A DNA stretch of 64,000 bases from Amycolatopsis thermophila (lineage in GTDB: Bacteria; Actinomycetota; Actinomycetes; Mycobacteriales; Pseudonocardiaceae), in the NCBI RefSeq assembly GCF_030814215.1, contig NZ_JAUSUT010000001.1, positions 3,162,001-3,226,000 on the forward strand, read 5' to 3'. Numbering within the stretch: position 1 is the stretch's first letter; each line of letters starts with the position of its first letter. The notes under the pieces were generated by a model. It was not told the DNA's origin. It did not search any database and worked only from the letters and a program-made list of their open reading frames with translations. Positions 1-64,000 of the stretch are shown here, piece after piece. Both the position numbers and the translations under genes were made by a program.

Positions 1-1
1 G

Positions 2-2833
2 CTGGCCGAGCAGTACGAGGCCGACGCGCAGCTGGCGGAGATGCTCACCAAGCTCGCCGGCGGCATCCCGGTCGAGGGCATGGAGGCCCTGATCCCGGTG
101 CTGTGCGAGGGCGAGCTGGAGCTGCTCACCGACGCCATGCCCGAGGGCACCCACGTCGTACTGGCCGACCCGGAGAAGATCCGCGCCCGCGCCGCCGACC
201 TGGTGCGCACCGGCCAGGAGTTCCTCGAGGCGTCCTGGATGTCCGCCGCAGGCGGCGGACAGGCGCCGATCGACCTGGGCGCCTCGGCCTACCGCAACCT
301 CGAAGAGGTCGCCAAGCACGCCGGCGAGACCGGCCGCCCGTGGTGGACGCTGTCTCAGCTGACCAGCGAGGACGCCGACGTCATCCAGGTCGGCATCGAG
401 TCCTCGCCGTCCTACCGGGGCGATCTGGAGCGGGCGGTCACCGACCTGCGCGCCCACCTGGCCGCGAACGGCACCGCCGTCCTGGTGGTCGCCGGGCACG
501 GCACCGCGTCGCGCGCCGTCGAACAGCTCTCCGCGGCCGGGATCTCCGCCACCCACGCCGCGGACGGTCTGCACGACCGGCCCGCGCCGGGCATCGTCAC
601 CGTCGTCTGCGGCGGGCTCGCCGAGGGGTTCGTCGCGCCCGGGCTGAGCCTGGTCGTCCTCACCGAGGCCGACCTGACCGGCCGCGGCGCCACCGCCGGG
701 TCCGCGACGCGGGACCTGGGCGCGAAGATGCCTTCGCGCCGCCGCAACGCGGTCGACCCGCTGGCGCTCAGGCCGGGCGACTACGTGGTGCACGACCAGC
801 ACGGCATCGGCCGGTTCGTGGAGATGGTGCAGCGCACCGTCGGCGGCGCGACCCGCGAGTACCTGGTGCTGGAGTACGCCTCGTCCAAGCGGGGCCACCC
901 GGGCGACCGGCTGTACGTGCCCAGCGACCAGCTCGACGAGGTGTCCCGTTACGTCGGGGGCGAGCTGCCCACGCTCAACAAGCTCGGCGGCTCGGACTGG
1001 AAGAACACCAAGGCCAAGGCGCGCAAGGCGGTCAAGGAGATCGCCGCGGAGCTGGTGCAGCTCTACGCCGCCCGGCAGGCCTCGCCCGGTCACCCGTTCG
1101 GCCCGGACACGCCGTGGCAGCGCGAGCTCGAGGACGCGTTCCCGTTCACCGAGACCAACGACCAGCTCGCCGCCATCGACGAGGTCAAGGCCGACATGGA
1201 GCGCGGCGTGCCGATGGACCGCGTCATCTGCGGTGACGTCGGCTACGGCAAGACCGAGATCGCCGTGCGCGCGGCGTTCAAGGCGGTCCAGGACGGCAAG
1301 CAGGTCGCGGTGCTGGTGCCCACCACGCTGCTGGCCCAGCAGCACCTCAACACGTTCAGCCAGCGCATGGCGTCGTTCCCGGTGACGATCAAGGGCCTGT
1401 CCCGGTTCACCGACAAGGCGGAGGCGGAGACGACGCTGGCCGGGCTCGCCGACGGCGAGGTCGACATCGTGATCGGCACGCACCGCCTGCTGCAGACCGG
1501 CATCCGCTACAAGGACCTCGGCCTGGTCATCGTCGACGAGGAGCAGCGGTTCGGCGTCGAGCACAAGGAACACATCAAGGCGCTGCGCACGCACGTCGAC
1601 GTGCTCACCATGTCGGCCACGCCGATCCCGCGGACGCTGGAGATGTCGCTGGCCGGGATCCGCGAGATGTCGACGATCCTGACCCCGCCGGAGGACCGGC
1701 ACCCGATCCTGACCTACGTCGGCGCGTACGACGACAAGCAGGTCGGCGCGGCGATCCGGCGCGAGCTGCTCCGCGACGGGCAGGTCTTCTACGTGCACAA
1801 CCGCGTCTCGTCGATCGAGAAGGCCGCGAAGCGGTTGCGCGAGCTGGTGCCGGAGGCGCGGGTGGTCACCGCGCACGGGCAGATGAACGAGGAGAAGCTC
1901 GAGAAGATCATCCAGGGTTTCTGGGAGCGCGAGTACGACGTGCTGGTCTGCACGACGATCGTGGAGACCGGCCTGGACATCTCGAACGCGAACACGCTGA
2001 TCGTCGAGCGCGGCGACCTGCTCGGCCTGGCGCAGCTGCACCAGCTGCGCGGGCGCGTCGGCCGCGGTCGCGAACGCGGCTACGCCTACTTCCTGTACCC
2101 GCCGGAGAGCCCGCTGACCGAGACCGCGCACGACCGGCTCGCGACCATCGCGCAGAACACCGAGCTGGGCGCGGGCATGGCGGTCGCGATGAAGGACCTG
2201 GAGATCCGCGGCGCGGGCAACATCCTCGGCGCCGAGCAGTCCGGGCACATCGCCGGTGTCGGCTTCGACCTCTACGTGCGCCTCGTCGGCGAGGCGGTGG
2301 ACGTGTTCCGCCGCAGCGCCGGTGACGCGCCCGCCGAGGAGGAGGAGCTGCGCGAGGTGCGGGTCGACCTGCCGATCGACGCGCACATCCCGCACGACTA
2401 CGTGCCCGGCGAGCGGCTGCGCCTGGAGGCCTACCGCAAGATCGCCGCCGCGGTGGACGAGGACGAGCTGCGCGGCGTCGAGGAGGAGCTGGTCGACCGC
2501 TACGGCCAGCCACCCGCCCCGGTGCGCCGGCTGCTGGCGGTGGCCCGGTTCCGGCACGTCTGCCGCGCCGCGGGTGTCACCGAGGTGGCCACGCAGGGCA
2601 ACAACATCCGGTTCGCGCCGCTGGAGCTGATGGACTCGCAGCTGGTGCGGCTCAAGCGGCTGTACCCGAAGGCCAACTACAAGGCCACGATGCGCACGGT
2701 GTCGCTGCCGAAGCCGACCGAGGGCCCGGCCGGCGGCCGGATGGGCGCGCCGCCGTTGCGCGACGACGCGCTGCTGGACTGGTGCACCAAGCTCCTGATC
2801 AACTTGACCAAGAAGCCCGCCCCCGTCGGCTGA
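2..2833 (+). CDS. mfd: Transcription-repair coupling factor Mfd (5' end outside window)
   Basis: Mfd removes RNA polymerase stalled at DNA lesions and recruits UvrA. The reading frame is already open at base 2, so the start lies upstream; about 943 residues are visible, against roughly 1150-1200 in family members. In order: a UvrB-like N-terminal remnant, the CarD-like RNA-polymerase interaction domain ([17 protein letters not shown], coded near 765-815), the RecG-type helicase with Walker [10 protein letters not shown] (near 1232) and DEEQ box (near 1537), and the C-terminal TRCF domain. It heads a co-oriented series running to mazG; the next gene starts 10 bp after its stop. Confidence 0.97.
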
Positions 2834-2843
2834 GGAGATGCAG

Positions 2844-3128
2844 ATGGTCACCCGCAATGAAGAGAAGAGCCGCTACGAGATCTTCGTCGACGACAAGCTG
2901 GGCGGGTTCGCGGAGTACCGCGAGCGCGGCGACAACGTGATCTTCACGCACACCGAGATCGACGACGCGTTCTCCGGTCAGGGGCTCGGCTCGAAGCTCG
3001 CCTCCGCGGCGATCGCCGATGCGGTGGAGCGCGGCAAGACGATCGTGCCGCTGTGCCCGTTCATCGCGGCCTACCTGCGCAAGCACCCCGAGCACGACGC
3101 GCACGTGCGCTGGCCGAAGGGCGACTGA
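2844..3128 (+). CDS. Small GNAT-type N-acetyltransferase (YjdJ-like)
   Basis: This 94-residue protein looks like a minimal GNAT fold of the YjdJ type: a short beta-rich N-terminus, the acetyl-CoA loop SGQGLGSKLASAA, and the C-terminal signature PLCPFIAAYLRKHPE. The substrate is unknown. An ATG at 2838 abuts the ribosome site GAGGAG (2832-2837) with no spacing, so I chose the ATG at 2844, which has six bases of spacing. The Shine-Dalgarno overlaps the mfd stop codon, so the two are probably translationally coupled. Confidence 0.85.
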   Translation: MVTRNEEKSRYEIFVDDKLGGFAEYRERGDNVIFTHTEIDDAFSGQGLGSKLASAAIADAVERGKTIVPLCPFIAAYLRKHPEHDAHVRWPKGD

Positions 3129-3186
3129 TTTTTCCGGCCGCGTTCCCTTCGCCCGGTCGGGCGGATGTGAGAGGGTACGGGTTGTG

Positions 3187-4176
3187 ATGCGGATCATGGG
3201 TCGCTCCCGGTCGCTGCTCGTCGCGCTCACCGGCTGTCTCGTGCTCGCCGGCTGCGGGTCCGGGCCGAGCCAGGTGGGTGCGGCGGTCATCTCCGGCGAC
3301 CGCGTGACCACGGTGGACCAGGTGCAGGACCTGCTCGACAAGGCCGTGCGGGAACAGCCCGCCGCGCAACAGCTGTCCCAGCAGCGCAAGCTCGATCTGC
3401 TCGGGCGCGAACTGGTGCGGCAGCTGGTGATCCACGACGCGATCGTCCGGGCCGCTCAGCGGGAGGGGCTGGTCGCGGACCCGCAGCTGCTGGAGCAGAC
3501 CCTGGCCAACGACCCGCTGGCCAGCCCGGTGCCGACGACGGCCACCGACCCTTCGCAGCTGGCGCAGCAGGTCGCCAACCGGGTGCGCGACCACCGCGAG
3601 GTGATCACCGACAGCCTGCTGCTGCAGGCGCTCGGGCAGAAGTACGTCGACCGCCTGTCCGTCACCTTCGACTACACCTCGGTGGTGTCCGACGACGGCA
3701 GCGCCCAGCCGGTCGACCGGCGCGAGAAGGCGATCGCCAAGGCCGAGCAGATGGCCGCGAGCCCGGCGGCCGCCGCCGAGGTCATCCGGGCCGACGCGGC
3801 CGCGGGGCAGCAGACGAGCGTCGGCGAGAGCGTGCCGGCCGCGCAGGCGCCCGCACTGGCCACGATGGTCCTGTTCGGGGTCGAGCCGGGCACGGTGGTG
3901 GCGTTCCAGCCGAGCCAGGAGCAGGAGGTGTGGATCGTCGCGATCGTGCGGCAGCGCGATCTGACCACGCCCGCCGTCACCGATCAGGCCGCGCAGCCGA
4001 CGGGTCTGCAGCTCGCCGGGATCGGTCAGCGGCTGCTCCAGCCCGACATCGACCAGGCCGGCGTTCGGGTCAACCCGCGCTACGGCGTGTGGGATCCTGT
4101 GGCCATGAACCTCGCTCCGAGCAGCGCCGAGACCGCCGGTGTCGTGCTGCCGGTGAAGGGCGCCGCGCAGCCGTGA
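3187..4176 (+). CDS. Lipoprotein with SurA-like N-terminal chaperone domain
   Basis: A predicted exported lipoprotein of about 329 residues. A basic stretch and hydrophobic segment end in the lipobox LAGC. The following region (SQQRKLDLLGRELVRQLVIHDAIV) reads like the helical SurA N-terminal chaperone domain. No parvulin peptidyl-prolyl isomerase domain is evident, so a folding or holdase role outside the membrane is inferred. GTG 3184 and ATG 3187 are both possible behind GAGGG (3171-3175). The stop overlaps the mazG start (GTGA), showing coupling. Confidence 0.75.
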   Translation: MRIMGRSRSLLVALTGCLVLAGCGSGPSQVGAAVISGDRVTTVDQVQDLLDKAVREQPAAQQLSQQRKLDLLGRELVRQLVIHDAIVRAAQREGLVADPQLLEQTLANDPLASPVPTTATDPSQLAQQVANRVRDHREVITDSLLLQALGQKYVDRLSVTFDYTSVVSDDGSAQPVDRREKAIAKAEQMAASPAAAAEVIRADAAAGQQTSVGESVPAAQAPALATMVLFGVEPGTVVAFQPSQEQEVWIVAIVRQRDLTTPAVTDQAAQPTGLQLAGIGQRLLQPDIDQAGVRVNPRYGVWDPVAMNLAPSSAETAGVVLPVKGAAQP

Positions 4177-5126
4177 CGGTCGTGCTCCTGCCCTTCCCGG
4201 ACGCCGGGATCCCGCCGGCCGCCGTGCCGTTCCTGCGTGGCGCCCACGCGGTCTACGCGTCGGGCATCGACAGCGAGCTGGCCGATCTGCTGGGCGCGAA
4301 ACCGGCGCCGGAGGACCTGGCCGGGGAAACCGGGCCGGTCGTGCTGTTCGCGGCGGACGCGGCGGATCCCGCGGTGGCGGCCATGGTGCGGGCCGGGTCG
4401 CGGGTGATCGCGCAGCCGGCCGGGGCGGGCCTGGTCGAGGCGGCGCAGGTGATGGACCGGTTGCGTTCCCCGGGCGGCTGCCCGTGGGACGCCGAGCAGA
4501 CGCACGACTCGCTGCGGCAGTACCTGGTCGAGGAGACTTACGAGCTGCTGGAGGCCATCGAGGAGGGCGACCGGGCCGCGCTGCGCGAGGAGCTCGGCGA
4601 CGTGCTGCTCCAGGTGCTCTTCCACGCGCGGGTGGCCGCCGAGGACGACGGCGACCCGTTCGACATCGACGTGGTGGCCTCCGCACTGGTGGCCAAGCTG
4701 GTCGGACGGCACCCGCACATCTTCAGCGACGCCGAGCGCGTGCACACCGCCGCGCACCAGCAGGTGCGGTGGGAGGAGCTGAAGCAGGCCGAGAAGCAGC
4801 GTGAGTCCAGTGTGGACGGTGTCGCGCTCGGGCAGCCCGCGGTGGCGCTGGCCGGGAAGCTGGGGCAGCGCACGAAGCGGGCCGGACTGCCCGCCGACCT
4901 GTTCCCGGCCGGGGATTCCGCGGCGGAGCAGTTGTTCCGGCTGGCCGCCGAGGCGCGGCGGAACGGGATCGACCCCGAGGGCGAGCTGCGCGCAGTCGCG
5001 AAGCGGTTCGCGGCCGACGTGCGGGCGGCGGAGAAGTCGGCCCGCGCCGCCGGGCTGGACCCGGCGGACCTGGACGCCCGCGCCTGGCGCGAGCACTGGC
5101 CCCAGCAGAGCAGCGATTCGCCCTAG
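4173..5126 (+). CDS. mazG: Nucleoside triphosphate pyrophosphohydrolase MazG
   Basis: MazG hydrolyses non-canonical or excess NTPs to NMP and pyrophosphate. The 317-residue protein has an N-terminal extension of about 95 residues, then the MazG domain with metal-binding EETYELLEAIEEGD and EELGDVLLQVLFHAR, similar in size to mycobacterial MazG. The GTG start overlaps the stop of the upstream lipoprotein gene. The last roughly 35 codons, including the stop, form the first unit of the tandem array that fills the gap to efeB; the C-terminal tail after WREHW may therefore have been reshaped by the repeat. Confidence 0.95.
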   Translation: MTVVLLPFPDAGIPPAAVPFLRGAHAVYASGIDSELADLLGAKPAPEDLAGETGPVVLFAADAADPAVAAMVRAGSRVIAQPAGAGLVEAAQVMDRLRSPGGCPWDAEQTHDSLRQYLVEETYELLEAIEEGDRAALREELGDVLLQVLFHARVAAEDDGDPFDIDVVASALVAKLVGRHPHIFSDAERVHTAAHQQVRWEELKQAEKQRESSVDGVALGQPAVALAGKLGQRTKRAGLPADLFPAGDSAAEQLFRLAAEARRNGIDPEGELRAVAKRFAADVRAAEKSARAAGLDPADLDARAWREHWPQQSSDSP

Positions 5127-5489
5127 TAGCCGGTCTGGCTGAGGTGCCGGGTGGCGCGGAAGTCGGCCCGCGGCGCGGGGGCTGGATCTGGTGGCTCTGG
5201 GCGCTGGTGCATAGCACTGGCTGCGCAGTGTCCTCAGCCGAACAGCGTCTCGCCCTAGTAGCCGGTCTGGCTGAGGTGCCGGGCGGCGGAGCGGTCCGCC
5301 CGTGCCGCGGGGCTGGACCCGGCAGGCCTGGACGTTCGCACCTGGTGCGAGCACTGGCCCCCGCCGAGCAGCGATTCGCCCCAGTAGCCGGGTGGGGGTG
5401 GATCGGGTGGGCCTGGACGCTCGTGCCTGGCGTGCGCACTGACCTCAGCCGAACAGCGTCTCGCCCCAGTAGCCCGTCTCGTTGACGCC
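5021..5489. repeat. Tandem array made of mazG and efeB 3' ends
   Basis: Four units run head to tail through the convergent mazG-efeB junction. Each unit has a mazG-3'-like half (gctggacccggcggacctgg type) followed by an efeB-3'-like half (cagcgtctcgcccYAGTAGCC type). The YAGTAGCC anchors lie at 5124, 5256, 5382 and 5467, giving steps of 132, 126 and 85 bp. The first unit is the true end of mazG and the last the true end of efeB. Bases 5119-5151 and 5251-5283 are identical over 33 bp. Unit joints fall at CCGGGYGGCG, matching sequence inside both genes. This accounts for the 318 bp without a gene. Confidence 0.85.
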
Positions 5490-6692
5490 CGGCGGCACCG
5501 CGAACAGTGCCGAACCCGTGTGCTCGATGTACTCCATCATGGCGTCCTTAGCCGACAACGCCTTCTGCATCGGGACGAACTGGGTGCGCGGGTCGCGGTT
5601 GAAGCACAGGAAGAACAGCCCCGCCTCCAGGTGCCCGAGCCCGTCCGACCCGTCCACGAAGTTGTAGCCCCGCCGCAGGATCCGCACGCCGTTGAGGTTC
5701 TCGGCGGACGCCAGCCGGATGTGGGCGTCGGCCGGGATGAGGGGCCGTCCGCCGGCGCCGCCGACGTGCAGGTCGACCGGGTCGAACTCGGCGGCCTGGC
5801 CGAGCGGCGCCCCGGTGCCCTTCGTGCGGCCGACGACCTGCTCCTGCTCGTCCAGCGAGGTGCGGTCCCACGTCTCGATGTGCATGCGGATCCGCCGCGC
5901 CACCAGGTAGCTGCCGCCGGCCAGCCAGTCCGGTCCGTCGCCGGGCGCGACCCACACGTGCTGCGCCAGTGCGTCGGTGTCCTCGGCCTTGAGGTTGTTC
6001 GTGCCGTCCTTGAAGCCGAACAGGTTCCGGGGCGTCACCTGCGTCCGGGACGTCGAGGCGCTGCGCCCGAACCCGAGCTGCGACCAGCGCACCTCCGTCG
6101 TGCCGAACCCGATCCGCACCAGGTTGCGCACCGCGTGCACCGCCACCTGCGGGTCGTTCGCACACGCCTGGATGCACAGGTCGCCACCGCTTCGGGCCGG
6201 GTCGAGGTTGTCCTTGGGGAACGCCGGCAGCTCGGCCAGGGCCTCCGGGCGCTTGCCCGCGAGCCCGAACCGGTCGTCGAACAGCGACGGGCCGAAGCCG
6301 ATCGTCAGCGTCAGCGACGCGGCTGGCAGGTCGAGCGCCTCACCGGTGTCGCCGGGCGGGGCGGCACCGGCGCCGCCCACCGCGCCGTTCGCGACGACCT
6401 CGTGGCCGCCGGTCATGCGCCGCGCCGCGTCGGTCCACTTCCGCAGCAGCGAGATCAGCTTCGCCCGGTCCTTCGTCGTCACGTCGAGCGCGGCGAAGTG
6501 CAGGTGCTCCTGAGCGGGCGTGACGATGCCGGCCTGGTGCTCGCCGTGGAACGGCACGATGTCCGTGGTGGCCGAGGCCTCCGGGGCGGACAGGGCGTGG
6601 TCGATCCCGGCACCGGCCGCCGCGCCGGCTCCGGCGAGGACGACGCCGGCACCGGTGATGCCGAACAGCCGGCGCCGGGACACCTGGGTCAT
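5445..6692 (-). CDS. efeB: Dye-decolourising peroxidase EfeB, Tat-exported
   Basis: EfeB is the haem peroxidase of the EfeUOB iron importer. It has a twin-arginine signal (SRRRLFG followed by a hydrophobic A/G-rich stretch) and is probably folded with haem before export. The DyP GxxDG motif is visible as GFKDGTNN, with haem-pocket features such as HLEAGLFFLCFNRDPRTQF towards the C-terminus. It is 415 residues, normal for the family. The ATG overlaps the efeO stop by ATGA, and it is the last gene of a three-gene minus-strand operon. Its final codons sit in the last unit of the array shared with mazG. Confidence 0.95.
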   Translation of the reverse strand: MTQVSRRRLFGITGAGVVLAGAGAAAGAGIDHALSAPEASATTDIVPFHGEHQAGIVTPAQEHLHFAALDVTTKDRAKLISLLRKWTDAARRMTGGHEVVANGAVGGAGAAPPGDTGEALDLPAASLTLTIGFGPSLFDDRFGLAGKRPEALAELPAFPKDNLDPARSGGDLCIQACANDPQVAVHAVRNLVRIGFGTTEVRWSQLGFGRSASTSRTQVTPRNLFGFKDGTNNLKAEDTDALAQHVWVAPGDGPDWLAGGSYLVARRIRMHIETWDRTSLDEQEQVVGRTKGTGAPLGQAAEFDPVDLHVGGAGGRPLIPADAHIRLASAENLNGVRILRRGYNFVDGSDGLGHLEAGLFFLCFNRDPRTQFVPMQKALSAKDAMMEYIEHTGSALFAVPPGVNETGYWGETLFG

Positions 6693-7822
6693 TGCGCGAC
6701 GACCTCCGCGACCTTGCTCAGCGGCTCGCTCAGCGCGTCGACTGCCGAGGCGAACTGCCGGACCTGCTCCTGGGTGAGTTCGGTGTAGTACTTGAACCCG
6801 TCACCGGCCCGCTCGGCGTCCAGCAGCGTCTGCACGTTCTTGAACTCGGTGTCCACTTGGGACACCAGCTGCGGGTCGCGCTCCTGCAGGACCGGCCGCA
6901 GCGCCTGGATCGCGGCCTCGGAGCCGTCCAGGTTGGCCTGGAAGTCCCACAGGTCGGTGTGCGAGAAGGTCTCCTCCTCGCCGGTGATCTTGCCGGTGGC
7001 GACCTCGTCGAGCAGTCCCTTGGCGCCGTTGGCCAGGTCGAGCGCGGACAGCTGGATCGCCTTGGCCTGGGCCACCAGCGTGGTGACGTCGGCGACGAGC
7101 TTGTCGGCGATCTGGGCGCTGTCGGCCTGCAGGCCGGTGGACCACAGGTCCTTCTCGAGCCGGTGGAAGCCGGTGAACTGCTGGCCCTCCTCGAGGTCGG
7201 CCTCGCGCACGTCGATGGCCGGGTCGAGGTCGCCGAACTTCTCCGCGACCGGCTCGATGCGCTCGTAGTACACGCGGGTGGGGGCGTAGCGGGCCTTGGC
7301 GTCCTCGACGTTGCCGGACTTGACCGCGTCGGCGAACTTCCGGGTCTCGGTGAGCAGCGCGTCGCTCTGGCTGGCCACGTAGGTGGAGTAGCTCCTGGTG
7401 GCGTCGGCCAGCTTCGTGTTGGCGTCGGCCTGCCGGGTCGCGCCGCCGGTGACGGTGAAGGCGGCCCGGATGCCGTCGCCCGTCATGCCGGGCTTGCACG
7501 CCGTCTGGTAGGTGCCCGCGTCGGGGACCTCGATGGTCAGCTTGCGGGTCAGGCCGGGCGCGATGTTCTCGACCTCGCCCATGATCCGGTCGCCCTCGGC
7601 GTAGAGGTAGAACTCGGTGACCTTGGTGCCCTTGTTGGTCACCTCGAACGTCAGGTTGCCGGCGTTCGCGGTGGTCGTCGAGACGGCGCAACCGGTGTCG
7701 GTGGCCTCGACGGTGATGGGGCCGCCGTCCGCCGCGGTCTTCTGGTCACCGCCCGAGCACGCGGACAGGACGAGCAGCGCGGCGGATCCCGCGATGGCGA
7801 AGGGGGTCTTGCGCAAAGTCAC
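6689..7822 (-). CDS. efeO: EfeO: iron-uptake lipoprotein, cupredoxin plus imelysin (M75) domain
   Basis: EfeO binds and probably oxidises or passes ferrous iron to the permease EfeU. It has a signal peptide with lipobox-like VLSACSG, an N-terminal cupredoxin domain (about residues 40-135) and a C-terminal imelysin/M75 domain with the HxxE motif in TGFHRLEKDLW. The GTG at 7822 overlaps both the efeU stop (GTGA) and the Shine-Dalgarno AAGGAG. The TTG at 7816 has better spacing (5 bases) and may be the true start, two codons later. It lies between efeU and efeB in one operon. Confidence 0.95.
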   Translation of the reverse strand: MTLRKTPFAIAGSAALLVLSACSGGDQKTAADGGPITVEATDTGCAVSTTTANAGNLTFEVTNKGTKVTEFYLYAEGDRIMGEVENIAPGLTRKLTIEVPDAGTYQTACKPGMTGDGIRAAFTVTGGATRQADANTKLADATRSYSTYVASQSDALLTETRKFADAVKSGNVEDAKARYAPTRVYYERIEPVAEKFGDLDPAIDVREADLEEGQQFTGFHRLEKDLWSTGLQADSAQIADKLVADVTTLVAQAKAIQLSALDLANGAKGLLDEVATGKITGEEETFSHTDLWDFQANLDGSEAAIQALRPVLQERDPQLVSQVDTEFKNVQTLLDAERAGDGFKYYTELTQEQVRQFASAVDALSEPLSKVAEVVAQ

Positions 7823-8658
7823 TCCTTGGAACCGGCCACCGCGGGGGTGGTCTTGGCGGCGGGCCGCCGCAGGAACAGGGGCAGGACGATCGCGACGTAG
7901 GCGACCCAGGCGATCGCCTGGAGGACGGTCGTTTGCTGGGAGTAGTTGAAGATGCCCTTGAGCAGCGCGCCGTACCACGAGGTTTCCGGGACGGCGGCGG
8001 ACGCGTCGAAGGCGAGGGTGGTCAGCCCGGGCAGGAAGCCCGCCTCCTGCAGGTCGTGCAGGCCGTAGCCGAGGACACCGGCGGCGACGAACACCAGCAG
8101 GACGCCGGTGATCGTGAAGAACTTGCCGAGGTCGAAGCGGATGGCGCCGCGGTAGAGGGCGTAGGCGATGGCGACCGCGATGGCGATGCCGACGGCGAAC
8201 CCGATCAGGGGCTGCGTGGTGCCGCCCTGCGCGGTCTGCACGGCCGCGTAGAAGAAGACCGCCGTCTCCAGCCCCTCCCGGCCGACGGCGAGGAACGACA
8301 GGAGCAGGACCGCGAGCGGGCCGACGGCGAGCGCGTCGTCCATCTTGCCGCGCAGCTCGGCGGCGATGCTCTTCGACGCCTTGCGCATCCAGAAGATCAT
8401 CGCGGTGACGAACCCGACGGCGACGATCGACAGGCTGCCGCCGAGCAGCTCCTGCTGTTCGAACGACAGCTGGGCCGTGGTGTAGGTCAGGACCGCGCCG
8501 ACGGCGACCGACAGCAGCACCGCGGCGGCGATCCCCGGCCACACCCAGCGCAGTGCGGCACGCCGGTCGGTCTTCACGAGGAACGCGACCAGGATGCTCA
8601 CGACGAGGGCGGCCTCCAGGCCCTCACGGAGCCCGATGAGCAGGCTCGAGAACAACAC
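7819..8658 (-). CDS. efeU: EfeU: ferrous-iron permease (FTR1/ILT family)
   Basis: A 279-residue polytopic membrane protein of the oxidase-dependent iron transporter family. Two REGLE iron-binding motifs are present, LREGLEAAL near the N-terminus and GREGLETAVF in the middle, on transmembrane helices. The start is a GTG behind a strong AAGGAGG with six bases of spacing. It is the first gene of efeUOB; an iron box lies 36 bp upstream of the start codon, so the operon should be induced when iron is scarce. Confidence 0.96.
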   Translation of the reverse strand: MLFSSLLIGLREGLEAALVVSILVAFLVKTDRRAALRWVWPGIAAAVLLSVAVGAVLTYTTAQLSFEQQELLGGSLSIVAVGFVTAMIFWMRKASKSIAAELRGKMDDALAVGPLAVLLLSFLAVGREGLETAVFFYAAVQTAQGGTTQPLIGFAVGIAIAVAIAYALYRGAIRFDLGKFFTITGVLLVFVAAGVLGYGLHDLQEAGFLPGLTTLAFDASAAVPETSWYGALLKGIFNYSQQTTVLQAIAWVAYVAIVLPLFLRRPAAKTTPAVAGSKE

Positions 8659-8693
8659 GGGGCGCCTCCTTGAGCGGACGGGTCGGATTAGGT

Positions 8694-8712
8694 TTAGGTA
8701 AGGCTCACCTGA
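8694..8712 (-). promoter_or_regulatory. IdeR/DmdR (DtxR-family) iron box for efeUOB
   Basis: TTAGGTAAGGCTCACCTGA is a 19-bp near-palindrome that, from memory, matches about 16 of 19 positions of the actinobacterial IdeR/DmdR consensus. It lies in the 200-bp divergent region between efeU and the exported protein at 8860, close enough to efeU to cover its promoter. Iron-loaded repressor binding here would shut off the importer. Confidence 0.8.
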
Positions 8713-8859
8713 AAGTCCAGGTCGGTCCTCGCGAGTTGAACGCGGTAACCTCGCAAACCGGACATCGCCTTCGGTGTTTGTGCAGCTAGGAGCGGTGGGA
8801 ACGGGTCGATAACGAAGTTGTGTGATCCGTCTCGTAGCGGGGCCGGATAACCTGTTCGG

Positions 8860-9525
8860 GTGGCAGAACCCACTCGGCCGGGGGAGGCGCGGATCCGGCG
8901 GTTTTCGCTGCGGTTGCTCGTCGGGGCGGCTGTGGCCGGCACCGGGCTCGTGCTCATCCTGACCATCGGCGTGACCCGTCCGGGCGAGGAGCCGGCGGTG
9001 TCCCCGCCCGCCGCCGCCGCGCGGACCGTGGAACCCCCGCCCGCCGCGACGGCCCCGCCGCCCGGCCGGGCGGCGCCGGAGGACCGGCCGCGGGAGTCGG
9101 ACCTCGCGGCGCTCGACGCCTGGTCGAACGAGGTGGCCTCGGCGACGAAGCTGCCGGCCCGCCTGCTGGCCGGCTACGGCCGGGCGGAGATGTGGATGCG
9201 CGCCGAGTGGTCCGGCTGCCACCTGTCGTGGGCGACGCTGGCCGCGATCGGCCAGGCGGAGGCGGTCGGCACGGGGCCCCTGCCGGTGCCGGAGGAGATC
9301 TGGAAGCAGTGGGCGGCCCGCGCCGGCGGCGACGGCAAACCACCGGACCCCGCCGACGTCGACGACGCGGCCCTGACCGTGGCGAGGTCCCTGTGCTCGA
9401 CCGGCGCCGACCTCGCCACTGCGCAGGGCTGGTGGGGCGCGATCCTCGGCACCCCGGCCCTGGCGCCGCAGGCGCGCCTGATCTTCGACACGGCCACCAC
9501 GCTCGCCGCGGCCGCGCCGCGCTAG
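8860..9525 (+). CDS. Membrane-anchored protein with a degenerate transglycosylase-like domain (LpqU position)
   Basis: A 221-residue protein: a short basic N-terminus, one membrane segment (about residues 22-40), a Pro/Ala-rich linker to about 75, and an extracytoplasmic domain. The segment CHLSWATLAAIGQAEA (about 119-134) lines up with CHIDWALIASIGRIES of the lytic transglycosylase at 13136, including the Glu, but the rest of the SLT core is short and weak. It sits between mazG and eno, where mycobacteria carry the transglycosylase lipoprotein LpqU, so a diverged wall enzyme or binding protein is inferred. GTG start. Confidence 0.6.
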   Translation: MAEPTRPGEARIRRFSLRLLVGAAVAGTGLVLILTIGVTRPGEEPAVSPPAAAARTVEPPPAATAPPPGRAAPEDRPRESDLAALDAWSNEVASATKLPARLLAGYGRAEMWMRAEWSGCHLSWATLAAIGQAEAVGTGPLPVPEEIWKQWAARAGGDGKPPDPADVDDAALTVARSLCSTGADLATAQGWWGAILGTPALAPQARLIFDTATTLAAAAPR

Positions 9526-9603
9526 GCCCGGCCGAGCCAGGTGGTCATCCCGTCGCCGGGCACCGCAACGATCACAAGACAGCGGTGGGCCCGGCCGGGC
9601 AGC

Positions 9604-10008
9604 TCAGCTCTCCTGCAGTCGCACCCGGGCGTTCACCTCGGACAGCGCGTCCTGGTACTCGGGCACCGGGTTCATCGCCCACGCCATGCGCAGCTGTCCC
9701 AGGGCTTCGACCAGCCGTCCCAACCTCTGGAGCGTGCGGCCCAGCACGAACCGGGCGTAATGGTCCGACGGATCGAGTTCCAGCACCCGCGTCAACGCCT
9801 GCTCGGCGCGGTTGAGCTGGGCGGAGTGGAAGTAGGCGCGTCCGGCCAGCAGCTGGACGCTCGGCTTGTCCGGTTCGCTCTCCAGCACCGGCTGCAGCGC
9901 CTTCAGCGCGTCGAGTGGACGACGCTTTTCGACGAGATCCTCCGCTTCGCGAAACGCGTGGAGCGGGTGCCGGCTTGCTGTTCCCCGCGGGGTCTCTGAG
10001 TCATCCAT
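9604..10008 (-). CDS. Small tetratricopeptide-repeat protein
   Basis: A soluble 134-residue protein built of TPR-like helical pairs: EAEDLVEKRRPLDALKALQPVLE, AGRAYFHSAQLNRAEQALTRVLELDP and FVLGRTLQRLGRLVEALGQL. TPR arrays usually serve as protein-binding scaffolds; the partner is unknown. The start ATG at 10008 opens MDDSE; the frame is open further upstream, but I see no reason to extend it. It is divergent from the VOC gene at 10093 and convergent with the gene ending at 9525. Confidence 0.75.
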   Translation of the reverse strand: MDDSETPRGTASRHPLHAFREAEDLVEKRRPLDALKALQPVLESEPDKPSVQLLAGRAYFHSAQLNRAEQALTRVLELDPSDHYARFVLGRTLQRLGRLVEALGQLRMAWAMNPVPEYQDALSEVNARVRLQES

Positions 10009-10092
10009 CTTCTGATCGACGTTACCCCCGGCAACGGCGTTTCGGCAGGGGCGAAGCGGGTGGCGCGGGGCGGCATGATGCACTAACCGGTC

Positions 10093-10545
10093 ATGAGCGA
10101 AGAACCGCGGTATCTCGGCCTCTCGCCCTACCTGTACTACACCGACGCCAGTGAGGCGCTGGACTGGCTGGTGCGCGTCTTCGGGTTCACCGAGAAGGTC
10201 CGCTACGTGGACGCCTCGGGCATGGTGTTCCAGGCCGTGGTGGCGGCCGGTGACGCCGAGATCCTGCTGGCCGGGGTGGGGGCCGACTACTGGGAGGCGA
10301 AGGGCGTGGACCGCCCGGTCGGGCAGCTCAACGTGGTCTACGTGCCCGACGCCGACGCGCAGCACGAGCGGATCTGCGCGGCGCTGGGGGAGAACTGCGA
10401 CGTGCCCGCGCCGCAGGACCAGCCGTACGGTGCGCGGGTGTTCACGGTCCTGGACATCGGCGGCAACAGCTGGACGTTCTGGCAGCAGATCTCCGACACG
10501 GCGGACCTGCCGTCGGGGTGGCAGGAGGTCCGGGCGGCCGAGTGA
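10093..10545 (+). CDS. VOC-superfamily (glyoxalase/bleomycin-resistance fold) protein
   Basis: A 150-residue protein with the paired beta-alpha-beta-beta-beta modules of the VOC superfamily: YYTDASEALDWLVRVFGFTE at the start, and VFTVLDIGGNSWTFWQQI near the end, matching the typical DPFGNxWxF ending. Members include glyoxalases, dioxygenases and drug-binding proteins. Nothing here defines the substrate. It precedes eno by 78 bp on the same strand. Confidence 0.8.
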   Translation: MSEEPRYLGLSPYLYYTDASEALDWLVRVFGFTEKVRYVDASGMVFQAVVAAGDAEILLAGVGADYWEAKGVDRPVGQLNVVYVPDADAQHERICAALGENCDVPAPQDQPYGARVFTVLDIGGNSWTFWQQISDTADLPSGWQEVRAAE

Positions 10546-10614
10546 CGCGTGCCTCCACCGGGTGAACCGCCGCTGCGGCTACGCTGGTCGCGTCTTCGCA
10601 GGGCGAACCGATGA

Positions 10615-11910
<1,296 letters not shown>

Positions 11911-11919
11911 ACGGCGTAG

Positions 11920-12462
11920 ATGACGCAACGCGGAACACAGCGCGCGCGGCGCCCCCGCCGCACGGAGGGCTCACCGGCCCGACGTGGGGAGGGGGCGCCC
12001 GCGCGCCGTCCGCAGCTGGCCCGGCGCGTGGCCGCCGGGAAGGCGCGCCTGCGCCGCGGCCCGGGCGGTCCGGGCGCGGGTGCGGCGCGCGTGCTCGGCA
12101 TGTCCACGACGCGGCGTGCCGCGGTCCTGGCGATCGTGGTGTGCGCGCTCGCGCTGACCGTCGCCGTGCCGTTGCGCACGTACCTGGCGCAGCGAGCCGA
12201 GGTCGCCGAGCAGGAGCAGCGGCAGGCCCAGCTGCAGCACGACGTCGCACTGCTGGAGCAGCGCAAGGCCGCGGTGTCCGATCCGGCGCAGGTCGAGGCC
12301 GAGGCGCGGCGCCGCCTGCGGTACGTGATGCCCGGCGAGACGCCCTACATGGTGCAGCTGCCGGAGGACGCCCCGGCGCCGCAGCAGCAGGCCCAGCCGG
12401 ATCCGGTGCGGGCCGGTGGCGGCGCGTGGTACGAGCAGTTGTGGAGCACCGTCGGCGGCTGA
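11920..12462 (+). CDS. ftsB: FtsB/DivIC-type septum formation initiator
   Basis: A single-pass cell-division protein of the divisome FtsQLB complex. The first 60 residues are basic and Arg/Ala/Pro-rich and probably cytoplasmic. A membrane helix (AVLAIVVCALALTVAVPL) follows, then a coiled coil (QRAEVAEQEQRQAQLQHDVALLEQRK) and the conserved DivIC tail RRRLRYVMPGETPYMV. The 180-residue length and place between eno and the DUF501 gene match the mycobacterial arrangement. Confidence 0.93.
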   Translation: MTQRGTQRARRPRRTEGSPARRGEGAPARRPQLARRVAAGKARLRRGPGGPGAGAARVLGMSTTRRAAVLAIVVCALALTVAVPLRTYLAQRAEVAEQEQRQAQLQHDVALLEQRKAAVSDPAQVEAEARRRLRYVMPGETPYMVQLPEDAPAPQQQAQPDPVRAGGGAWYEQLWSTVGG

Positions 12463-12489
12463 GCCCGCGGTGCTTGCGACAATGGTCCG

Positions 12490-13011
12490 GTGAGCAAGAC
12501 GGACCTGCCCTCGTTCGAACCGGTCACCGAAGCCGACCGGATCATCATCTCCGAGCAGCTCGGCCGCCCGGCGCGAGCGCTGCGGGCGGTCGCCGCGCGC
12601 TGCCCCAGCGGGCACCCGTCCGTCGTGCAGACCAACCCGCGCCTGGAGAACGGCACCCCCTTCCCGACGTTGTACTACCTGACCTGCCCGCGGCTCACGT
12701 CGCTGGTCGGGCGTCTCGAGGCGTCCGGGATCATGAAGGAGATGACCGAGCGGCTCGCCGTCGACGAGGAGCTGGCCGCGGCCTACCGGCGCGCGCACGA
12801 GTCGTACCTCGCGCAGCGGGACGCGCTGGAACCGCTCGGGCACCAGGTGACCGCCGGTGGCATGCCGGGGCGCGTGAAGTGCCTGCACGTCCACCTCGCC
12901 CACACCCTCGCGGTCGGCCCGGGCGTGAACCCGTTCGGCGACGAGACGCTCGAGCTCCTCAAACCCGACTGGCCGAGCGGCGACTGCGCCGCGGAACCCG
13001 CCCGCGACTGA
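12490..13011 (+). CDS. DUF501 family protein
   Basis: A conserved actinobacterial protein of 173 residues, orthologous by position to the mycobacterial gene between divIC and ppx2. Conserved pieces include EQLGRPARALRAVAARCPSG, NGTPFPTLYYLTCPRL, and a C-terminal GMPGRVKCLHVHLAHTLAVG with one Cys and two His that could bind metal. The biochemical function is not known. GTG start, 27 bp after ftsB, same transcript likely. Confidence 0.92.
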   Translation: MSKTDLPSFEPVTEADRIIISEQLGRPARALRAVAARCPSGHPSVVQTNPRLENGTPFPTLYYLTCPRLTSLVGRLEASGIMKEMTERLAVDEELAAAYRRAHESYLAQRDALEPLGHQVTAGGMPGRVKCLHVHLAHTLAVGPGVNPFGDETLELLKPDWPSGDCAAEPARD

Positions 13012-13135
13012 GAACGAACGCGAACTTCCGGCTAACACTTCCTCCCCGTTCCGCCGATACCACTCGGCGGTAACACGGACTTCACATCCCGCCGTTCAGC
13101 ATCGGAGGGGTTCACTGCTCGGGGAGGAAGAGGAT

Positions 13136-14347
13136 GTGCGCCGGACTCGTGTGAGGGCTGCCCGCCGCAAGGCGCGAAGAATCGGCCTGGCCCACAAGAC
13201 CACGCTCGCCGCGATGGGCGGCCTGCTCGCCGTGATCCCGGCCGGGCTGGCCAGTGGCGGCACCGACAACTGGTCGGCCCGCGCCCCTGTCGACAACACC
13301 CGCGAGGTCGGCCCGGTGCAGGGCCTGCCGCCACAGATCCTGCGGGTCAGCGTCAACGGCGAACTGCCGAAACCCCCCGAGCCCGTCACGCCGGACGAGC
13401 TGCCCAGCGGCCCGCTCGGCATCCCCGGCTCGGCGCTCAAGGCGTACCGGAACGCGGCCGACCTGATGGCGGCCGAGCAGCGCGGCTGCCACATCGACTG
13501 GGCGCTGATCGCCAGCATCGGGCGCATCGAGTCCAACCACGCGCGCGGCGGGTACGTCGACGCGCACGGCACCACGCGCGAGCCGATCCTCGGCCCGGAG
13601 CTCAACGGCGTCGGCCCGGTGGCCGCGATCCCGGACACCGACCGCGGCCGCTGGGACCACGACACGGTGTGGGACCGCGCGGTCGGACCCACCCAGTTCA
13701 TCCCGACGACCTGGAACTTCTACGGCGCCGACGGCAACCACGACGGCGTCGCCGATCCGAACAACATCTACGACGCGACGCTCGCCGCCGCGCGGTACCT
13801 GTGCTCGGGTGGTCTGGACCTGGCCGACCCGGCGCAGCTGCGCGCGGCGATCTACCGCTACAACAACTCCGACGCCTACGTCGAGACGGTGATCCGCTGG
13901 GCGGAGGCCTACCGCAGCGGGATCCTGACCCTGCCGGACAGCGACGTGCCGATCGGCGTGCCCAACCCGACCGCGGCGGCGTCCGCGCCCCCGGTCGCGC
14001 CACCGCCGGCGATCCTCGCGCCCCCGCCGCCGTCGACGAGCACCACGCCGTCGACCACCGCGGGCCGCTCGGACAGCGGCACCACGACGACGGGTGGCAC
14101 CACCACGCCGTCGACCACCAGCACGGGCAGCACCGCCACGACCACCACGACCACCACGACGACGACCCCGGGCACCACGTCGAGCGAGCCGGCGAACACC
14201 TCGCCGACGTGCGAAAGCACCACTTCGCCGACATCGACGACGACCACCACGACCACGCCCACGTCGGAACCGCCGTCGCCGTGTCATCCGCTCGCGACGA
14301 GCGAGGAGACCACGACCAGGGGATCGACGACCACGCGGACCCCGTAG
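13136..14347 (+). CDS. Secreted lytic transglycosylase (MltB/SLT-2 type) with Thr-rich tail
   Basis: It is predicted to cleave peptidoglycan glycan strands outside the membrane. A basic N-terminus and hydrophobic segment form an export signal or anchor. The catalytic domain spans about residues 90-270: CHIDWALIASIGRIESNH carries the catalytic Glu, and GPTQFIPTTWNFYGADGN and DATLAAARYLCSGGLDL are typical of SLT-2. The last 120 residues are almost only Thr, Ser, Pro and Gly, coded by ACC-rich repeats, and look like a disordered, possibly O-glycosylated wall spacer. The GTG start lies behind GGAGGAA. Confidence 0.9.
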   Translation: MRRTRVRAARRKARRIGLAHKTTLAAMGGLLAVIPAGLASGGTDNWSARAPVDNTREVGPVQGLPPQILRVSVNGELPKPPEPVTPDELPSGPLGIPGSALKAYRNAADLMAAEQRGCHIDWALIASIGRIESNHARGGYVDAHGTTREPILGPELNGVGPVAAIPDTDRGRWDHDTVWDRAVGPTQFIPTTWNFYGADGNHDGVADPNNIYDATLAAARYLCSGGLDLADPAQLRAAIYRYNNSDAYVETVIRWAEAYRSGILTLPDSDVPIGVPNPTAAASAPPVAPPPAILAPPPPSTSTTPSTTAGRSDSGTTTTGGTTTPSTTSTGSTATTTTTTTTTTPGTTSSEPANTSPTCESTTSPTSTTTTTTTPTSEPPSPCHPLATSEETTTRGSTTTRTP

Positions 14348-14356
14348 GGTGGGCGC

Positions 14357-15310
14357 ATGCCCCGTGTTGCCGCGATCGACTGTGGAACGAACTCCATCCG
14401 TCTGCTGGTCGCCGAGCTGACCGAGCGTCACGACGGCACCTTCGACCTGCGCGACCTGCACCGGGAGATGCGGATCGTGCGGCTCGGGCAGGGGGTGGAC
14501 GCGACCGGGACGCTGGCGCCCGAGGCGCTGGAGCGCACGCGCGCCGCGCTGAAGGACTACACCATCGCCGCCCGCCGCAAGGGTGTCGAGAAGGTCCGGA
14601 TGGTCGCCACGTCGGCCACCCGCGACGCGAGCAACCGCGACGAGTTCTTCGCGATGACGCGCGAGGTGCTGGGCGTCGAGGCCGAGGTGATCTCCGGCGA
14701 CGAGGAGGCCCGGCTGTCGTTCCTGGGCGCGGTCGGCGAGCAGGACCCGGACGACGGGCCGTTCCTGGTGGTCGACGTCGGCGGCGGCTCGACCGAGCTG
14801 GTGCTGGGCGAGTGGGACGGCAAGCGCGCGACGGTGACCGCGGCGAAGTCGGTGGACATCGGGTGCGTGCGGATCACCGAGCGGGCGCTGAAGTCGGACC
14901 CGCCCACGTCCCACGAGATCGTCGCCGCGCGCGAGTTCGCGACCGGGGCGCTGGCCGAGGCGTTCGACGCGGTCGACGTGTCGAAGGCGCGCACGTGGAT
15001 CGGCGTGGCCGGCACGGTGACCACGTTGTCGGCGGTGGCCCAGGAGCTGCCGGAGTACGACTCGGAGCGGACCCACCTGTCGCGGCTGACGCCGGCGGAC
15101 ATCACGCGCGTGTCCGGGCAGCTGCTGGAGGCCGACCACTCCGCGCGCGCCGCGAACCCGGTGATCCACCCGGGCCGGGTGGACGTGATCGGCGGGGGCG
15201 GGCTGATCGTGCAGGTCCTGGCCGAGGAGATCGGTCGCCGCGGCGGCCCGGGCGAACTGGTGGTCAGCGAGCACGACATCCTCGACGGCATCGCCCTGTC
15301 GCTGACCTGA
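14357..15310 (+). CDS. ppx: Ppx/GppA-family exopolyphosphatase
   Basis: A 317-residue hydrolase of polyphosphate or (p)ppGpp in the actin-like ATPase fold. The phosphate-binding motifs are AIDCGTNSIRLLVAE at the N-terminus and LVVDVGGGSTELVLGE about a third in, followed by WIGVAGTVTTL and DVIGGGGLIVQVL. The short single-domain length matches mycobacterial Ppx1/Ppx2. The ATG is 10 bp after the transglycosylase gene; it ends the conserved mfd-to-ppx block. Confidence 0.93.
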   Translation: MPRVAAIDCGTNSIRLLVAELTERHDGTFDLRDLHREMRIVRLGQGVDATGTLAPEALERTRAALKDYTIAARRKGVEKVRMVATSATRDASNRDEFFAMTREVLGVEAEVISGDEEARLSFLGAVGEQDPDDGPFLVVDVGGGSTELVLGEWDGKRATVTAAKSVDIGCVRITERALKSDPPTSHEIVAAREFATGALAEAFDAVDVSKARTWIGVAGTVTTLSAVAQELPEYDSERTHLSRLTPADITRVSGQLLEADHSARAANPVIHPGRVDVIGGGGLIVQVLAEEIGRRGGPGELVVSEHDILDGIALSLT

Positions 15311-15392
15311 GCCCGAGGCCTGGCCGACCGCACCGGGCCGACGAGATCGTGGTGACCACGAGCACCTACGACCGCACCGAGATGCTGGATTC

Positions 15393-15497
15393 CTACCGGC
15401 TGCTGGCCGGATCGGTCTTCGCCGGCGCCCGGTGGTACAGCGCCACCGCCACGATCAGGAAGAACCACTCCAGCCCCGCGGGCTTGAGGGTGAGCAC
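15393..15497 (-). CDS. Possible 34-residue membrane peptide
   Basis: A short minus-strand frame starting GTG encodes LTLKPAGLEWFFLIVAVALY and a short polar tail: one clear membrane helix with aromatic residues, unlike the Arg/Pro/Ala shadow translations around it. No good ribosome site is visible and the length is minimal, so this is a weak call. Nothing else is seen between ppx and the protease at 15603. Confidence 0.3.
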   Translation of the reverse strand: MLTLKPAGLEWFFLIVAVALYHRAPAKTDPASSR

Positions 15498-15602
15498 CGT
15501 GCCGGCCTGAGCCGCGCACGCACCCGACGAAGGTAGGGTTTTCGTACCGGTTCGCCCGTTCGCGGAGGTAACTTCCTCTTCACCCTGATGAGGAGGAAAT
15601 CC

Positions 15603-17324
15603 TTGAGACGAACCAGGCTGCTCATCGCGGCGATCGCGGTCCCCCTGATCGGCGGGGCCGTCGCGCTGCCCTCCGCCGGTGCCCAGCCCGCCGCCCCGTC
15701 CGGGCCGGCCACGGAGTTCACCGTGCTGGCCGCCGGCGAGCAGAGCGTGGCCGCGGCCGAAGAGGCCATCCGCGCGGCGGGCGGAACCGTGCTGCACACC
15801 AACACCGCGGTCGGCCTGATCACGGCCAGCGCCCCGGCGAACGGCTTCGTCCAGCGCGTCTCGGCCGACCGGGCCGTCTACGGCGCGGCGAAGGCGACCT
15901 CGATCGGCCAGGCGCCCAACGGCAAGGCCAAGCCGAAGCGCTCCGACGTGGAGAAGGAGAGCCGCCAGGCGCCGCGGAGCGGCACCGCCAAGCCCGGCAC
16001 CACCGGCACCGATCCGCTGGACGACCAGCTGTGGGGCCTGAAGTCGGTCCGCTCGGACCTGGCGCGCACGGTGCAGCCGGGGGACAAGCGGGTCAAGGTC
16101 GGCATCATCGACACCGGCGTCGACGGCACGCACCCGGACATCGCGCCCAACTTCGACCGGGCCGCTTCGCGGAACTTCACCCGGGACATCCCGGCCGACC
16201 CGACGGGCGCGGTGGTGGACGGGCCGTGCGAGTACCGCGGCTGCGTGGACCCCGCCGACCACGACGACAACGGGCACGGCACGCACGTCGCCGGCACGAT
16301 CGCCGCGGCCGCCGACGGGTTCGGCATCTCCGGGGTGGCCCCGAACGTGTCGATCGTGAACCTGCGCGCAGGCCAGGACGCGGGGTACTTCTTCCTGCAG
16401 CCGGTCGTCGACGCGCTGACCTATGCCGGCGACGCGGGCGTCGACGTGGTCAACATGAGCTTCTACGTGGACCCGTGGTTGTACAACTGCGCGTCCAACC
16501 CGGCCGACACGCCCGAACAGCAGCTGGAGCAGCGCACGATCACCGAGGCGATGACGCGCGCGATGAACTACGCCTACCGCAAGGGCGTCACCGAGGTGGC
16601 GGCGCTGGGCAACGAGCACTCCGACCTGGGCGCGCCCCAGCCGGACGCGACGAGCCCGGACTACCCGGCGTCGGCGTCGCACCCGCGCACCATCGACAAC
16701 GCCAGCTGCCTGTCGCTGCCGGTGGAGGGTCCGCACACCATCGGGGTGTCGGCGTTCGGCCCGTCCGGGGCGAAGGCGGACTACTCGAACTACGGACTGG
16801 AGCAGATTTCGGTGTCCGCGCCGGGGGGCTACTTCCGGGACGGGTTCGGCACGGACTGGTACCGCACCAACGAGAACATGATCCTGTCGGCCTACCCGCG
16901 CAACGTGGGCGTCGCGGAGGGCACGATCGACGCGGACGGCAACGTCACGCCGGACGGTGCCGCGGTGGGCGTGCAGAAGGCGGTCACGAAGGACGGCCGG
17001 GCGGCGTACTACCAGTTCCTGCAGGGCACGTCGATGGCCACCCCGCACGCGACGGGCGTGGCGGCGCTGATCGTGTCCGAGTACGGCAAGGTGGGCCGCG
17101 GTGGGATCACGATGAGCCCGGACGCGGTGCAGCGGGTCATCGAGGGCACGGCGGCGGAGATCCCGTGCCCGGTCCCGGCGACGGTCGACTACCTGGACGA
17201 GGGCCGGGACGCGTCGTTCACCGCGACCTGCCAGGGCTCGCCGTCGTTCAACGGTTTCTACGGCAACGGCGCGGTCGACGCCTACGCGGCGGTCACCCGC
17301 GGCGGCGCCTTCGTCCGCGGCTGA
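15603..17324 (+). CDS. Secreted subtilisin-like serine protease (S8)
   Basis: An exported protease of 573 residues. A signal peptide ends near AGAQPA, and an inhibitor-like prodomain follows to about residue 125. The catalytic triad is visible as Asp in GIIDTGVDGTHPDI (about 168), His in GHGTHVAGTIAA (about 225) and Ser in GTSMATPHATGVAAL (about 476). An ATG at 15588 lies inside the Shine-Dalgarno region; the TTG at 15603, six bases after AGGAGG, is the better start. The gene ends at a strong hairpin terminator. Confidence 0.93.
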   Translation: MRRTRLLIAAIAVPLIGGAVALPSAGAQPAAPSGPATEFTVLAAGEQSVAAAEEAIRAAGGTVLHTNTAVGLITASAPANGFVQRVSADRAVYGAAKATSIGQAPNGKAKPKRSDVEKESRQAPRSGTAKPGTTGTDPLDDQLWGLKSVRSDLARTVQPGDKRVKVGIIDTGVDGTHPDIAPNFDRAASRNFTRDIPADPTGAVVDGPCEYRGCVDPADHDDNGHGTHVAGTIAAAADGFGISGVAPNVSIVNLRAGQDAGYFFLQPVVDALTYAGDAGVDVVNMSFYVDPWLYNCASNPADTPEQQLEQRTITEAMTRAMNYAYRKGVTEVAALGNEHSDLGAPQPDATSPDYPASASHPRTIDNASCLSLPVEGPHTIGVSAFGPSGAKADYSNYGLEQISVSAPGGYFRDGFGTDWYRTNENMILSAYPRNVGVAEGTIDADGNVTPDGAAVGVQKAVTKDGRAAYYQFLQGTSMATPHATGVAALIVSEYGKVGRGGITMSPDAVQRVIEGTAAEIPCPVPATVDYLDEGRDASFTATCQGSPSFNGFYGNGAVDAYAAVTRGGAFVRG

Positions 17325-17339
17325 GTTCGCGAGGGTGGA

Positions 17340-17368
17340 GGCCGCCCCCGGTGTCGCCGGGGGCGGCC
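17340..17368. terminator. Hairpin terminator between convergent genes
   Basis: A perfect 12-bp inverted repeat, ggccgcccccgg / ccgggggcggcc, flanks a 5-base loop 15 bp after the S8 protease stop and 12 bp before the stop of the facing PASTA gene. It could serve both strands. A T-run is weak, as is common in actinomycete terminators. Confidence 0.8.
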
Positions 17369-17379
17369 TTCGCCGGTGT

Positions 17380-17790
17380 TCAGTCGTCGGTGTACTTGAT
17401 CGCCGTCAAGGTGATCACCGTGTCCGGCGTGACCTTGGTGCCCGCCGGCGGGTCCTGACCCACCTGGACCCAGTTCCGGTCGACGACGAGCGTCCGGCCC
17501 AGCCCCTTCCCGTCGACCTCGCGCAGGTTGTACAGACCGGCCGCCTGCATGGTGTCCTGGGCCTGCTGGTGGTTCATACCGGACACGTCCGGCACGGTGA
17601 CCAGCTCGGCGGAGCCGGCCGGAGCCGGGGGTGCCGAAACCGGCGCGGGCGGTGTCGCCGCCGGGCTGCTCGCGGTCCCTCCCACCGGGGCCGAGGGCGT
17701 GGCCCCGCACGCGGTGACGATCGCGAGGAGCGGGAGGGTGACCGCCCAGCTCCACCTCCGCCCGGTCCGCTCCACCGCTCTGTTCCGCAC
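17380..17790 (-). CDS. PASTA-domain lipoprotein
   Basis: A 136-residue exported protein. The signal peptide ends in a lipobox-like VTAC, followed by a Pro/Ala/Ser spacer and a single PASTA domain (VTVPDVSGMNHQQAQDTMQ to the end), the module that binds muropeptides or beta-lactams in PknB and penicillin-binding proteins. No kinase or transpeptidase is attached, so a wall-sensing or binding accessory is inferred. The GTG at 17790 lies four bases behind GGGAGG; longer in-frame starts lack this signal. Confidence 0.85.
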   Translation of the reverse strand: MRNRAVERTGRRWSWAVTLPLLAIVTACGATPSAPVGGTASSPAATPPAPVSAPPAPAGSAELVTVPDVSGMNHQQAQDTMQAAGLYNLREVDGKGLGRTLVVDRNWVQVGQDPPAGTKVTPDTVITLTAIKYTDD

Positions 17791-18157
17791 GTTGCCTCCC
17801 GAATCGATCTCTCGGCAGGCCTGTCGGGAGACGAAGGCTCGCCGTTTCGCCCGGTTGAACAACGTTCTCGTTCCGTTACGGTACGTCGAGCGTCTCGTCG
17901 GTGGGATCTCGAGAATCCGGTAGTGCACGAGGTCGGACCTGCATCAGTTCTGGACGGAGCGGTTCCTGGATCAGGCGCAGTACCTGCCGGAAACACTTCG
18001 CTGATGGCATACCAGGTTCCTGTCGACGCTGGTTCAACTCGGGGCCGCTCGGTGTGTCGGGTACCAGGGCACCCCGAGCATGGCTGGGCGCGGGCGCACG
18101 GCGCGTCTCCTGGCCGGAGAGGTCTGTCCCGTGCCCTGCCGGCTCGATCGACCTCGG
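17791..18157. other. 367-bp gap without a supported gene
   Basis: It lies upstream of the PASTA gene and downstream of the S10 carboxypeptidase. Reading frames here are short, broken and not conserved in character. The PASTA promoter must lie near the left end. I see no RNA gene, repeat or terminator I can defend. Confidence 0.5.
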
Positions 18158-19630
18158 CTACCGGTTGGAGCTGCGCGCCACGAACTCCGCCAGGTCCTTG
18201 GACTGCTGCACCCGCGAGGGCTCGTGCACGTACATCATGTGTCCCGCCGGGTAGTAGGCCGACTCGATGTTGCTCCGCAGGTTGTCCGGGATCTGCAGGT
18301 GCGCCAGCACGTGCTCGGCGGCGTAGTAGGGCGTCGCGCCGTCGTAGTAGCCCAGGGCGACGTGCACCTTCAGATGCGGGTTGCCCCGCATCGCCGCGCT
18401 CAGGGCCTCCACCGCGGACACCGCGCGCCCCTCGAACTCCGAGTACGACCAGTTCCGCACCACGTCCATGGACAGCACCTCGTACGGCAGGTCGTTCTCG
18501 TACCCCAGCTCGGCCCGCACGTAGTGGTTGAACCCGGCCGAGTACGCGCCGATGATGCGCGACACGGACGCGTCGTCGCTCATCAGCTCGCGCCCGCCGT
18601 CCGGCTCCCACGTCGTGAACCGCCCGTCCATCCGGCCCGTCGTCAGGCCGCGGTCGCGCAGCAGCTCGGTGAAGAACCGCACGTGCTCGATGCGCAGGTT
18701 CACACGGTCCACATAGGACTCGTCCAGCCCGGTCAGCGACGCCAGCTTGCGCACCGCCGCGGCCTTCTCCTCCGGCGTCAGCCGCGCGCCCCGCTGCAGC
18801 GCCCACGGCAGCTCGCGCGCGGCGAACTCCTCGGCCTCGGCCAGCACGTCCGGCAGCTTCCGCTTGCCGTGCTTTCCGTGGTAGTGCGCGATCGCCGCGT
18901 ACGTCGGCACGAACAGCGGGTACGGCTGGTCGTTGCCCTCGGTGAACCGGACCGTGCCCATGTCCAGCACGCTGCTGATCAGCATCAGCCCGTTCAGGTA
19001 GAACCCGTGCCGTTCCTGCAGGTGTCCGGCCAGCGCGGCCGCGCGCAACGTGCCGTACGACTCGCCGGCCAGGTACTTCGGCGACAGCCACCGCCCGTTG
19101 CGCGACGTCCACAGCCGGATCACCTCGGCCACCGACTCGACGTCCGCGGTGAACCCGTGGTAATCCTTCGCGCTCTCGCCCTTCTTCGGCCGCGAGTAGC
19201 CGGTGGACACCGGGTCGATGAACACCAGGTCGCTGTGCACCAGCAGCGTCTCCGGGTTGTCGACCACCCGGTACGGCGGCGGCTCGGGCGCGTCGACGTC
19301 CCCGGACACCACGCGGCGCGGACCCAGCACGCCCATGTGCAGCCACACGCTCGCCGAGCCCGGGCCGCCGTTGAAGGCGAACGTGACGGGCCGCGAACCC
19401 GGCTCCGCGCCGTCCAGCGTGTAGGAGGTCAGGAACACCTCGGCCTTGGCGGTGTGGCCGTCGAACTTGCCGTCGGTGTGCACCTCCTTGCGCAGCACGA
19501 TCCGCCCGGTCTGGGCGGTGTAGGCGAGCTTGCGCCGTTTGACGGTGAGCGTGTGCTGGGTGGTGACGAGGTCGTCGCTCGGTTCCGGCGCGGCCTCGGT
19601 CTGCTTCTCCTCTTCGGGGGTTTCCGGCAT
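18158..19630 (-). CDS. S10-family serine carboxypeptidase-like protein
   Basis: A 490-residue alpha/beta hydrolase of the serine carboxypeptidase family. The oxyanion region FAFNGGPGSASVWLHMGVLGP, the nucleophile elbow LAGESYGTLRAAA (about residue 190) and the C-terminal His in YPAGHMMYVHEPS are all visible. No signal peptide follows the chosen ATG (MPETPEEEKQTE), so it is probably cytoplasmic, as for many actinobacterial members. The start lies 31 bp from the divergent udg gene, so the two share a promoter region. Confidence 0.9.
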   Translation of the reverse strand: MPETPEEEKQTEAAPEPSDDLVTTQHTLTVKRRKLAYTAQTGRIVLRKEVHTDGKFDGHTAKAEVFLTSYTLDGAEPGSRPVTFAFNGGPGSASVWLHMGVLGPRRVVSGDVDAPEPPPYRVVDNPETLLVHSDLVFIDPVSTGYSRPKKGESAKDYHGFTADVESVAEVIRLWTSRNGRWLSPKYLAGESYGTLRAAALAGHLQERHGFYLNGLMLISSVLDMGTVRFTEGNDQPYPLFVPTYAAIAHYHGKHGKRKLPDVLAEAEEFAARELPWALQRGARLTPEEKAAAVRKLASLTGLDESYVDRVNLRIEHVRFFTELLRDRGLTTGRMDGRFTTWEPDGGRELMSDDASVSRIIGAYSAGFNHYVRAELGYENDLPYEVLSMDVVRNWSYSEFEGRAVSAVEALSAAMRGNPHLKVHVALGYYDGATPYYAAEHVLAHLQIPDNLRSNIESAYYPAGHMMYVHEPSRVQQSKDLAEFVARSSNR

Positions 19631-19661
19631 GATCGCCAACCTAGCGGAGCACACTGACATT

Positions 19662-20369
19662 GTGACCCGACGAAAGCCCCGCACGCTGGCCGAACTGGAT
19701 GCCGCCGTCCCGCAGTGCCGCCGCTGCCCGCGTCTGGTCGCCTGGCGCGAGGAGGTGGCCGCGGCCAAGCGGGCCGCCTTCGCGGACTGGACCTACTGGG
19801 GACGCCCGGTGCCCGGGTTCGGACCGGCGGACGCGGCGATGGCGATCGTCGGGCTGGCGCCGGCGGCTCACGGCGCGAACCGCACCGGCCGGATGTTCAC
19901 CGGCGACCGCTCCGGCGACTTCCTCTACCAGGCCCTCTACGACATCGGACTGGCCTCGCAGCCGCACTCGACCCACATCGGCGACGGCCTCGAACTCAAG
20001 GGCGTGCGCATCACCGCGCCCGTCAAGTGCGCGCCACCGGCCAACAAGCCGCTGCCGTCCGAGCGGGACAACTGCCGTCCCTGGCTGGTGCGGGAGTTCG
20101 AGCTGTTACTTCCGACACTCCGTTCCGTGGTCGTGCTCGGCGCGTTCGGGTGGCAGGCGCTGCTCCCGGTGCTCGCCCAGACGTGGACGGTGCCCAAGCC
20201 GTCGCCGAAGTTCGGCCACGGCGCGCACTTCGTCCTGCCCGGAGCCCCGGAACTTCACCTTTTTGGGTCGTTCCACGTCTCGCAGCAGAACACTTTCACC
20301 GGGCGGCTCACGCCGGCCATGCTGCGGGACGTGCTGAGCCGTGCCGCCGGGGTGGCCGGCCTCCTCTGA
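19662..20369 (+). CDS. Type 5 uracil-DNA glycosylase (UdgB, Fe-S)
   Basis: It removes uracil, and in this family also hypoxanthine and other deaminated bases, from DNA. The 235-residue protein shows the iron-sulfur cysteines starting with CRRCPRL, the family-5 motif GLAPAAHGANRTGRMFTGD, APVKCAPPANKP, and the C-terminal GSFHVSQQNTFTGRLT. The GTG start lies in the short divergent gap. Codon 149 is TTA, the rarest leucine codon in such genomes, so translation may depend on a UAA-anticodon tRNA. Confidence 0.9.
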   Translation: MTRRKPRTLAELDAAVPQCRRCPRLVAWREEVAAAKRAAFADWTYWGRPVPGFGPADAAMAIVGLAPAAHGANRTGRMFTGDRSGDFLYQALYDIGLASQPHSTHIGDGLELKGVRITAPVKCAPPANKPLPSERDNCRPWLVREFELLLPTLRSVVVLGAFGWQALLPVLAQTWTVPKPSPKFGHGAHFVLPGAPELHLFGSFHVSQQNTFTGRLTPAMLRDVLSRAAGVAGLL

Positions 20370-20453
20370 ATCGTTCTGTTCTGGCGCGCGACCCTGGTCA
20401 CAGGTGGGGAGGGTGCACGAGCGTCCCCGTCTCGCGAGTGGGAAGATGATGCT

Positions 20454-21779
20454 ATGGCCGCAGCGAAGTCGGAACCGACTCGGATCCTCATTCTGGGTGG
20501 CGGTTACGTCGGGCTCTACACGGCGTTGGGACTCCAGAAGAAGCTCCGCGCCAACGAAGCCTCCGTGACGATCGTCGACCCTCAGCCGCACATGACCTAT
20601 CAGCCGTTCCTCCCGGAAGCGGCGGCTGGGGCCATCGAACCACGTCACGTCGTGGTGCCGCTGCGGCGGGTGCTCAAGCGTTGCCACGTGCTCACCGCGC
20701 GGGTCAACAAGATCGAGCACGAGCGCAAGACCGTCACCGTCGAGGCCGCCGACGGGCACATCGAGCAGCTGAACTACGACGTGCTCGTGGTCGCGCTCGG
20801 TGCCGTGGCGCGGCTGCTGCCGATCCCGGGTCTGGCCGAGGAGGGCATCGGCATCAAGACCATCGGTGAGGCCATCTACCTCCGCAACCACGTGCTGACC
20901 AAGCTGGACCAGGCGGCCAGCACGCTGGACCCGGAGCTGCGCAAGCGGCTGCTCACGTTCACCGTCGTGGGCGGCGGGTTCGCGGGCATCGAGGCGCTGG
21001 CCGAGCTCGAGGACATGACGCGGTTCGCGACGCGCTACTACGAGAACATCCAGCCGGAGGACATCCGGTGGGTGCTCGTGGAGGCGGCCGGCCGGATCCT
21101 GCCCGAGGTGCGCGAGACGCTCGGCGTGTGGACGGTCGAGCAGCTCGAGCGCCGCGGCATCGAGGTGTTCCTGTCGACGGCGGCGAAGTCGTTCGAGAAC
21201 GGGCACGTGGTGCTCTCGGACGGCACCGAGTTCGACAGCGACACGATCATCTGGACCGCCGGTGTGAAGGCCAACCCGGTGCTGGCGAACTCCGACCTGC
21301 CGATCGACAAGCGCGGCCGCGTCGAGGCGACGGCCGCCCTGCAGGTCGTCGGCCACCCGGACGTCTGGACGGCGGGCGACAACGCCGCCGTGCCGGACCT
21401 GTCGCGCACCGAGTCCGACCCGACGGCCACCTGCCCGCCGAACGCGCAGCACGCGGTCCGGCAGGCGCGCCACCTGGCGAAGAACATCATCAAGGTGCTG
21501 CGCGGCGGCCAGCCGACGGACTACTTCCACAAGAACCTGGGTGCGGTCGCCGGGCTGGGCCTGCACAAGGGTGTGGCGGACGCGCTGAACATGAAGATCA
21601 AGGGCTTCCCGGCCTGGTTGTTCCACCGGGCCTACCACCTCAAGGCGATGCCCACCTTCAACCGCAAGGCGCGCATCCTGCTGGACTGGACGCTCGGCGG
21701 CCTGTTCCGGCGCGAGGTCGTGTCGCTCGGGCAGATCAACAACCCGAAGGAAGAGTTCGCGCGGGCTTCGAAGTCCTGA
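20454..21779 (+). CDS. ndh: Type II NADH:quinone dehydrogenase
   Basis: A non-proton-pumping NADH dehydrogenase that feeds electrons to menaquinone at the inner face of the membrane. The 441-residue flavoprotein has the FAD motif LGGGYVGLYTALGL near the N-terminus, the NAD motif VVGGGFAGIEALAEL (about residue 170), and the C-terminal FAD-binding VWTAGDNAAVPD. The C-terminal amphipathic region (FPAWLFHRAYHLKAMPTFNR) suits membrane attachment. Next on the same strand is the tRNA, 43 bp downstream. Confidence 0.95.
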   Translation: MAAAKSEPTRILILGGGYVGLYTALGLQKKLRANEASVTIVDPQPHMTYQPFLPEAAAGAIEPRHVVVPLRRVLKRCHVLTARVNKIEHERKTVTVEAADGHIEQLNYDVLVVALGAVARLLPIPGLAEEGIGIKTIGEAIYLRNHVLTKLDQAASTLDPELRKRLLTFTVVGGGFAGIEALAELEDMTRFATRYYENIQPEDIRWVLVEAAGRILPEVRETLGVWTVEQLERRGIEVFLSTAAKSFENGHVVLSDGTEFDSDTIIWTAGVKANPVLANSDLPIDKRGRVEATAALQVVGHPDVWTAGDNAAVPDLSRTESDPTATCPPNAQHAVRQARHLAKNIIKVLRGGQPTDYFHKNLGAVAGLGLHKGVADALNMKIKGFPAWLFHRAYHLKAMPTFNRKARILLDWTLGGLFRREVVSLGQINNPKEEFARASKS

Positions 21780-21821
21780 CCTGCGCTGGGGTGGTGGGCA
21801 CCGTTCGCCTAGGCTGACGGT

Positions 21822-21895
21822 GCCCCCGTAGCCCAACCGGCAGAGGCAGTCGACTTAAAATCGATTCAGTGCGGGTTCGAACCCCGTCGGGGGCA
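21822..21895 (+). tRNA. Class I tRNA with anticodon UAA (leucine codon UUA), unusual
   Basis: A full cloverleaf can be drawn: acceptor gcccccg/cgggggc, a three-pair D stem gcc/ggc, anticodon stem gtcga/tcgat with loop cttaaaa (anticodon TAA at 21856-21858), and T stem gcggg/cccgt with loop ttcgaac. The discriminator base is A and CCA is not encoded. The variable region is only five bases (tcagt), whereas leucine tRNAs have a long variable arm. It is therefore a class I body with a UUA-reading anticodon; the amino acid it carries is uncertain. Confidence 0.85.
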
Positions 21896-22136
21896 CTGAA
21901 TCGCAGGTCGGAGGCTCGGGGCTGACGACCGTCAAGATCATCAGCCCCACTTACGCCCCACTTTCCCGCGAACCCTCACAAGATGTCTTCGAGCGCTGCG
22001 GCGTCCTGCGTTATCGAGGGCTTGGTACTGATCAAGCTTGCCAAACATCCGCAACCGTGTCGCCACAACCTCTAGGTCAGGGGTCGGCCGCAGCGCGCGT
22101 CGAGCGGCTGGCCTGCGGCAGGATGTCCGCGTGGCG

Positions 22137-22486
22137 ATGGCAGACGAATCCAGACCCTTGAGCGACGACGAGTTGAGCTTGATTGAAGCCCGGGTCAGCG
22201 CGACCACGCCCGGTCCTTGGTACTTCCACCTCCTCGACGACGACTGGGCGATGAACCTCGTGGCGGTCAGCACGATCCCCGACGAGGGCCTGAAGGCGAC
22301 CGTGGAAACTTCGATCCCGGGACTGTCATCGCCGCCACGATGGTCCAGCACCCGCGGTACGTCCACGGTGCCGACGAGCGGTGGGACGAGAACGCCCACT
22401 TCATCGCTGCCGCGAGAACCGATGTCCCGCGGCTGGTCGCCGAGGTAAGGCGGCTTCGCCAGCTCTTGCGTGAGGAGTCGGCGTAG
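22137..22486 (+). pseudogene. Frameshifted small phage-type hypothetical gene
   Basis: Two overlapping frames together make one protein. The first (from ATG 22137) gives ATTPGPWYFHLLDDDWAMNL; the second, one base back near 22305-22320, gives NFDPGTVIAATMVQHPRYV and FIAAARTDVPRLVAEVRRL. This layout resembles small proteins of actinobacterial prophages (a start of the form xTPGPW, and an end with FIAxARTDxPxLxAEVxRLR). A one-base frameshift or a sequencing error splits it; the heptamer is not a classic slippery site. It follows the odd tRNA in low-GC DNA. Confidence 0.6.
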
Positions 22487-22650
22487 GTTGGCGTGGCTGG
22501 TCGCCGTGACCGTCTCATCGGTACGCCGTGTCTGTGTGCCCGGTCGGCGAGAGCCGCACCCACGATCCTGGCTTGCGCGGCTGATCCGCGACCCACCGCA
22601 TGTCGCGCGTGGGGTGTCCGCCGGCTACGTCGCGCACTAGGGTCCGGAGC

Positions 22651-23046
22651 GTGAACGAGAGCGAAGTTGGGGACTGGTTCGTGGAGTATCTGTCCGCCTT
22701 CGCCGCGATGGGGCGCGGTGAGTCCCAGCCCGGCGATGTCGTCGCTTACTACGGCGCCCCGTTCCTCTTCACGAGCGACGACGTCGTCATCTCGCTGAGG
22801 ACCCGGGACGAGGTCGCGGCATTGTTGCAGAGTCAAATGGATGCGATGGTGGCCGCGAAGTACCACCACACCAAGATGCTGACCAGTGACGTGGCCACCG
22901 TGAACCGGAAGACGGCGTTGCATCGAGCTGAGCTCTCACGCCGGCGTGCCGACGGCACGGAGATCAACCACATGTCCGTCACGTACGTCATCACTCGCGA
23001 GTCCGAGAGCTTCCACATCTCCGCGCTGCTGTTGCACTCCCCCTGA
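22651..23046 (+). CDS. NTF2/SnoaL-like hypothetical protein (DUF6841-like)
   Basis: A 131-residue protein with a cone-shaped NTF2-like fold predicted from its pattern: helical start (WFVEYLSAFAAMGRG), YYGAPFLFTSDD, a middle helix (DEVAALLQSQMDAMVA), then beta strands ending SFHISALLLHSP. I recall DUF6841 members with this spacing, but the assignment is tentative. No catalytic residues can be named. The GTG start is preceded by GGAG. Its neighbours give no functional clue. Confidence 0.6.
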   Translation: MNESEVGDWFVEYLSAFAAMGRGESQPGDVVAYYGAPFLFTSDDVVISLRTRDEVAALLQSQMDAMVAAKYHHTKMLTSDVATVNRKTALHRAELSRRRADGTEINHMSVTYVITRESESFHISALLLHSP

Positions 23047-23141
23047 TGCCCAGGAGCGGCATTCCTGTCCCTCCCCGCCGCGGGATGAATCGATCAGCCC
23101 CGCCGTCGACTTCTTCTTCACCTCGGACCCGAGGGCCGTCC

Positions 23142-25004
23142 CTAGCGCAGCACGTCGCGCAGTTTTTCCAGCACCGAGGCGTCCTCGATCGTCGACGGGA
23201 CCGGCTCCGTGCGGCCTTCCGCGATGCTCCGCATCGTCTTGCGGAGGATCTTGCCCGACCGCGTCTTCGGCAGCGCGTCGACCACCGTGACCTGCCGGAA
23301 AGCTGCCACGGCGCCGATGTCCCGGCGCACCGCGGCCACCAGTTCGCCGGCCAGGCCGTCCGCGGAAGCCCCCGCCTTCAGGACCACGAAACCCCGCGGC
23401 ACCTGGCCCTTCAACGGGTCGTTCACCCCGATCACGGCGCACTCGGCGACCGCGGGGTGCGCCGCCAGCACCGCTTCCATCGCGCCCGTCGACAGGCGGT
23501 GGCCGGCCACGTTGATCACGTCGTCGGTCCGGCCCATGACGAACAGGTAGCCGTCCTCATCGACGTAACCGCCGTCGCCGGTCAGGTAGTAGCCCTCGAA
23601 ACGCGACAGGTACGACGAGACGTACCGCGAGTCGTCGTTCCACAGCGTCAGCAGCGTGCCCGGCGGCAGCGGCAGCTTCAAACAGATCGCGCCCTCCGCG
23701 CCGCGCGGCAGCTCCGCACCCGACTCCGCCAGGATCCGCACGTCGTAACCCGGCATCGGCACGCTCGGCGAACCCGGCTTCACCGGCAGCGGCTCCAGGC
23801 CGCGCGGGTTCGCCGCGATCGCCCAGCCCGTCTCGGTCTGCCACCAGTGGTCCACGACCGGCACGCCCAGCGACGACGAGGCCCACTGGTACGTCTCCGG
23901 ATCCAACCGTTCCCCGGCCAGGAACAACGCCCGCAACGACGAAACGTCCCAATCGGACAGCAACGACGCCGTCGGATCGACCTTCTTGATCGCCCGCATC
24001 GCCGTCGGTGCGGTGAACAACGCCTTCACGCCGTACTCCGAAACCACCCGCCAGAACGCGCCCGCATCGGGTGTGCCGACCGGCTTTCCCTCGTACAGCA
24101 CGGTCGTCGCGCCCACCAGCAGCGGTCCGTACACGATGTAGGAATGCCCGACGACCCAACCGACGTCCGACGCGGTCCACCACACGTCGCCCGGTCCGAT
24201 GTCGTACACGTTCGCCATCGACCACGCCAGCGCGACCGCGTGGCCACCGTTGTCGCGCACCACGCCTTTCGGTTTACCCGTCGTTCCGGACGTGTACAGC
24301 ACGTACAGCGGATCGGTCGCCGCAACGTCCATACAGGACACTGGAGATGCTGTCGCCATCAGCTCGGACCAGTCGTGGTCACCTGGGCCGAGCGATGCTC
24401 GCAGCGTGTCCCGCTGGAACACCACCACGGCAGGGGACAACCCGGACAGCGACACCGCCTCGTCCACAATGGGCTTGTACTCGATCACCCTCGTCGGCTC
24501 GATGCCGCACGACCCGCAGACCACCACCTTGGGCCGGGCGTCGGCGACCCGGACGGCGAGTTCCTTCGGTGCGAACCCGCCGAACACCACCGAGTGCACC
24601 GCACCGAGCCGGGCGCAGGCCAGCATCGCGATCACGGCCTGCGGCACCATCGGCATGTAGATCACGACGCGGTCGCCACGCTCCACACCAAGCCCCCGCA
24701 ACGCGCCGGCGAACCGCGAAACCTCGTCCAGCAGGGCGGAGTACGTGTACCGGGCCGACGAACCGGTCACCGGCGAGTCGTAGATCAACGCGGTCCGGTC
24801 CCCGTGCCCCGCCAGGACGTGCCGGTCCAGCGCGTTGTAGCAGGTGTTCAGCGTGCCGTCGGGGAACCACCGGTACCAGGGCGGGCGCTCGGCGTCCAGC
24901 GCGCGCGACGGCTCGCGTGACCAGTCGACCGACGAAGCCGCGGACAACCAGAACGACTCCGGATCCCGCAGACTCTCCTCGTACACGCCGGCGTACCCGC
25001 CCAT
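23142..25004 (-). CDS. prpE: PrpE-like propionate(acyl)-CoA ligase
   Basis: It activates a short carboxylic acid to acyl-CoA through an acyl-adenylate. The 620-residue protein has the AMP-binding P-loop YTSGTTGKPKG (about residue 237) and the acyl-activation motif with catalytic Lys, SGKILRKTM (about 585). The N-terminal LNTCYNALDRHV and ALIYDSPVTG are typical of propionyl-CoA synthetases rather than Acs. It lies 10 bp after the DUF779 gene and follows the aldehyde dehydrogenase, so it would take propionate or 3-hydroxypropionate made by the island. Confidence 0.88.
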   Translation of the reverse strand: MGGYAGVYEESLRDPESFWLSAASSVDWSREPSRALDAERPPWYRWFPDGTLNTCYNALDRHVLAGHGDRTALIYDSPVTGSSARYTYSALLDEVSRFAGALRGLGVERGDRVVIYMPMVPQAVIAMLACARLGAVHSVVFGGFAPKELAVRVADARPKVVVCGSCGIEPTRVIEYKPIVDEAVSLSGLSPAVVVFQRDTLRASLGPGDHDWSELMATASPVSCMDVAATDPLYVLYTSGTTGKPKGVVRDNGGHAVALAWSMANVYDIGPGDVWWTASDVGWVVGHSYIVYGPLLVGATTVLYEGKPVGTPDAGAFWRVVSEYGVKALFTAPTAMRAIKKVDPTASLLSDWDVSSLRALFLAGERLDPETYQWASSSLGVPVVDHWWQTETGWAIAANPRGLEPLPVKPGSPSVPMPGYDVRILAESGAELPRGAEGAICLKLPLPPGTLLTLWNDDSRYVSSYLSRFEGYYLTGDGGYVDEDGYLFVMGRTDDVINVAGHRLSTGAMEAVLAAHPAVAECAVIGVNDPLKGQVPRGFVVLKAGASADGLAGELVAAVRRDIGAVAAFRQVTVVDALPKTRSGKILRKTMRSIAEGRTEPVPSTIEDASVLEKLRDVLR

Positions 25005-25014
25005 CCCCGTCCTC

Positions 25015-25383
25015 TCACTCCAATTCGGACAACTCTTGTTCGGTCAGCAACCGCGACCGGATCAGGAACCGCACACCCTCCGGTGCCTCCAGCGAGAAAC
25101 CGATTCCCCGCCTGGGTACCACGTCGATCGTGAGGTGGGTGTGCTTCCAGTACTCGAACTGCGCGGCCGACATCCACACCGGAACGGGGTCGGGCACCCC
25201 GGCGACCGTGAGATCGCCGAGGTGCACGTCGGACCCCCCGGTGCGGAACTCGCCGGCCGGGTAGCACATGGGCGCACTGCCGTCGCAGCATCCACCGGAC
25301 TGGTGGAACATCAGCGGCCCGTGCTGCCCGGCCAGCCGCCGCAGCAGTGCCGCGGCGTCCGCGGTGAGATCCACCCGGCCCAT
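25015..25383 (-). CDS. DUF779 protein, aldehyde-dehydrogenase partner
   Basis: A 122-residue conserved protein nearly always found beside NAD-dependent aldehyde dehydrogenases. The Cys-rich motif HQSGGCCDGSAPMC suggests metal or thiol chemistry, and SAAQFEYWKHTHLTIDVV is conserved in the family. The function is not known; an accessory or assembly role for the dehydrogenase is inferred. The ATG is two bases after the aldehyde dehydrogenase stop, so the two are coupled. Confidence 0.88.
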   Translation of the reverse strand: MGRVDLTADAAALLRRLAGQHGPLMFHQSGGCCDGSAPMCYPAGEFRTGGSDVHLGDLTVAGVPDPVPVWMSAAQFEYWKHTHLTIDVVPRRGIGFSLEAPEGVRFLIRSRLLTEQELSELE

Positions 25384-25385
25384 GA

Positions 25386-26909
<1,524 letters not shown>

Positions 26910-26982
26910 GGGCCTGCCTCCTGGATCGGGTGTTCGGTGCGGACGTCTTCGGTGCACCGGGCGCCAAGCTAGGGAGGATGAC

Positions 26983-27008
26983 GTTGCAGCACCGTTGCAA
27001 CGGTTGCC
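26983..27008. promoter_or_regulatory. GTTGCA repeat operator in the aldehyde dehydrogenase/regulator divergent region
   Basis: GTTGCA occurs at 26983 and 26994, 11 bp apart, then GTTGCC at 27003. The middle copy lies in the perfect palindrome ccgttgcaacgg (26992-27003). The same hexamer with the same 11-bp step recurs at the glpF/diol-dehydratase divergent promoter, pointing to one DNA-binding protein acting at both. Confidence 0.65.
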
Positions 27009-27070
27009 GAACGCGCGCCGCGCCCGGCATGCTGGCCGGGACGATTCCGTCGATGCCGCCGGAGTGCTGA

Positions 27071-28564
27071 ATGGACGCCGAAACCGTGAACAACGCCCCG
27101 ACGGCGCGGGAGCTCGCGTCGGACCCGCTGGCGCAGTTCGCCGTGCTGCGCCGGGTCCATGAGTCAACTCTGAGTGGGTCTCCGTCGCCGCTTTCACCCC
27201 GTCCGGTGATTTCCGAGTCCTGGCAACGATCACTGGCCGCACACATCGATCCGGACGACTTCCGCCCGCCGATCGTGTACCAGCCCGACGAGGTGGCGGA
27301 CGTCCGCGACGCCCACCCGTTGCACGCGGTGCTGCCGACCCTGCGGGAACTGCTGCTCAGCATCGCCGACGAGTCCCGGCACGTCATGATCGTGACCGAC
27401 GCGGAGGGCACGATCCTGTGGCGGGAGGGCCCGGCCAACCTGTGCAGCCAGGCCGATCCGGTCGGGTTGTGCGAGGGCACCGGCTGGTCCGAACAGGCGA
27501 TCGGCACCAACGCGATGGGCACCGCGCTGGCGGTGGACGCCCCGGTGCAGATCTACTCCGCCGAGCACCTCGTGCGGACCTACCACGGGTGGACGTGCGC
27601 GGCGGCGCCGATCCACGACCCGGACACCGGCGACCTGCTCGGGGCCATCGACGTCAGCGGTCTGCTCGACACCCTGCACCCGGCGACGGTGTCGCTGGTC
27701 AACGCCACCGCGCAACTGGCCGAGAGCCACCTGCGACGGCGCATGGAGTGGCTGGACGGGCAGCTGCTGACGAAGAACATGCCGCACCTGGCGCGGCTGC
27801 GCGGCGAACCGGGCGCGCTGCTCACGCCCACCGGGCGGGTGATCGCCGCCGACCGGCTGGGCCGCTGGCCGCGACGGGTCGCCGTGGACGTGGAACGGGT
27901 GCTGCTCGACGACGGCCGCGAGGCGGAGGTCGAGCCGCTGGCCGAGGGCTACCTGCTGCGCGTCCGGTCCTCGTCCGCGGCGCGCCGGCCCACGCTGCGG
28001 TTGTCCTTCCTCGGTGACAACCCGACGGCGGTGATCAACGGCCGGAAGCTGCCGCTCACCCTGCGCCGCGCGGAGATCCTGGCCCTGCTCGCGCTGCACC
28101 CGACCGGGTTGACCGCCGAACAACTGGCCTTCCAGCTGTACGGCGACGACGGCAACCCGACCACCGTGCGCGCGGAGATCCACCGGCTGCGCGGGCAACT
28201 CGGCGGGGAGGCGATGCGGGCCAAGCCGTACCAGCTGTGCGCCGAGGTCGACGCCGATTTCCTGAACGTGCGCCGCGCGCTCCACGCCGGTGACGTGGCC
28301 GGGGCGGTGGCGGCGTGCCCGGCGCCGCTGCTGAACCGGTCGGACGCGCCGGCCATCCGGGCGGAGCGGGAGCAGCTGGTCGCCGCGGTGCGGACCGCGG
28401 TGCTCGGCCACGCCGATCCCGAGGTGCTGTGGACCTTCGCGCAGAGCGAGACCGGCCGCGACGACGTGGCGGTGTTCGAGTGCCTGACCAGCCGCCTCCC
28501 GGCGGGCGACCCCCGCCGGGCCGTCGCGACGGCCCGGCTGGAGTGGCTCCTCGGCGAGGACTGA
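27071..28564 (+). CDS. GAF-domain transcriptional regulator of the aldehyde/diol island
   Basis: A 497-residue regulator. The N-terminal half resembles the sensory part of AcoR-type activators: a GAF domain at about 90-210 with [19 protein letters not shown] and the follow-up [15 protein letters not shown]. The sigma-54 AAA+ domain is absent; instead residues about 325-420 form a winged-helix region ([36 protein letters not shown]) like OmpR-type domains. Such genes typically neighbour DUF779-linked aldehyde dehydrogenases in actinobacteria. It is divergent from the dehydrogenase operon and the best candidate to bind the GTTGCA sites. Confidence 0.82.
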
Positions 28565-28667
28565 TCGACCTCCGGGGATGGATCAGCGGGCGGACGAGAT
28601 CGCCCGTGCGCGGGACTTCGGTGAGCACAGGCAACGGACCACATCGAGTTGTCGCTGGTCGCGACAG

Positions 28668-29543
28668 TCAGCCGACGAACTTCTCCTCGGCGGCTTGCCG
28701 AGCGTGCAGCACATCGCCGATGAAGAAGTCGTACAACACGGCACCGACGAGGCCGCCGGCCAGGGGCCCCACGATCGGCACCCACAGGTAGCCGCTCATC
28801 GCCGTGTCGCCCCAGCCGGCGAGGAACGCGAACAGCCGCGGGCCGAAGTCGCGCGCCGGGTTGATCGCGTAGCCGGCGTTCGCGCCGTAGGACAGGCCGA
28901 TCGCGGCCACGGTGAACCCGATCAGCAGCGGGCCCATCTTCGGCGAGACCGCCTTGTTGCGCGCGTCGATCAGGGCGAGGACCACCACGAGCAGCACCGC
29001 GGTGCCGACGACCTGGTCGAGCAGCGGCCCGAACCAGCCGGCGAAGTACGGCGCCGGTGCCGTCGCGAAGATCGAGAACGTCGCCTCGGCCTCCCCGCGC
29101 GGTGTCCCGGCCGCGGCCTCGAACGCACCGATCGCCGGGTGGTACACCGCGTACACCAGTGCGGCTCCCAGGAACGCTCCGGCCAGCTGCGCGAGCCAGT
29201 ACCCCGGCACCTTCCGCCACGGGAAGCGCCGGCGCACCGCCATCGCCACGGTCACCGCCGGGTTCAGGTGCGCGCCGCTGACCCCGCCGGCCACGTAGAC
29301 CGCGAACGCCACGGCGAACGCCCAGCCCCACACGATCAGCAGCCAGTCTCCGGTGCCCTGGAAGAACGTGGTCGCACCGGCGGTCCGGCCGGAACCGGGC
29401 AGGCCGGCGACGGCCATCGCGACGCACCCGTCGCCGAGCGCGATGAGCAGGAACGTGCCGAAGAATTCGGCGAGCAGGTCGCCCCGCCCGCCGGTCAGGC
29501 GGTTGAGGGCGGAGGGGCGGCGCAGGGGTGCCACATCGGTCAC
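28668..29543 (-). CDS. glpF: Glycerol facilitator-like aquaglyceroporin (MIP family)
   Basis: A six-helix channel of 291 residues for glycerol or small diols. Both half-helix motifs are present: NPAVTVAMAV after GGVSGAHL, and NPARDFGPRLF, whose Asp after the second NPA marks glycerol facilitators rather than water channels. It is divergent from the diol dehydratase operon across a 116-bp promoter region, which fits supply of substrate to that enzyme. It could also serve general glycerol catabolism; no glycerol kinase is nearby. Confidence 0.93.
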   Translation of the reverse strand: MTDVAPLRRPSALNRLTGGRGDLLAEFFGTFLLIALGDGCVAMAVAGLPGSGRTAGATTFFQGTGDWLLIVWGWAFAVAFAVYVAGGVSGAHLNPAVTVAMAVRRRFPWRKVPGYWLAQLAGAFLGAALVYAVYHPAIGAFEAAAGTPRGEAEATFSIFATAPAPYFAGWFGPLLDQVVGTAVLLVVVLALIDARNKAVSPKMGPLLIGFTVAAIGLSYGANAGYAINPARDFGPRLFAFLAGWGDTAMSGYLWVPIVGPLAGGLVGAVLYDFFIGDVLHARQAAEEKFVG

Positions 29544-29592
29544 TGGGTCCTCCTCGACGCAGTCGGATGCCGCACACGATGCGAAGCCGCAG

Positions 29593-29635
29593 GTTGCACG
29601 GACGTTGCCGGCGTCGCGTGCAACGTCGATGCAAC
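29593..29635. promoter_or_regulatory. Symmetrical GTTGCA/TGCAAC operator between glpF and the diol dehydratase operon
   Basis: Four half-sites are arranged with dyad symmetry: GTTGCA at 29593 and GTTGCC at 29604 on one side, TGCAAC at 29619 and 29630 on the other. The pairs are each 11 bp apart, one helical turn. The arrangement matches that upstream of the aldehyde dehydrogenase, so one regulator probably controls both transcription units. I see no cobalamin riboswitch in this leader. Confidence 0.65.
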
Positions 29636-29659
29636 GTGACGCCGCTTACGGTCCGGCCC

Positions 29660-30106
29660 GTGACTACTCCGAGCCAGGTGGACCTCGACCCGGGCCGGGA
29701 CTACCCGCTCGCGGCGCGGCGCCCCGAACTGCTGAAGACCCCGACCGGAAAACGTCTCGACGAGCTCACCATGGACGCCGTGCTGGCCGGTGAGGTCGCC
29801 GCCGAGGACCTGCGCATCGCGCCGGAGACCCTGCGGTTGCAGGCCCAGATCGCCGACCGGATGGGCCGGCCGCAGCTCGCGCAGAACTTCCGCCGCGCCG
29901 CGGAACTGACCGCGCTGCCCGACGAGCTGGTGCTGTCGATCTACAACTCGCTCCGCCCGCGCGCGTCGACGAAACAGCAGCTCATCGACATCGCCGACGA
30001 GCTGGAGGGCACCTACTCGGCGACGATGTGCGCGCGGCTCGTCCGCGAGGCGGCCGACGTCTACGAACGCCGCGACATCCTCGCCCGCGGGGAGGACGGC
30101 CGATGA
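29660..30106 (+). CDS. pduE: B12-dependent diol/glycerol dehydratase, small subunit
   Basis: The gamma subunit of the alpha2-beta2-gamma2 coenzyme-B12 dehydratase that turns 1,2-propanediol into propionaldehyde or glycerol into 3-hydroxypropionaldehyde. The 148-residue protein has DYPLAARRPELLKTPTGKRL and the conserved APETLRLQAQIADRMGRPQL and AELTALPDELVLSIYNSLRP. In Klebsiella and Salmonella the small subunit gene comes last; here it is first. The GTG start is chosen by alignment to the family N-terminus. The stop overlaps the large-subunit ATG (ATGA). Confidence 0.93.
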   Translation: MTTPSQVDLDPGRDYPLAARRPELLKTPTGKRLDELTMDAVLAGEVAAEDLRIAPETLRLQAQIADRMGRPQLAQNFRRAAELTALPDELVLSIYNSLRPRASTKQQLIDIADELEGTYSATMCARLVREAADVYERRDILARGEDGR

Positions 30107-31791
30107 CGGGCGCGCGACGGTCGAAGCGGACCGAGGCACTGGAGCAGCGGCCGGTCAACCTGGACGGGTTCGTCGAGGAGTGGCCCGAGGTCGGCATGGT
30201 CGCGATGGACAGCCCCTTCGACCCGGAGCCGGGCGTCCGCGTCGAGGACGGCCTGATCGTCGAGATGGACGGCAAGCCGCGGGCCGAGTTCGACTTCCTC
30301 GACCAGTTCATCGCCGACCACGCGATCGACGTGGCGGTGACCGAGGAGGCGATGGCGATCCCCGCGGTCGACATCGCGCACCTGCTCATCGACCCGCGCG
30401 CGACCCGCCAGGATGTGCTCGCGGTGTCCCGCGGCCTCACGCCGGCGAAGCTGCTCGAGGTCGTCAAGACCATGAACGTGGTCGAGATGATGATGGCGCT
30501 GCAGAAGATGCGGGCCCGCCGGACGCCGGCGAACCAGGCGCACGCGACCAGTGCCCGCGACAACCCGGTGCAGGTCGCGGCCGATGCCGCCGAGGCTTCG
30601 CTGCGCGGTTTCCGCGAGCTGGAGACCACGCTCGGCGTGGTCCGGTACGCGCCGCTGGTGGCGATCGCGCTGCAGGTCGGCGCCCAGGCCGGGACGCCCG
30701 GCGTGCTCACGCAGTGCGCGCTGGAGGAGGCCACCGAGCTGGAACTGGGCATGCGCGGGATCACCGCGTACGCCGAGACGATCTCCGTGTACGGCACGGA
30801 ACCGGTGTTCTGCGACGGCGACGACACCCCGTGGTCCAAGGCTTTCCTCGCTTCGGCCTACGCCTCACGAGGCATCAAGATGCGGTTCACCTCCGGCACG
30901 GGTTCCGAGGTGCAGATGGGCAACGCCGAGGGCAAGTCCATGCTGTACCTGGAGATCCGCTGCATCCTGGTGACCAAGGGCGCCGGGGTGCAGGGCCTGC
31001 AGAACGGGTCGATCAGCTGCATCGGCGTGCCCGGCGCGGTGCCCGCGGGCATCCGTGCGGTGCTCGCGGAGAACCTGATCGCGAGCACCGTCGACCTGGA
31101 GTGCGCGTCGGGCAACGACCAGTCGTTCTCGCACTCGGACATGCGCCGGGTCGCCCGGTTGCTGCCCCAGCTGTTGCCCGGCACCGACTTCGTCTGCTCC
31201 GGCTACTCGTCGACACCCAACTACGACAACATGTTCGCCGGTTCCAACGTGGACGCCGAGGACTACGACGACTGGAACGTCCTGCAGCGCGACCTCCAGG
31301 TCGACGGCGGGCTGCGGCACGTCCCCGAGGCGGAGATCCTCGCCGTGCGCAACCGCGCCGCCCGTGCGCTGCAGGGCGTGTTCGCCCACCTGGACCTGCC
31401 GCCGATCACCGACAAGGAGGTCGAGGCGGTCACCTACGCGCACGGCAGCAAGGACCTGCCGCCGCGGGACGTGCTGGAGGACCTCAAGGCGGCACAGTCC
31501 GTGATGGACCGCGGCGTGACCGGGTTGGACATCGTCAAGGGGCTGGACGCGGCCGGGTTCGGCGACATGGCGCACTCGTTGCTGGCCGTGTTGCGGCAAC
31601 GCGTCTCCGGGGACCTGCTGCACACCTCGGCGATCCTCACGCCGGAGCTGGAAACGCTGTCCGCTGTCAACGACACCAACGACTACGCCGGCCCGGGCAC
31701 CGGTTACCGGCCCAGCGGCGCGCGGTGGGAAGAGATGAAACGCCTGCGGCACGTCGTGAGCGCTCAGAACCCCGAGCAGGAAGTCGGCTGA
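30103..31791 (+). CDS. pduC: B12-dependent diol/glycerol dehydratase, large (catalytic) subunit
   Basis: The alpha subunit, a TIM barrel that holds substrate, K+/Ca2+ and the adenosyl radical. At 562 residues it is full length. The active-site segments NQAHATSARDNPVQ (His near 147), RGFRELETT (Glu), TPWSKAFLASAYASRG, KGAGVQGLQNGSISC and SGYSSTPNYDNMFAGSN line up with the Klebsiella enzyme. There is no glycyl-radical signature, so this is the B12 class. It is coupled to both flanking subunit genes, and no shell-targeting extension was recognised. Confidence 0.96.
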   Translation: MTGARRSKRTEALEQRPVNLDGFVEEWPEVGMVAMDSPFDPEPGVRVEDGLIVEMDGKPRAEFDFLDQFIADHAIDVAVTEEAMAIPAVDIAHLLIDPRATRQDVLAVSRGLTPAKLLEVVKTMNVVEMMMALQKMRARRTPANQAHATSARDNPVQVAADAAEASLRGFRELETTLGVVRYAPLVAIALQVGAQAGTPGVLTQCALEEATELELGMRGITAYAETISVYGTEPVFCDGDDTPWSKAFLASAYASRGIKMRFTSGTGSEVQMGNAEGKSMLYLEIRCILVTKGAGVQGLQNGSISCIGVPGAVPAGIRAVLAENLIASTVDLECASGNDQSFSHSDMRRVARLLPQLLPGTDFVCSGYSSTPNYDNMFAGSNVDAEDYDDWNVLQRDLQVDGGLRHVPEAEILAVRNRAARALQGVFAHLDLPPITDKEVEAVTYAHGSKDLPPRDVLEDLKAAQSVMDRGVTGLDIVKGLDAAGFGDMAHSLLAVLRQRVSGDLLHTSAILTPELETLSAVNDTNDYAGPGTGYRPSGARWEEMKRLRHVVSAQNPEQEVG

Positions 31792-31800
31792 GGAGGAGTC

Positions 31801-32391
31801 ATGAACGACACCGGAGTGGGCAGCCGGCGCACGCTCGAGCTGACCGAGCTCGGCGAAGCCGGGCCCGGAACCCGCAGCGACGAGGTCGTCATCGGGATCT
31901 CGCCCGCGTTCGGCGACTTCTTCACCAAGACCATCGTGGACATCCCGCACGCCGAGGTCCTGCGGGAGCTGCTCGCCGGCATCGAGGAACAGGGCGTGCA
32001 CGCGCGGGTGATCCGGTTCCGCGGCGGATCGGACCTGGCCGTCATCGCGCACGCGGCGGCGAAACTGTCCGGATCCGGCATCGCGGTCGGGGTGCTGTCG
32101 CGCGGCACCACGATGATCCACCAGAAGGACCTCGTGCGGCTGTCCAACCTGGAGCTGTTCCCGCAGGCACCGCTGATGGACCTGGAGACGTTCCGGAAGG
32201 TCGGCCGCAACGCCGCCCGGTACGCCAAGGGCGAGTCGCCGGAGCCGGTGCCCTCGCGCAACGACTTCATGGCCCGCCCGCGCTGGCAGGCCAAGGCGGC
32301 CCTGCTGCACATCAAGGAGACCGAGTTCGTCGTGCCCGGCGCCGCTCCCGTCGAGCTGGACGCGCGGATCCGGCTGGCCGACGCGGGCTGA
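31801..32391 (+). CDS. pduD: B12-dependent diol/glycerol dehydratase, medium subunit
   Basis: The beta subunit, which with alpha binds the lower face of the cobalamin. It is 196 residues, with [37 protein letters not shown] and [19 protein letters not shown] typical of the family. It lacks the roughly 35-residue hydrophobic N-terminal extension that targets PduD to microcompartments; the short N-terminus ([17 protein letters not shown]) fits a free cytoplasmic enzyme. AGGAGG precedes the ATG, 10 bp after the large subunit. Confidence 0.94.
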
Positions 32392-32396
32392 TCGCG

Positions 32397-34232
32397 ATGG
32401 CGCTGGTGGCGGGCGTCGACATCGGGAACTCGACCACGGAGGCCTGTGTCGCGGAGATCGGTCCGGGTGGGCGCGTGGAGTACCTGGCCGGTGCGCTGAC
32501 GCCGACGTCCGGGGTCAAGGGCACGGCCGACAACGTCCCGGGTGTGGTGGACGTGGTGCGGCGGGCGTTGTCGTCTGCCGGGCGTCGGGTGAGTGACCTG
32601 AGCGCGGTGCTGGTCAACGAGGCGACCCCGGTGATCAGCGGGCTGGCGATGGAGACCATCACCGAGACGATCGTGACCGAGTCGACGATGATCGGGCACA
32701 ACCCGGACACGCCGGGTGGCGCGGGACTCGGTGTCGGTGAGACCGTCGCGTTCGGATCGCTTCGCGACTGCGCCCCGGGTACGAAGGTGATCTGCGCCGT
32801 CGGCGCCGGGGTGGATTTCGAGGACGCGGCGGCGGGCATCAACGCCGCCGTCGCGCGTGGGGTCGAGGTGGCCGGGGCGATCGTGCACGCGGACGACGCG
32901 ACGCTGATCGCGAACCGGCTCGACGTGCCGATTCCGGTGGTCGACGAGGTCACCCTGGTGGAGAAGGTGCCGCTGGGCATGCCGGCGGCGGTCGAGGTCG
33001 CCGAGCCCGGCCGCACCGTCCGGACGCTGTCCAACTCCTACGGGATCGCGACTGTGTTCGACCTGGACGCCGAGCAGACCCGCATGATCGCGCCGGTCGC
33101 GCGGGCGCTGGTCGGCAACCGGTCGGCCGTCGTGGTGCGCACGCCCAGCGGGGACGTCACCGACCGGCGCATCCCGGCCGGGAGCCTCACGCTGATCGGC
33201 GAGCAGGCCCGGCGGACGATCGGGATCGACGCCGGCGCCGCGGAGATCATGGCCGCGCTGCGCCGCGTCCGGCCGCTGAGCGACGCCACGGGCGAGCCCG
33301 GGACGCACGTCGGCGGGATGCTCGCCCGCGTCCGCGACACCATGTCCGAGCTGACCGGCACCGCGGTGGGGTCGGTGCGGATCCAGGACGTGCTGGCGGT
33401 CGACACGTTCGTGCCGCAGGCGGTCACCGGTGCGCTGGCCGGTGAGTTCGCGCTGGAGAACGCCGTCGCGCTGGCCGCGATGGTGCGCACCAGCCGCGGC
33501 CCGATGCGGCTGCTGGCCGAGGAGTTGCGCGCGGCGCTGGGCGTCGAGGTGCTGATCGGTGGGGTCGAGGCGGACATGGCGGTGCTCGGCGCGCTGACGA
33601 CGCCGGGCACGGGGCGCCCGGTCGCGATCCTCGACCTCGGCGGCGGGTCCACCGACGCGGCGGTCGCCGGCGACGGGGTCGTGCGGTCGGTGCACCTGGC
33701 CGGGGCCGGCGACCTGGTGACCAAACTGATCGACTCCGAGCTGGGCCTGGACAACCGCGAGCTGGCCGAGGACATCAAGAAGTACCCGCTGGCCAAGGCG
33801 GAGAGCTTCTTCCACGTGCGGATGGAGGACGGCACCGCGCGGTTCTTCGACGAGCCGTTGCCCGCGGAGGCGTTCGCCCGGGTGGTGGTGCTGGGCGATG
33901 CCGGGATGCGGCCGGTGCCGACCCGGCACAACCTGGAGAAGATCCGCCAGGTGCGGCGGTCGGCGAAGCACAAGGTGTTCGTGGTCAACGCGTTGCGGGC
34001 GCTGGAACAGGTGGCGCCGGGCGGGAACCTGCGGCAGATCGGGTTCGTCGTGGTGCTCGGCGGGTCCGCTTTGGACTTCGAAATCCCGGACCTGATCGCC
34101 GAAGCCGTGGCGGGCATGGGAATCGTCTGCGGCACCGGGAACGTGCGCGGCACGGAGGGTCCGCGCAACGCGGTGGCGACGGGGCTGGTCGCGAGCCACG
34201 CGCTGGCCGTGTCGCTGGAGACGGCAGGCTGA
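32397..34232 (+). CDS. ddrA: Diol dehydratase reactivase, large subunit (DdrA/PduG)
   Basis: An ATP-dependent chaperone that expels damaged cobalamin from inactivated dehydratase. It is 611 residues, the usual length, with an actin/Hsp70-like ATPase core: VAGVDIGNSTTEACVAE at the start and AILDLGGGSTDAAVAGDG (phosphate 2) after about residue 400. LAEDIKKYPLAKAESFFHVR is characteristic of the family. The reading frame is open far upstream by composition alone; the ATG six bases after the medium subunit gives the conserved N-terminus. Substrate suicide inactivation by glycerol makes this partner essential. Confidence 0.95.
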   Translation: MALVAGVDIGNSTTEACVAEIGPGGRVEYLAGALTPTSGVKGTADNVPGVVDVVRRALSSAGRRVSDLSAVLVNEATPVISGLAMETITETIVTESTMIGHNPDTPGGAGLGVGETVAFGSLRDCAPGTKVICAVGAGVDFEDAAAGINAAVARGVEVAGAIVHADDATLIANRLDVPIPVVDEVTLVEKVPLGMPAAVEVAEPGRTVRTLSNSYGIATVFDLDAEQTRMIAPVARALVGNRSAVVVRTPSGDVTDRRIPAGSLTLIGEQARRTIGIDAGAAEIMAALRRVRPLSDATGEPGTHVGGMLARVRDTMSELTGTAVGSVRIQDVLAVDTFVPQAVTGALAGEFALENAVALAAMVRTSRGPMRLLAEELRAALGVEVLIGGVEADMAVLGALTTPGTGRPVAILDLGGGSTDAAVAGDGVVRSVHLAGAGDLVTKLIDSELGLDNRELAEDIKKYPLAKAESFFHVRMEDGTARFFDEPLPAEAFARVVVLGDAGMRPVPTRHNLEKIRQVRRSAKHKVFVVNALRALEQVAPGGNLRQIGFVVVLGGSALDFEIPDLIAEAVAGMGIVCGTGNVRGTEGPRNAVATGLVASHALAVSLETAG

Positions 34233-34543
34233 TGCGCGGGCCCGCCGTGGTGGTGCGCTGCCGGGACGCCTCGTCGCCCTGGTTGCGGGAGATCCGGGCC
34301 GGGATGGAAGAGGAGGGCGTGCCGGTGCTGGTGGAGGAAGTGTCCGAAGGGGACGCGGTGGCGCTGGCCTTCGCCGCCGCCCGGCTGTCCTCTTTGGATG
34401 TCGGCGTGGGTGTGGCGGACTCGGTGTGCGTCCACCACGCCAAGCGGCCGTCCGGTTCGCCCGTGCTGACCGGTCCGCTGGGGCGCGCCCGGGTGCTCGG
34501 GCACAACGCGGCGCGGCTGGTCGTCGGAATTCCGCTCAAGTGA
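34232..34543 (+). CDS. ddrB: Diol dehydratase reactivase, small subunit (DdrB/PduH)
   Basis: The 103-residue partner of DdrA, with a fold like the dehydratase medium subunit, which swaps onto the enzyme while cobalamin is exchanged. Family features are VRCRDASSPWLREI, LEEEGVP-like EEEGVPVLVEE, and GPLGRARVLGHNAARLVVG at the end. The ATG overlaps the DdrA stop (TGATG), ensuring equal synthesis. Confidence 0.92.
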   Translation: MRGPAVVVRCRDASSPWLREIRAGMEEEGVPVLVEEVSEGDAVALAFAAARLSSLDVGVGVADSVCVHHAKRPSGSPVLTGPLGRARVLGHNAARLVVGIPLK

Positions 34544-34553
34544 AGGAGAAGAT

Positions 34554-34973
34554 GTGGCCCCACGACTCGCTCTCGCCGATGCCCAGGAGGTTCTCGAGGC
34601 CGCGCTGGCGAAGGCGGAGGACATCGGGCAGCCGATGAACGTGGCCGTCGTGGACGACGGCGGGCACCTGCTCGCGTTCGCCCGGCAGGACGGCGCGATT
34701 CTCGCCAGCGTCGACATCGCGATCCGCAAGGCGCGGACGGCGGCGTTGCTGAAGATGACGACCGCGCAGCTGGGGGAGGCGGCCGCGCCGGGTGCGCCCC
34801 TGTACGGCATCGAGGTGACCAACGGCGGACTCGTCATCTTCGGCGGCGGGATACCGCTGGTCCGCGGACGGGAGGTGGTCGGCGCGATCGGTGTCAGCGC
34901 CGGTTCCGTCGAGCAGGACACCGAGGTGGCGGAGGCAGGTGCGGCAGCGCTGCCCAAACGCGCGCGGCGGTGA
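34554..34973 (+). CDS. HbpS/GlcG-like protein (DUF336, PduO C-terminal domain family)
   Basis: A 139-residue protein of the family that includes haem-degrading HbpS, GlcG and the C-terminal half of the cobalamin adenosyltransferase PduO. VVDDGGHLLAFARQDGA, ASVDIAIRKARTAALL and GGGIPLVRGREVVGAIGVSG-like GVSAGS are all seen. The adenosyltransferase half of PduO is missing. As last gene of the operon it may handle corrinoid or haem for the dehydratase; that is inference. The GTG lies behind GAAGGAGAAG. Confidence 0.85.
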   Translation: MAPRLALADAQEVLEAALAKAEDIGQPMNVAVVDDGGHLLAFARQDGAILASVDIAIRKARTAALLKMTTAQLGEAAAPGAPLYGIEVTNGGLVIFGGGIPLVRGREVVGAIGVSAGSVEQDTEVAEAGAAALPKRARR

Positions 34974-35108
34974 CAGGGACCGGACCGTCACGGTTCGCCA
35001 GCGCGGTGACACGTCGGCTGTGGTTCCTTGTCGACGTCCCGGGTTTTCGTCGAAATGGACGGCAGCCCGAGGGTGAGGAACCGACCCCGTTCTGGTCGCA
35101 CGGTGGCG

Positions 35109-35477
35109 TCAGCACTCGCTTTCCGGGATGTAGCCTTGCTCGCACCCGTACTCGCGCTGCAGGTCGCCCGAGGTATCGCCCCGCCTCGGGCCGCCGGGGT
35201 CGAGGTAGCCTTGGTACTCGGGGCACTTCGGGTTGAACCGCCCGGCGTCCACGGCCCGCTGGCCGCAGCCGGGTCCGCTGTCGGCACGAGGCGAGCGCTT
35301 GGTCGACGATGTGCTCTTCGGGGGTGCGGTCGATATCGACGTGGCGGCCGGTACCGAGGTGGTCGGGATCGCCGACGTGGACGATGGCGGGGGCGTCGCG
35401 GGCACGGGACGCCCCTCACCGCACGCGGTCACGGCGAGGACCACAGCTACCACCAGACCGGCGGCTCGCGCCTGCAT
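35109..35477 (-). CDS. Small Cys-rich lipoprotein of unknown function
   Basis: A 122-residue exported protein: signal peptide LVVAVVLAVTACGEG with a lipobox-type cysteine, a Ser/Thr/Pro spacer of about 50 residues, and a C-terminal domain with five cysteines (GCGQRAVD, NPKCPEYQGYLDPGG, REYGCEQGYIPESEC). The Cys spacing suggests a small disulfide-bonded or excalibur-like module, but I do not recognise the family. It is convergent with the HbpS-like gene. Confidence 0.65.
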   Translation of the reverse strand: MQARAAGLVVAVVLAVTACGEGRPVPATPPPSSTSAIPTTSVPAATSISTAPPKSTSSTKRSPRADSGPGCGQRAVDAGRFNPKCPEYQGYLDPGGPRRGDTSGDLQREYGCEQGYIPESEC

Positions 35478-35807
35478 ACCGGTACATCACGGAAACCGCG
35501 TCCGGCGTTAGTTGAGAGACCGGCCAGATCCGAAGACTCGAGGTATCTCACGGTGTGGGCGGATCGGCTATCCAACCGCGTCCGTTCGGGTGATCTGAAC
35601 GCTGATCAGTGACATCGGAGGCGGACGCGGCGATCTTCACTCGCGGTGGCATGGAGGCTGCTTGTGAAGTCCGGTGAGGGTGGGCAGAAGGGGCTTTCAC
35701 GCGCGCTCGCTCTCTGGCATCCTGTAGGGCTCGCCGGAGGACGGCGGGCCCTGGAGCCCAATGCTGCCAGGTCCGTAAGCCCGTCTTCGCGAGGGGGATG
35801 CAGCGGT
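35478..35807. other. 330-bp gap upstream of the helicase-nuclease gene
   Basis: It holds the promoters of the minus-strand lipoprotein and of the plus-strand helicase. Composition falls here from the flanking high GC towards the lower GC of the cassette. The frame of the helicase is open from 35646, but no family-like sequence precedes the ATG at 35808. No repeat or tRNA fragment marking an insertion boundary was seen. Confidence 0.5.
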
Positions 35808-38800
35808 ATGACCGCGCAAGTGGATACGCGCCGACTGACTGTTGTCGCGAGCAAGGTCGACGAGTGGCGCAGGAGACTCATCGACCTCAGCTACCGCAAT
35901 ACCTTGCTCTACTTCCGGGACACGAAGACCGCGACTCTCGACCTCACCCAGGCGGACGCCGACGCGCTGACTGCCCTCGAATCCGGCTCCAGGGTCCGGC
36001 TGCGTGCGCTCGTATCCGACGACGAGCTGCATCGGGACGCCTGCCGGAGAGCCCGGAACCTGAGCCGGAAGATTCGCATCTTCGACGAAGAGCAGGGTAT
36101 CGACGTCGGACGGGTGGCGTTCGGGCTGGTGCGGACGACGGCCCGGAGGAATGGCCAGGGCAACATTCCCGCGCTTCGCGCTCCGCTGCTTCTCCGGCCT
36201 CTGGCCCTGACCACGAGGACGGCCACCGACAGCGACTTCACACTTGCGCTGACGGATGAAGCGGAACTGAATCCCGTCCTGATCCATGCGCTCGACGAAC
36301 ACTTCGGTGTGGAGGTCGAGCGGATCGAGGGCGTCCTCGAAACGGCGGCTGAGGGCCTCACCGGCATGGCACTCGCCGAGAAGGTTCACGCGCAACTCGC
36401 CGAGGCGGCCGGCGCCCAGGGGGTCGAGCTCACGTTCGAACGCGCCGTGGTGGTCGGTACCTTCAACTACGTCAAGCTTCCCATGGTCGAGGACTTGGCG
36501 AACGCGACCGAGCTGCTTACCTCACACGATCTCGTCGCCGCTCTGGCCGGGTTCGAACCGGCGAAGGAAGCGCTGATCACCGATTCCGCCGATCTCCACA
36601 TACCACAGGTCGACGAGCTCAACCCCTCGGACGAGTACCTGGTACAGGATGCCGATTCCTCACAACACCGCGCGATCATGACCGCGTTGAGCGGGCAGCA
36701 CCTCCTCATCGAAGGGCCGCCGGGCACCGGCAAGAGCCAGACCATCGCGAACATCATCGCCGGCGCGGCGGCAACCGGGAAGAAGGTGCTGTTCGTCGCG
36801 GAGAAACGAGCCGCCATCGAGGCCGTGCTGAACAGGCTGGCCGAGGTCGGGCTGGACGGGCTCGTCTTCGATCTTCACCAGCAGAACGCCTCGAAGCGTG
36901 AAGTCGCTCAGCAACTCGCGCAAAGCCTCGACCGCGTCACGAAAGAACCGCCGGTCGACACAGAGGAGCTTCACGAACGCTTGGTGACGTCGCGGCAGAG
37001 ACTCCTCGACCACTCCCGTGAACTCCACGTGCGCCGGGACCCCTGGAACATCAGTGCCTACGAGGTCCGCGCGCAGCTGCTCGATCTGCCATCCGACGAC
37101 ATGCCCGGAGTGTTCCGTGGTGATCGGCTCCGGGCCCTGAACGCGGCCACCGTACGGGAGGTCGAACGGAGTCTGAAGGACTTCGTCGAGCTCGATGGGC
37201 TGCGCATACTGCGCGGGGAGACTCCGTGGCGGAACGCGGATGTCCGCACGGACGAGGACGTGCGCAAGATCCTGGTCGAGCTGGATCAGCTGGCCGATGG
37301 GACCCTGCGGCGTGGACAGGAGGGAATGCACCGGTTGCTCCGGCAGACGGGGTTGGCCGCTCCGCACGACATCGAAGCCTGGGAGCACGTCCTTCGCCTG
37401 CTCGATGACGTCTCGAAGAGCGTCGACGCCTTCGGGCCGGAGATCTTCGGTTCCCATCTCGACGCTTTTCACTGTGCTACTGGTGATCGGAAGCAGCGCG
37501 AACGGTACGCACCGCACATCACTTTGTCGTGGAAACAGCGTCGCGCATTGGTCAAGCAGCTCAGGGCGATGTCACGGAACGGGCTCGTCAAGCGTCCGGC
37601 ATTGCACGCCGCGCTCAGCCAGGTTCTCGAACAGCGCGACCGTTGGCGTCGTCTGGGCGGACAACACACCGTTCCGGCGCAGGTTGTCGGACTCGAGGAG
37701 GTGATGCGCGACTACCAGACCCTGCGCACCCAGCTGGCCGCGGTAGCGGCTTCCGCTCGACGTCCTGATCTCACCCCTGGACCGGCCCATGTGGTGGAAC
37801 AGAAGCTCGGTGAGCTCCGTGACGACCACCGGATGCTGTTCCGGATGCCGACGTTGAACGGGCACCTGCAGTTCTTCCGCCGGCTAGGCCTCGATGAGCT
37901 GTTGAACCAGATCGCACAACGCAACCTGACGGCCGAGCAGGCGTGGATGTCCTTCAAGCGCATTTGGTTGAAATCCCTGGACGACGAGTTCAGGATCCAG
38001 TCACGGGAGCTCGGACAATTCGTTCCTGAACGGCAGGACCGCGCCGCCGACGATTTCCGGGCGGCGGACACGCGTCATCGTGCTCAGGCCGCACGGCGGG
38101 TGCGGCGGCAGGTCGCACGGATGGCGAGGCAGGCCGGTGACGCGTACCCGGAGCAGACGCGGGTCCTGCGGCAGCAGGCGAGCCGGAAGAGCCGGCACAT
38201 GGCCACCCGGAAACTTGTCCAGCAAACCTCGGACGTACTGCTCTCACTGCGGCCGTGCTGGGCGATGTCGCCTCTGGTCGTGAGCCGCATGCTGCCGGCC
38301 GAAAGGCTCTTCGACCTGGTCGTGTTCGACGAGGCGAGCCAGATCCAGCCGCACGACGCGATCACCGCCATCATGCGCGGTGACCAGCTCGTGGTCGCGG
38401 GAGACGAGAAGCAGTTGCCGCCATCCACCTACTTCGAGCGGGTACTCATCGGCGACGGTGATGAGGACGAGAACGAGGACGATCTCGGTGACTACGAATC
38501 GATCCTGACGGCATTGCGGTCCGTCATCCCGGCTACTCAGATGCTGACGTGGCACTACCGGAGTGCTGACGAGCGGTTGATCTCCTTCTCCAACCGCGAG
38601 ATCTACCGGGACGCGCTGGTCACGTTCCCCGGCCCGGCCAAGGACAACCCCGTCACCCTGGAGCTGGTGAACGGCGAGGCGTCACCGGGTCAGGACGGCT
38701 CCGCTCCCGCCGAGGTGGAGCGGGTAGTCGAGTTGATCCTGCACCACGCGCGGACACGCCCGGGCGAAAGCCTCGGCGTGATCACGCCTGGCGAGAAGCA

Positions 38801-39836
38801 CCAGGCGCGCATCGAACGCCGGCTGGCGCAGGCTCGTCGCGAGTCCCCCGAACTCGACGAGTTCTTCTCCGAGGACGTGGAACTCACCCGGCGGTTCTTC
38901 GTCAAGAACCTGGAGAGCGTTCAGGGTGATGAGAGGGATGCGATCATCCTCAGCCTCGGCGTCGCCCGCAGCGCGTCCGGCCGGATCAACAGGACGAGTT
39001 TCGGCCTGCTCAACAGAAAGGGGAGCGAGCGGCGGGTGAACGTGGCCGTCACGCGGGCGAAGAACCGGATGACGGTCGTCGCGTCCTTTTCCGCTGCTGA
39101 CCTCGAACCATCGCCCGACCTGACGGGAACCGAACTCCTGCGACGCTATCTGGACTTCGCCGAGCGACTGGGGCGGATCGAACAAGTGGGCTCGCTGGAC
39201 GACGTGCCACTGAACGGTTTCGAACGCTCGATCCGGGATGCCCTGAGTGAACGTGGTGTGCCGGTCTACCCCCAGTGGGGGTTCTCGGACTACCGGATCG
39301 ACTTCGCACTGGGGCACCGGGACCAGCCTGGACGGATGGTGCTCGCTGTCGAAGCCGATGGCGAGCGCTACCACCGGGCTCCCTCCGCCCGAGACCGCGA
39401 CCGCCTGCGGCAGTCGCATCTGGAGAAGCTCGGCTGGCGCTTCCACAGGTTGTGGTCTTCGGCGTGGTTCGCCGACACCGCGAAAGAGACCGAGCGGATC
39501 ATCTCGGCATGGCAGCGCGCCATGGATGAGGCCGACGCGCCGTCCGCCGAAGACCCCGTGCTGGAAAGCGACGTCGAAATCCCGGAAGACATCGCCGTCT
39601 CGCGTAGCCCGCGTCCGCGAGTCCCGGCTGGGCTGCCGATTCACCAATACACGGAACGGCAGCTCGTCGAGGTGTGCCGGTGGCTGATGACCGACCGCCT
39701 GCATCTCAGCCGTGATGAGCGATTGGCCCAGGCAATGGCCGACCTGGGCTTCCAGCGCCGGGGCCCGCGCATCGTCGAAAGGCTCACCGCCGCAATCGAC
39801 GTCGCGCAGAAGTTGGCGGACCAGGAGGAGGACTGA
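35808..39836 (+). CDS. DUF4011-superfamily 1 helicase-nuclease (Hhe-type defence protein)
   Basis: A 1342-residue fusion. Residues 1-280 hold a DUF4011-like domain (WRRRLIDLSYRNTLLYF). A split SF1 helicase follows: Walker A GPPGTGKSQT (about 303), Walker B FDEASQIQPHDAI (about 841), GDEKQLPPS, and late motifs ESVQGDERDAIILSLG and NVAVTRAKNRM. Next comes a Vsr/MTES_1575-type nuclease (about 1128-1225) with YRIDFALG and VLAVEADGERYH, then a small helical C-terminus like DUF3320. Single proteins of this layout are known anti-phage systems (Hhe). I counted about 56% GC at 37441-37560, against 78% at 41521-41580, which supports transfer. The partner gene follows after one base. Confidence 0.88.
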   Translation: MTAQVDTRRLTVVASKVDEWRRRLIDLSYRNTLLYFRDTKTATLDLTQADADALTALESGSRVRLRALVSDDELHRDACRRARNLSRKIRIFDEEQGIDVGRVAFGLVRTTARRNGQGNIPALRAPLLLRPLALTTRTATDSDFTLALTDEAELNPVLIHALDEHFGVEVERIEGVLETAAEGLTGMALAEKVHAQLAEAAGAQGVELTFERAVVVGTFNYVKLPMVEDLANATELLTSHDLVAALAGFEPAKEALITDSADLHIPQVDELNPSDEYLVQDADSSQHRAIMTALSGQHLLIEGPPGTGKSQTIANIIAGAAATGKKVLFVAEKRAAIEAVLNRLAEVGLDGLVFDLHQQNASKREVAQQLAQSLDRVTKEPPVDTEELHERLVTSRQRLLDHSRELHVRRDPWNISAYEVRAQLLDLPSDDMPGVFRGDRLRALNAATVREVERSLKDFVELDGLRILRGETPWRNADVRTDEDVRKILVELDQLADGTLRRGQEGMHRLLRQTGLAAPHDIEAWEHVLRLLDDVSKSVDAFGPEIFGSHLDAFHCATGDRKQRERYAPHITLSWKQRRALVKQLRAMSRNGLVKRPALHAALSQVLEQRDRWRRLGGQHTVPAQVVGLEEVMRDYQTLRTQLAAVAASARRPDLTPGPAHVVEQKLGELRDDHRMLFRMPTLNGHLQFFRRLGLDELLNQIAQRNLTAEQAWMSFKRIWLKSLDDEFRIQSRELGQFVPERQDRAADDFRAADTRHRAQAARRVRRQVARMARQAGDAYPEQTRVLRQQASRKSRHMATRKLVQQTSDVLLSLRPCWAMSPLVVSRMLPAERLFDLVVFDEASQIQPHDAITAIMRGDQLVVAGDEKQLPPSTYFERVLIGDGDEDENEDDLGDYESILTALRSVIPATQMLTWHYRSADERLISFSNREIYRDALVTFPGPAKDNPVTLELVNGEASPGQDGSAPAEVERVVELILHHARTRPGESLGVITPGEKHQARIERRLAQARRESPELDEFFSEDVELTRRFFVKNLESVQGDERDAIILSLGVARSASGRINRTSFGLLNRKGSERRVNVAVTRAKNRMTVVASFSAADLEPSPDLTGTELLRRYLDFAERLGRIEQVGSLDDVPLNGFERSIRDALSERGVPVYPQWGFSDYRIDFALGHRDQPGRMVLAVEADGERYHRAPSARDRDRLRQSHLEKLGWRFHRLWSSAWFADTAKETERIISAWQRAMDEADAPSAEDPVLESDVEIPEDIAVSRSPRPRVPAGLPIHQYTERQLVEVCRWLMTDRLHLSRDERLAQAMADLGFQRRGPRIVERLTAAIDVAQKLADQEED

Positions 39837-39837
39837 G

Positions 39838-40710
39838 ATGTTTCCGTTGGACCCACGGACGCTCGACCGCTTGGCGAAGATCATTGTGGACATCGGTGGT
39901 CCCTACGAACGCAAGGGCTACGAGCTCGAGGAGCTGATGCGGAACGCGCAATGGGAGGACGTGCCGGCTTACGACGGCTCCCCGCGAGTGCCGTGGCTCC
40001 GGGAGCAACTCGAAAAGCGACGGGAGAACCTTGCCGAGATCGAGCGGCTCCTGTGCCGGGTGTGCGACCCCGTCGAATACGACGATGGCGTGGTCAGTGC
40101 CAATGAATTCCGGGACGTGGTCAACGCGAAACTCGAATCGGAAGGGCTTGTTGTCACCCTGGTCGGCGGCCGGCCGGTGGTGGGACAGGTGGGTACGGAC
40201 GGGTCCGCGCCCACCTTCGCCGAACCGCCTGATCTGCGTGGCAGGCTGGAGAAGCTGATCAACGACCCGGCCACGGTCGATGTGCTGATGGGCAGGGTCG
40301 AGGAGACGAGGATCTGCTTCTCCAACGGGGCATACCGGATGGCGACTATCGGCATCGGAACGTTCATCGAGGGACTGCTGCTCTCGGTCCTCCTCGAGCG
40401 TGACGATGATCTGCGGGAGAACGGCTTTCCCGACGTCCGGCAGCGGATCCCCGCGGAGAGGCGCTCAGGCAGGCGCTTCCCCGCGGACTTCGCGCCCATG
40501 GAACTTCTGATCGACACCGCTTTCGCGAAGGACTGGGTCCAGCTCGACGCGACAACGTTCGCCCACACGGTGCGCGACTTCAGGAACTTCATCCATCCAC
40601 GCAAGGAACTGGCCGAGCAGCCCCGTTTCGACGGGGATACGGTGATGCTGTGCTGGGGGCCCGTCCAGGCGCTTCTCAACGACCTCGAACACAACCTGCC
40701 ACCGGCCTGA
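39838..40710 (+). CDS. HEPN/Abi-like partner of the helicase-nuclease
   Basis: A 290-residue protein starting one base after the helicase stop, behind AGGAGGAG at the end of that gene. The N-terminal part (LCRVCDPVEYDDGVVSANEF, VNAKLESEGLVVTLVGGRP) resembles a module I recall at one end of abortive-infection and effector proteins. The middle helix SNGAYRMATIGIGTFIEGLL and the later RDFRNFIHPRKEL (about 246-258) give an Rx6H motif, as in HEPN ribonucleases. A toxin-like RNase or sensor working with the helicase is inferred. It could instead be a structural helical protein with no active site. Confidence 0.6.
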   Translation: MFPLDPRTLDRLAKIIVDIGGPYERKGYELEELMRNAQWEDVPAYDGSPRVPWLREQLEKRRENLAEIERLLCRVCDPVEYDDGVVSANEFRDVVNAKLESEGLVVTLVGGRPVVGQVGTDGSAPTFAEPPDLRGRLEKLINDPATVDVLMGRVEETRICFSNGAYRMATIGIGTFIEGLLLSVLLERDDDLRENGFPDVRQRIPAERRSGRRFPADFAPMELLIDTAFAKDWVQLDATTFAHTVRDFRNFIHPRKELAEQPRFDGDTVMLCWGPVQALLNDLEHNLPPA

Positions 40711-40724
40711 GCCCGGTGGAACGG

Positions 40725-41447
40725 TCAGGCCATGCCGCCGTTGGTGTAGATCACCTGGCCGTTCACCCAGCGAGCCGGGCCTGCGAGGAAGGCCACCGTC
40801 TCGGCGACGTCCTCCGGCGTGCCCAGCCGCTCGAGCGGGGACTGCGCGGCCAGCCGGTCGATCGTCGCCTGGTCTTTGCCTTCCAGGAACAGCGGGGTGG
40901 CCGTCGGGCCGGGGGCGACCGCGTTCACGGTCACGTCGCGGCCCCGCATCTCGCGCGCCAGCACCAGTGTCATCGCCTCCACGGCGCCCTTGCTGGCGGC
41001 GTACGCGGCGTACGTGGGGAACGCCAGCCGCGTCACCGAGGTCGAGAAGTTGATGATCGCGCCGCCACCGCGGATCCGCCGTGCCGCCTGCTGCGACACC
41101 ACGAACGTGCCGCGGATGTTCGTCCGGTGCATCCGGTCCAGGTCGTCCAGGTTCAGGTCGACCAGCGGCGACAGCAGCATGATCCCGGCCGTGTTCACCA
41201 CCACGTCGACGCCGCCGAACGCCTCCTCGACGGCGTCGAACGCGGCGGCCATCGCGGCCTCGTCCGCCACGTCACCGCCCACCGCGATCGCCTTGCCGCC
41301 CGCGTCTTCGATCCGGCCGACCACCTCGTCCGCGGCCGCCTTCCGGCCCGCGTAGTGCACGGCCACCGCCATGCCGTCGGCCGCCAGCCGCTCCGCCACC
41401 GCGCTACCGATCCCGCCCGAACCACCTGTCACCAGGGCCACTCGCAT
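40725..41447 (-). CDS. Short-chain dehydrogenase/reductase
   Basis: A 240-residue classical SDR: NAD(P) motif TGGSGGIGSAVAE, NTAGIM (NNAG equivalent), catalytic Ser in NFSTSVTRL, and YAAYAASKGA for the catalytic Tyr/Lys. The segment GPTATPLFLEG follows. The substrate is unknown. The ATG is five bases behind AAGGAGG. It is divergent from a TetR regulator across a 77-bp region with two copies of a TGAAC-N5-GTCCA element, so it is probably that regulator's target. Confidence 0.9.
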   Translation of the reverse strand: MRVALVTGGSGGIGSAVAERLAADGMAVAVHYAGRKAAADEVVGRIEDAGGKAIAVGGDVADEAAMAAAFDAVEEAFGGVDVVVNTAGIMLLSPLVDLNLDDLDRMHRTNIRGTFVVSQQAARRIRGGGAIINFSTSVTRLAFPTYAAYAASKGAVEAMTLVLAREMRGRDVTVNAVAPGPTATPLFLEGKDQATIDRLAAQSPLERLGTPEDVAETVAFLAGPARWVNGQVIYTNGGMA

Positions 41448-41464
41448 GTCTGCCTCCTTGGTAA

Positions 41465-41507
41465 TGAACGCTGAGTCCATTAAAGCACTTTGTGAACGAC
41501 GCGTCCA
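41465..41507. promoter_or_regulatory. Duplicated TGAAC-N5-GTCCA operator candidate
   Basis: TGAAC-gctga-GTCCA at 41465-41479 and TGAAC-gacgc-GTCCA at 41493-41507 are imperfect palindromes (half-sites match 4 of 5) spaced 28 bp apart in the SDR/TetR divergent region. They would suit a TetR dimer pair repressing both genes. The second copy overlaps the longer possible TetR start (GTG 41492), favouring the later start. Confidence 0.55.
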
Positions 41508-41524
41508 TATGGCAAGCTGGCGCC

Positions 41525-42112
41525 GTGGACGTGAGACGACGCGGCCGTGGACGCCGACCCGCCGCCGAGGTGCGGGACGACATCCTCACCGCGGCCGGCA
41601 AGCTGCTGATCGACGAGGGCATGGCCGCGTTCACCATTGAGAGGGTCGCGCTCGAGGCCGGTGCGAGCAAGACGACGATCTACAAGTGGTGGCGGTCGAA
41701 GGGTGCGCTGGCCCTCGACGGGTACTTCCACGCTGTCGAGTCGACCCTCGCCTTCCCCGACACCGGGGACATCGAGGCCGACCTGAGCAGTCAGGTCCGC
41801 GCCTTCGTGCACCTGCTGACCGAGACGCCCGCCGGTCGCGTGATCGCCGAGCTCGCCGGGCAGGCCCAGACGGACCCGGACTTGGCGACCGCGCTGCGGG
41901 AGCGCTACACGGTGCCGCGGCGCCGGCTGGCCGTCGAGGTGATGGAGCGGGCGCGGTCGCGCGGGCAGCTGCGAGGTGATGTGGATTTCGAGGTGGTGGT
42001 GGATCAGCTGTGGGGGGCTTGCTACCACCGGTTGTTGCTGCCGGCCGAGCCGCTGAACGATCAGTTCGCGGTGGAGTTGGTGCGGAACGTGCTGCGGGGG
42101 ATCCGGGCGTAG
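41525..42112 (+). CDS. TetR-family repressor
   Basis: A 195-residue regulator. The N-terminal helix-turn-helix IERVALEAGASKTTIYKWW is clear, after RRPAAEVRDDILTAAGKLL. The C-terminal ligand-binding region (HLLTETPAGRVIAELAGQAQ, WGACYHRLLLPAEPL) resembles TetR_C_16-type members. GTG 41525 is chosen because GTG 41492 would place an operator-like repeat inside the gene; neither has a strong ribosome site. It probably controls the adjacent SDR gene. Repeat arrays begin 18 bp after its stop. Confidence 0.88.
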   Translation: MDVRRRGRGRRPAAEVRDDILTAAGKLLIDEGMAAFTIERVALEAGASKTTIYKWWRSKGALALDGYFHAVESTLAFPDTGDIEADLSSQVRAFVHLLTETPAGRVIAELAGQAQTDPDLATALRERYTVPRRRLAVEVMERARSRGQLRGDVDFEVVVDQLWGACYHRLLLPAEPLNDQFAVELVRNVLRGIRA

Positions 42113-42129
42113 CGGCTACCCGGAGCGTG

Positions 42130-42400
42130 GAATGGTCCGTTCACGCCCGCGCGGGTGGCGCTGTCGTGCGGCAGCGAACCGGTCTCGAATCAGGTTCGAG
42201 ATGAATGGTCCGCTCACCTCCGCGCGAGTGGCACTCTCGCGCCGCAGCGAACCGGTTCCGAGCGCGTCGGCGATGAATGGTCCGTTCATCGCGGCGCGAG
42301 CGGCGCTCTCGTGTGGCAGCGAACCCGATCCCGCGCCGCGACGGTGGTGAACGGTCCGTTCATCCCCCGGTGAGTGGCACTCTTGTGCGCGCGGGTGGCC
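42130..42400. repeat. Tandem array of about 73-bp units with GAAYGGTCCGYTCA core
   Basis: Four units start with gaaYggtccgYtca at about 42130, 42203, 42275 and 42349, so steps are 73, 72 and 74 bp. Each continues with a cgcgcgagtggcgctctcgtg-like stretch and cagcgaaccgg. The core of unit 3, gatgaatggtccgttcatc, is nearly self-complementary and can form a hairpin. The period is not held at a multiple of three, so it is not coding. Confidence 0.85.
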
Positions 42401-42433
42401 CAATCCGGAGGCAGCCGCCGCCACCCTGCCGAA

Positions 42434-43030
42434 CTTCAGGCCGCGACCCGGCAAGACCTCGGGCTGCGACCCGCCGAATCCCGCGTCGAACGGCGGGGAA
42501 CCGAAGGCAGCCAACCGGCAAACCCAAAGGCCGCCACCCCGAGCAAACCCCAAGGCGTCACCCGCGGAATCTCAGGCCGGCCGCGGCGGAACCTCAGGCC
42601 CCCACGCAGCAAGACCTCGGGCTGCGACCCTGCGCAACCCAGGTCGGTCCCCCGTCGTCGCACCGGCCCGCCGCCCGGCCAATCCCCGGGCCGCCACCGG
42701 CCAAACCCCCGGGGCGCCCCCGCGAACGCCAGACCGGCGCCCGGCGACTCCCGAGGCCGCCGCCCGGCCAAACCCCAGACCGCCACCGGCCGAAACCCCG
42801 GGGCGCCCCCGCGAACGCCACACCGGCGCCCGGCGACTCCCGAGGCCGCCGCCCGGCCAAACCCCAGACCGCCACCGGCCGAAACCCCGGGGCGCCCCCG
42901 CGAACGCCAGGCCGCCGCCCGGCGAACCCGAGGCCGCCACCCGGCCAATCCCTGGGCCGCCACCGGCCAAAACCCCGGGGCCACCCCGCGAGCCCCAGGC
43001 CGCCGACCCCGCGAGCCCCAGGCCGCCCGC
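42434..43030. repeat. C-rich tandem array with an 89-bp repeat
   Basis: This stretch is built of cggccaaaccccagaccgccacc-like words on the plus strand. Two nearly identical 89-bp units start at cgcgaacgcc 42721 and 42810, with a partial third at 42899. Two further blocks (near 42435 and 42591) read a(c/t)ctcaggcc then gcaagacctcgggct and resemble the end of the facing reductase gene. Long open frames on both strands are composition artefacts; 89 bp is not a multiple of three. With the 73-bp array this fills the 929-bp convergent gap. Confidence 0.75.
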
Positions 43031-43041
43031 CCAGCGATACC

Positions 43042-44223
43042 TCAGCCCGCCAGCACCTCGGACTTCTCGGCGCCCCGCACCAGCAGCATCCGGTGCCGCG
43101 CCACCTGCTTGGCCGCGCCGAACCCGGCCACCGCCACGAATCGGTCTCCCGCGAAGTACCCGGCCACCGTCCCCTTCACCGGACCACCCGCCAGGCCCTC
43201 GCCCTGCAGCGGCACCACGCTGTCGGCCACCTGGGGCCGCCCGGCCATCTGGATCTTCAGCCCGAACTGGTCCGACCAGAAGTACGGCACCGCGGGCGCG
43301 GGAGCCTCGACGCCGAGGATGTCCCGCGCCACGACCGCCGCCTGGTCGGTCACGCTCGTCCAGTGTTCGTACCGGAAGCGGCCCCCGTGGCCGGCGTCGT
43401 CCCACGCCGCGACGTCCCCGACGGCCCACACCCCGTCCGCACCCAGCACCCGGCCACTCGCATCGCAGGCCAGGCCGTTCGTGACGTCGAGATCCAGTTC
43501 GGTGCGAAGCCAGTCCACGCGGGGCACCGCGCCCACGCCGACCAGCACCACGTCCGCCGAGAGCCGCGTCCCGCCCGCGAGGCGCACCGTCCGCGCATCG
43601 GCGAAACCGGCCATCGTCGTCCCGAGCCGAAGGTCCACGCCGGCCTCCGTGAGCATCCTCCCGCACAACACGCCGACCTCCGGGCCGAGCGCCCGCTCGC
43701 ACGGCACCGGCCCCGCCTCCAGCACCGTGACCGCCAGCCCCCGATCACGGGCAGCACTGGCGACCTCGGCGCCGATGAACCCGGCACCCACGACCAGCAG
43801 CGACGGCGCCTCCTCCAGAGCGGCCTTCAACGCCAGCGCGTCGTCGAGCGTGCGCAGCGTGTGCACCCCGTCCGGCTGGCCAGGCAGCCGACGCGCCTCC
43901 GCACCGGTCGCCACGACAATCGCGTCCGCGGCCAGCGACCGCCCGTCCGCCAGCTCGACAGCCCCCGCAGTCAGGCCGACGGCCGGAACGCCGAAGTGGG
44001 TGTCGACGGCGAGCCCGGCGAGCGCCTCGGCGTCCTTCAGCACGATGCGCTCGGGCGCCCACGCGCCGGTGAGGATCTGCTTCGACAGCGGCGGCCGGTC
44101 GTACGGCGCGTGCGGCTCCGCGCCCACCAGGCTGATCCGGCCCCGGTAACCCTGGTTGCGCAGCTGCTCGACCGTGCGCACCCCGCCCAGCCCGGCACCG
44201 ACCACCACGACGTGCTCGACCAC
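43042..44223 (-). CDS. FAD-dependent ferredoxin-reductase-like oxidoreductase
   Basis: A 393-residue flavoprotein of the rubredoxin/ferredoxin reductase type that passes electrons from NAD(P)H to a small iron-sulfur partner. The FAD motif VVVVGAGLGGVRTVEQLR is at the N-terminus, the NAD motif LLVVGAGFIGAEVASAA near residue 150, and the FAD-binding GVWAVGDVAAW near 270; PYDRPPLSKQIL is typical. GTG 44223 follows GGAGG with six bases of spacing and gives the usual N-terminus. No ferredoxin or oxygenase gene is adjacent. Confidence 0.9.
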   Translation of the reverse strand: MVEHVVVVGAGLGGVRTVEQLRNQGYRGRISLVGAEPHAPYDRPPLSKQILTGAWAPERIVLKDAEALAGLAVDTHFGVPAVGLTAGAVELADGRSLAADAIVVATGAEARRLPGQPDGVHTLRTLDDALALKAALEEAPSLLVVGAGFIGAEVASAARDRGLAVTVLEAGPVPCERALGPEVGVLCGRMLTEAGVDLRLGTTMAGFADARTVRLAGGTRLSADVVLVGVGAVPRVDWLRTELDLDVTNGLACDASGRVLGADGVWAVGDVAAWDDAGHGGRFRYEHWTSVTDQAAVVARDILGVEAPAPAVPYFWSDQFGLKIQMAGRPQVADSVVPLQGEGLAGGPVKGTVAGYFAGDRFVAVAGFGAAKQVARHRMLLVRGAEKSEVLAG

Positions 44224-44473
44224 CACGACCCTCCGCTCGCCGTTTGCGATCATGGTAGGGCGGCGGTCGCGGGACGGGTCGGGCGAGCAACCCTTGCTCT
44301 GCGTGACGCGGGCAGACCCCGGGATCACGCTTCGTGATCGGACGAAGCCGCCGCGCCGAACACCAACGGCACGTGCTCGCGGCCCCCTCGTCCGCGAGCA
44401 CGTAGACGCCCCTCGGCGCGCGAACGACCCGAAATCAGCCCCTCACGAAAACACCCGTGCGGGTGAGAAAACG

Positions 44474-44522
44474 GATGCCCGGAACGACCGGCTCCAGGGT
44501 TGTTTCAGCCGTTCCGGGCATC
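44474..44522 (-). terminator. Hairpin terminator after the minus-strand gene ending at 44530
   Basis: A perfect 13-bp inverted repeat (gatgcccggaacg / cgttccgggcatc) with a 23-base loop starts 7 bp after the stop codon. Read on the minus strand it is followed by cgttttctc, giving the U-rich tail expected of an intrinsic terminator. The rest of the 306-bp gap to the reductase start holds nothing I recognise. Confidence 0.7.
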
Positions 44523-44529
44523 CAGGCGC

Positions 44530-44859
44530 TCACTCGGCGGGGTCGTCCCGCCGGTGGTGCCGTCCGGTGGGGGACAGGTGGTGGCGCCAGCGCGCCGGCC
44601 GGTCCGTTTCGTGTCGGTTGCCGGATCTGGAGCCACTGCCCAGCACGTCGTCGGCCGCCACCAGACGCTCCTCGCCGTCGGCGTCGGTCAAGGGCACCAT
44701 CAGTCCCCCGGCCGCGTCGGCCCGGCACTCACCGGACACGGCGCCCACGCGCACGGTCACCTTGTCGGGCCCGTCGTCGTCGCGGTCGAGGTACATGAGC
44801 CGTTTCCCGACCGGGAAGGCGTCCGCCTGCAGGTGGTGGTCGTGGGACATGGTCGTCAT
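44530..44859 (-). CDS. Hypothetical 109-residue acidic/His-containing protein
   Basis: A soluble protein with MTTMSHDHHLQADAFPVGKR, DRDDDGPDKVTVRVGAV and LTDADGEERLVAADDVLG in its first 70 residues, which looks like a small beta-rich domain; the last 40 residues are Arg/His-rich and disordered. I do not recognise the family. The start is fixed by GGGGAG six bases upstream of the ATG at 44859. A terminator follows. Monocistronic. Confidence 0.6.
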   Translation of the reverse strand: MTTMSHDHHLQADAFPVGKRLMYLDRDDDGPDKVTVRVGAVSGECRADAAGGLMVPLTDADGEERLVAADDVLGSGSRSGNRHETDRPARWRHHLSPTGRHHRRDDPAE

Positions 44860-45001
44860 CCGGTGCTCCCCTCGCATGGTCTTTCCTACAGCGTTCACCG
44901 CCGGGGTCCGGAGCGGATTTCGGTCCGCCGTCTGCCTGCCTCCTGGCGACGGCGGAACCCGATGCTAACTGGCAAATCGCGCGAGCACGACCCTTTGTTT
45001 C

Positions 45002-45670
45002 TCAGAAGTCGTTCGGGCGCACCGGGTCGCGGCCCTCGACGATCTCCCGCGCCAGGTCGGCGACGCGTTTGTTGTGGTCCCGCGCAAACCTCCGCAGTCC
45101 CTCGAACGCTTTGTCCACACTGATCTTGTGCCGTTCCGCCAGCACGCCTTTCGCCTGCTCGATGACGACACGGCTGTCCAGTGCGATCTGCAGGTGCCGC
45201 AGGCGGACTCCGAGCTGGTGCAGATCCCGTTGGTGCGCCAGGCGAAGCGCCGCCGCGTGCGCGAGCATCCGGCCCCTCGTGTGGGCGTTTCCGCCGCCGT
45301 CGAACAGGCACAGCACGCCCAGCGGATCGCCGACGGCCTGAATGGGCACCGTGTGTACCGCCGAGTAACCGGCTTCCGCGCAGGCAGCGGAAAACCGCGG
45401 CCACGGGCCGTGGCCCGATGATCCACTGTGGAGACACTCGGGTACCGGTCCCTCTCCGTGCTCGAGCTGGAACCGCACGAGCGCGTTCCCGTGTCCGGTC
45501 CCGGCGGTCACTTCCGCCTCGCCCGGGTACGACAGCAGCACCCCGGCATCGCGTGCCGGGACGACGGCGACCGCGCGCGCGGCGAGGTCCTGCGCGAACC
45601 GGGTCGCGTCGAAGTCCTCGGCCTCGCGCGACAGCAGCTCGAACAGGGTGTCGATCAGATCCGTGCGCAT
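45002..45670 (-). CDS. GAF-ANTAR RNA-binding antiterminator-type regulator
   Basis: A 222-residue two-domain regulator common in actinobacteria. Residues about 20-145 form a GAF domain (TDLIDTLFELLSREAEDFD, YSAVHTVPIQAVGDPLGVLCLF). The C-terminal ANTAR domain (LQIALDSRVVIEQAKGVLAERH, ISVDKAFEGLRRFARDHNKR) binds paired hairpins in nascent RNA to block termination. The ATG at 45670 is chosen; the frame is open further upstream. Divergent from the SIS genes. The target RNA is unknown. Confidence 0.9.
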   Translation of the reverse strand: MRTDLIDTLFELLSREAEDFDATRFAQDLAARAVAVVPARDAGVLLSYPGEAEVTAGTGHGNALVRFQLEHGEGPVPECLHSGSSGHGPWPRFSAACAEAGYSAVHTVPIQAVGDPLGVLCLFDGGGNAHTRGRMLAHAAALRLAHQRDLHQLGVRLRHLQIALDSRVVIEQAKGVLAERHKISVDKAFEGLRRFARDHNKRVADLAREIVEGRDPVRPNDF

Positions 45671-45887
45671 CGGCCGCCATCCCGGGCTGTGTGGGAAAGC
45701 GGTACCCGCCGTCCGGTTCGCGGAACTGCGCTGATCGGGTGAATCACGGGCCGTCGTTGATCGACTCTGCACCGTGCTTGACCAGCGTCAACCGCGGCCC
45801 GAACAGGCGAGGAAACTTGTGTGACCTGCGTTACGGTCATACGGTGGATCAGGCTGGCAGGCCCACCACCGAGGGAAGTGACCCGCG

Positions 45888-46511
45888 ATGCCGCGGTCAG
45901 CGGATCCACTCGTCACTGCCGACGCCGTCTTCGAGCGCCGCGAGGCCCCGGCACGCGACCTGGCCGCCCAGGCCGACGCCGTCGCGCACGCCTGCCACGC
46001 GATGGCGGTGCGGTTCCACCGGGGCGGCAAGCTGGTCGTGTTCGGCAACGGCGGTTCCAGCACCGACGCCCAGCACGTGGCCGTCGAGTTCGTGCACCCG
46101 GTGATCGTCGGCAAGCGCGCGTTCCCGGCCATCTCGCTCACCGCCGACATCGCGACGCTCACCGGGGTCGCCAACCGCACCGGGTTGTCCGACGTGTTCG
46201 CCCACCAGATCCGGGTCCTGGCCGATCCGGCGGACATCGCGCTCGGCATCTCCACCGACGGCGAGTGCGCGAACGTGTTGCGGGGCCTGGAGGTCGCGCA
46301 CGAGCGCGGCCTGCTGACCCTCGCGCTCACCGGCGGGGACGGCGGCGCGGTCGGGCGCAGCCCGGCGGTCGACCACCTGCTGCTCGCGCGGTCCGCCGAT
46401 CCGCGCGTGGTCAAGGAGGTCCACGTCACGGCCTACCACATCCTGTGGGAGCTGGTGCACGTGTTGTTCGAGCAACCCGGTCTGCTCGACCCCGCCGTGC
46501 TGGGGACGTGA
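45888..46511 (+). CDS. SIS-domain protein, GmhA-like (subunit 1)
   Basis: A 207-residue sugar-phosphate isomerase-like protein of the sedoheptulose-7-phosphate isomerase family. The first phosphate loop FGNGGSSTDAQHVAVEF is canonical, and the C-terminal VHVTAYHILWEL keeps the GmhA catalytic His. The second loop, usually STSGNS, reads STDGECANVL and has lost its Ser/Asn. The next gene shows the reverse pattern. GAGGGAAG precedes the ATG; the stop overlaps the next start (GTGA). SIS genes of this kind accompany [NiFe]-hydrogenase clusters in actinobacteria, consistent with hypB downstream. Confidence 0.85.
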   Translation: MPRSADPLVTADAVFERREAPARDLAAQADAVAHACHAMAVRFHRGGKLVVFGNGGSSTDAQHVAVEFVHPVIVGKRAFPAISLTADIATLTGVANRTGLSDVFAHQIRVLADPADIALGISTDGECANVLRGLEVAHERGLLTLALTGGDGGAVGRSPAVDHLLLARSADPRVVKEVHVTAYHILWELVHVLFEQPGLLDPAVLGT

Positions 46512-47200
46512 GCGCCATGGCCGGCGAGGAGATGGAATCGCTGTACCCGCTCCGGTACGCCGACGGCACCGATCTGGACGCCGTGCTCGCCGAGGTCCGC
46601 CAGTCGACCGTGCGCAAGGCCAATGAGATCGCCGACCTGCGCCGCGGTGTCCTGGAGCGCGACGGGGTCCAGCTGACCTCGTGCGCGTGGGACATGGCCG
46701 TGCGCTTCGCGCGCGGCGGCCGGCTGCTCGCCTTCGGCAACGGCGTCAGCTCGACCGACGCGCAGGACCTCGCCGGCCTGTTCCTGAGCCCGGCCGGGGA
46801 CGCGCGTCCGTTGCCCGCGTTCGGGCTCACCAACGACATCGCGGTCGTCACGGCCCTGTCCGACGACATCGGGTTCGACGTCGTGTTCGCCCGCCAGATC
46901 GGCGCGTTCGGGCGCGCCGGGGACATCGCGGTCGGGCTGTCCACGAGCGGCAACTCGCCGAACCTGTTGCGCGCCTTCGACGAAGCCGCCCGCCGCGGCC
47001 TGCTGACCGTGGGCATCGCGGGCTACGACGGCGGCCGGATGGCCGAAGTGGACTCGATCGACTACCTGTTCGTCGTCCCGTCGGCGTCGGTGCACCGCGT
47101 CCAGGAAGCGCAGACGACGCTCTACCACGCGCTGTGGGAGCTCACGCTCGCCGAACTGCCGGCCCACGAAGCGGGCCAGTCGCACGTCCCCACCCACTGA
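46508..47200 (+). CDS. SIS-domain protein, GmhA-like (subunit 2)
   Basis: A 230-residue paralogue of the preceding protein, translated with it. Here the second loop is canonical (GLSTSGNSPNLLRAF), but the first reads FGNGVSSTDAQDLAGLF, having lost the Gly and the AQH/E features. The C-terminal segment is QEAQTTLYHALWEL, with Gln where the partner has the catalytic His. A heterodimer with complementary half-sites is an attractive inference. GTG 46508 overlaps the upstream stop; ATG 46517 is an alternative. Confidence 0.85.
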   Translation: MSAMAGEEMESLYPLRYADGTDLDAVLAEVRQSTVRKANEIADLRRGVLERDGVQLTSCAWDMAVRFARGGRLLAFGNGVSSTDAQDLAGLFLSPAGDARPLPAFGLTNDIAVVTALSDDIGFDVVFARQIGAFGRAGDIAVGLSTSGNSPNLLRAFDEAARRGLLTVGIAGYDGGRMAEVDSIDYLFVVPSASVHRVQEAQTTLYHALWELTLAELPAHEAGQSHVPTH

Positions 47201-47301
47201 GCTGCCGGGTGATCAGCCGTGTCCACCGCCACCCAGCCGAGCATCGAGTCGGGTCGCGCCGGACCGGCGGGATGAGGATCAAGTTGGTGGAGGTGGGTCA
47301 G

Positions 47302-48006
47302 GTGTGTCAAACGTGCGGGTGTTCGGACACCGCTGCCGTCGTCACGGAACCGGGTCACGGCCACGGGCACCGGGTGGCGCGGGAACCGGACGCGCTGGCC
47401 GAGAACGACGTTCTGGCCGAGGAGAACCGCGCCTGGCTGCGCTACCAGGGCGTGCTGGCCGTCAACCTGATGAGCTCGCCGGGCTCGGGCAAGACCACGC
47501 TGCTCGAACGGACGGCGCGGGAGTCCGGCCTGCCGGTCACGGCGATCGAGGGCGACCAGGAGACGTTGCTGGACGCCGAACGGATCAAGGCGGCGGGCGC
47601 GCCGGTGGTGCAGATCAACACCGGGACCGGGTGCCACCTCGACGCGGCGATGGTGGACCGGGCGCTGCGCACGCTCGAACCCGAACGCGGTTCGGTGCTG
47701 TTCATCGAGAACGTCGGCAACCTGGTGTGCCCGGCGCTGTTCGACCTCGGCGAGTCCTGCCGGGTGGTGGTCCTGTCCGTCACGGAGGGGCAGGACGAAC
47801 CGCTGAAGTACCCGCGCATGTTCGCCGCCGCGGACCTGGTGGTGCTCAACAAGATCGACCTGCTGCCGTACCTGGACTTCGACGTGGAACTGTTCGACGA
47901 GAACGCCCGGAAGATCAACCCCGGCGTGGAGGTCCTGCGGGTGTCGGCGACGCGCGGGACCGGGCTGGCGGACTGGTTCGGGTGGCTGCGCGAGCGCGCG
48001 GGATGA
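47302..48006 (+). CDS. hypB: HypB: hydrogenase nickel-insertion GTPase
   Basis: HypB delivers Ni to [NiFe]-hydrogenase with GTP hydrolysis. GTG 47302, five bases behind GGAGGTGG, gives the classic N-terminal nickel motif (V/M)CQTCGC, which decides the start over ATG 47272. A short His cluster (GHGHGH), P-loop SSPGSGKTTLLE, EGDQETLLDAERI, NTGTGCHLDAAM, IENVGNLVCPALFDLG and NKIDLLPY follow; 234 residues. No hypA, C, D, E, F or hydrogenase genes are in the window, apart from a possible hypF scrap just downstream. Confidence 0.93.
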   Translation: MCQTCGCSDTAAVVTEPGHGHGHRVAREPDALAENDVLAEENRAWLRYQGVLAVNLMSSPGSGKTTLLERTARESGLPVTAIEGDQETLLDAERIKAAGAPVVQINTGTGCHLDAAMVDRALRTLEPERGSVLFIENVGNLVCPALFDLGESCRVVVLSVTEGQDEPLKYPRMFAAADLVVLNKIDLLPYLDFDVELFDENARKINPGVEVLRVSATRGTGLADWFGWLRERAG

Positions 48007-48013
48007 GGTGGTG

Positions 48014-48130
48014 ATGAGCACGGACAGCGTGGAGGTCCGGCGCACGGCGATCGCCGGCCCGCCCGGTGGTCAGGGCGGGGGACGCGCGGAGTCCGCGGTA
48101 GCAGGACGACGGGCCGCCTGCGATCGGTGA
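48014..48130 (+). pseudogene. 38-codon frame, possible hypF remnant
   Basis: GAGGTGGTG precedes an ATG seven bases after hypB, so translation is likely, but the frame stops after 38 codons. The peptide VEVRRTAIAGPPGGQGGG loosely recalls the HypF acylphosphatase start (VRRxAIxGxVQGVGFRP), and one-base shifts improve the likeness (gtggtc..agggcg). A decayed hypF is suggested by the hyp context; it could also be a meaningless short frame. Confidence 0.3.
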
Positions 48131-48189
48131 GCGGCGCGGTATCGTCCACTTCGCACAGTCGGCTCAGTTCGCTCGCGCGGGCCGGCGGA

Positions 48190-49767
48190 TCACGGTGTCG
48201 CGAGGTCCGCCGCGTCGTACTTGCACGCCGCGTTCCACAGGAGGAACGAGTCCATCCCGTTCTCGCGCGCCCCGTCGAGCTGGGCGCGGATCTGCTCCGG
48301 TCCATAGTGGACCTTCATGCTGAACGCCTGGATCCACGGGATGATCACCGCCTGCGTGCCGGCCGCCTGCTGGGCGAACGCGGCCAGCGACCGTTGTGTG
48401 ATGTCGTGCGGCTCGGATTCCGGGTCGGCCACCCCGTACTCGCCCGCGCCCCAGTGCGACGGGTAGATCATCGGCGCGATGTAGTCCACGCGGCGGGCCA
48501 TCTTGGCGATGTCCTGCCCGATCTGCGTCGGCCGGTTGACCGCTATCCCGAACACCGAAGCGCCGACGAACGCGCCCTCCGCCCGCACCGCGTTGCGGCT
48601 CTCGTCCAAGAAGTCCGCGACGGCGTCCTCCGGCGTGCCCTGCAGGCCGGGGAACCGCAGCTGCTCGATGGGTCCTTCGGGCCGCCGGACGTAGTCGTAG
48701 AGGACGTCGTCGAACCCGGCCCGCGCGGCCTCGGCCGCCAGCGCGATGTTGTACTCGCGCACCTCACGGTTGGCGAAGTTCGTGAACGCGTACTCGCCGT
48801 ACCCGCTGGCCCACGGCTGGCCGTCGGCGCTCTGCACGACCCGGTCGCGCTTGCCGGACTCCCACGAGGCCCGCGCCAGGATCGGGTCCCGGAACGCCAC
48901 CAGCCGCCCGACGACCCGGATGCCCTCCTTGTGCAGCTGCTCGACGACCCCGTGCAGGTCGTAGTAGTTCTTCGAGGCGCCGATCTCCCGCGCGAGCGGC
49001 ACCTGCGAGGCGTACCCGACCTCGCCGCTCTCGTCCTTGATGTCCAGCTCGATCGTGTCGATCAGCCCGTCCCGCGCCATCTGCAGCACCGGGTCGCGCA
49101 ACGCCGGCGCCGTCCACGCCTGCGCGGTCATGTGCACGCCGCGCATGCCGGGGTGCCGGGCCAGCACCGGCACCCGCCCGGCCGCGCGGTTGCCCGCCGC
49201 GTCCTGCGCGCCGATCTCGATCTTCGCCGGCGGGGTCGGGACGGTGGCGGTGAAGTTGCCGAACTCGTTGACCTTCACCTCTTCGCCCTGCACCGTGACC
49301 TTGTCGGCGCCCTTGGCCGTGCCGCGCAGCGTCACCGGCTTGCGCGGGTCGTTGATCTCGACGGGCTGGAACGACAGCTCGGGAGCGGTGTTGTCCACGC
49401 TGAACGTGCGGGTCACCTCGGCGTCCGGCAGTCCCGGAACCTCGTTCGGCAGCCGGGCGACGAGCGTGTGCTGGCCGTCGTCGATCTTCAGCGGCGGGAG
49501 GACCAGACGTCCGCCGTCACGCTTGGTGGCCACCGGCTGGTCGTCCAGGGTGACCGCCACCCGGTCGAGGTCGCTGTCGCGCGCCGCCGTCACCCGGATG
49601 TCGCGCAGGGACTCCGCGTTCGTGGTCACCTTGTCCCCGAGCCCCTGGATGGCGAGCCCGAACGGCAGCGACCCCACCACCACCGGGGCGAGGGCGACGG
49701 CGATGGTCGCGACGATCACGACGAGGACGAGGACCGAGTTCTCCGAGCGCGTGTGGTGCCTGCCCAT
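48190..49767 (-). CDS. DUF4015 putative glycoside hydrolase
   Basis: A 525-residue membrane-anchored protein. One N-terminal membrane helix is followed by two beta domains (about residues 50-200, Ig-like: RTFSVDNTAPELSFQPVEI) and the DUF4015 TIM-barrel domain from about 205: GVHMTAQAW, IDTIELDIKDESGEVGY, YDYVRRPEGPIEQLRFPG and YIAPMIYPSHWGAGEYG. The Asp/Glu-rich strand ends fit a glycosidase, probably acting on a surface polysaccharide, but no substrate is known. Divergent from a polysaccharide deacetylase, so a shared envelope-sugar role is possible. Confidence 0.88.
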   Translation of the reverse strand: MGRHHTRSENSVLVLVVIVATIAVALAPVVVGSLPFGLAIQGLGDKVTTNAESLRDIRVTAARDSDLDRVAVTLDDQPVATKRDGGRLVLPPLKIDDGQHTLVARLPNEVPGLPDAEVTRTFSVDNTAPELSFQPVEINDPRKPVTLRGTAKGADKVTVQGEEVKVNEFGNFTATVPTPPAKIEIGAQDAAGNRAAGRVPVLARHPGMRGVHMTAQAWTAPALRDPVLQMARDGLIDTIELDIKDESGEVGYASQVPLAREIGASKNYYDLHGVVEQLHKEGIRVVGRLVAFRDPILARASWESGKRDRVVQSADGQPWASGYGEYAFTNFANREVREYNIALAAEAARAGFDDVLYDYVRRPEGPIEQLRFPGLQGTPEDAVADFLDESRNAVRAEGAFVGASVFGIAVNRPTQIGQDIAKMARRVDYIAPMIYPSHWGAGEYGVADPESEPHDITQRSLAAFAQQAAGTQAVIIPWIQAFSMKVHYGPEQIRAQLDGARENGMDSFLLWNAACKYDAADLATP

Positions 49768-49892
49768 GTACCCCTCCCGTGCCGGTGCCGAGCAGGAGGC
49801 ACATTCCCCGGTTCGATCGGGTCATGCGGGATTCCATCCCTTCGGGTTACACCCCGTTGCCTCCGCGCTACGGACGGCGCACGTTGGAAGGC

Positions 49893-50918
49893 GTGACACC
49901 CAAACTGGCTTCCCTCGTCGCGGTCCTGTTCCTGGCCACGGGATGCACGACGGTCGTGACCGGCCAGCCGCACGAGCAACGCGACGGCGCGCGGGAGTGG
50001 GCCGCCTTCGCCCCGCTGCGCTCACCGGACGCGCCCGCCGCGCCGGCCGATCCGGCCGCGGTCCGGGCGAACGAGCTGGGCCACGTCCCCGTGCTCATGT
50101 ACCACCGCATCGTGGCCGAGCCGGAGTCGGTGTACGACCGCACCCCGGACGACTTCCGGGCCGAGCTGGAGCGGCTCGACCGGGAGGGCTACGTCCCGGT
50201 GCCGGCCGCCGACTTCACCGCGGGCCGTCTCGACGTGCCCGCGGGCAAGCACCCGGTGGTGATCACCTTCGACGACGGCGACCCGAGCCAGTTCGCGCTC
50301 GGACCGGACGGCAACCCGGCGCCGGGGACCGCGGTCGCGATCATGCTCGACGTCGCCCGCAGCCACCCGTCGTTCCGCCCGGCGGCCACGTTCTACGTCA
50401 ACGCCGAGCCGTTCGGCGACCCCGGCGGCACACGCACGATCCCGTGGCTGCTCGCCCACGGGTTCGACGTCGGCAACCACACGATGACCCACGCGAACCT
50501 GCGGGAGGCCGACGAAGGCACGACGCACACCGAGATCGCCGACCTGGACGCCCTGATCCGGCGCGCCGCGCCTCAGGCGAACCCGGCGACCATCGCGCTG
50601 CCGTTCGGCATCCACCCGCGTCCGCCGGAGCTGGCGTTGCACGGCGACGGCTACGACTACCAGGGCGCGTTCCTGGTCGGCTCGAACCCGTCCGCGTCAC
50701 CGTTCACCACGGACTTCGACCCGCTGAACATCCCGCGCATCCGGTCGCAGGGCGCGGACGGCGACGAGGCCGAGTACGGGTCGTCGGCGTGGCTGGACAA
50801 GCTCGCGCACGGCAACAGCCTCTACACCTCTGACGGCGACCCGGCCCGCATCTCCTACCCAAAGGCCGACTCGGACGAGGTGGCCGCGAAGTTCCGTGGT
50901 CAGGAGAACCCGTACTAG
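49893..50918 (+). CDS. Polysaccharide deacetylase lipoprotein (CE4)
   Basis: A 341-residue exported enzyme of carbohydrate esterase family 4. The signal peptide ends in a lipobox (FLATGC). The NodB domain starts with PVLMYHRI, then carries the metal and catalytic motif VVITFDDGDPSQF and the zinc-binding GFDVGNHTMTHANLRE, and a later LPFGIHPRPPELAL. It probably removes acetyl groups from wall glycans. The GTG start is supported by the signal peptide. The last base of its stop codon is the first base of an IS-end-like sequence, so its C-terminus may have been altered by an insertion. Confidence 0.9.
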   Translation: MTPKLASLVAVLFLATGCTTVVTGQPHEQRDGAREWAAFAPLRSPDAPAAPADPAAVRANELGHVPVLMYHRIVAEPESVYDRTPDDFRAELERLDREGYVPVPAADFTAGRLDVPAGKHPVVITFDDGDPSQFALGPDGNPAPGTAVAIMLDVARSHPSFRPAATFYVNAEPFGDPGGTRTIPWLLAHGFDVGNHTMTHANLREADEGTTHTEIADLDALIRRAAPQANPATIALPFGIHPRPPELALHGDGYDYQGAFLVGSNPSASPFTTDFDPLNIPRIRSQGADGDEAEYGSSAWLDKLAHGNSLYTSDGDPARISYPKADSDEVAAKFRGQENPY

Positions 50919-51175
50919 GGCCTGTCCTCAAAGCCAGATGGGCGGGTGGCCAGGTCGATCATGCCGGTCGGCGATCACCCGTCGCGGCCTGGTTGCCGGA
51001 TGCCCGGGCCCGTCTTCCACGGCCCCTAACGCTCGGGCAGGTCCCGCCACGCCACCCCCGTTCTGGCCTTGAACAACATCCCGTTGATCACCCGGCGGAC
51101 ATCAACCCGCGGACGGCCCCTCACACCCGACGGAGCCGGTTTCCGCCGTTCCGGGGCTCCAGTTCGGACAGTCGC
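50918..51175 (-). mobile_element. Remnant of an IS5-family (IS402-type, DUF4096) transposase
   Basis: Read on the minus strand, 51120 to about 51005 encodes GRPRVDVRRVINGMLFKART, then GVAWRDLPER, a TAG stop, and GPWKTG. This is the N-terminal DUF4096 signature of IS402-type transposases, with Tyr replaced by a stop; downstream there are more stops and no catalytic DDE part. GGGCCTGTCCTCAAAG at 50918-50933 looks like one terminal inverted repeat. It fills most of the 365-bp gap; nothing is recognised in 51176-51283. Confidence 0.65.
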
Positions 51176-51283
51176 GCCGTGTGGCGCGCACGCAGCGCGG
51201 TGCCGGCGTCCGGCTCCAGCGGAAGCCCAGGTGCGACAACCTCTTCGGCGCTCCGGCCGTTGGTGACGGACAGCCCGATGCGG

Positions 51284-51874
51284 TCAGCGGCGGGCCAGCG
51301 CCGCGTTGTGCATGACGTGCTGCATCAGGATCACGAGCACCTGCTTCGTGGACTCGCGGTCCCGCGCGTCACACAGCAGGATCGGCACCGACTCGTCCAG
51401 TTCGAGCGCCGCGCGCACCTCTTCGGTGCCGTAGCGGTAGGCGTTGTCGAAGCAGTTGACCCCGACCACGAACGGCAGGCCGCGGCGCTCGAAGAAGTCC
51501 ACGGCGGGGAAACAGCTCTCCAGCCGGCGCGTGTCGGCCAGCACGACGGCGCCCAACGCACCCTGCGCGAGCTCGTCCCACATGAACCAGAACCGGTCCT
51601 GCCCCGGCGTGCCGAACAGGTACAGGATGAGTTCGGGGTTGATCGTGATGCGGCCGAAGTCCAGCGCCACCGTGGTGGTGGTCTTGCTCTCCACGCCGGT
51701 CAGGTCGTCGATCCCGGCCGAGGCCTGGGTGATCGATTCCTCCGTCCGCAGCGGGGAGATCTCGCTCACCGAGCCGACCATGGTGGTCTTGCCGACCCCG
51801 AAACCGCCTGCGATCAGCAGCTTCACCACGGTGGCGGAGACGTTCCGCCGGGGCTCAGAGCCTGCGAATGCCAT
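51284..51874 (-). CDS. cvnD: CvnD: conservon small GTPase
   Basis: A Ras/MglA-like GTPase of 196 residues, the output switch of conservons. Walker A is GGFGVGKTTMVGSV, and LFGTPGQDRFWFMWDEL matches the DxxGQ region with the expected conservon variation; GVNCFDNAY replaces NKxD. It is the last of four overlapping genes cvnA-B-C-D. Conservons act at the inner face of the membrane in development and metabolism signalling of streptomycetes. Confidence 0.93.
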   Translation of the reverse strand: MAFAGSEPRRNVSATVVKLLIAGGFGVGKTTMVGSVSEISPLRTEESITQASAGIDDLTGVESKTTTTVALDFGRITINPELILYLFGTPGQDRFWFMWDELAQGALGAVVLADTRRLESCFPAVDFFERRGLPFVVGVNCFDNAYRYGTEEVRAALELDESVPILLCDARDRESTKQVLVILMQHVMHNAALARR

Positions 51875-52235
51875 CGAGAACCGCCTGGAGTACGTGTTGT
51901 TCGGGGGTGTCGGACAGGGGCTGGGACGTCCGGTAGATCACGTGCCCGCGTTCGATGAGGTCGGCGAGCAGGACCTTCACGATCGGCACCGGCAGGTCGA
52001 GGTGGGCCGCGACCTCGGCGACCGACAGCGGCCGCTGGCACAGCCGCACGATGCGCGCGTACTCGGGCGCCATCGTGGCCGCTTCGGCCGGTCCGGGCAG
52101 GGCGACCACCAGCGACAGCAGCTGCAGGTCGATGTTGCCGGCGTGGGTACGGCCGCCCGTGATCGTGTACGGCCGGGCTATCGGGCCGGCCGCGTCATCG
52201 AACCACGTGTCCTCGTCCCGCGGGATCATCATCAT
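51855..52235 (-). CDS. cvnC: CvnC: DUF742 winged-helix conservon protein
   Basis: A 126-residue DUF742 protein. PYTITGGRTHAGNIDLQLLSLV is the family hallmark, followed by a winged-helix-like part (LCQRPLSVAEVAAHLDLPVP) and the end DTPEQHVLQAVLDGIRRL. It probably links the sensor to the GTPase, perhaps with DNA binding. Its start overlaps cvnB by 4 bases and its end overlaps cvnD by 20. Confidence 0.93.
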   Translation of the reverse strand: MMMIPRDEDTWFDDAAGPIARPYTITGGRTHAGNIDLQLLSLVVALPGPAEAATMAPEYARIVRLCQRPLSVAEVAAHLDLPVPIVKVLLADLIERGHVIYRTSQPLSDTPEQHVLQAVLDGIRRL

Positions 52236-52645
52236 GGCGCGGTTTGCTGCTCAACCCGTGGCGCGGCGCTGAGCGCGGCACCGACCCGTTTCACCATCAT
52301 GTTCATCGCGTACGCGACCAGGCCCATGTCGACGTCCTCGGCGGTCAGCAGCGCGAGGCAGGCGCCGTGCCCGGCCGTGGTGACGAACAGGAACGCGTGC
52401 TCCATCTCGACCACGGTCTGGCGGACCGCGCCGCCGCCGAAGTGGCGCCCGGTGCCCTTGGCGAGGCTCTGGAACGCCGACGCGACCGCGGACAGGTGCT
52501 CACCGTCCTCTTCGGACAAGTTGGTGGACCGGCCGATCAGCAGACCGTCGGCGGACAGGACCACGGCCCGGTCCGCGCCGACGACCTGTTGCAGGAGGTC
52601 GTCGAGGAGCCAGTCCAGCTCGTTGATTCCCGCGTTCGGCATCAC
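52232..52645 (-). CDS. cvnB: CvnB: roadblock/LC7 regulator of the conservon GTPase
   Basis: A 137-residue roadblock/LC7 protein, likely a GTPase regulator for CvnD. NELDWLLDDLLQQVVGADRAV, LSADGLLIGRSTNL and HGACLALLTAEDVDMGLVAY are typical. Start codons GTG 52645 and ATG 52642 both overlap the cvnA stop, so coupling is certain but the exact start is not. Confidence 0.93.
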   Translation of the reverse strand: MMPNAGINELDWLLDDLLQQVVGADRAVVLSADGLLIGRSTNLSEEDGEHLSAVASAFQSLAKGTGRHFGGGAVRQTVVEMEHAFLFVTTAGHGACLALLTAEDVDMGLVAYAMNMMVKRVGAALSAAPRVEQQTAP

Positions 52646-55098
52646 GTGTGCTCTCCCAGAATGTCGGTGGTGCTCGGATCCTGTTCACGAGCGCGGCGAG
52701 TGCCCTGCTGGAAGGCCGAGAGCCGGCTGCGCGCCTGCTCCGGGCTGTCCGCCGGCACGGGGTTGTGGTCGGTGGCGGTGCTGAACGTCGCGGTCTGTTC
52801 TTCCTTCCTCAACTGCGGGGCCAGGTTCTGCTGCTTCCGGCGCCGCGGCAGCGGCGGCCGGTCGGCCGAGATGGGGCCGGCGTGCTGCGGCCGGGCCTGC
52901 GGCGGCCGCGTGTCGATCGGCACGCGCGTGTCCAGCGGTGGCCGGGAGTCCAGGGGCGCCCGCGCCGGCACCGACGGGCGCGACGGCGGGGTGTGCTGCT
53001 GCGGGGGCGGTTCCGGCGCGGCGACCGGCACGGTCGGCCGGAACAGGTCCACGCGTGGCGGCGCCTCTTCGTGCTGCCCGTTCGTGGCGGGCGGTTCCGG
53101 CGGGGCGTCGTCCTCCTCGGGCCAGCGGTGCGCGGGCACGCTCTGGGCGGGCACCAGCGTCTCCTCCGCCTGCGGGGCGTCCTCCGATTGCGGGACCGGG
53201 GCCAGCAGCTCGGACCGGACCAGCACGATCGCGCGCGTGCCGCCGTAGGCGGAATCCCGCAGCGTCACCGAAATACCGTGCCGGGCCGCCAGCCGCGCGA
53301 CCACGAACAGCCCCAGGCGCGGCTCCGCGGACAGCGCCATGACGCTGAAGTCCGGCGGCTCGTGCAGCATGGCGTTGAGCTCTTCGGCCTGCTCCGGCTC
53401 GATCCCGAGGCCCTGGTCCTCGATCTCGATGACCACGCCCTTGCCGACGACGTCACCGAACACCTCGACCCGTGAGTTCGGCGGGGAGAACGACGTGGCG
53501 TTGTCGAGCAGCTCGGCCAGCAGGTGGACCAGGTCGGCGACGACGGGGCCGGCGATCGCGACGTTCGGCAGCTTGCCGACGGTGACGCGGGCGTAGTCCT
53601 CGGTCTCCCCGGTGGCGCCGCGGACCAGGTCGGCCAGCGCGACCGGGTTGCGCCACTGCCGTCCCGGGCGCTCGCCGCCGAGGATGATCAGGTTCTCGGC
53701 GTTGCGGCGGGCTCGGGTGGACAGGTGGTCCAGGCGGAACAGCATGTCCAGCTGGTCCGGGTCCTCCTGCTTGCGCTCGGCCTCGTCCAGTGCCTTGAGC
53801 TGCCGGTGCACCAGCACCTGGCTGCGGTGGGCGATGTTGAGGAACACCTTCTTGGTGCCCTCACGGGTCTTGGCCTCGTCCACGGCGGCCGCGATGGCGG
53901 TCTGCTGAGCCTTGTTGAACGCGTCGGCGACCTGGCCGATCTCGTCCTCGCCGTGGTCCAGGAGCGCGACCTCGGTGTCGAGGTCGACGGCCTCCCCGGA
54001 GCGCACCCGGCCGACCAGGTCGGGCAGCTGCGTCTCGGCCGCCTCCAGGGTCTCCTCGCGCAGCCGAACGAGGCGCCGGACCAGCCGGTTGGACAACCGC
54101 CACGCCACGAAGAACACCGCGAACGACACGATCAGCGCGGCCGCACCGGCGATGATCGAGGTGACCAGGGTGCGGTCACCGTTGTCCAGGCCGATGGTGG
54201 TCGCGTTCGAGCTCTGCTCGATGTAGAGGCCCATCAGGGCGTTGCCGACCTGGGTCGCGGCATCGCGCCATTGCGCCTCGGGCACCGGGAGCGCGTTCTG
54301 GTTGCCGCGCAGGAAAGCGTTTTCAACCGTGCTCAGGGTGTCCCACGCCGGGCTGTTCACGAGCGCGTCGTACTTGGCCCGGACCGACGGGATCATTTGC
54401 GGCGCCGCGACTTCGAGCTCGGCGTGGTAGGCGCCGACCTGCGCGATGTAGGTGCGGAACTCCTCCTCGGTGAGCCCGCGGCCGGCGACACCGGCCGCCG
54501 CGAGGGCGTCACCGCGGGACATCGCGTCGGCGGCGGTGAACAGCGGCATCGCGGTGACGCGGAGGAACGCGGTCTGCGCGTCCGGTGCGCCCTCCGCGAC
54601 GGCGTTCAGGCCGTTGGCGAACTCGTCGATGATGCGGTTGTAGAAGGCGTAGGCCTCGAGCGCGGAGACCTGCTTGCTGTCCACGCGCTGCCGGAGTCCG
54701 GGCAGCTGCGCGAAGTTCGCACTGGTGTTGGCGATGCTCTGGCGCACCGATTCCGGCGCGTCGTCGATCATGTCCTGCAGCACCGACGCCATCCGCGCGG
54801 CGGTGGCGTCGGTCTTGCCGCGCGCCTGCACCAGATCCGCGCCGGGGGCGGCGTTGCTCGCCAGGGTGCGCAGGGTCAGCACGCGTTCGGCGCGCACGGC
54901 ACCGAAGAAGAGTGCGCCCGGCTCGGCCGAGTCGTGGACCTTGGTCGCGAACGTGCGGGCTTCCACGGCTTGCGTGACCAGGTAGCCCGCGAGCGCGACG
55001 CCCGCGAGCAGGAGGGCGACGCTGGGCACGATCGCGATCGCGAGCACCCTCGACCGGATCGAAGCACGCCGCCTACGTGTTCCGAATGCCTTTTTCAA
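52642..55098 (-). CDS. cvnA: CvnA: conservon sensor histidine kinase-like protein
   Basis: The sensor of the conservon, 818 residues. Membrane helices at about 20-42 and 310-335 bracket an extracellular all-helical nitrate/nitrite-sensing-like domain. A HAMP-like and dimerisation region follows (VFLNIAHRSQVLVHRQLKAL), then a GHKL ATPase (ELLDNATSFSPPNSRVEV, IEDQGLGIEPEQ, RLGLFVVARLAARHGI). The last 180 residues are Pro-rich and disordered. No classical phospho-His motif is evident, as usual in conservons. TTG is the apparent start. Confidence 0.92.
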   Translation of the reverse strand: MKKAFGTRRRRASIRSRVLAIAIVPSVALLLAGVALAGYLVTQAVEARTFATKVHDSAEPGALFFGAVRAERVLTLRTLASNAAPGADLVQARGKTDATAARMASVLQDMIDDAPESVRQSIANTSANFAQLPGLRQRVDSKQVSALEAYAFYNRIIDEFANGLNAVAEGAPDAQTAFLRVTAMPLFTAADAMSRGDALAAAGVAGRGLTEEEFRTYIAQVGAYHAELEVAAPQMIPSVRAKYDALVNSPAWDTLSTVENAFLRGNQNALPVPEAQWRDAATQVGNALMGLYIEQSSNATTIGLDNGDRTLVTSIIAGAAALIVSFAVFFVAWRLSNRLVRRLVRLREETLEAAETQLPDLVGRVRSGEAVDLDTEVALLDHGEDEIGQVADAFNKAQQTAIAAAVDEAKTREGTKKVFLNIAHRSQVLVHRQLKALDEAERKQEDPDQLDMLFRLDHLSTRARRNAENLIILGGERPGRQWRNPVALADLVRGATGETEDYARVTVGKLPNVAIAGPVVADLVHLLAELLDNATSFSPPNSRVEVFGDVVGKGVVIEIEDQGLGIEPEQAEELNAMLHEPPDFSVMALSAEPRLGLFVVARLAARHGISVTLRDSAYGGTRAIVLVRSELLAPVPQSEDAPQAEETLVPAQSVPAHRWPEEDDAPPEPPATNGQHEEAPPRVDLFRPTVPVAAPEPPPQQHTPPSRPSVPARAPLDSRPPLDTRVPIDTRPPQARPQHAGPISADRPPLPRRRKQQNLAPQLRKEEQTATFSTATDHNPVPADSPEQARSRLSAFQQGTRRAREQDPSTTDILGEHT

Positions 55099-55792
55099 CG
55101 CTCTGGAGAGCCTTCCCGCAACTCGATGTAATGGTCTCGGCCCCCGGACCCGAGTTGACGCTTCGCGCAGAAACCCGCCGGGGCTCTGCGACCGGGAGAG
55201 TGAACCAGCCCGAACAAGTGTGAGTCAACTTCACGTTCTGTCGTACCGGCCGTCCTCCTCGGCGAGGAGCCGGGGACTTTCGCACCGCGCCGATATTGTC
55301 GCCGCGCTATATGATCTCGTTACGCCCCCTGCGCCGGGGTCGAGCAGATCGGTGCGGCCCCCGGGGAATGCCGAAGCAATCCGCGGAAGCTATTCCGCCG
55401 GTCGGTCCGGTCGGCTGCTCCGAATGGTCGCAACGGACCGCGCTGCACTCCTTAATCTTGTGATCTGTCCCACCTTTATCGATGAGGGATCGGGGTACCG
55501 AACGAGATTCTAGCGGCCGCGCAACGGGTCCACGGCGGGTTGAGCCGGGCCGTGGCAGGTTCGGTCCACATCGGAGAGTACGGCTGATCAGCGGTTCTCA
55601 CGGTGGGTGTACCGGTCGTGCGCGAACGGTGTCCCGACGAGCGTGACATATCCGACATTGCCCCGGTGTGGTTCCCTGGCCTTCGGGCACTACGGGTGAC
55701 CACCGCGTCACGAGGGGCCCGCTGTTTCTCCTTCACGACCGGTGCGTTTTCCGGAAAATACGCGGAAACGGCCGTGGCGATAGGGTTCGCAC
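55099..55792. other. 694-bp gap between cvnA and the amidase gene
   Basis: It holds the conservon promoter on the left and the amidase promoter on the right. It is less GC-rich than its flanks. Open frames here (for example 55220-55513) have shadow-like Arg/Ser composition, no ribosome site and no family motif. I see no RNA gene, IS or tandem repeat. Confidence 0.5.
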
Positions 55793-57103
55793 ATGGTGGC
55801 GACTGCGACGGAGCTGGCCCGGGCCGTGCGGGCCGGGGAAGTGGATCCGGAACGGGAGACGGAACTGGTGATCGCGGGCATTGCGGCCGCGGATCGCGTC
55901 GTCGGTGCGTTCCGGAAAGTGCGTGCGGCGGAGGCGGTGGCCGAGGCCCGCCGGGTGCGCGAACGGCCCGATCTCGGCGAGCTGCCGCTGGCCGGCGCGC
56001 CGGTCGCGGTGAAGGACGTGGCGGCGATCGCCGGCGAGACGGTGACGCGCGGATCGCGCGCGGTGCCGGCTGCGACCGCTGGTTCAGACCACCTCGTGGT
56101 GCGGCGGCTGCGCGAAGCCGGTGCGGTGATCGTCGGGATCACGCGCGTGCCGGAGCTGTGCATCTGGCCGATGACGGATTCCCCGGAGGGTATCGCACGC
56201 AACCCGTGGGTTCCGGCGTACACGGCGGGCGGTTCGTCGGGCGGGAGCGCAGCGGCGGTGGCGGCCGGGCTGGTGCCGGTCGCGCACGGCACGGACGGGC
56301 TGGGCTCGATCCGCCTCCCGGCGGCGATGTGCGGGCTGGTCGGGATCAAGCCGGGGGCCGACGTGCTGCCCGAGGACGGCTGGTTCGGGATGTCCGCGCA
56401 CGGCAGCCTGGCGACGACGGTCGCCGACGCCGCGTTGGTGTTGTCGGTGCTGGCCGGGCGGCCGGACCTGGCGACGGTCGGCGAGCCGGGCCGGTTGCGG
56501 GTCGCGGTGTCGACGGAGGTGCCGTTGACGCACGCGCCGGTGCCCCGGCCCCTGACGGCGGCGGTGGAACGGGTCGCGGACCTGCTGGCCGGGGCGGGGC
56601 ACGCCGTGGAGCGGGCGCGGCCGCGTTACGGCGTCGAGCCGGTGGCCGGGATCCTGGAGCGCTGGTTCGCCGGGCCTGCCGAGGAGGCGGCGGGGCTGGA
56701 CGAGAGCCTGTTGCAGGCGCGGACGCAGCGGCACGTGCGGATCGGGCGGGCCGTGCGAAAGCTGGTGCGGCCCGGAACCGCGCGGCGGTGGATCGAGCGG
56801 GCGGCGGAGTTCTTCACCGCGCACGACGTCCTGATCACCCCGACGCTGGCCACGTTGCCGCCGAAGGCCGCGGCGTGGCACACGCGGTCCTGCGCCGCCA
56901 ACGCGCTGCCCTCGATCGCGCTGGCGGGCTTCACGGGACTGTGGAACCTGGCCGGCTACCCGGCGATGTCCGTCCCGGCCGGACGTCATCCCAACGGGCT
57001 ACCGATCGGGGTCCAGCTGGTCAGCCGCCCCGGCGGCGAAGCGCGGCTGCTGGCGCTGGCCGCGCAGCTGGAGGCGCTGAACCCCTGGCCACGCCTGCCG
57101 TAG
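55793..57103 (+). CDS. Amidase-signature family amidohydrolase
   Basis: A 436-residue amidase. The Ser-cisSer-Lys triad is readable: Lys in PVAVKDVAAIAGE, cis-Ser in AGGSSGGSAAAVAAG, and the nucleophile Ser in GTDGLGSIRLPAAMCGL; the usual GTDGGGS reads GTDGLGS. The substrate is unknown. The C-terminal part FTGLWNLAGYPAMSVPAGRH is typical. The final 60 bases, with the stop, are repeated twice more in the array that follows. Confidence 0.9.
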   Translation: MVATATELARAVRAGEVDPERETELVIAGIAAADRVVGAFRKVRAAEAVAEARRVRERPDLGELPLAGAPVAVKDVAAIAGETVTRGSRAVPAATAGSDHLVVRRLREAGAVIVGITRVPELCIWPMTDSPEGIARNPWVPAYTAGGSSGGSAAAVAAGLVPVAHGTDGLGSIRLPAAMCGLVGIKPGADVLPEDGWFGMSAHGSLATTVADAALVLSVLAGRPDLATVGEPGRLRVAVSTEVPLTHAPVPRPLTAAVERVADLLAGAGHAVERARPRYGVEPVAGILERWFAGPAEEAAGLDESLLQARTQRHVRIGRAVRKLVRPGTARRWIERAAEFFTAHDVLITPTLATLPPKAAAWHTRSCAANALPSIALAGFTGLWNLAGYPAMSVPAGRHPNGLPIGVQLVSRPGGEARLLALAAQLEALNPWPRLP

Positions 57104-57950
57104 CTGAGACCCGCCGATGTGGCGTTGGTGGCGCTGGCCGTGACATCGGCCGGCGAGCGCGGGCGGGGTCGCATCGGCCGGTGAGTGCGGGCGGGGTCGC
57201 ATCGGCCGGCGAACGTGGCGCCCGCCGTCACAGCGGTTGGCGAGCGCGGGCGGCGTCGCATCGGCCGATGAGCGCGGGTGGTGGGCGCCGGTTACTTCTT
57301 CGGGGAGGGGAGGGCCGCTTCGGTGGCTGCTGGCCGTCCCGCCGAGCGGCGGGGCGCGGCTGCTGGCGGTGGCCGCGCAGCTGGAGGCGCTGAACCCCTG
57401 GCCACGCCTGCCGTAGCTGAAGCTCGCCGATGTGGCGTTGGTGGCGCCTGCCGTGACATCGGCCGGTGAGCGCGGGCGGCGTCGCATCGGCCGGTGAGCG
57501 CGGGCGGTGGGCGCCGGTTACTTCTTGGGGGAGGGCCGCTTCGGTGGCTGCTGGCCGTCCTGCCCGGGCGGCGGGACGCGGCTGCCGGCGGTGGCCGGGC
57601 GGCTGGAGGCGCTGAACCCCTGGCCATGCCTGCCGTAGCTGAGGCTCGCCGATGTGGCGTTGGTGCCGCCGGCCGTGACATCGGCCGGCGAGCGCGGGCG
57701 GGGTCGCATCGGCCGGTGAAACCGGGCGGCGTCACAGCGGTTGGCGAACGCGCGGCGTCGCATTGGCCGGTGAGTGCGGGCGGCGTCGCATTGGCCGATG
57801 AGTGCGGGCGGCGGCACAGCGGCCGGCGAACGTGGCGCCCGCCGTCGCATCGGCCGGTGAACGCCGGCGTCACATCGGCCGGTGAGCGCGGGCGGGTGGG
57901 CGCCGGTTACTTCTTCGGGGAGGGCCGCTTCGGTGGCTGCTGGCCGTCCT
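57031..57950. repeat. Tandem array made of amidase and FilP-like gene 3' ends
   Basis: The gap between these convergent genes consists of duplicated gene ends. Amidase-3' copies (ggaggcgctgaacccctggcc, stop tag, gatgtggcgttggtg) occur at about 57043 (real), 57355 and 57580. Copies of the facing gene's 3' end (gggcgccggttacttctt then ggctgctggccgtcc) occur at 57283, 57509 and 57898 (real). Between them lie roughly 25-bp words like catcggccggtgagcgcgg, in about a dozen variants. Joints between the two gene ends fall at a gggcggcg microhomology. This accounts for the 803 bp without a gene. Confidence 0.88.
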
Positions 57951-59349
57951 GCCGGGCGGCGGGGCCGGCGAGCGCCGCCGGCGGTTTCCCGGTGACGGGC
58001 GGCGTGGCGGGTTTCGTGTCACCGCTCCGGCTGGGCTTCGGGCCGCGGGCCGGGGCGGGCGTCGCCCCACCCGAGGTGGCGGGCCCACCAGCCGGGCCCG
58101 GCTTCGCCGTGGCGTCACCAGCGGCAGCCGGGCTCTGTCCGGCTCCACCGGCCGACGTCGCGCCGCCGCCCGTGGCGGGCGCCGTCCCGGCCGCAGCCGC
58201 GCTCGTCCTGGCCGCGGGTCCGGTGCCGGAGCCGCCGGCCTGGGCCGCACCGCCGGCACCCGGCCGGGGAGCGGGCTTCACCGCGGGCACCGTCTTCTGT
58301 CCGTCGGGCACCACGTCGCCGCCCGGAGCCGCACCCGCCGGGGCCGCACCCGCCGCAGCCGCGCCAGCCGGACCCGCGCCCGCCGCGCCCGCCGGACCCG
58401 CGCCCGCCGGACCCGCGCCCGCCGGACCCGCGCCCGACGGCGCCTCACCGGCGCGGCTCATGTCGACGACGGACTCGTCCTTCAGCGGCTCCAGCGCGGA
58501 CTGGCTGCGGGCCAGCACCTCGTCGGTCTTGCGGAGCCGGCTGGCGACCTCCGTGCTGACCCGCGTCAGGCGATCGACCAGGTCCCGCGCCTCGCGCTCG
58601 CGCTTCTCCGCCTTTGCCGTCGCCTCTGCGACGAGGCGGCGGGCCCGCTCGGTGGCCTCGTCGACGAGCCGCTTCGCCTCGGCGGTCGCCTCCGCGATGC
58701 GGCGCTCGGCCTGCTGCTTGCTCGCCCGCTGCTGGTCGGCGACGTGCTTCTCCAGCGCGGCCCGCTGCGCGGCCATCGACTGCTCGAAGTCGTGCTGCAC
58801 CGTGCGGCGCTTGCGTTCCGCCTCGATGTCCAGCTGCGTCCGGCGCCGCGTCGCCTCCGCGGTCAGCCGCTCGACCTCGGCCTTCGTCGCCTCCAGCGCG
58901 CGCTTGTGCTCGGCCTGCAGCGCCTGCCCGTGCGTGTCCAGCTCGGCGAGCAGGCTCTGGTACCGCTCGCGCAGCTTCCCGGACAGCTCGGTCGTCCTGC
59001 TCCAGTGCTCCTCGGCCGCGACCTGCGCCCGCGAGGTGATCTCCTCGGCGCGCATCTCGGCCAGCTCGACCGTGCGCTGCATGCGCTCGTCCAGGTCCTC
59101 GACCCGCTCCGGCGGCCGCTTGAGCTCCTCCACCCGGTTCCGCAGGCGGGCGATCTCCCCGCGCGCACCCTCCAGCTCCCTGGACAGGTTGCTCGCCTTG
59201 GTCATCGCGTTGTCGCGATCAGCCATCACCCGGCGCAGGTTCGCCTCGACGTGATCCAGGTACTGCAGCACCTGGCCGCGGTCGAAACCGTGCCACACCT
59301 GGTTGTACTCACGCCTCAACGGCAGCAGGCTGTCGCGTTCGGGAACCAT
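57907..59349 (-). CDS. FilP/DivIVA-like coiled-coil protein
   Basis: A 480-residue cytoskeletal-type protein of the actinobacterial family often labelled cellulose-binding protein (FilP/Scy relatives). The N-terminal LPLRREYNQVWHGFDRGQVL is DivIVA-like; residues about 30-290 are a long coiled coil (RTQLDIEAERKRRTVQHDFE, AEATAEAKRLVDEATERARR). From about 300 the chain is disordered Gly/Pro/Ala with GPAGA repeats, ending PPKRPSPKK. A role in polar growth or septum placement is inferred. The ATG at 59349 is preferred over an upstream in-frame codon. Confidence 0.85.
   Translation of the reverse strand: MVPERDSLLPLRREYNQVWHGFDRGQVLQYLDHVEANLRRVMADRDNAMTKASNLSRELEGARGEIARLRNRVEELKRPPERVEDLDERMQRTVELAEMRAEEITSRAQVAAEEHWSRTTELSGKLRERYQSLLAELDTHGQALQAEHKRALEATKAEVERLTAEATRRRTQLDIEAERKRRTVQHDFEQSMAAQRAALEKHVADQQRASKQQAERRIAEATAEAKRLVDEATERARRLVAEATAKAEKREREARDLVDRLTRVSTEVASRLRKTDEVLARSQSALEPLKDESVVDMSRAGEAPSGAGPAGAGPAGAGPAGAAGAGPAGAAAAGAAPAGAAPGGDVVPDGQKTVPAVKPAPRPGAGGAAQAGGSGTGPAARTSAAAAGTAPATGGGATSAGGAGQSPAAAGDATAKPGPAGGPATSGGATPAPARGPKPSRSGDTKPATPPVTGKPPAALAGPAARQDGQQPPKRPSPKK
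58377..58440. repeat. 15-bp tandem repeats coding GPAGA in the FilP-like tail
   Basis: About four copies of a 15-base unit (gcccgccggacccgc type) stay in frame and encode the repeated pentapeptide of the disordered tail. Copy number could change by slippage and alter tail length without a frameshift. Confidence 0.7.
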
Positions 59350-59408
59350 GCGAAAACCGTACCCGCGCACAGCGCGTTAACACGCTCAGGCCACGCCCGG
59401 TGTGTCAC

Positions 59409-61403
59409 TCACCAGTGGAAGCCCCTGGTCAGCTTGATCAGCGCGTTCGCGGCCCGCGACAGGTGCCGTTCACCCTTGCCGAGGCGCAGTTCGCCGCTGC
59501 CGCCCGCGGCCGCCGAGTCGGGGAAGACGCGGTAACCCTCGTAGGCGACGGCGTCGACCAGCCCCGGCACCAGCGTGTACGCCGCCTGGATCAGGTACCC
59601 CTCGGGCGTGCCGATGTGCTTGGGCCGGTTCTTCAGCGCGCGCACCACCATGTCGGCCGCCTGGTCCGGCGACTTCGTCGGGAACGCGTCGTAGATCTTC
59701 GTCGGCCGGATCATCGGGGTGCGGACCAGCGGCATGTGGATGGTCGTGAACGTGATGCCGTCGCCGTGCGTCTCGGTCGCCGCGATCTTGCTGAAGTAGT
59801 CCAGCGCGGCCTTGGACGCCACGTAGGCCGAGAACCGCGGCGCGATGCCCTGCACCCCGATCGACGACACGTTGACGATGTGCCCGAACTTCCGCTCGGC
59901 CATGTGCGGCAGCACCGCGAGGATCAGCCGCACCGCCCCGAAGTAGTTGATCGCCATCGCGCGCTCGTAGTCGTGGAAGCGGTCGTAGGACAGCTTGATC
60001 GAGCGGCGGATCGACCGGCCCGCGTTGTTGACCAGCATGTCGATGCGGCCGTGCTCGCTCAGCATCTGGTCGACGATCTTGCGCACCGCCTCCTCGTCGG
60101 TGAGGTCGGCCGGGTAGATCGACGCGTAGCCGCCGGCGGCGACGATCTCGTCGCGGACCTCCGCCAGCTCCGCCTCCCGGCGCGCGACCAGCAGCGGGAC
60201 ACCGGCCTCGGCGGCGACCTTCAGGGCGGTCGCGCGCCCGATGCCCGACGACGCGCCGGTGATGATCACGCGACGGCCGTCCAGCTCGCCTCGCGGCCCG
60301 TGCTTGCGGGCGCGGAACGGGTCGAGGTGCTCGCGCCAGTACCGCCACAGGGCGGGGGCGTAGTCCTCGATGCGCGGCACGTCGACACCGCTGGACGCGA
60401 GCTCCTTGCGGGTCGCCGCGGAGGAGAAGACCGACGGGAACGCCAGCGTGTCCAGCAGGACCGCGGGGATGCCCAGGCGTTCCAGGAACGCGTCCCGCGT
60501 GATCGACACCCCGGGTACGTGCTCGCTCAGCCGCACCAGCTTCAGCAGGCCGCGGGACAGGCGCCGGTCCAGCTCGATGTCGACCGTCGGCGCCCCGGCG
60601 GCGCGGGCGAAGGCGTTGTAGACGCACAGCACCGACTGCGGTTCCGGGCTGACCAGGTGGAACGCGCGCCCGTCCAGTCCCGGTTTCACGACCAGCTCCA
60701 GCAGGGCCCGTGCCACGTAGTCGACCGGCACGATGTTCGTGTCGCCCAGGTCCGGCCCGGCCAGGGGCACGTTCGGCAGGGCGGCGAGCCTGCTGATCGC
60801 GGGGAACAGGTAGTACGGGCCGTCGATCTTGTCCATTTCGCCGGTCTGCGAGTGACCCACGACCACCGCGGGCCGGTACACCCGCCACGGCACCTCGGAC
60901 TGCTGCCGCACGAGCCGTTCGGCCTCGAACTTGGTGCGGTGGTAGGGGGTCGGCAGCCGCTGGCCGGTGTCGAACATGTCCTCGGTGAACACGCCCTCGT
61001 GGTCACCGGCCACGGCCACCGACGACACGTGGTGCAGGCAGCCGGCTTCGATGTCCGCGGCCAGTTCGAGCACGTGGCGGGTGCCCTCGACGTTGGCCTT
61101 GACGCTGGTGGCGTCGTCCGCGGTGAGGTCGTAGAGCGCGGCCAGGTGGACCAGACCGGTCACGGTGCCGCGGAGCGCGGCGCGCACCTCCTCGCCGACG
61201 CCGAGGCCCTCCTGGCCGATGTCGCCGTCGACGAGCGTGACCTTCTCCGGGTGCGGCCACGCGTTGACGAGGTCGGCCAGCCGGTCCCGCGACTTCTCCC
61301 GGACCAGCAGGAACACGCGGTCGACGTCGTCGCGGGCGAGCAGCAGCGGGGTGAACTGGCGGCCGATCAAGCCGGTCGCCCCCGTCACGAGATACCCGGT
61401 CAT
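59409..61403 (-). CDS. Two-domain acyl-CoA reductase/SDR (AcrA1-like)
   Basis: A 664-residue fusion of two Rossmann domains. The N-terminal half is a thioester-reductase/NAD_binding_4 type with GATGLIGRQF (residue 7), and YHRTKFEAERLV (about 153). The C-terminal half is a classical SDR with GASSGIGRATAL (about 382), NNAGRSIRRS and YVASKAALDYFSK (about 527). This layout and length match mycobacterial AcrA1 and bacterial fatty acyl-CoA reductases that make aldehydes or alcohols for wax or lipid synthesis. GGAGGG, seven bases before ATG 61403, fixes the start. Confidence 0.87.
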   Translation of the reverse strand: MTGYLVTGATGLIGRQFTPLLLARDDVDRVFLLVREKSRDRLADLVNAWPHPEKVTLVDGDIGQEGLGVGEEVRAALRGTVTGLVHLAALYDLTADDATSVKANVEGTRHVLELAADIEAGCLHHVSSVAVAGDHEGVFTEDMFDTGQRLPTPYHRTKFEAERLVRQQSEVPWRVYRPAVVVGHSQTGEMDKIDGPYYLFPAISRLAALPNVPLAGPDLGDTNIVPVDYVARALLELVVKPGLDGRAFHLVSPEPQSVLCVYNAFARAAGAPTVDIELDRRLSRGLLKLVRLSEHVPGVSITRDAFLERLGIPAVLLDTLAFPSVFSSAATRKELASSGVDVPRIEDYAPALWRYWREHLDPFRARKHGPRGELDGRRVIITGASSGIGRATALKVAAEAGVPLLVARREAELAEVRDEIVAAGGYASIYPADLTDEEAVRKIVDQMLSEHGRIDMLVNNAGRSIRRSIKLSYDRFHDYERAMAINYFGAVRLILAVLPHMAERKFGHIVNVSSIGVQGIAPRFSAYVASKAALDYFSKIAATETHGDGITFTTIHMPLVRTPMIRPTKIYDAFPTKSPDQAADMVVRALKNRPKHIGTPEGYLIQAAYTLVPGLVDAVAYEGYRVFPDSAAAGGSGELRLGKGERHLSRAANALIKLTRGFHW

Positions 61404-61600
61404 GCGATGCCCTCCCGCTGATCCGCACCCGTTCCGGCTGCATTGTGCGTCAGTCCGGCGTGCCGTGACCACAGTCATAGTGCACCGGCCTACCGGAACG
61501 ATCACCGGGCGCGAGTAAAGTCGCCTTTACTTGACGGGAACCGGCAGGGCGCTGCCGACGTTGAACCTGATGCAGGTGCCAGTAGATCCAGGAGGATCAG

Positions 61601-62437
61601 GTGCGTTCCACAAGCAACCCAGCGTTCCGCAACCTGCCCACCGGCAGCGCGGGATACGGCTCGTACGGGCCGAACGTAGGTTTCAACCAGCCGCAGGGCA
61701 TGCCCGGCTACGGCATGCCGTCGGGCTACGGCGCGCCCCAGGCGCCGTCGGCCGAACGCCCCATGACGGTCGACGACGTCGTCATCAAGACCGGCCTCAG
61801 CCTCGGCACCGCCCTGGTCACCGGCGTGCTGGCCGCCATATGGGCCCAGACCCAGGCCGAGGCCAACGCCCTCGGCCCGATCGTCGGGCTGATGGTCGGC
61901 GGCATGCTGGTCGGGCTCGTGCTGTCGCTGATCATGATCTTCCGGCAGAAGCCGAGCGGCCCGATGACGCTGATCTACTCGGCGGCCGAAGGCGTCTTCC
62001 TCGGCGCGATCACCGGGCTGTTCGAGTTCATCTACCCGGGCATCGCGCTGCAGGCGATCGTCGGCACCGCGGGCGTGTTCGTCGCGATGCTGGTGGTCTA
62101 CAAGACCGGTGCCGTGAAGGTCACGCCGAAGCTCACCAAGTGGATCATCGGCGCCACCGCCGGCGCCGCGATCCTGATGCTGTTCAACCTGGCCCTGAGC
62201 CTGTTCGGGGTGAACACGGGCCTGCGGGACGGTAGCACGCTCGCGATCATCTTCAGCCTGGTCGTCATCGGCATCGCGGCGTTCAACTTCCTGCTCGACT
62301 TCGACATGGCCGACCAGATGATCCGACAGGGCATGCCGGCCAAGTGGGCGTGGTTCGCGGCGTTCGGCCTGATGACCACCCTCGTCTGGCTCTACCTCGA
62401 GATCCTGCGCCTGCTGTCGTACCTGCAGAACGACTAG
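61601..62437 (+). CDS. Bax-inhibitor-1/YccA-family membrane protein
   Basis: A 278-residue protein with seven hydrophobic helices and a 55-residue Gly/Pro/Tyr-rich N-terminus (PTGSAGYGSYGPNVGFNQPQ). Helix sequences LIYSAAEGVFLGAITGLFEF and AAFNFLLDFDMADQMIRQG carry the acidic residues of the BI-1 calcium-leak site. A role in ion leak or membrane protein quality control is known for relatives only. GTG start behind AGGAGG with five bases of spacing. A terminator follows. Confidence 0.92.
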   Translation: MRSTSNPAFRNLPTGSAGYGSYGPNVGFNQPQGMPGYGMPSGYGAPQAPSAERPMTVDDVVIKTGLSLGTALVTGVLAAIWAQTQAEANALGPIVGLMVGGMLVGLVLSLIMIFRQKPSGPMTLIYSAAEGVFLGAITGLFEFIYPGIALQAIVGTAGVFVAMLVVYKTGAVKVTPKLTKWIIGATAGAAILMLFNLALSLFGVNTGLRDGSTLAIIFSLVVIGIAAFNFLLDFDMADQMIRQGMPAKWAWFAAFGLMTTLVWLYLEILRLLSYLQND

Positions 62438-62453
62438 CGCGGTCCACGTCAAG

Positions 62454-62490
62454 CAGAAGGACACTCGGTGATCAACCGGGTGTCCTTCTG
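62454..62490 (+). terminator. Terminator after the BI-1 gene
   Basis: A 15-bp stem (cagaaggacactcgg / ccgggtgtccttctg, one G-U pair) with a 7-base loop begins 17 bp after the stop and is followed by tcatgtgg. The stem is long, though the U-run is poor. Confidence 0.7.
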
Positions 62491-62588
62491 TCATGTGGTC
62501 ACCTGATCGGTGGGCCAGTGATCGTCACGTTGACTACGCAGTGTTGGATACGGGCATCTGTCGTCCCGTTTACACTTGTGAGGTCCGC

Positions 62589-63359
62589 GTGAGCGTCCCC
62601 CCACCGCCGGCTGCGCCTGGAGGGCAGCCGGCACCGTTCGGCAATCGGCCGCCCGCCGGTAACCAGGGCGCTCCCGGCGCTTTCGGCCAGCCCGGCCCGC
62701 AGGGGCAGGCCGGCCAGTTCGGTCCGCCGCCCGGCCAGCCCGCCGGCGCCCCGCCCGCCGTCCCGCCGCCCGGCCAGCCCGGCGCGTTCGGCCCGCCACC
62801 GGGGCAGCCGTTCGGCCCGCCGCCCGGCGTGCCGGCGCGGAAGAGACGCTTCCCGGTGTGGCTGATGATCGTCGCCCCGATCGTCGTGGTCGGGCTCGTC
62901 GTCGCCGGCGTGATCGGCTTCCTGAACTCCCCGGACAGCGCGGCCGTCGGCGACTGCCTGCAGGTCACCGAGTTCAAGTACAACGGCGACGAGCCGACGA
63001 AGATCGACTGCAACGACCAGAACGCGAACGTCAAGATCGCCGTGAAGCTGGACGACTCCTCGTCCGAGTGCCCCACCGGCGACTACGACTCCTACAGCGT
63101 CTCCGGCCGCGGCGACTACAAGCTCTGCCTGATGATCAACGCCCACGAGGGTGACTGCTTCGCCAACGTCACCTCGGACACCGCCGGTTACAAGCGGGTT
63201 CCCTGCACGGACCCGACGGCCGAGATCGAGTTCCTCAAGATCGTCACCGGCCAGGCCGACGAGGCGGCGTGCCAGGGCCTCAAATACGACGGCGCGGTGA
63301 AGTACTCCGAGCCCGCCACCACCATGTGCGCGGTCGCGAAGGGCGGCGCCAGCGCCTGA
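62589..63359 (+). CDS. Pro/Gly/Gln-rich single-pass membrane protein with Cys-rich outer domain (LppU-like)
   Basis: A 256-residue protein. The first 85 residues are a cytoplasmic low-complexity PPGQPxGxPP tail; a membrane helix follows (PVWLMIVAPIVVVGLVVAGV); the outer domain has paired cysteines (VGDCLQV, KIDCND, SECPTGDYDSYSV, YKLCLMINAHEGDC, RVPCTDPTAEIEF, AACQGL, TMCAV). It resembles actinobacterial LppU-type proteins of unknown role, where C...C pairs form disulfides. The GTG at 62589 is chosen for the GTGAGG just upstream; a longer frame exists but looks like promoter sequence. Confidence 0.75.
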   Translation: MSVPPPPAAPGGQPAPFGNRPPAGNQGAPGAFGQPGPQGQAGQFGPPPGQPAGAPPAVPPPGQPGAFGPPPGQPFGPPPGVPARKRRFPVWLMIVAPIVVVGLVVAGVIGFLNSPDSAAVGDCLQVTEFKYNGDEPTKIDCNDQNANVKIAVKLDDSSSECPTGDYDSYSVSGRGDYKLCLMINAHEGDCFANVTSDTAGYKRVPCTDPTAEIEFLKIVTGQADEAACQGLKYDGAVKYSEPATTMCAVAKGGASA

Positions 63360-63375
63360 TCCGGCGCACGAAGAA

Positions 63376-63407
63376 GGGCCCGGCGGGAAACCCGCCGGGC
63401 CCGTTTT
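63376..63407. terminator. Strong bidirectional terminator
   Basis: gggcccggcggg - aaa - cccgccgggccc is a perfect 12-bp stem with a 3-base loop followed by gtttt, and preceded by gaagaa for the other strand. It separates the Cys-rich membrane protein gene from the convergent thiolase. Confidence 0.9.
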
Positions 63408-63417
63408 CGTCCCGGTG

Positions 63418-64000
63418 TCAGCTCAGCCGCTCGATGACCATCGCCATGCCCTGACCGCCGCCGACGCACATCGTCTCCAGGCCCCACTGCTTGTCGTGGT
63501 GCTGGAGCGAGTTGATCAGCGTCGAGGTGATGCGGGCGCCGGTCATGCCGAACGGGTGGCCCACGGCGATCGCGCCGCCGTTGACGTTCAGCCGGTCGAT
63601 GTCGATGCCCAGGTCCCGGTAGGACGGGATGACCTGCGCGGCGAACGCCTCGTTGATCTCGACCAGGTCGATGTCGCCGATGGACATCCCGGCGCGGGCC
63701 AGCGCGCGCTGCGAGGCCTCGACCGGGCCGTAGCCCATGATCTCCGGCGACAGGCCGGACACGCCGGTCGACACGACCCGCGCCAGCGGCGTGATGCCGA
63801 GCTGCTTCGCCTTGGTGTCGGACATGATCACCAGCGCGGCGGCGCCGTCGTTGAGCGGGCAGCAGTTGCCGGCGGTGACCCGGCCGTCGGGGCGGAACAC
63901 CGGCTTCAGGCCGGACACGCCCTCGAGCGTGACCCCGGCGCGCGGGCCGTCGTCCTTCGACACCACCGTGCCGTCGGGCAGGGTCACCGGCGTGATGTCC
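63418..64000 (-). CDS. Thiolase (acetyl-CoA acetyltransferase), C-terminal part
   Basis: The gene is cut by the window end; about 193 C-terminal residues are visible and the frame is open to base 64000. It shows [29 protein letters not shown], the catalytic His in [16 protein letters not shown] and the second catalytic Cys in [16 protein letters not shown]. It would act in beta-oxidation or acetoacetyl-CoA formation; the N-terminal nucleophile Cys lies outside the window. Confidence 0.93.

Follow-up and report, generated by a model that had tools for sequence, protein, structure and literature searches.

MIRU-type mycobacterial repeats are intergenic tandem repeats that lie beside gene ends, and they represent one sequence family across many loci. 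The array described here, located between two convergent genes of Amycolatopsis thermophila, also consists of tandem repeats in intergenic DNA beside gene ends; unlike the MIRUs, it was private to its locus in the searches made. Stop codons lie within tandem repeats in Yersinia pestis, in which 10 VNTRs cover a stop codon and 6 a start codon, and the available text reads the lower VNTR diversity near 5' ends as purifying selection (PMC3689786). Repeats holding a stop codon are found both there and here. According to the same text, most of the Y. pestis VNTRs have short units (84.1% being 7-21 bp long) and are given ORF by ORF (PMC3689786), whereas at the present locus blocks of 222-313 bp hold both facing gene ends, with 28-bp words nested in them.

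The direct repeats of Borg elements are fast-evolving and independent in origin, as are those described here, and they start inside gene ends (PMC9879509). In the available text, the Borg repeats are perfect, A-enriched, and carried by extrachromosomal archaeal elements, whereas the present repeats are diverged, GC-rich, bacterial and drawn from both facing ends; the orientation of neighbouring genes is not a subject of that text (PMC9879509). A survey of prokaryotic satellites gives 23 satellites for Amycolatopsis mediterranei and unique, unrelated satellites for Clostridioides difficile, and the available portion uses neither the term convergent nor the term stop codon (PMC6749651). Gain and loss of convergent gene overlaps by movement of start or stop codons has been described (PMC4161906). 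The word duplication is absent from the available part of that paper, whereas at positions 5127-5444 of the DNA studied here the stretch shared by two genes was duplicated in tandem, and their overlap was lost in this way. Short-homology rearrangements of bacteria, duplications included, are also on record in the available text of PMC3411829. Tandem repeats over stop codons are already known; the two-ended form was not found described, since neither duplication of both facing gene ends nor overlap loss by tandem duplication was found in the open-access literature, a body of work outside which most subscription papers lie.

The window, that is, the whole stretch of 64,000 bp that was analysed, corresponds to positions 3162001-3226000 of a 7.3-Mb genome assembled as one contig. 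An amidase gene and a coiled-coil gene converge in this window at a distance of 803 bp (Table 1). The DivIVA-like N-terminus of the coiled-coil gene is a weak match (24.6 bits against a Pfam cut-off of 28), and the nearest named relatives of this gene are from Amycolatopsis. The gap contains two extra copies of the 3' end of each gene and thirteen words of about 28 bp, which are arranged in three direct blocks with spacings of 313 and 222 bp. Each block consists, in order, of the amidase 3' end with TAG, a shared stretch of ~32 bp, 28-bp words whose number differs from block to block, and the coiled-coil 3' end with its stop. The third coiled-coil end is that of the gene itself (57907 onward), and the matches of both coiled-coil copies extend past the joint into the following amidase copy. 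The alternation of three amidase ends, each with a stop codon, and three coiled-coil ends had been recognised in a first-pass annotation and holds at all six ends; the words, given there as about a dozen of 25 bp, number thirteen and have a period of about 28 bp.

Table 1. Window positions of the features at the two duplicated convergent junctions
Feature	Position	Strand	Remarks
Amidase gene (PF01425), left gene of pair	55793..57103	+	
Coiled-coil gene, right gene of pair	57907..59349	-	DivIVA-like N-terminus below Pfam cut-off
Amidase 3' end used by gene	57027..57103	+	with TAG
Second amidase 3' end	57346..57416	+	95.8%, with TAG
Third amidase 3' end	57562..57638	+	88.3%, with TAG
Coiled-coil 3' end copy	57292..57360	-	88.4%, with stop; match overruns joint by some bases
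Coiled-coil 3' end copy	57518..57611	-	83.8%, with stop; match overruns joint by some bases
28-bp words, five copies	57136..57281	.	
28-bp words, two copies	57449..57507	.	
28-bp words, six copies	57671..57895	.	
Joint 1, coiled-coil end to amidase end	57338..57360	.	AGCGGCG at 57345-57351
Joint 2, same joint	57560..57582	.	GGCGGCG at 57567-57573
Second convergent gap of same kind	5127..5444	.	partial copies of junction
MazG-family gene	4173-5126	+	
DyP peroxidase	5445-6692	-	

The gene-end copies make up 37% of the gap, or 78% together with the 28-bp words, and their scores are 129 and 115, with the best of 50 shuffles reaching 43 and 47. No inverted gene-end copies were found in the gap above the threshold used for the direct ones; the copies run head to tail, as in a minisatellite. 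Because the blocks are 83-89% identical across 189 bp, the array is not very recent. In 500 dinucleotide shuffles of the gap, the 28-bp word occurred at a mean of 0.014 and a maximum of one per shuffle, against the thirteen observed. This word has six matches, counted on both strands, in a 1.6-Mb sample of the same genome. The words resemble coiled-coil coding sequence at 57963-58005 (76%), a level that was reached by 22 of 200 shuffles in a separate test, and they have no convincing homology to the gaps of relatives. Origin of the focal array from a dispersed element was considered and rejected, since at E 1e-4 the array matched nowhere else in the 80 stretches sampled. A search of the whole genome with the array, in which 40 of 325 first-look candidates were scored, gave four short weak matches elsewhere (31-54 bp, E 2e-5 to 8e-4), and the unit was not found at many genome loci as a MIRU-type unit would be.

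The exact word common to both parent ends is GGCGGCG (7 nt), which is present at joint 2, and joint 1 carries the one-base variant AGCGGCG. The longer word GGGCGGCG, to which the joint had been assigned earlier, is present on the coiled-coil side only. Both joints lie at the same point, which suggests one founding duplication that was then copied further.

The focal gap is probably the product of a short-homology tandem duplication that was tolerated as each gene keeps one complete end. A segment that takes in ~77 bp of the amidase 3' end and ~63 bp of the coiled-coil 3' end, with what lies between, would have been duplicated between GGCGGCG homologies and then copied once more, and the internal 28-bp words may have grown and shrunk via slippage or unequal exchange. 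Such ordinary direct tandem duplication would yield a non-coding minisatellite, with the amidase reading into the leftmost copy and the coiled-coil gene into the rightmost, both intact. The array may persist because neither gene has been deprived of an intact end to read into, and the middle copies would be free to drift. This chemistry, this order of steps and the neutrality of the array are what we infer from the copies; low diversity of some VNTRs that lie over 3' ends in Y. pestis argues against simple neutrality, as far as the available text goes (PMC3689786). Duplication of facing gene ends is probably of a harmless kind. A direct duplication across two facing 3' ends would leave each gene a full end, whereas one that reached a promoter or start codon would copy these signals. 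Placement of arrays near 3' ends and convergent junctions would therefore mainly reflect tolerance, as promoter and start codon are absent there, and tolerance predicts arrays near 3' ends, the fewest in divergent gaps, and units private to their loci.

The same step acting on overlapping convergent genes would pull them apart, as happened in the second gap of Table 1, between a MazG-family gene and a DyP peroxidase; this gap fits the second, unrelated convergent pair of the same design that the first-pass annotation had reported. Fifteen relatives were compared, using 16 of 20 loci (the other four are paralogs of 44-46% identity), and Tandem Repeats Finder output for the junctions with gaps of -28 and -31 was dropped, being an artefact of joining overlapping ends. 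The two genes overlap by 28 bp in 6/15 relatives, by 31 bp in 3/15 and by 4 bp in 1/15; one relative has its genes 1000 bp apart, and in 3/15 no partner was found in the locus. In all six relatives with the 28-bp overlap, the overlapping junction maps to four places of the window (about 4901-5136, 5137-5286, 5269-5391 and 5401/5414-5700; both orientations searched). As judged by eye, the MazG frame is kept in the left copy, from which the DyP stop has gone; that stop is still present in the right copy. The correspondence of one junction to four places in 6/6 relatives indicates that tandem duplication separated the overlapping genes, each of which kept one copy of the shared stretch. In G002 (L271), the MazG/DyP gap of 424 bp is filled by a 22-bp x 18.7 array, and three others overlap by 31 bp.

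The convergent gap between TetR and ferredoxin-reductase-like genes (42113-43041) was considered as the second pair and rejected: it has arrays (73 bp x 3.6 and 89 bp x 4.3) and no gene-end copies. Its 89-bp array holds 23-bp words, array sequence of this gap extends ~11 bp beyond the stop into the gene, and a TetR partner beside the reductase was not found in the 5 relatives examined.

The amidase gene faces the coiled-coil gene in 59 of 82 loci (own genome included), with gaps of -28 to 1162 bp; an adjacent amidase was not found in the other 23, some of which are cut by contig ends. Arrays with a score of at least 100 are present in 9/45 focal gaps of named loci, as compared with 4/240 same-direction, 0/110 divergent and 2/43 other convergent gaps of the same loci (74 loci in this comparison). 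The repeat units at this junction are unlike between species. Direct gene-end copies are present in 4/47 focal gaps of at least 60 bp and inverted copies in none (own genome included). In G016 (393-bp gap), a 43-bp unit that includes the coiled-coil stop is repeated ~6x, and its close relative G009 (220 bp) has one. Similarly, the 579-bp gap of P. endophytica repeats a stretch that is single in P. flavalba (62 bp); this stretch takes in the last 26 nt of the amidase, and the repeats include the stop codon. Long and short gaps are adjacent in several places of the coiled-coil protein tree (L081/L083, L109/L115, L129/L131). Repeat content at the same locus thus differs among related genomes, as in minisatellites, the comparison being between species, with one genome per species for this genus. 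In the draft assembly G015 (L011, L043), the coiled-coil and amidase 3' ends each face a contig end, on two separate contigs, which would fit a break of the assembly at this junction.

The survey of tandem arrays by gap type covered 80 stretches of 20 kb, which make up 1.6 of the genome's 7.3 Mb and leave out the window, with genes called by a home-made codon-periodicity caller that, when tried on the window, ended both focal genes at the expected stops. A tandem repeat score of at least 100 defined an array, and gaps of at least 40 bp were counted. Arrays were present in 20/138 convergent, 14/381 same-direction and 1/234 divergent gaps (convergent vs same-direction, p=6e-5; vs divergent, p=1e-8). 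Within gap-length strata, convergent gaps still exceeded same-direction gaps (p=0.02; p=0.003 with the extra units subtracted from gap length). In the same-direction gaps, 11/14 arrays lie closer to the 3' end of the upstream gene (p=0.017). More arrays near 3' ends and the fewest in divergent gaps are what tolerance predicts. As for private units, the focal array is private and three sampled arrays belong to a dispersed repeat.

Convergent array enrichment was absent in two other Amycolatopsis genomes, 400 kb of each being covered: the convergent, same-direction and divergent counts were 1/36, 3/105 and 1/66 in G009 and 1/32, 2/106 and 0/51 in G003, respectively. The difference between this genome and the two pooled was significant for arrays in convergent gaps (p=0.015). 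The enrichment at convergent gaps was seen only for this genome in the comparison, and since G009 and G003 lack it, something in this genome may differ. At two further array junctions close orthologs were few, and no loci were found at a third. The arrays at L153:14142, L154:15649 and L196:13081 lie at unrelated gaps, have common sequence found at 11-12 other places in the sampled sequence, and represent a dispersed intergenic repeat of this genome.

Direct copies of gene ends within the gap were counted over this genome's sample, G009, G003 and the 74 named loci, leaving out the window because it was the place of discovery. They were found for 13/1420 3' termini and 2/1754 5' termini (p=0.001), and the focal junction of other species contributes 2 of the 13. 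Among 3' ends, convergent (8/588) and same-direction (5/832) termini did not differ significantly (p=0.16). Gene-end copying characterises 3' ends and is not clearly tied to convergence. In the window itself, 4/20 convergent termini are copied, in 2/10 convergent gaps, which explains why the pattern was noticed in the first place. At a score of at least 50, 8 gaps hold direct copies of gene ends and none holds an inverted one (window included). No ortholog loci were found for one same-direction gap with a 3' copy.

The first-pass annotation had proposed a recurrent process, such as collision or a recombinase using the joint motif, and a scan of convergent pairs. Recurrence is upheld insofar as two unrelated pairs in the window are beyond chance, the kind recurs elsewhere, and arrays are enriched at the convergent gaps of the 1.6-Mb sample; the tie to convergence is weakened by gene-end copies that are not clearly above those of same-direction 3' ends. 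A mutational hotspot, in which head-on transcription (or R-loops or replication conflicts) would break DNA at convergent junctions and repair would duplicate it, is unlikely. It draws its best support from the convergent array excess remaining at equal gap length, because of which tolerance alone may not suffice. Among convergent gaps of at least 200 bp, the median |GC skew| is higher in those with arrays (0.115, n=20) than in those without (0.052, n=47), but the skew may come from repetition instead of causing it. The hotspot is also difficult to reconcile with the gene-end counts at convergent and same-direction 3' ends and with array enrichment that G009 and G003 did not reproduce. Collision is not needed to explain the focal gap. 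A broader reading, that in this Amycolatopsis lineage short direct duplications arise at a raised rate and are directed to zones of converging transcripts, with convergent junctions as growth points, is doubtful; if true, these growth points would make non-coding DNA from gene tails, free overlapping genes and let 3' tails diverge.

Retention of the repeats for a function, e.g., bidirectional termination or insulation of both transcripts, is quite improbable. The junction does gain repeats in different species, and the + strand folds better than most shuffles (z-score -1.98, 1/20 as good), but the - strand folds no better than shuffles (z -0.24, 9/20), a simple scan found no terminator-like site, the repeat units differ between species, and the junctions of 8/59 species overlap or have gaps of at most 30 bp. 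That a site-specific recombinase or a mobile element built the array at a motif like GGGCGGCG is extremely unlikely and is not needed for the explanation. The joint words of the window's two duplicated pairs, GGCGGCG and CGGGCGG, are GC-rich and have GGCGG in common, and none of the 189 convergent pairs sampled has either word in both of its ends. The likeness of these joints is therefore not explained away, yet it is weak as there are two cases only. An exact word of at least 7 nt is common to the last 120 bp of both genes in 83% of the 189 pairs, so that a 7-nt homology between facing ends is nothing special. GGCGGCG itself occurs 2.3 times per kb over both strands, the array was found at no other place in the sampled stretches, and the G016 expansion seems, by eye, to use a different word.

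Tolerated tandem duplication would provide a concrete and testable way for compact bacterial genomes to turn coding sequence into intergenic DNA, and for overlapping convergent genes to come apart, neither losing its end. It also sets against each other a mutation hotspot and relaxed selection, which are easily confounded at gene 3' ends. Such junctions are likely error spots for gene callers and short-read assemblies.

Two further repeats were observed in the window. The same-direction gap at 62438-62855 contains a 69-bp x 1.9 array. The C-terminal tail of the coiled-coil gene is itself a 15-bp tandem repeat (58323-58444), and this tail, measured between the tblastn match end and the stop, is 10 to 256 residues long among the 59 loci with a measured gap.
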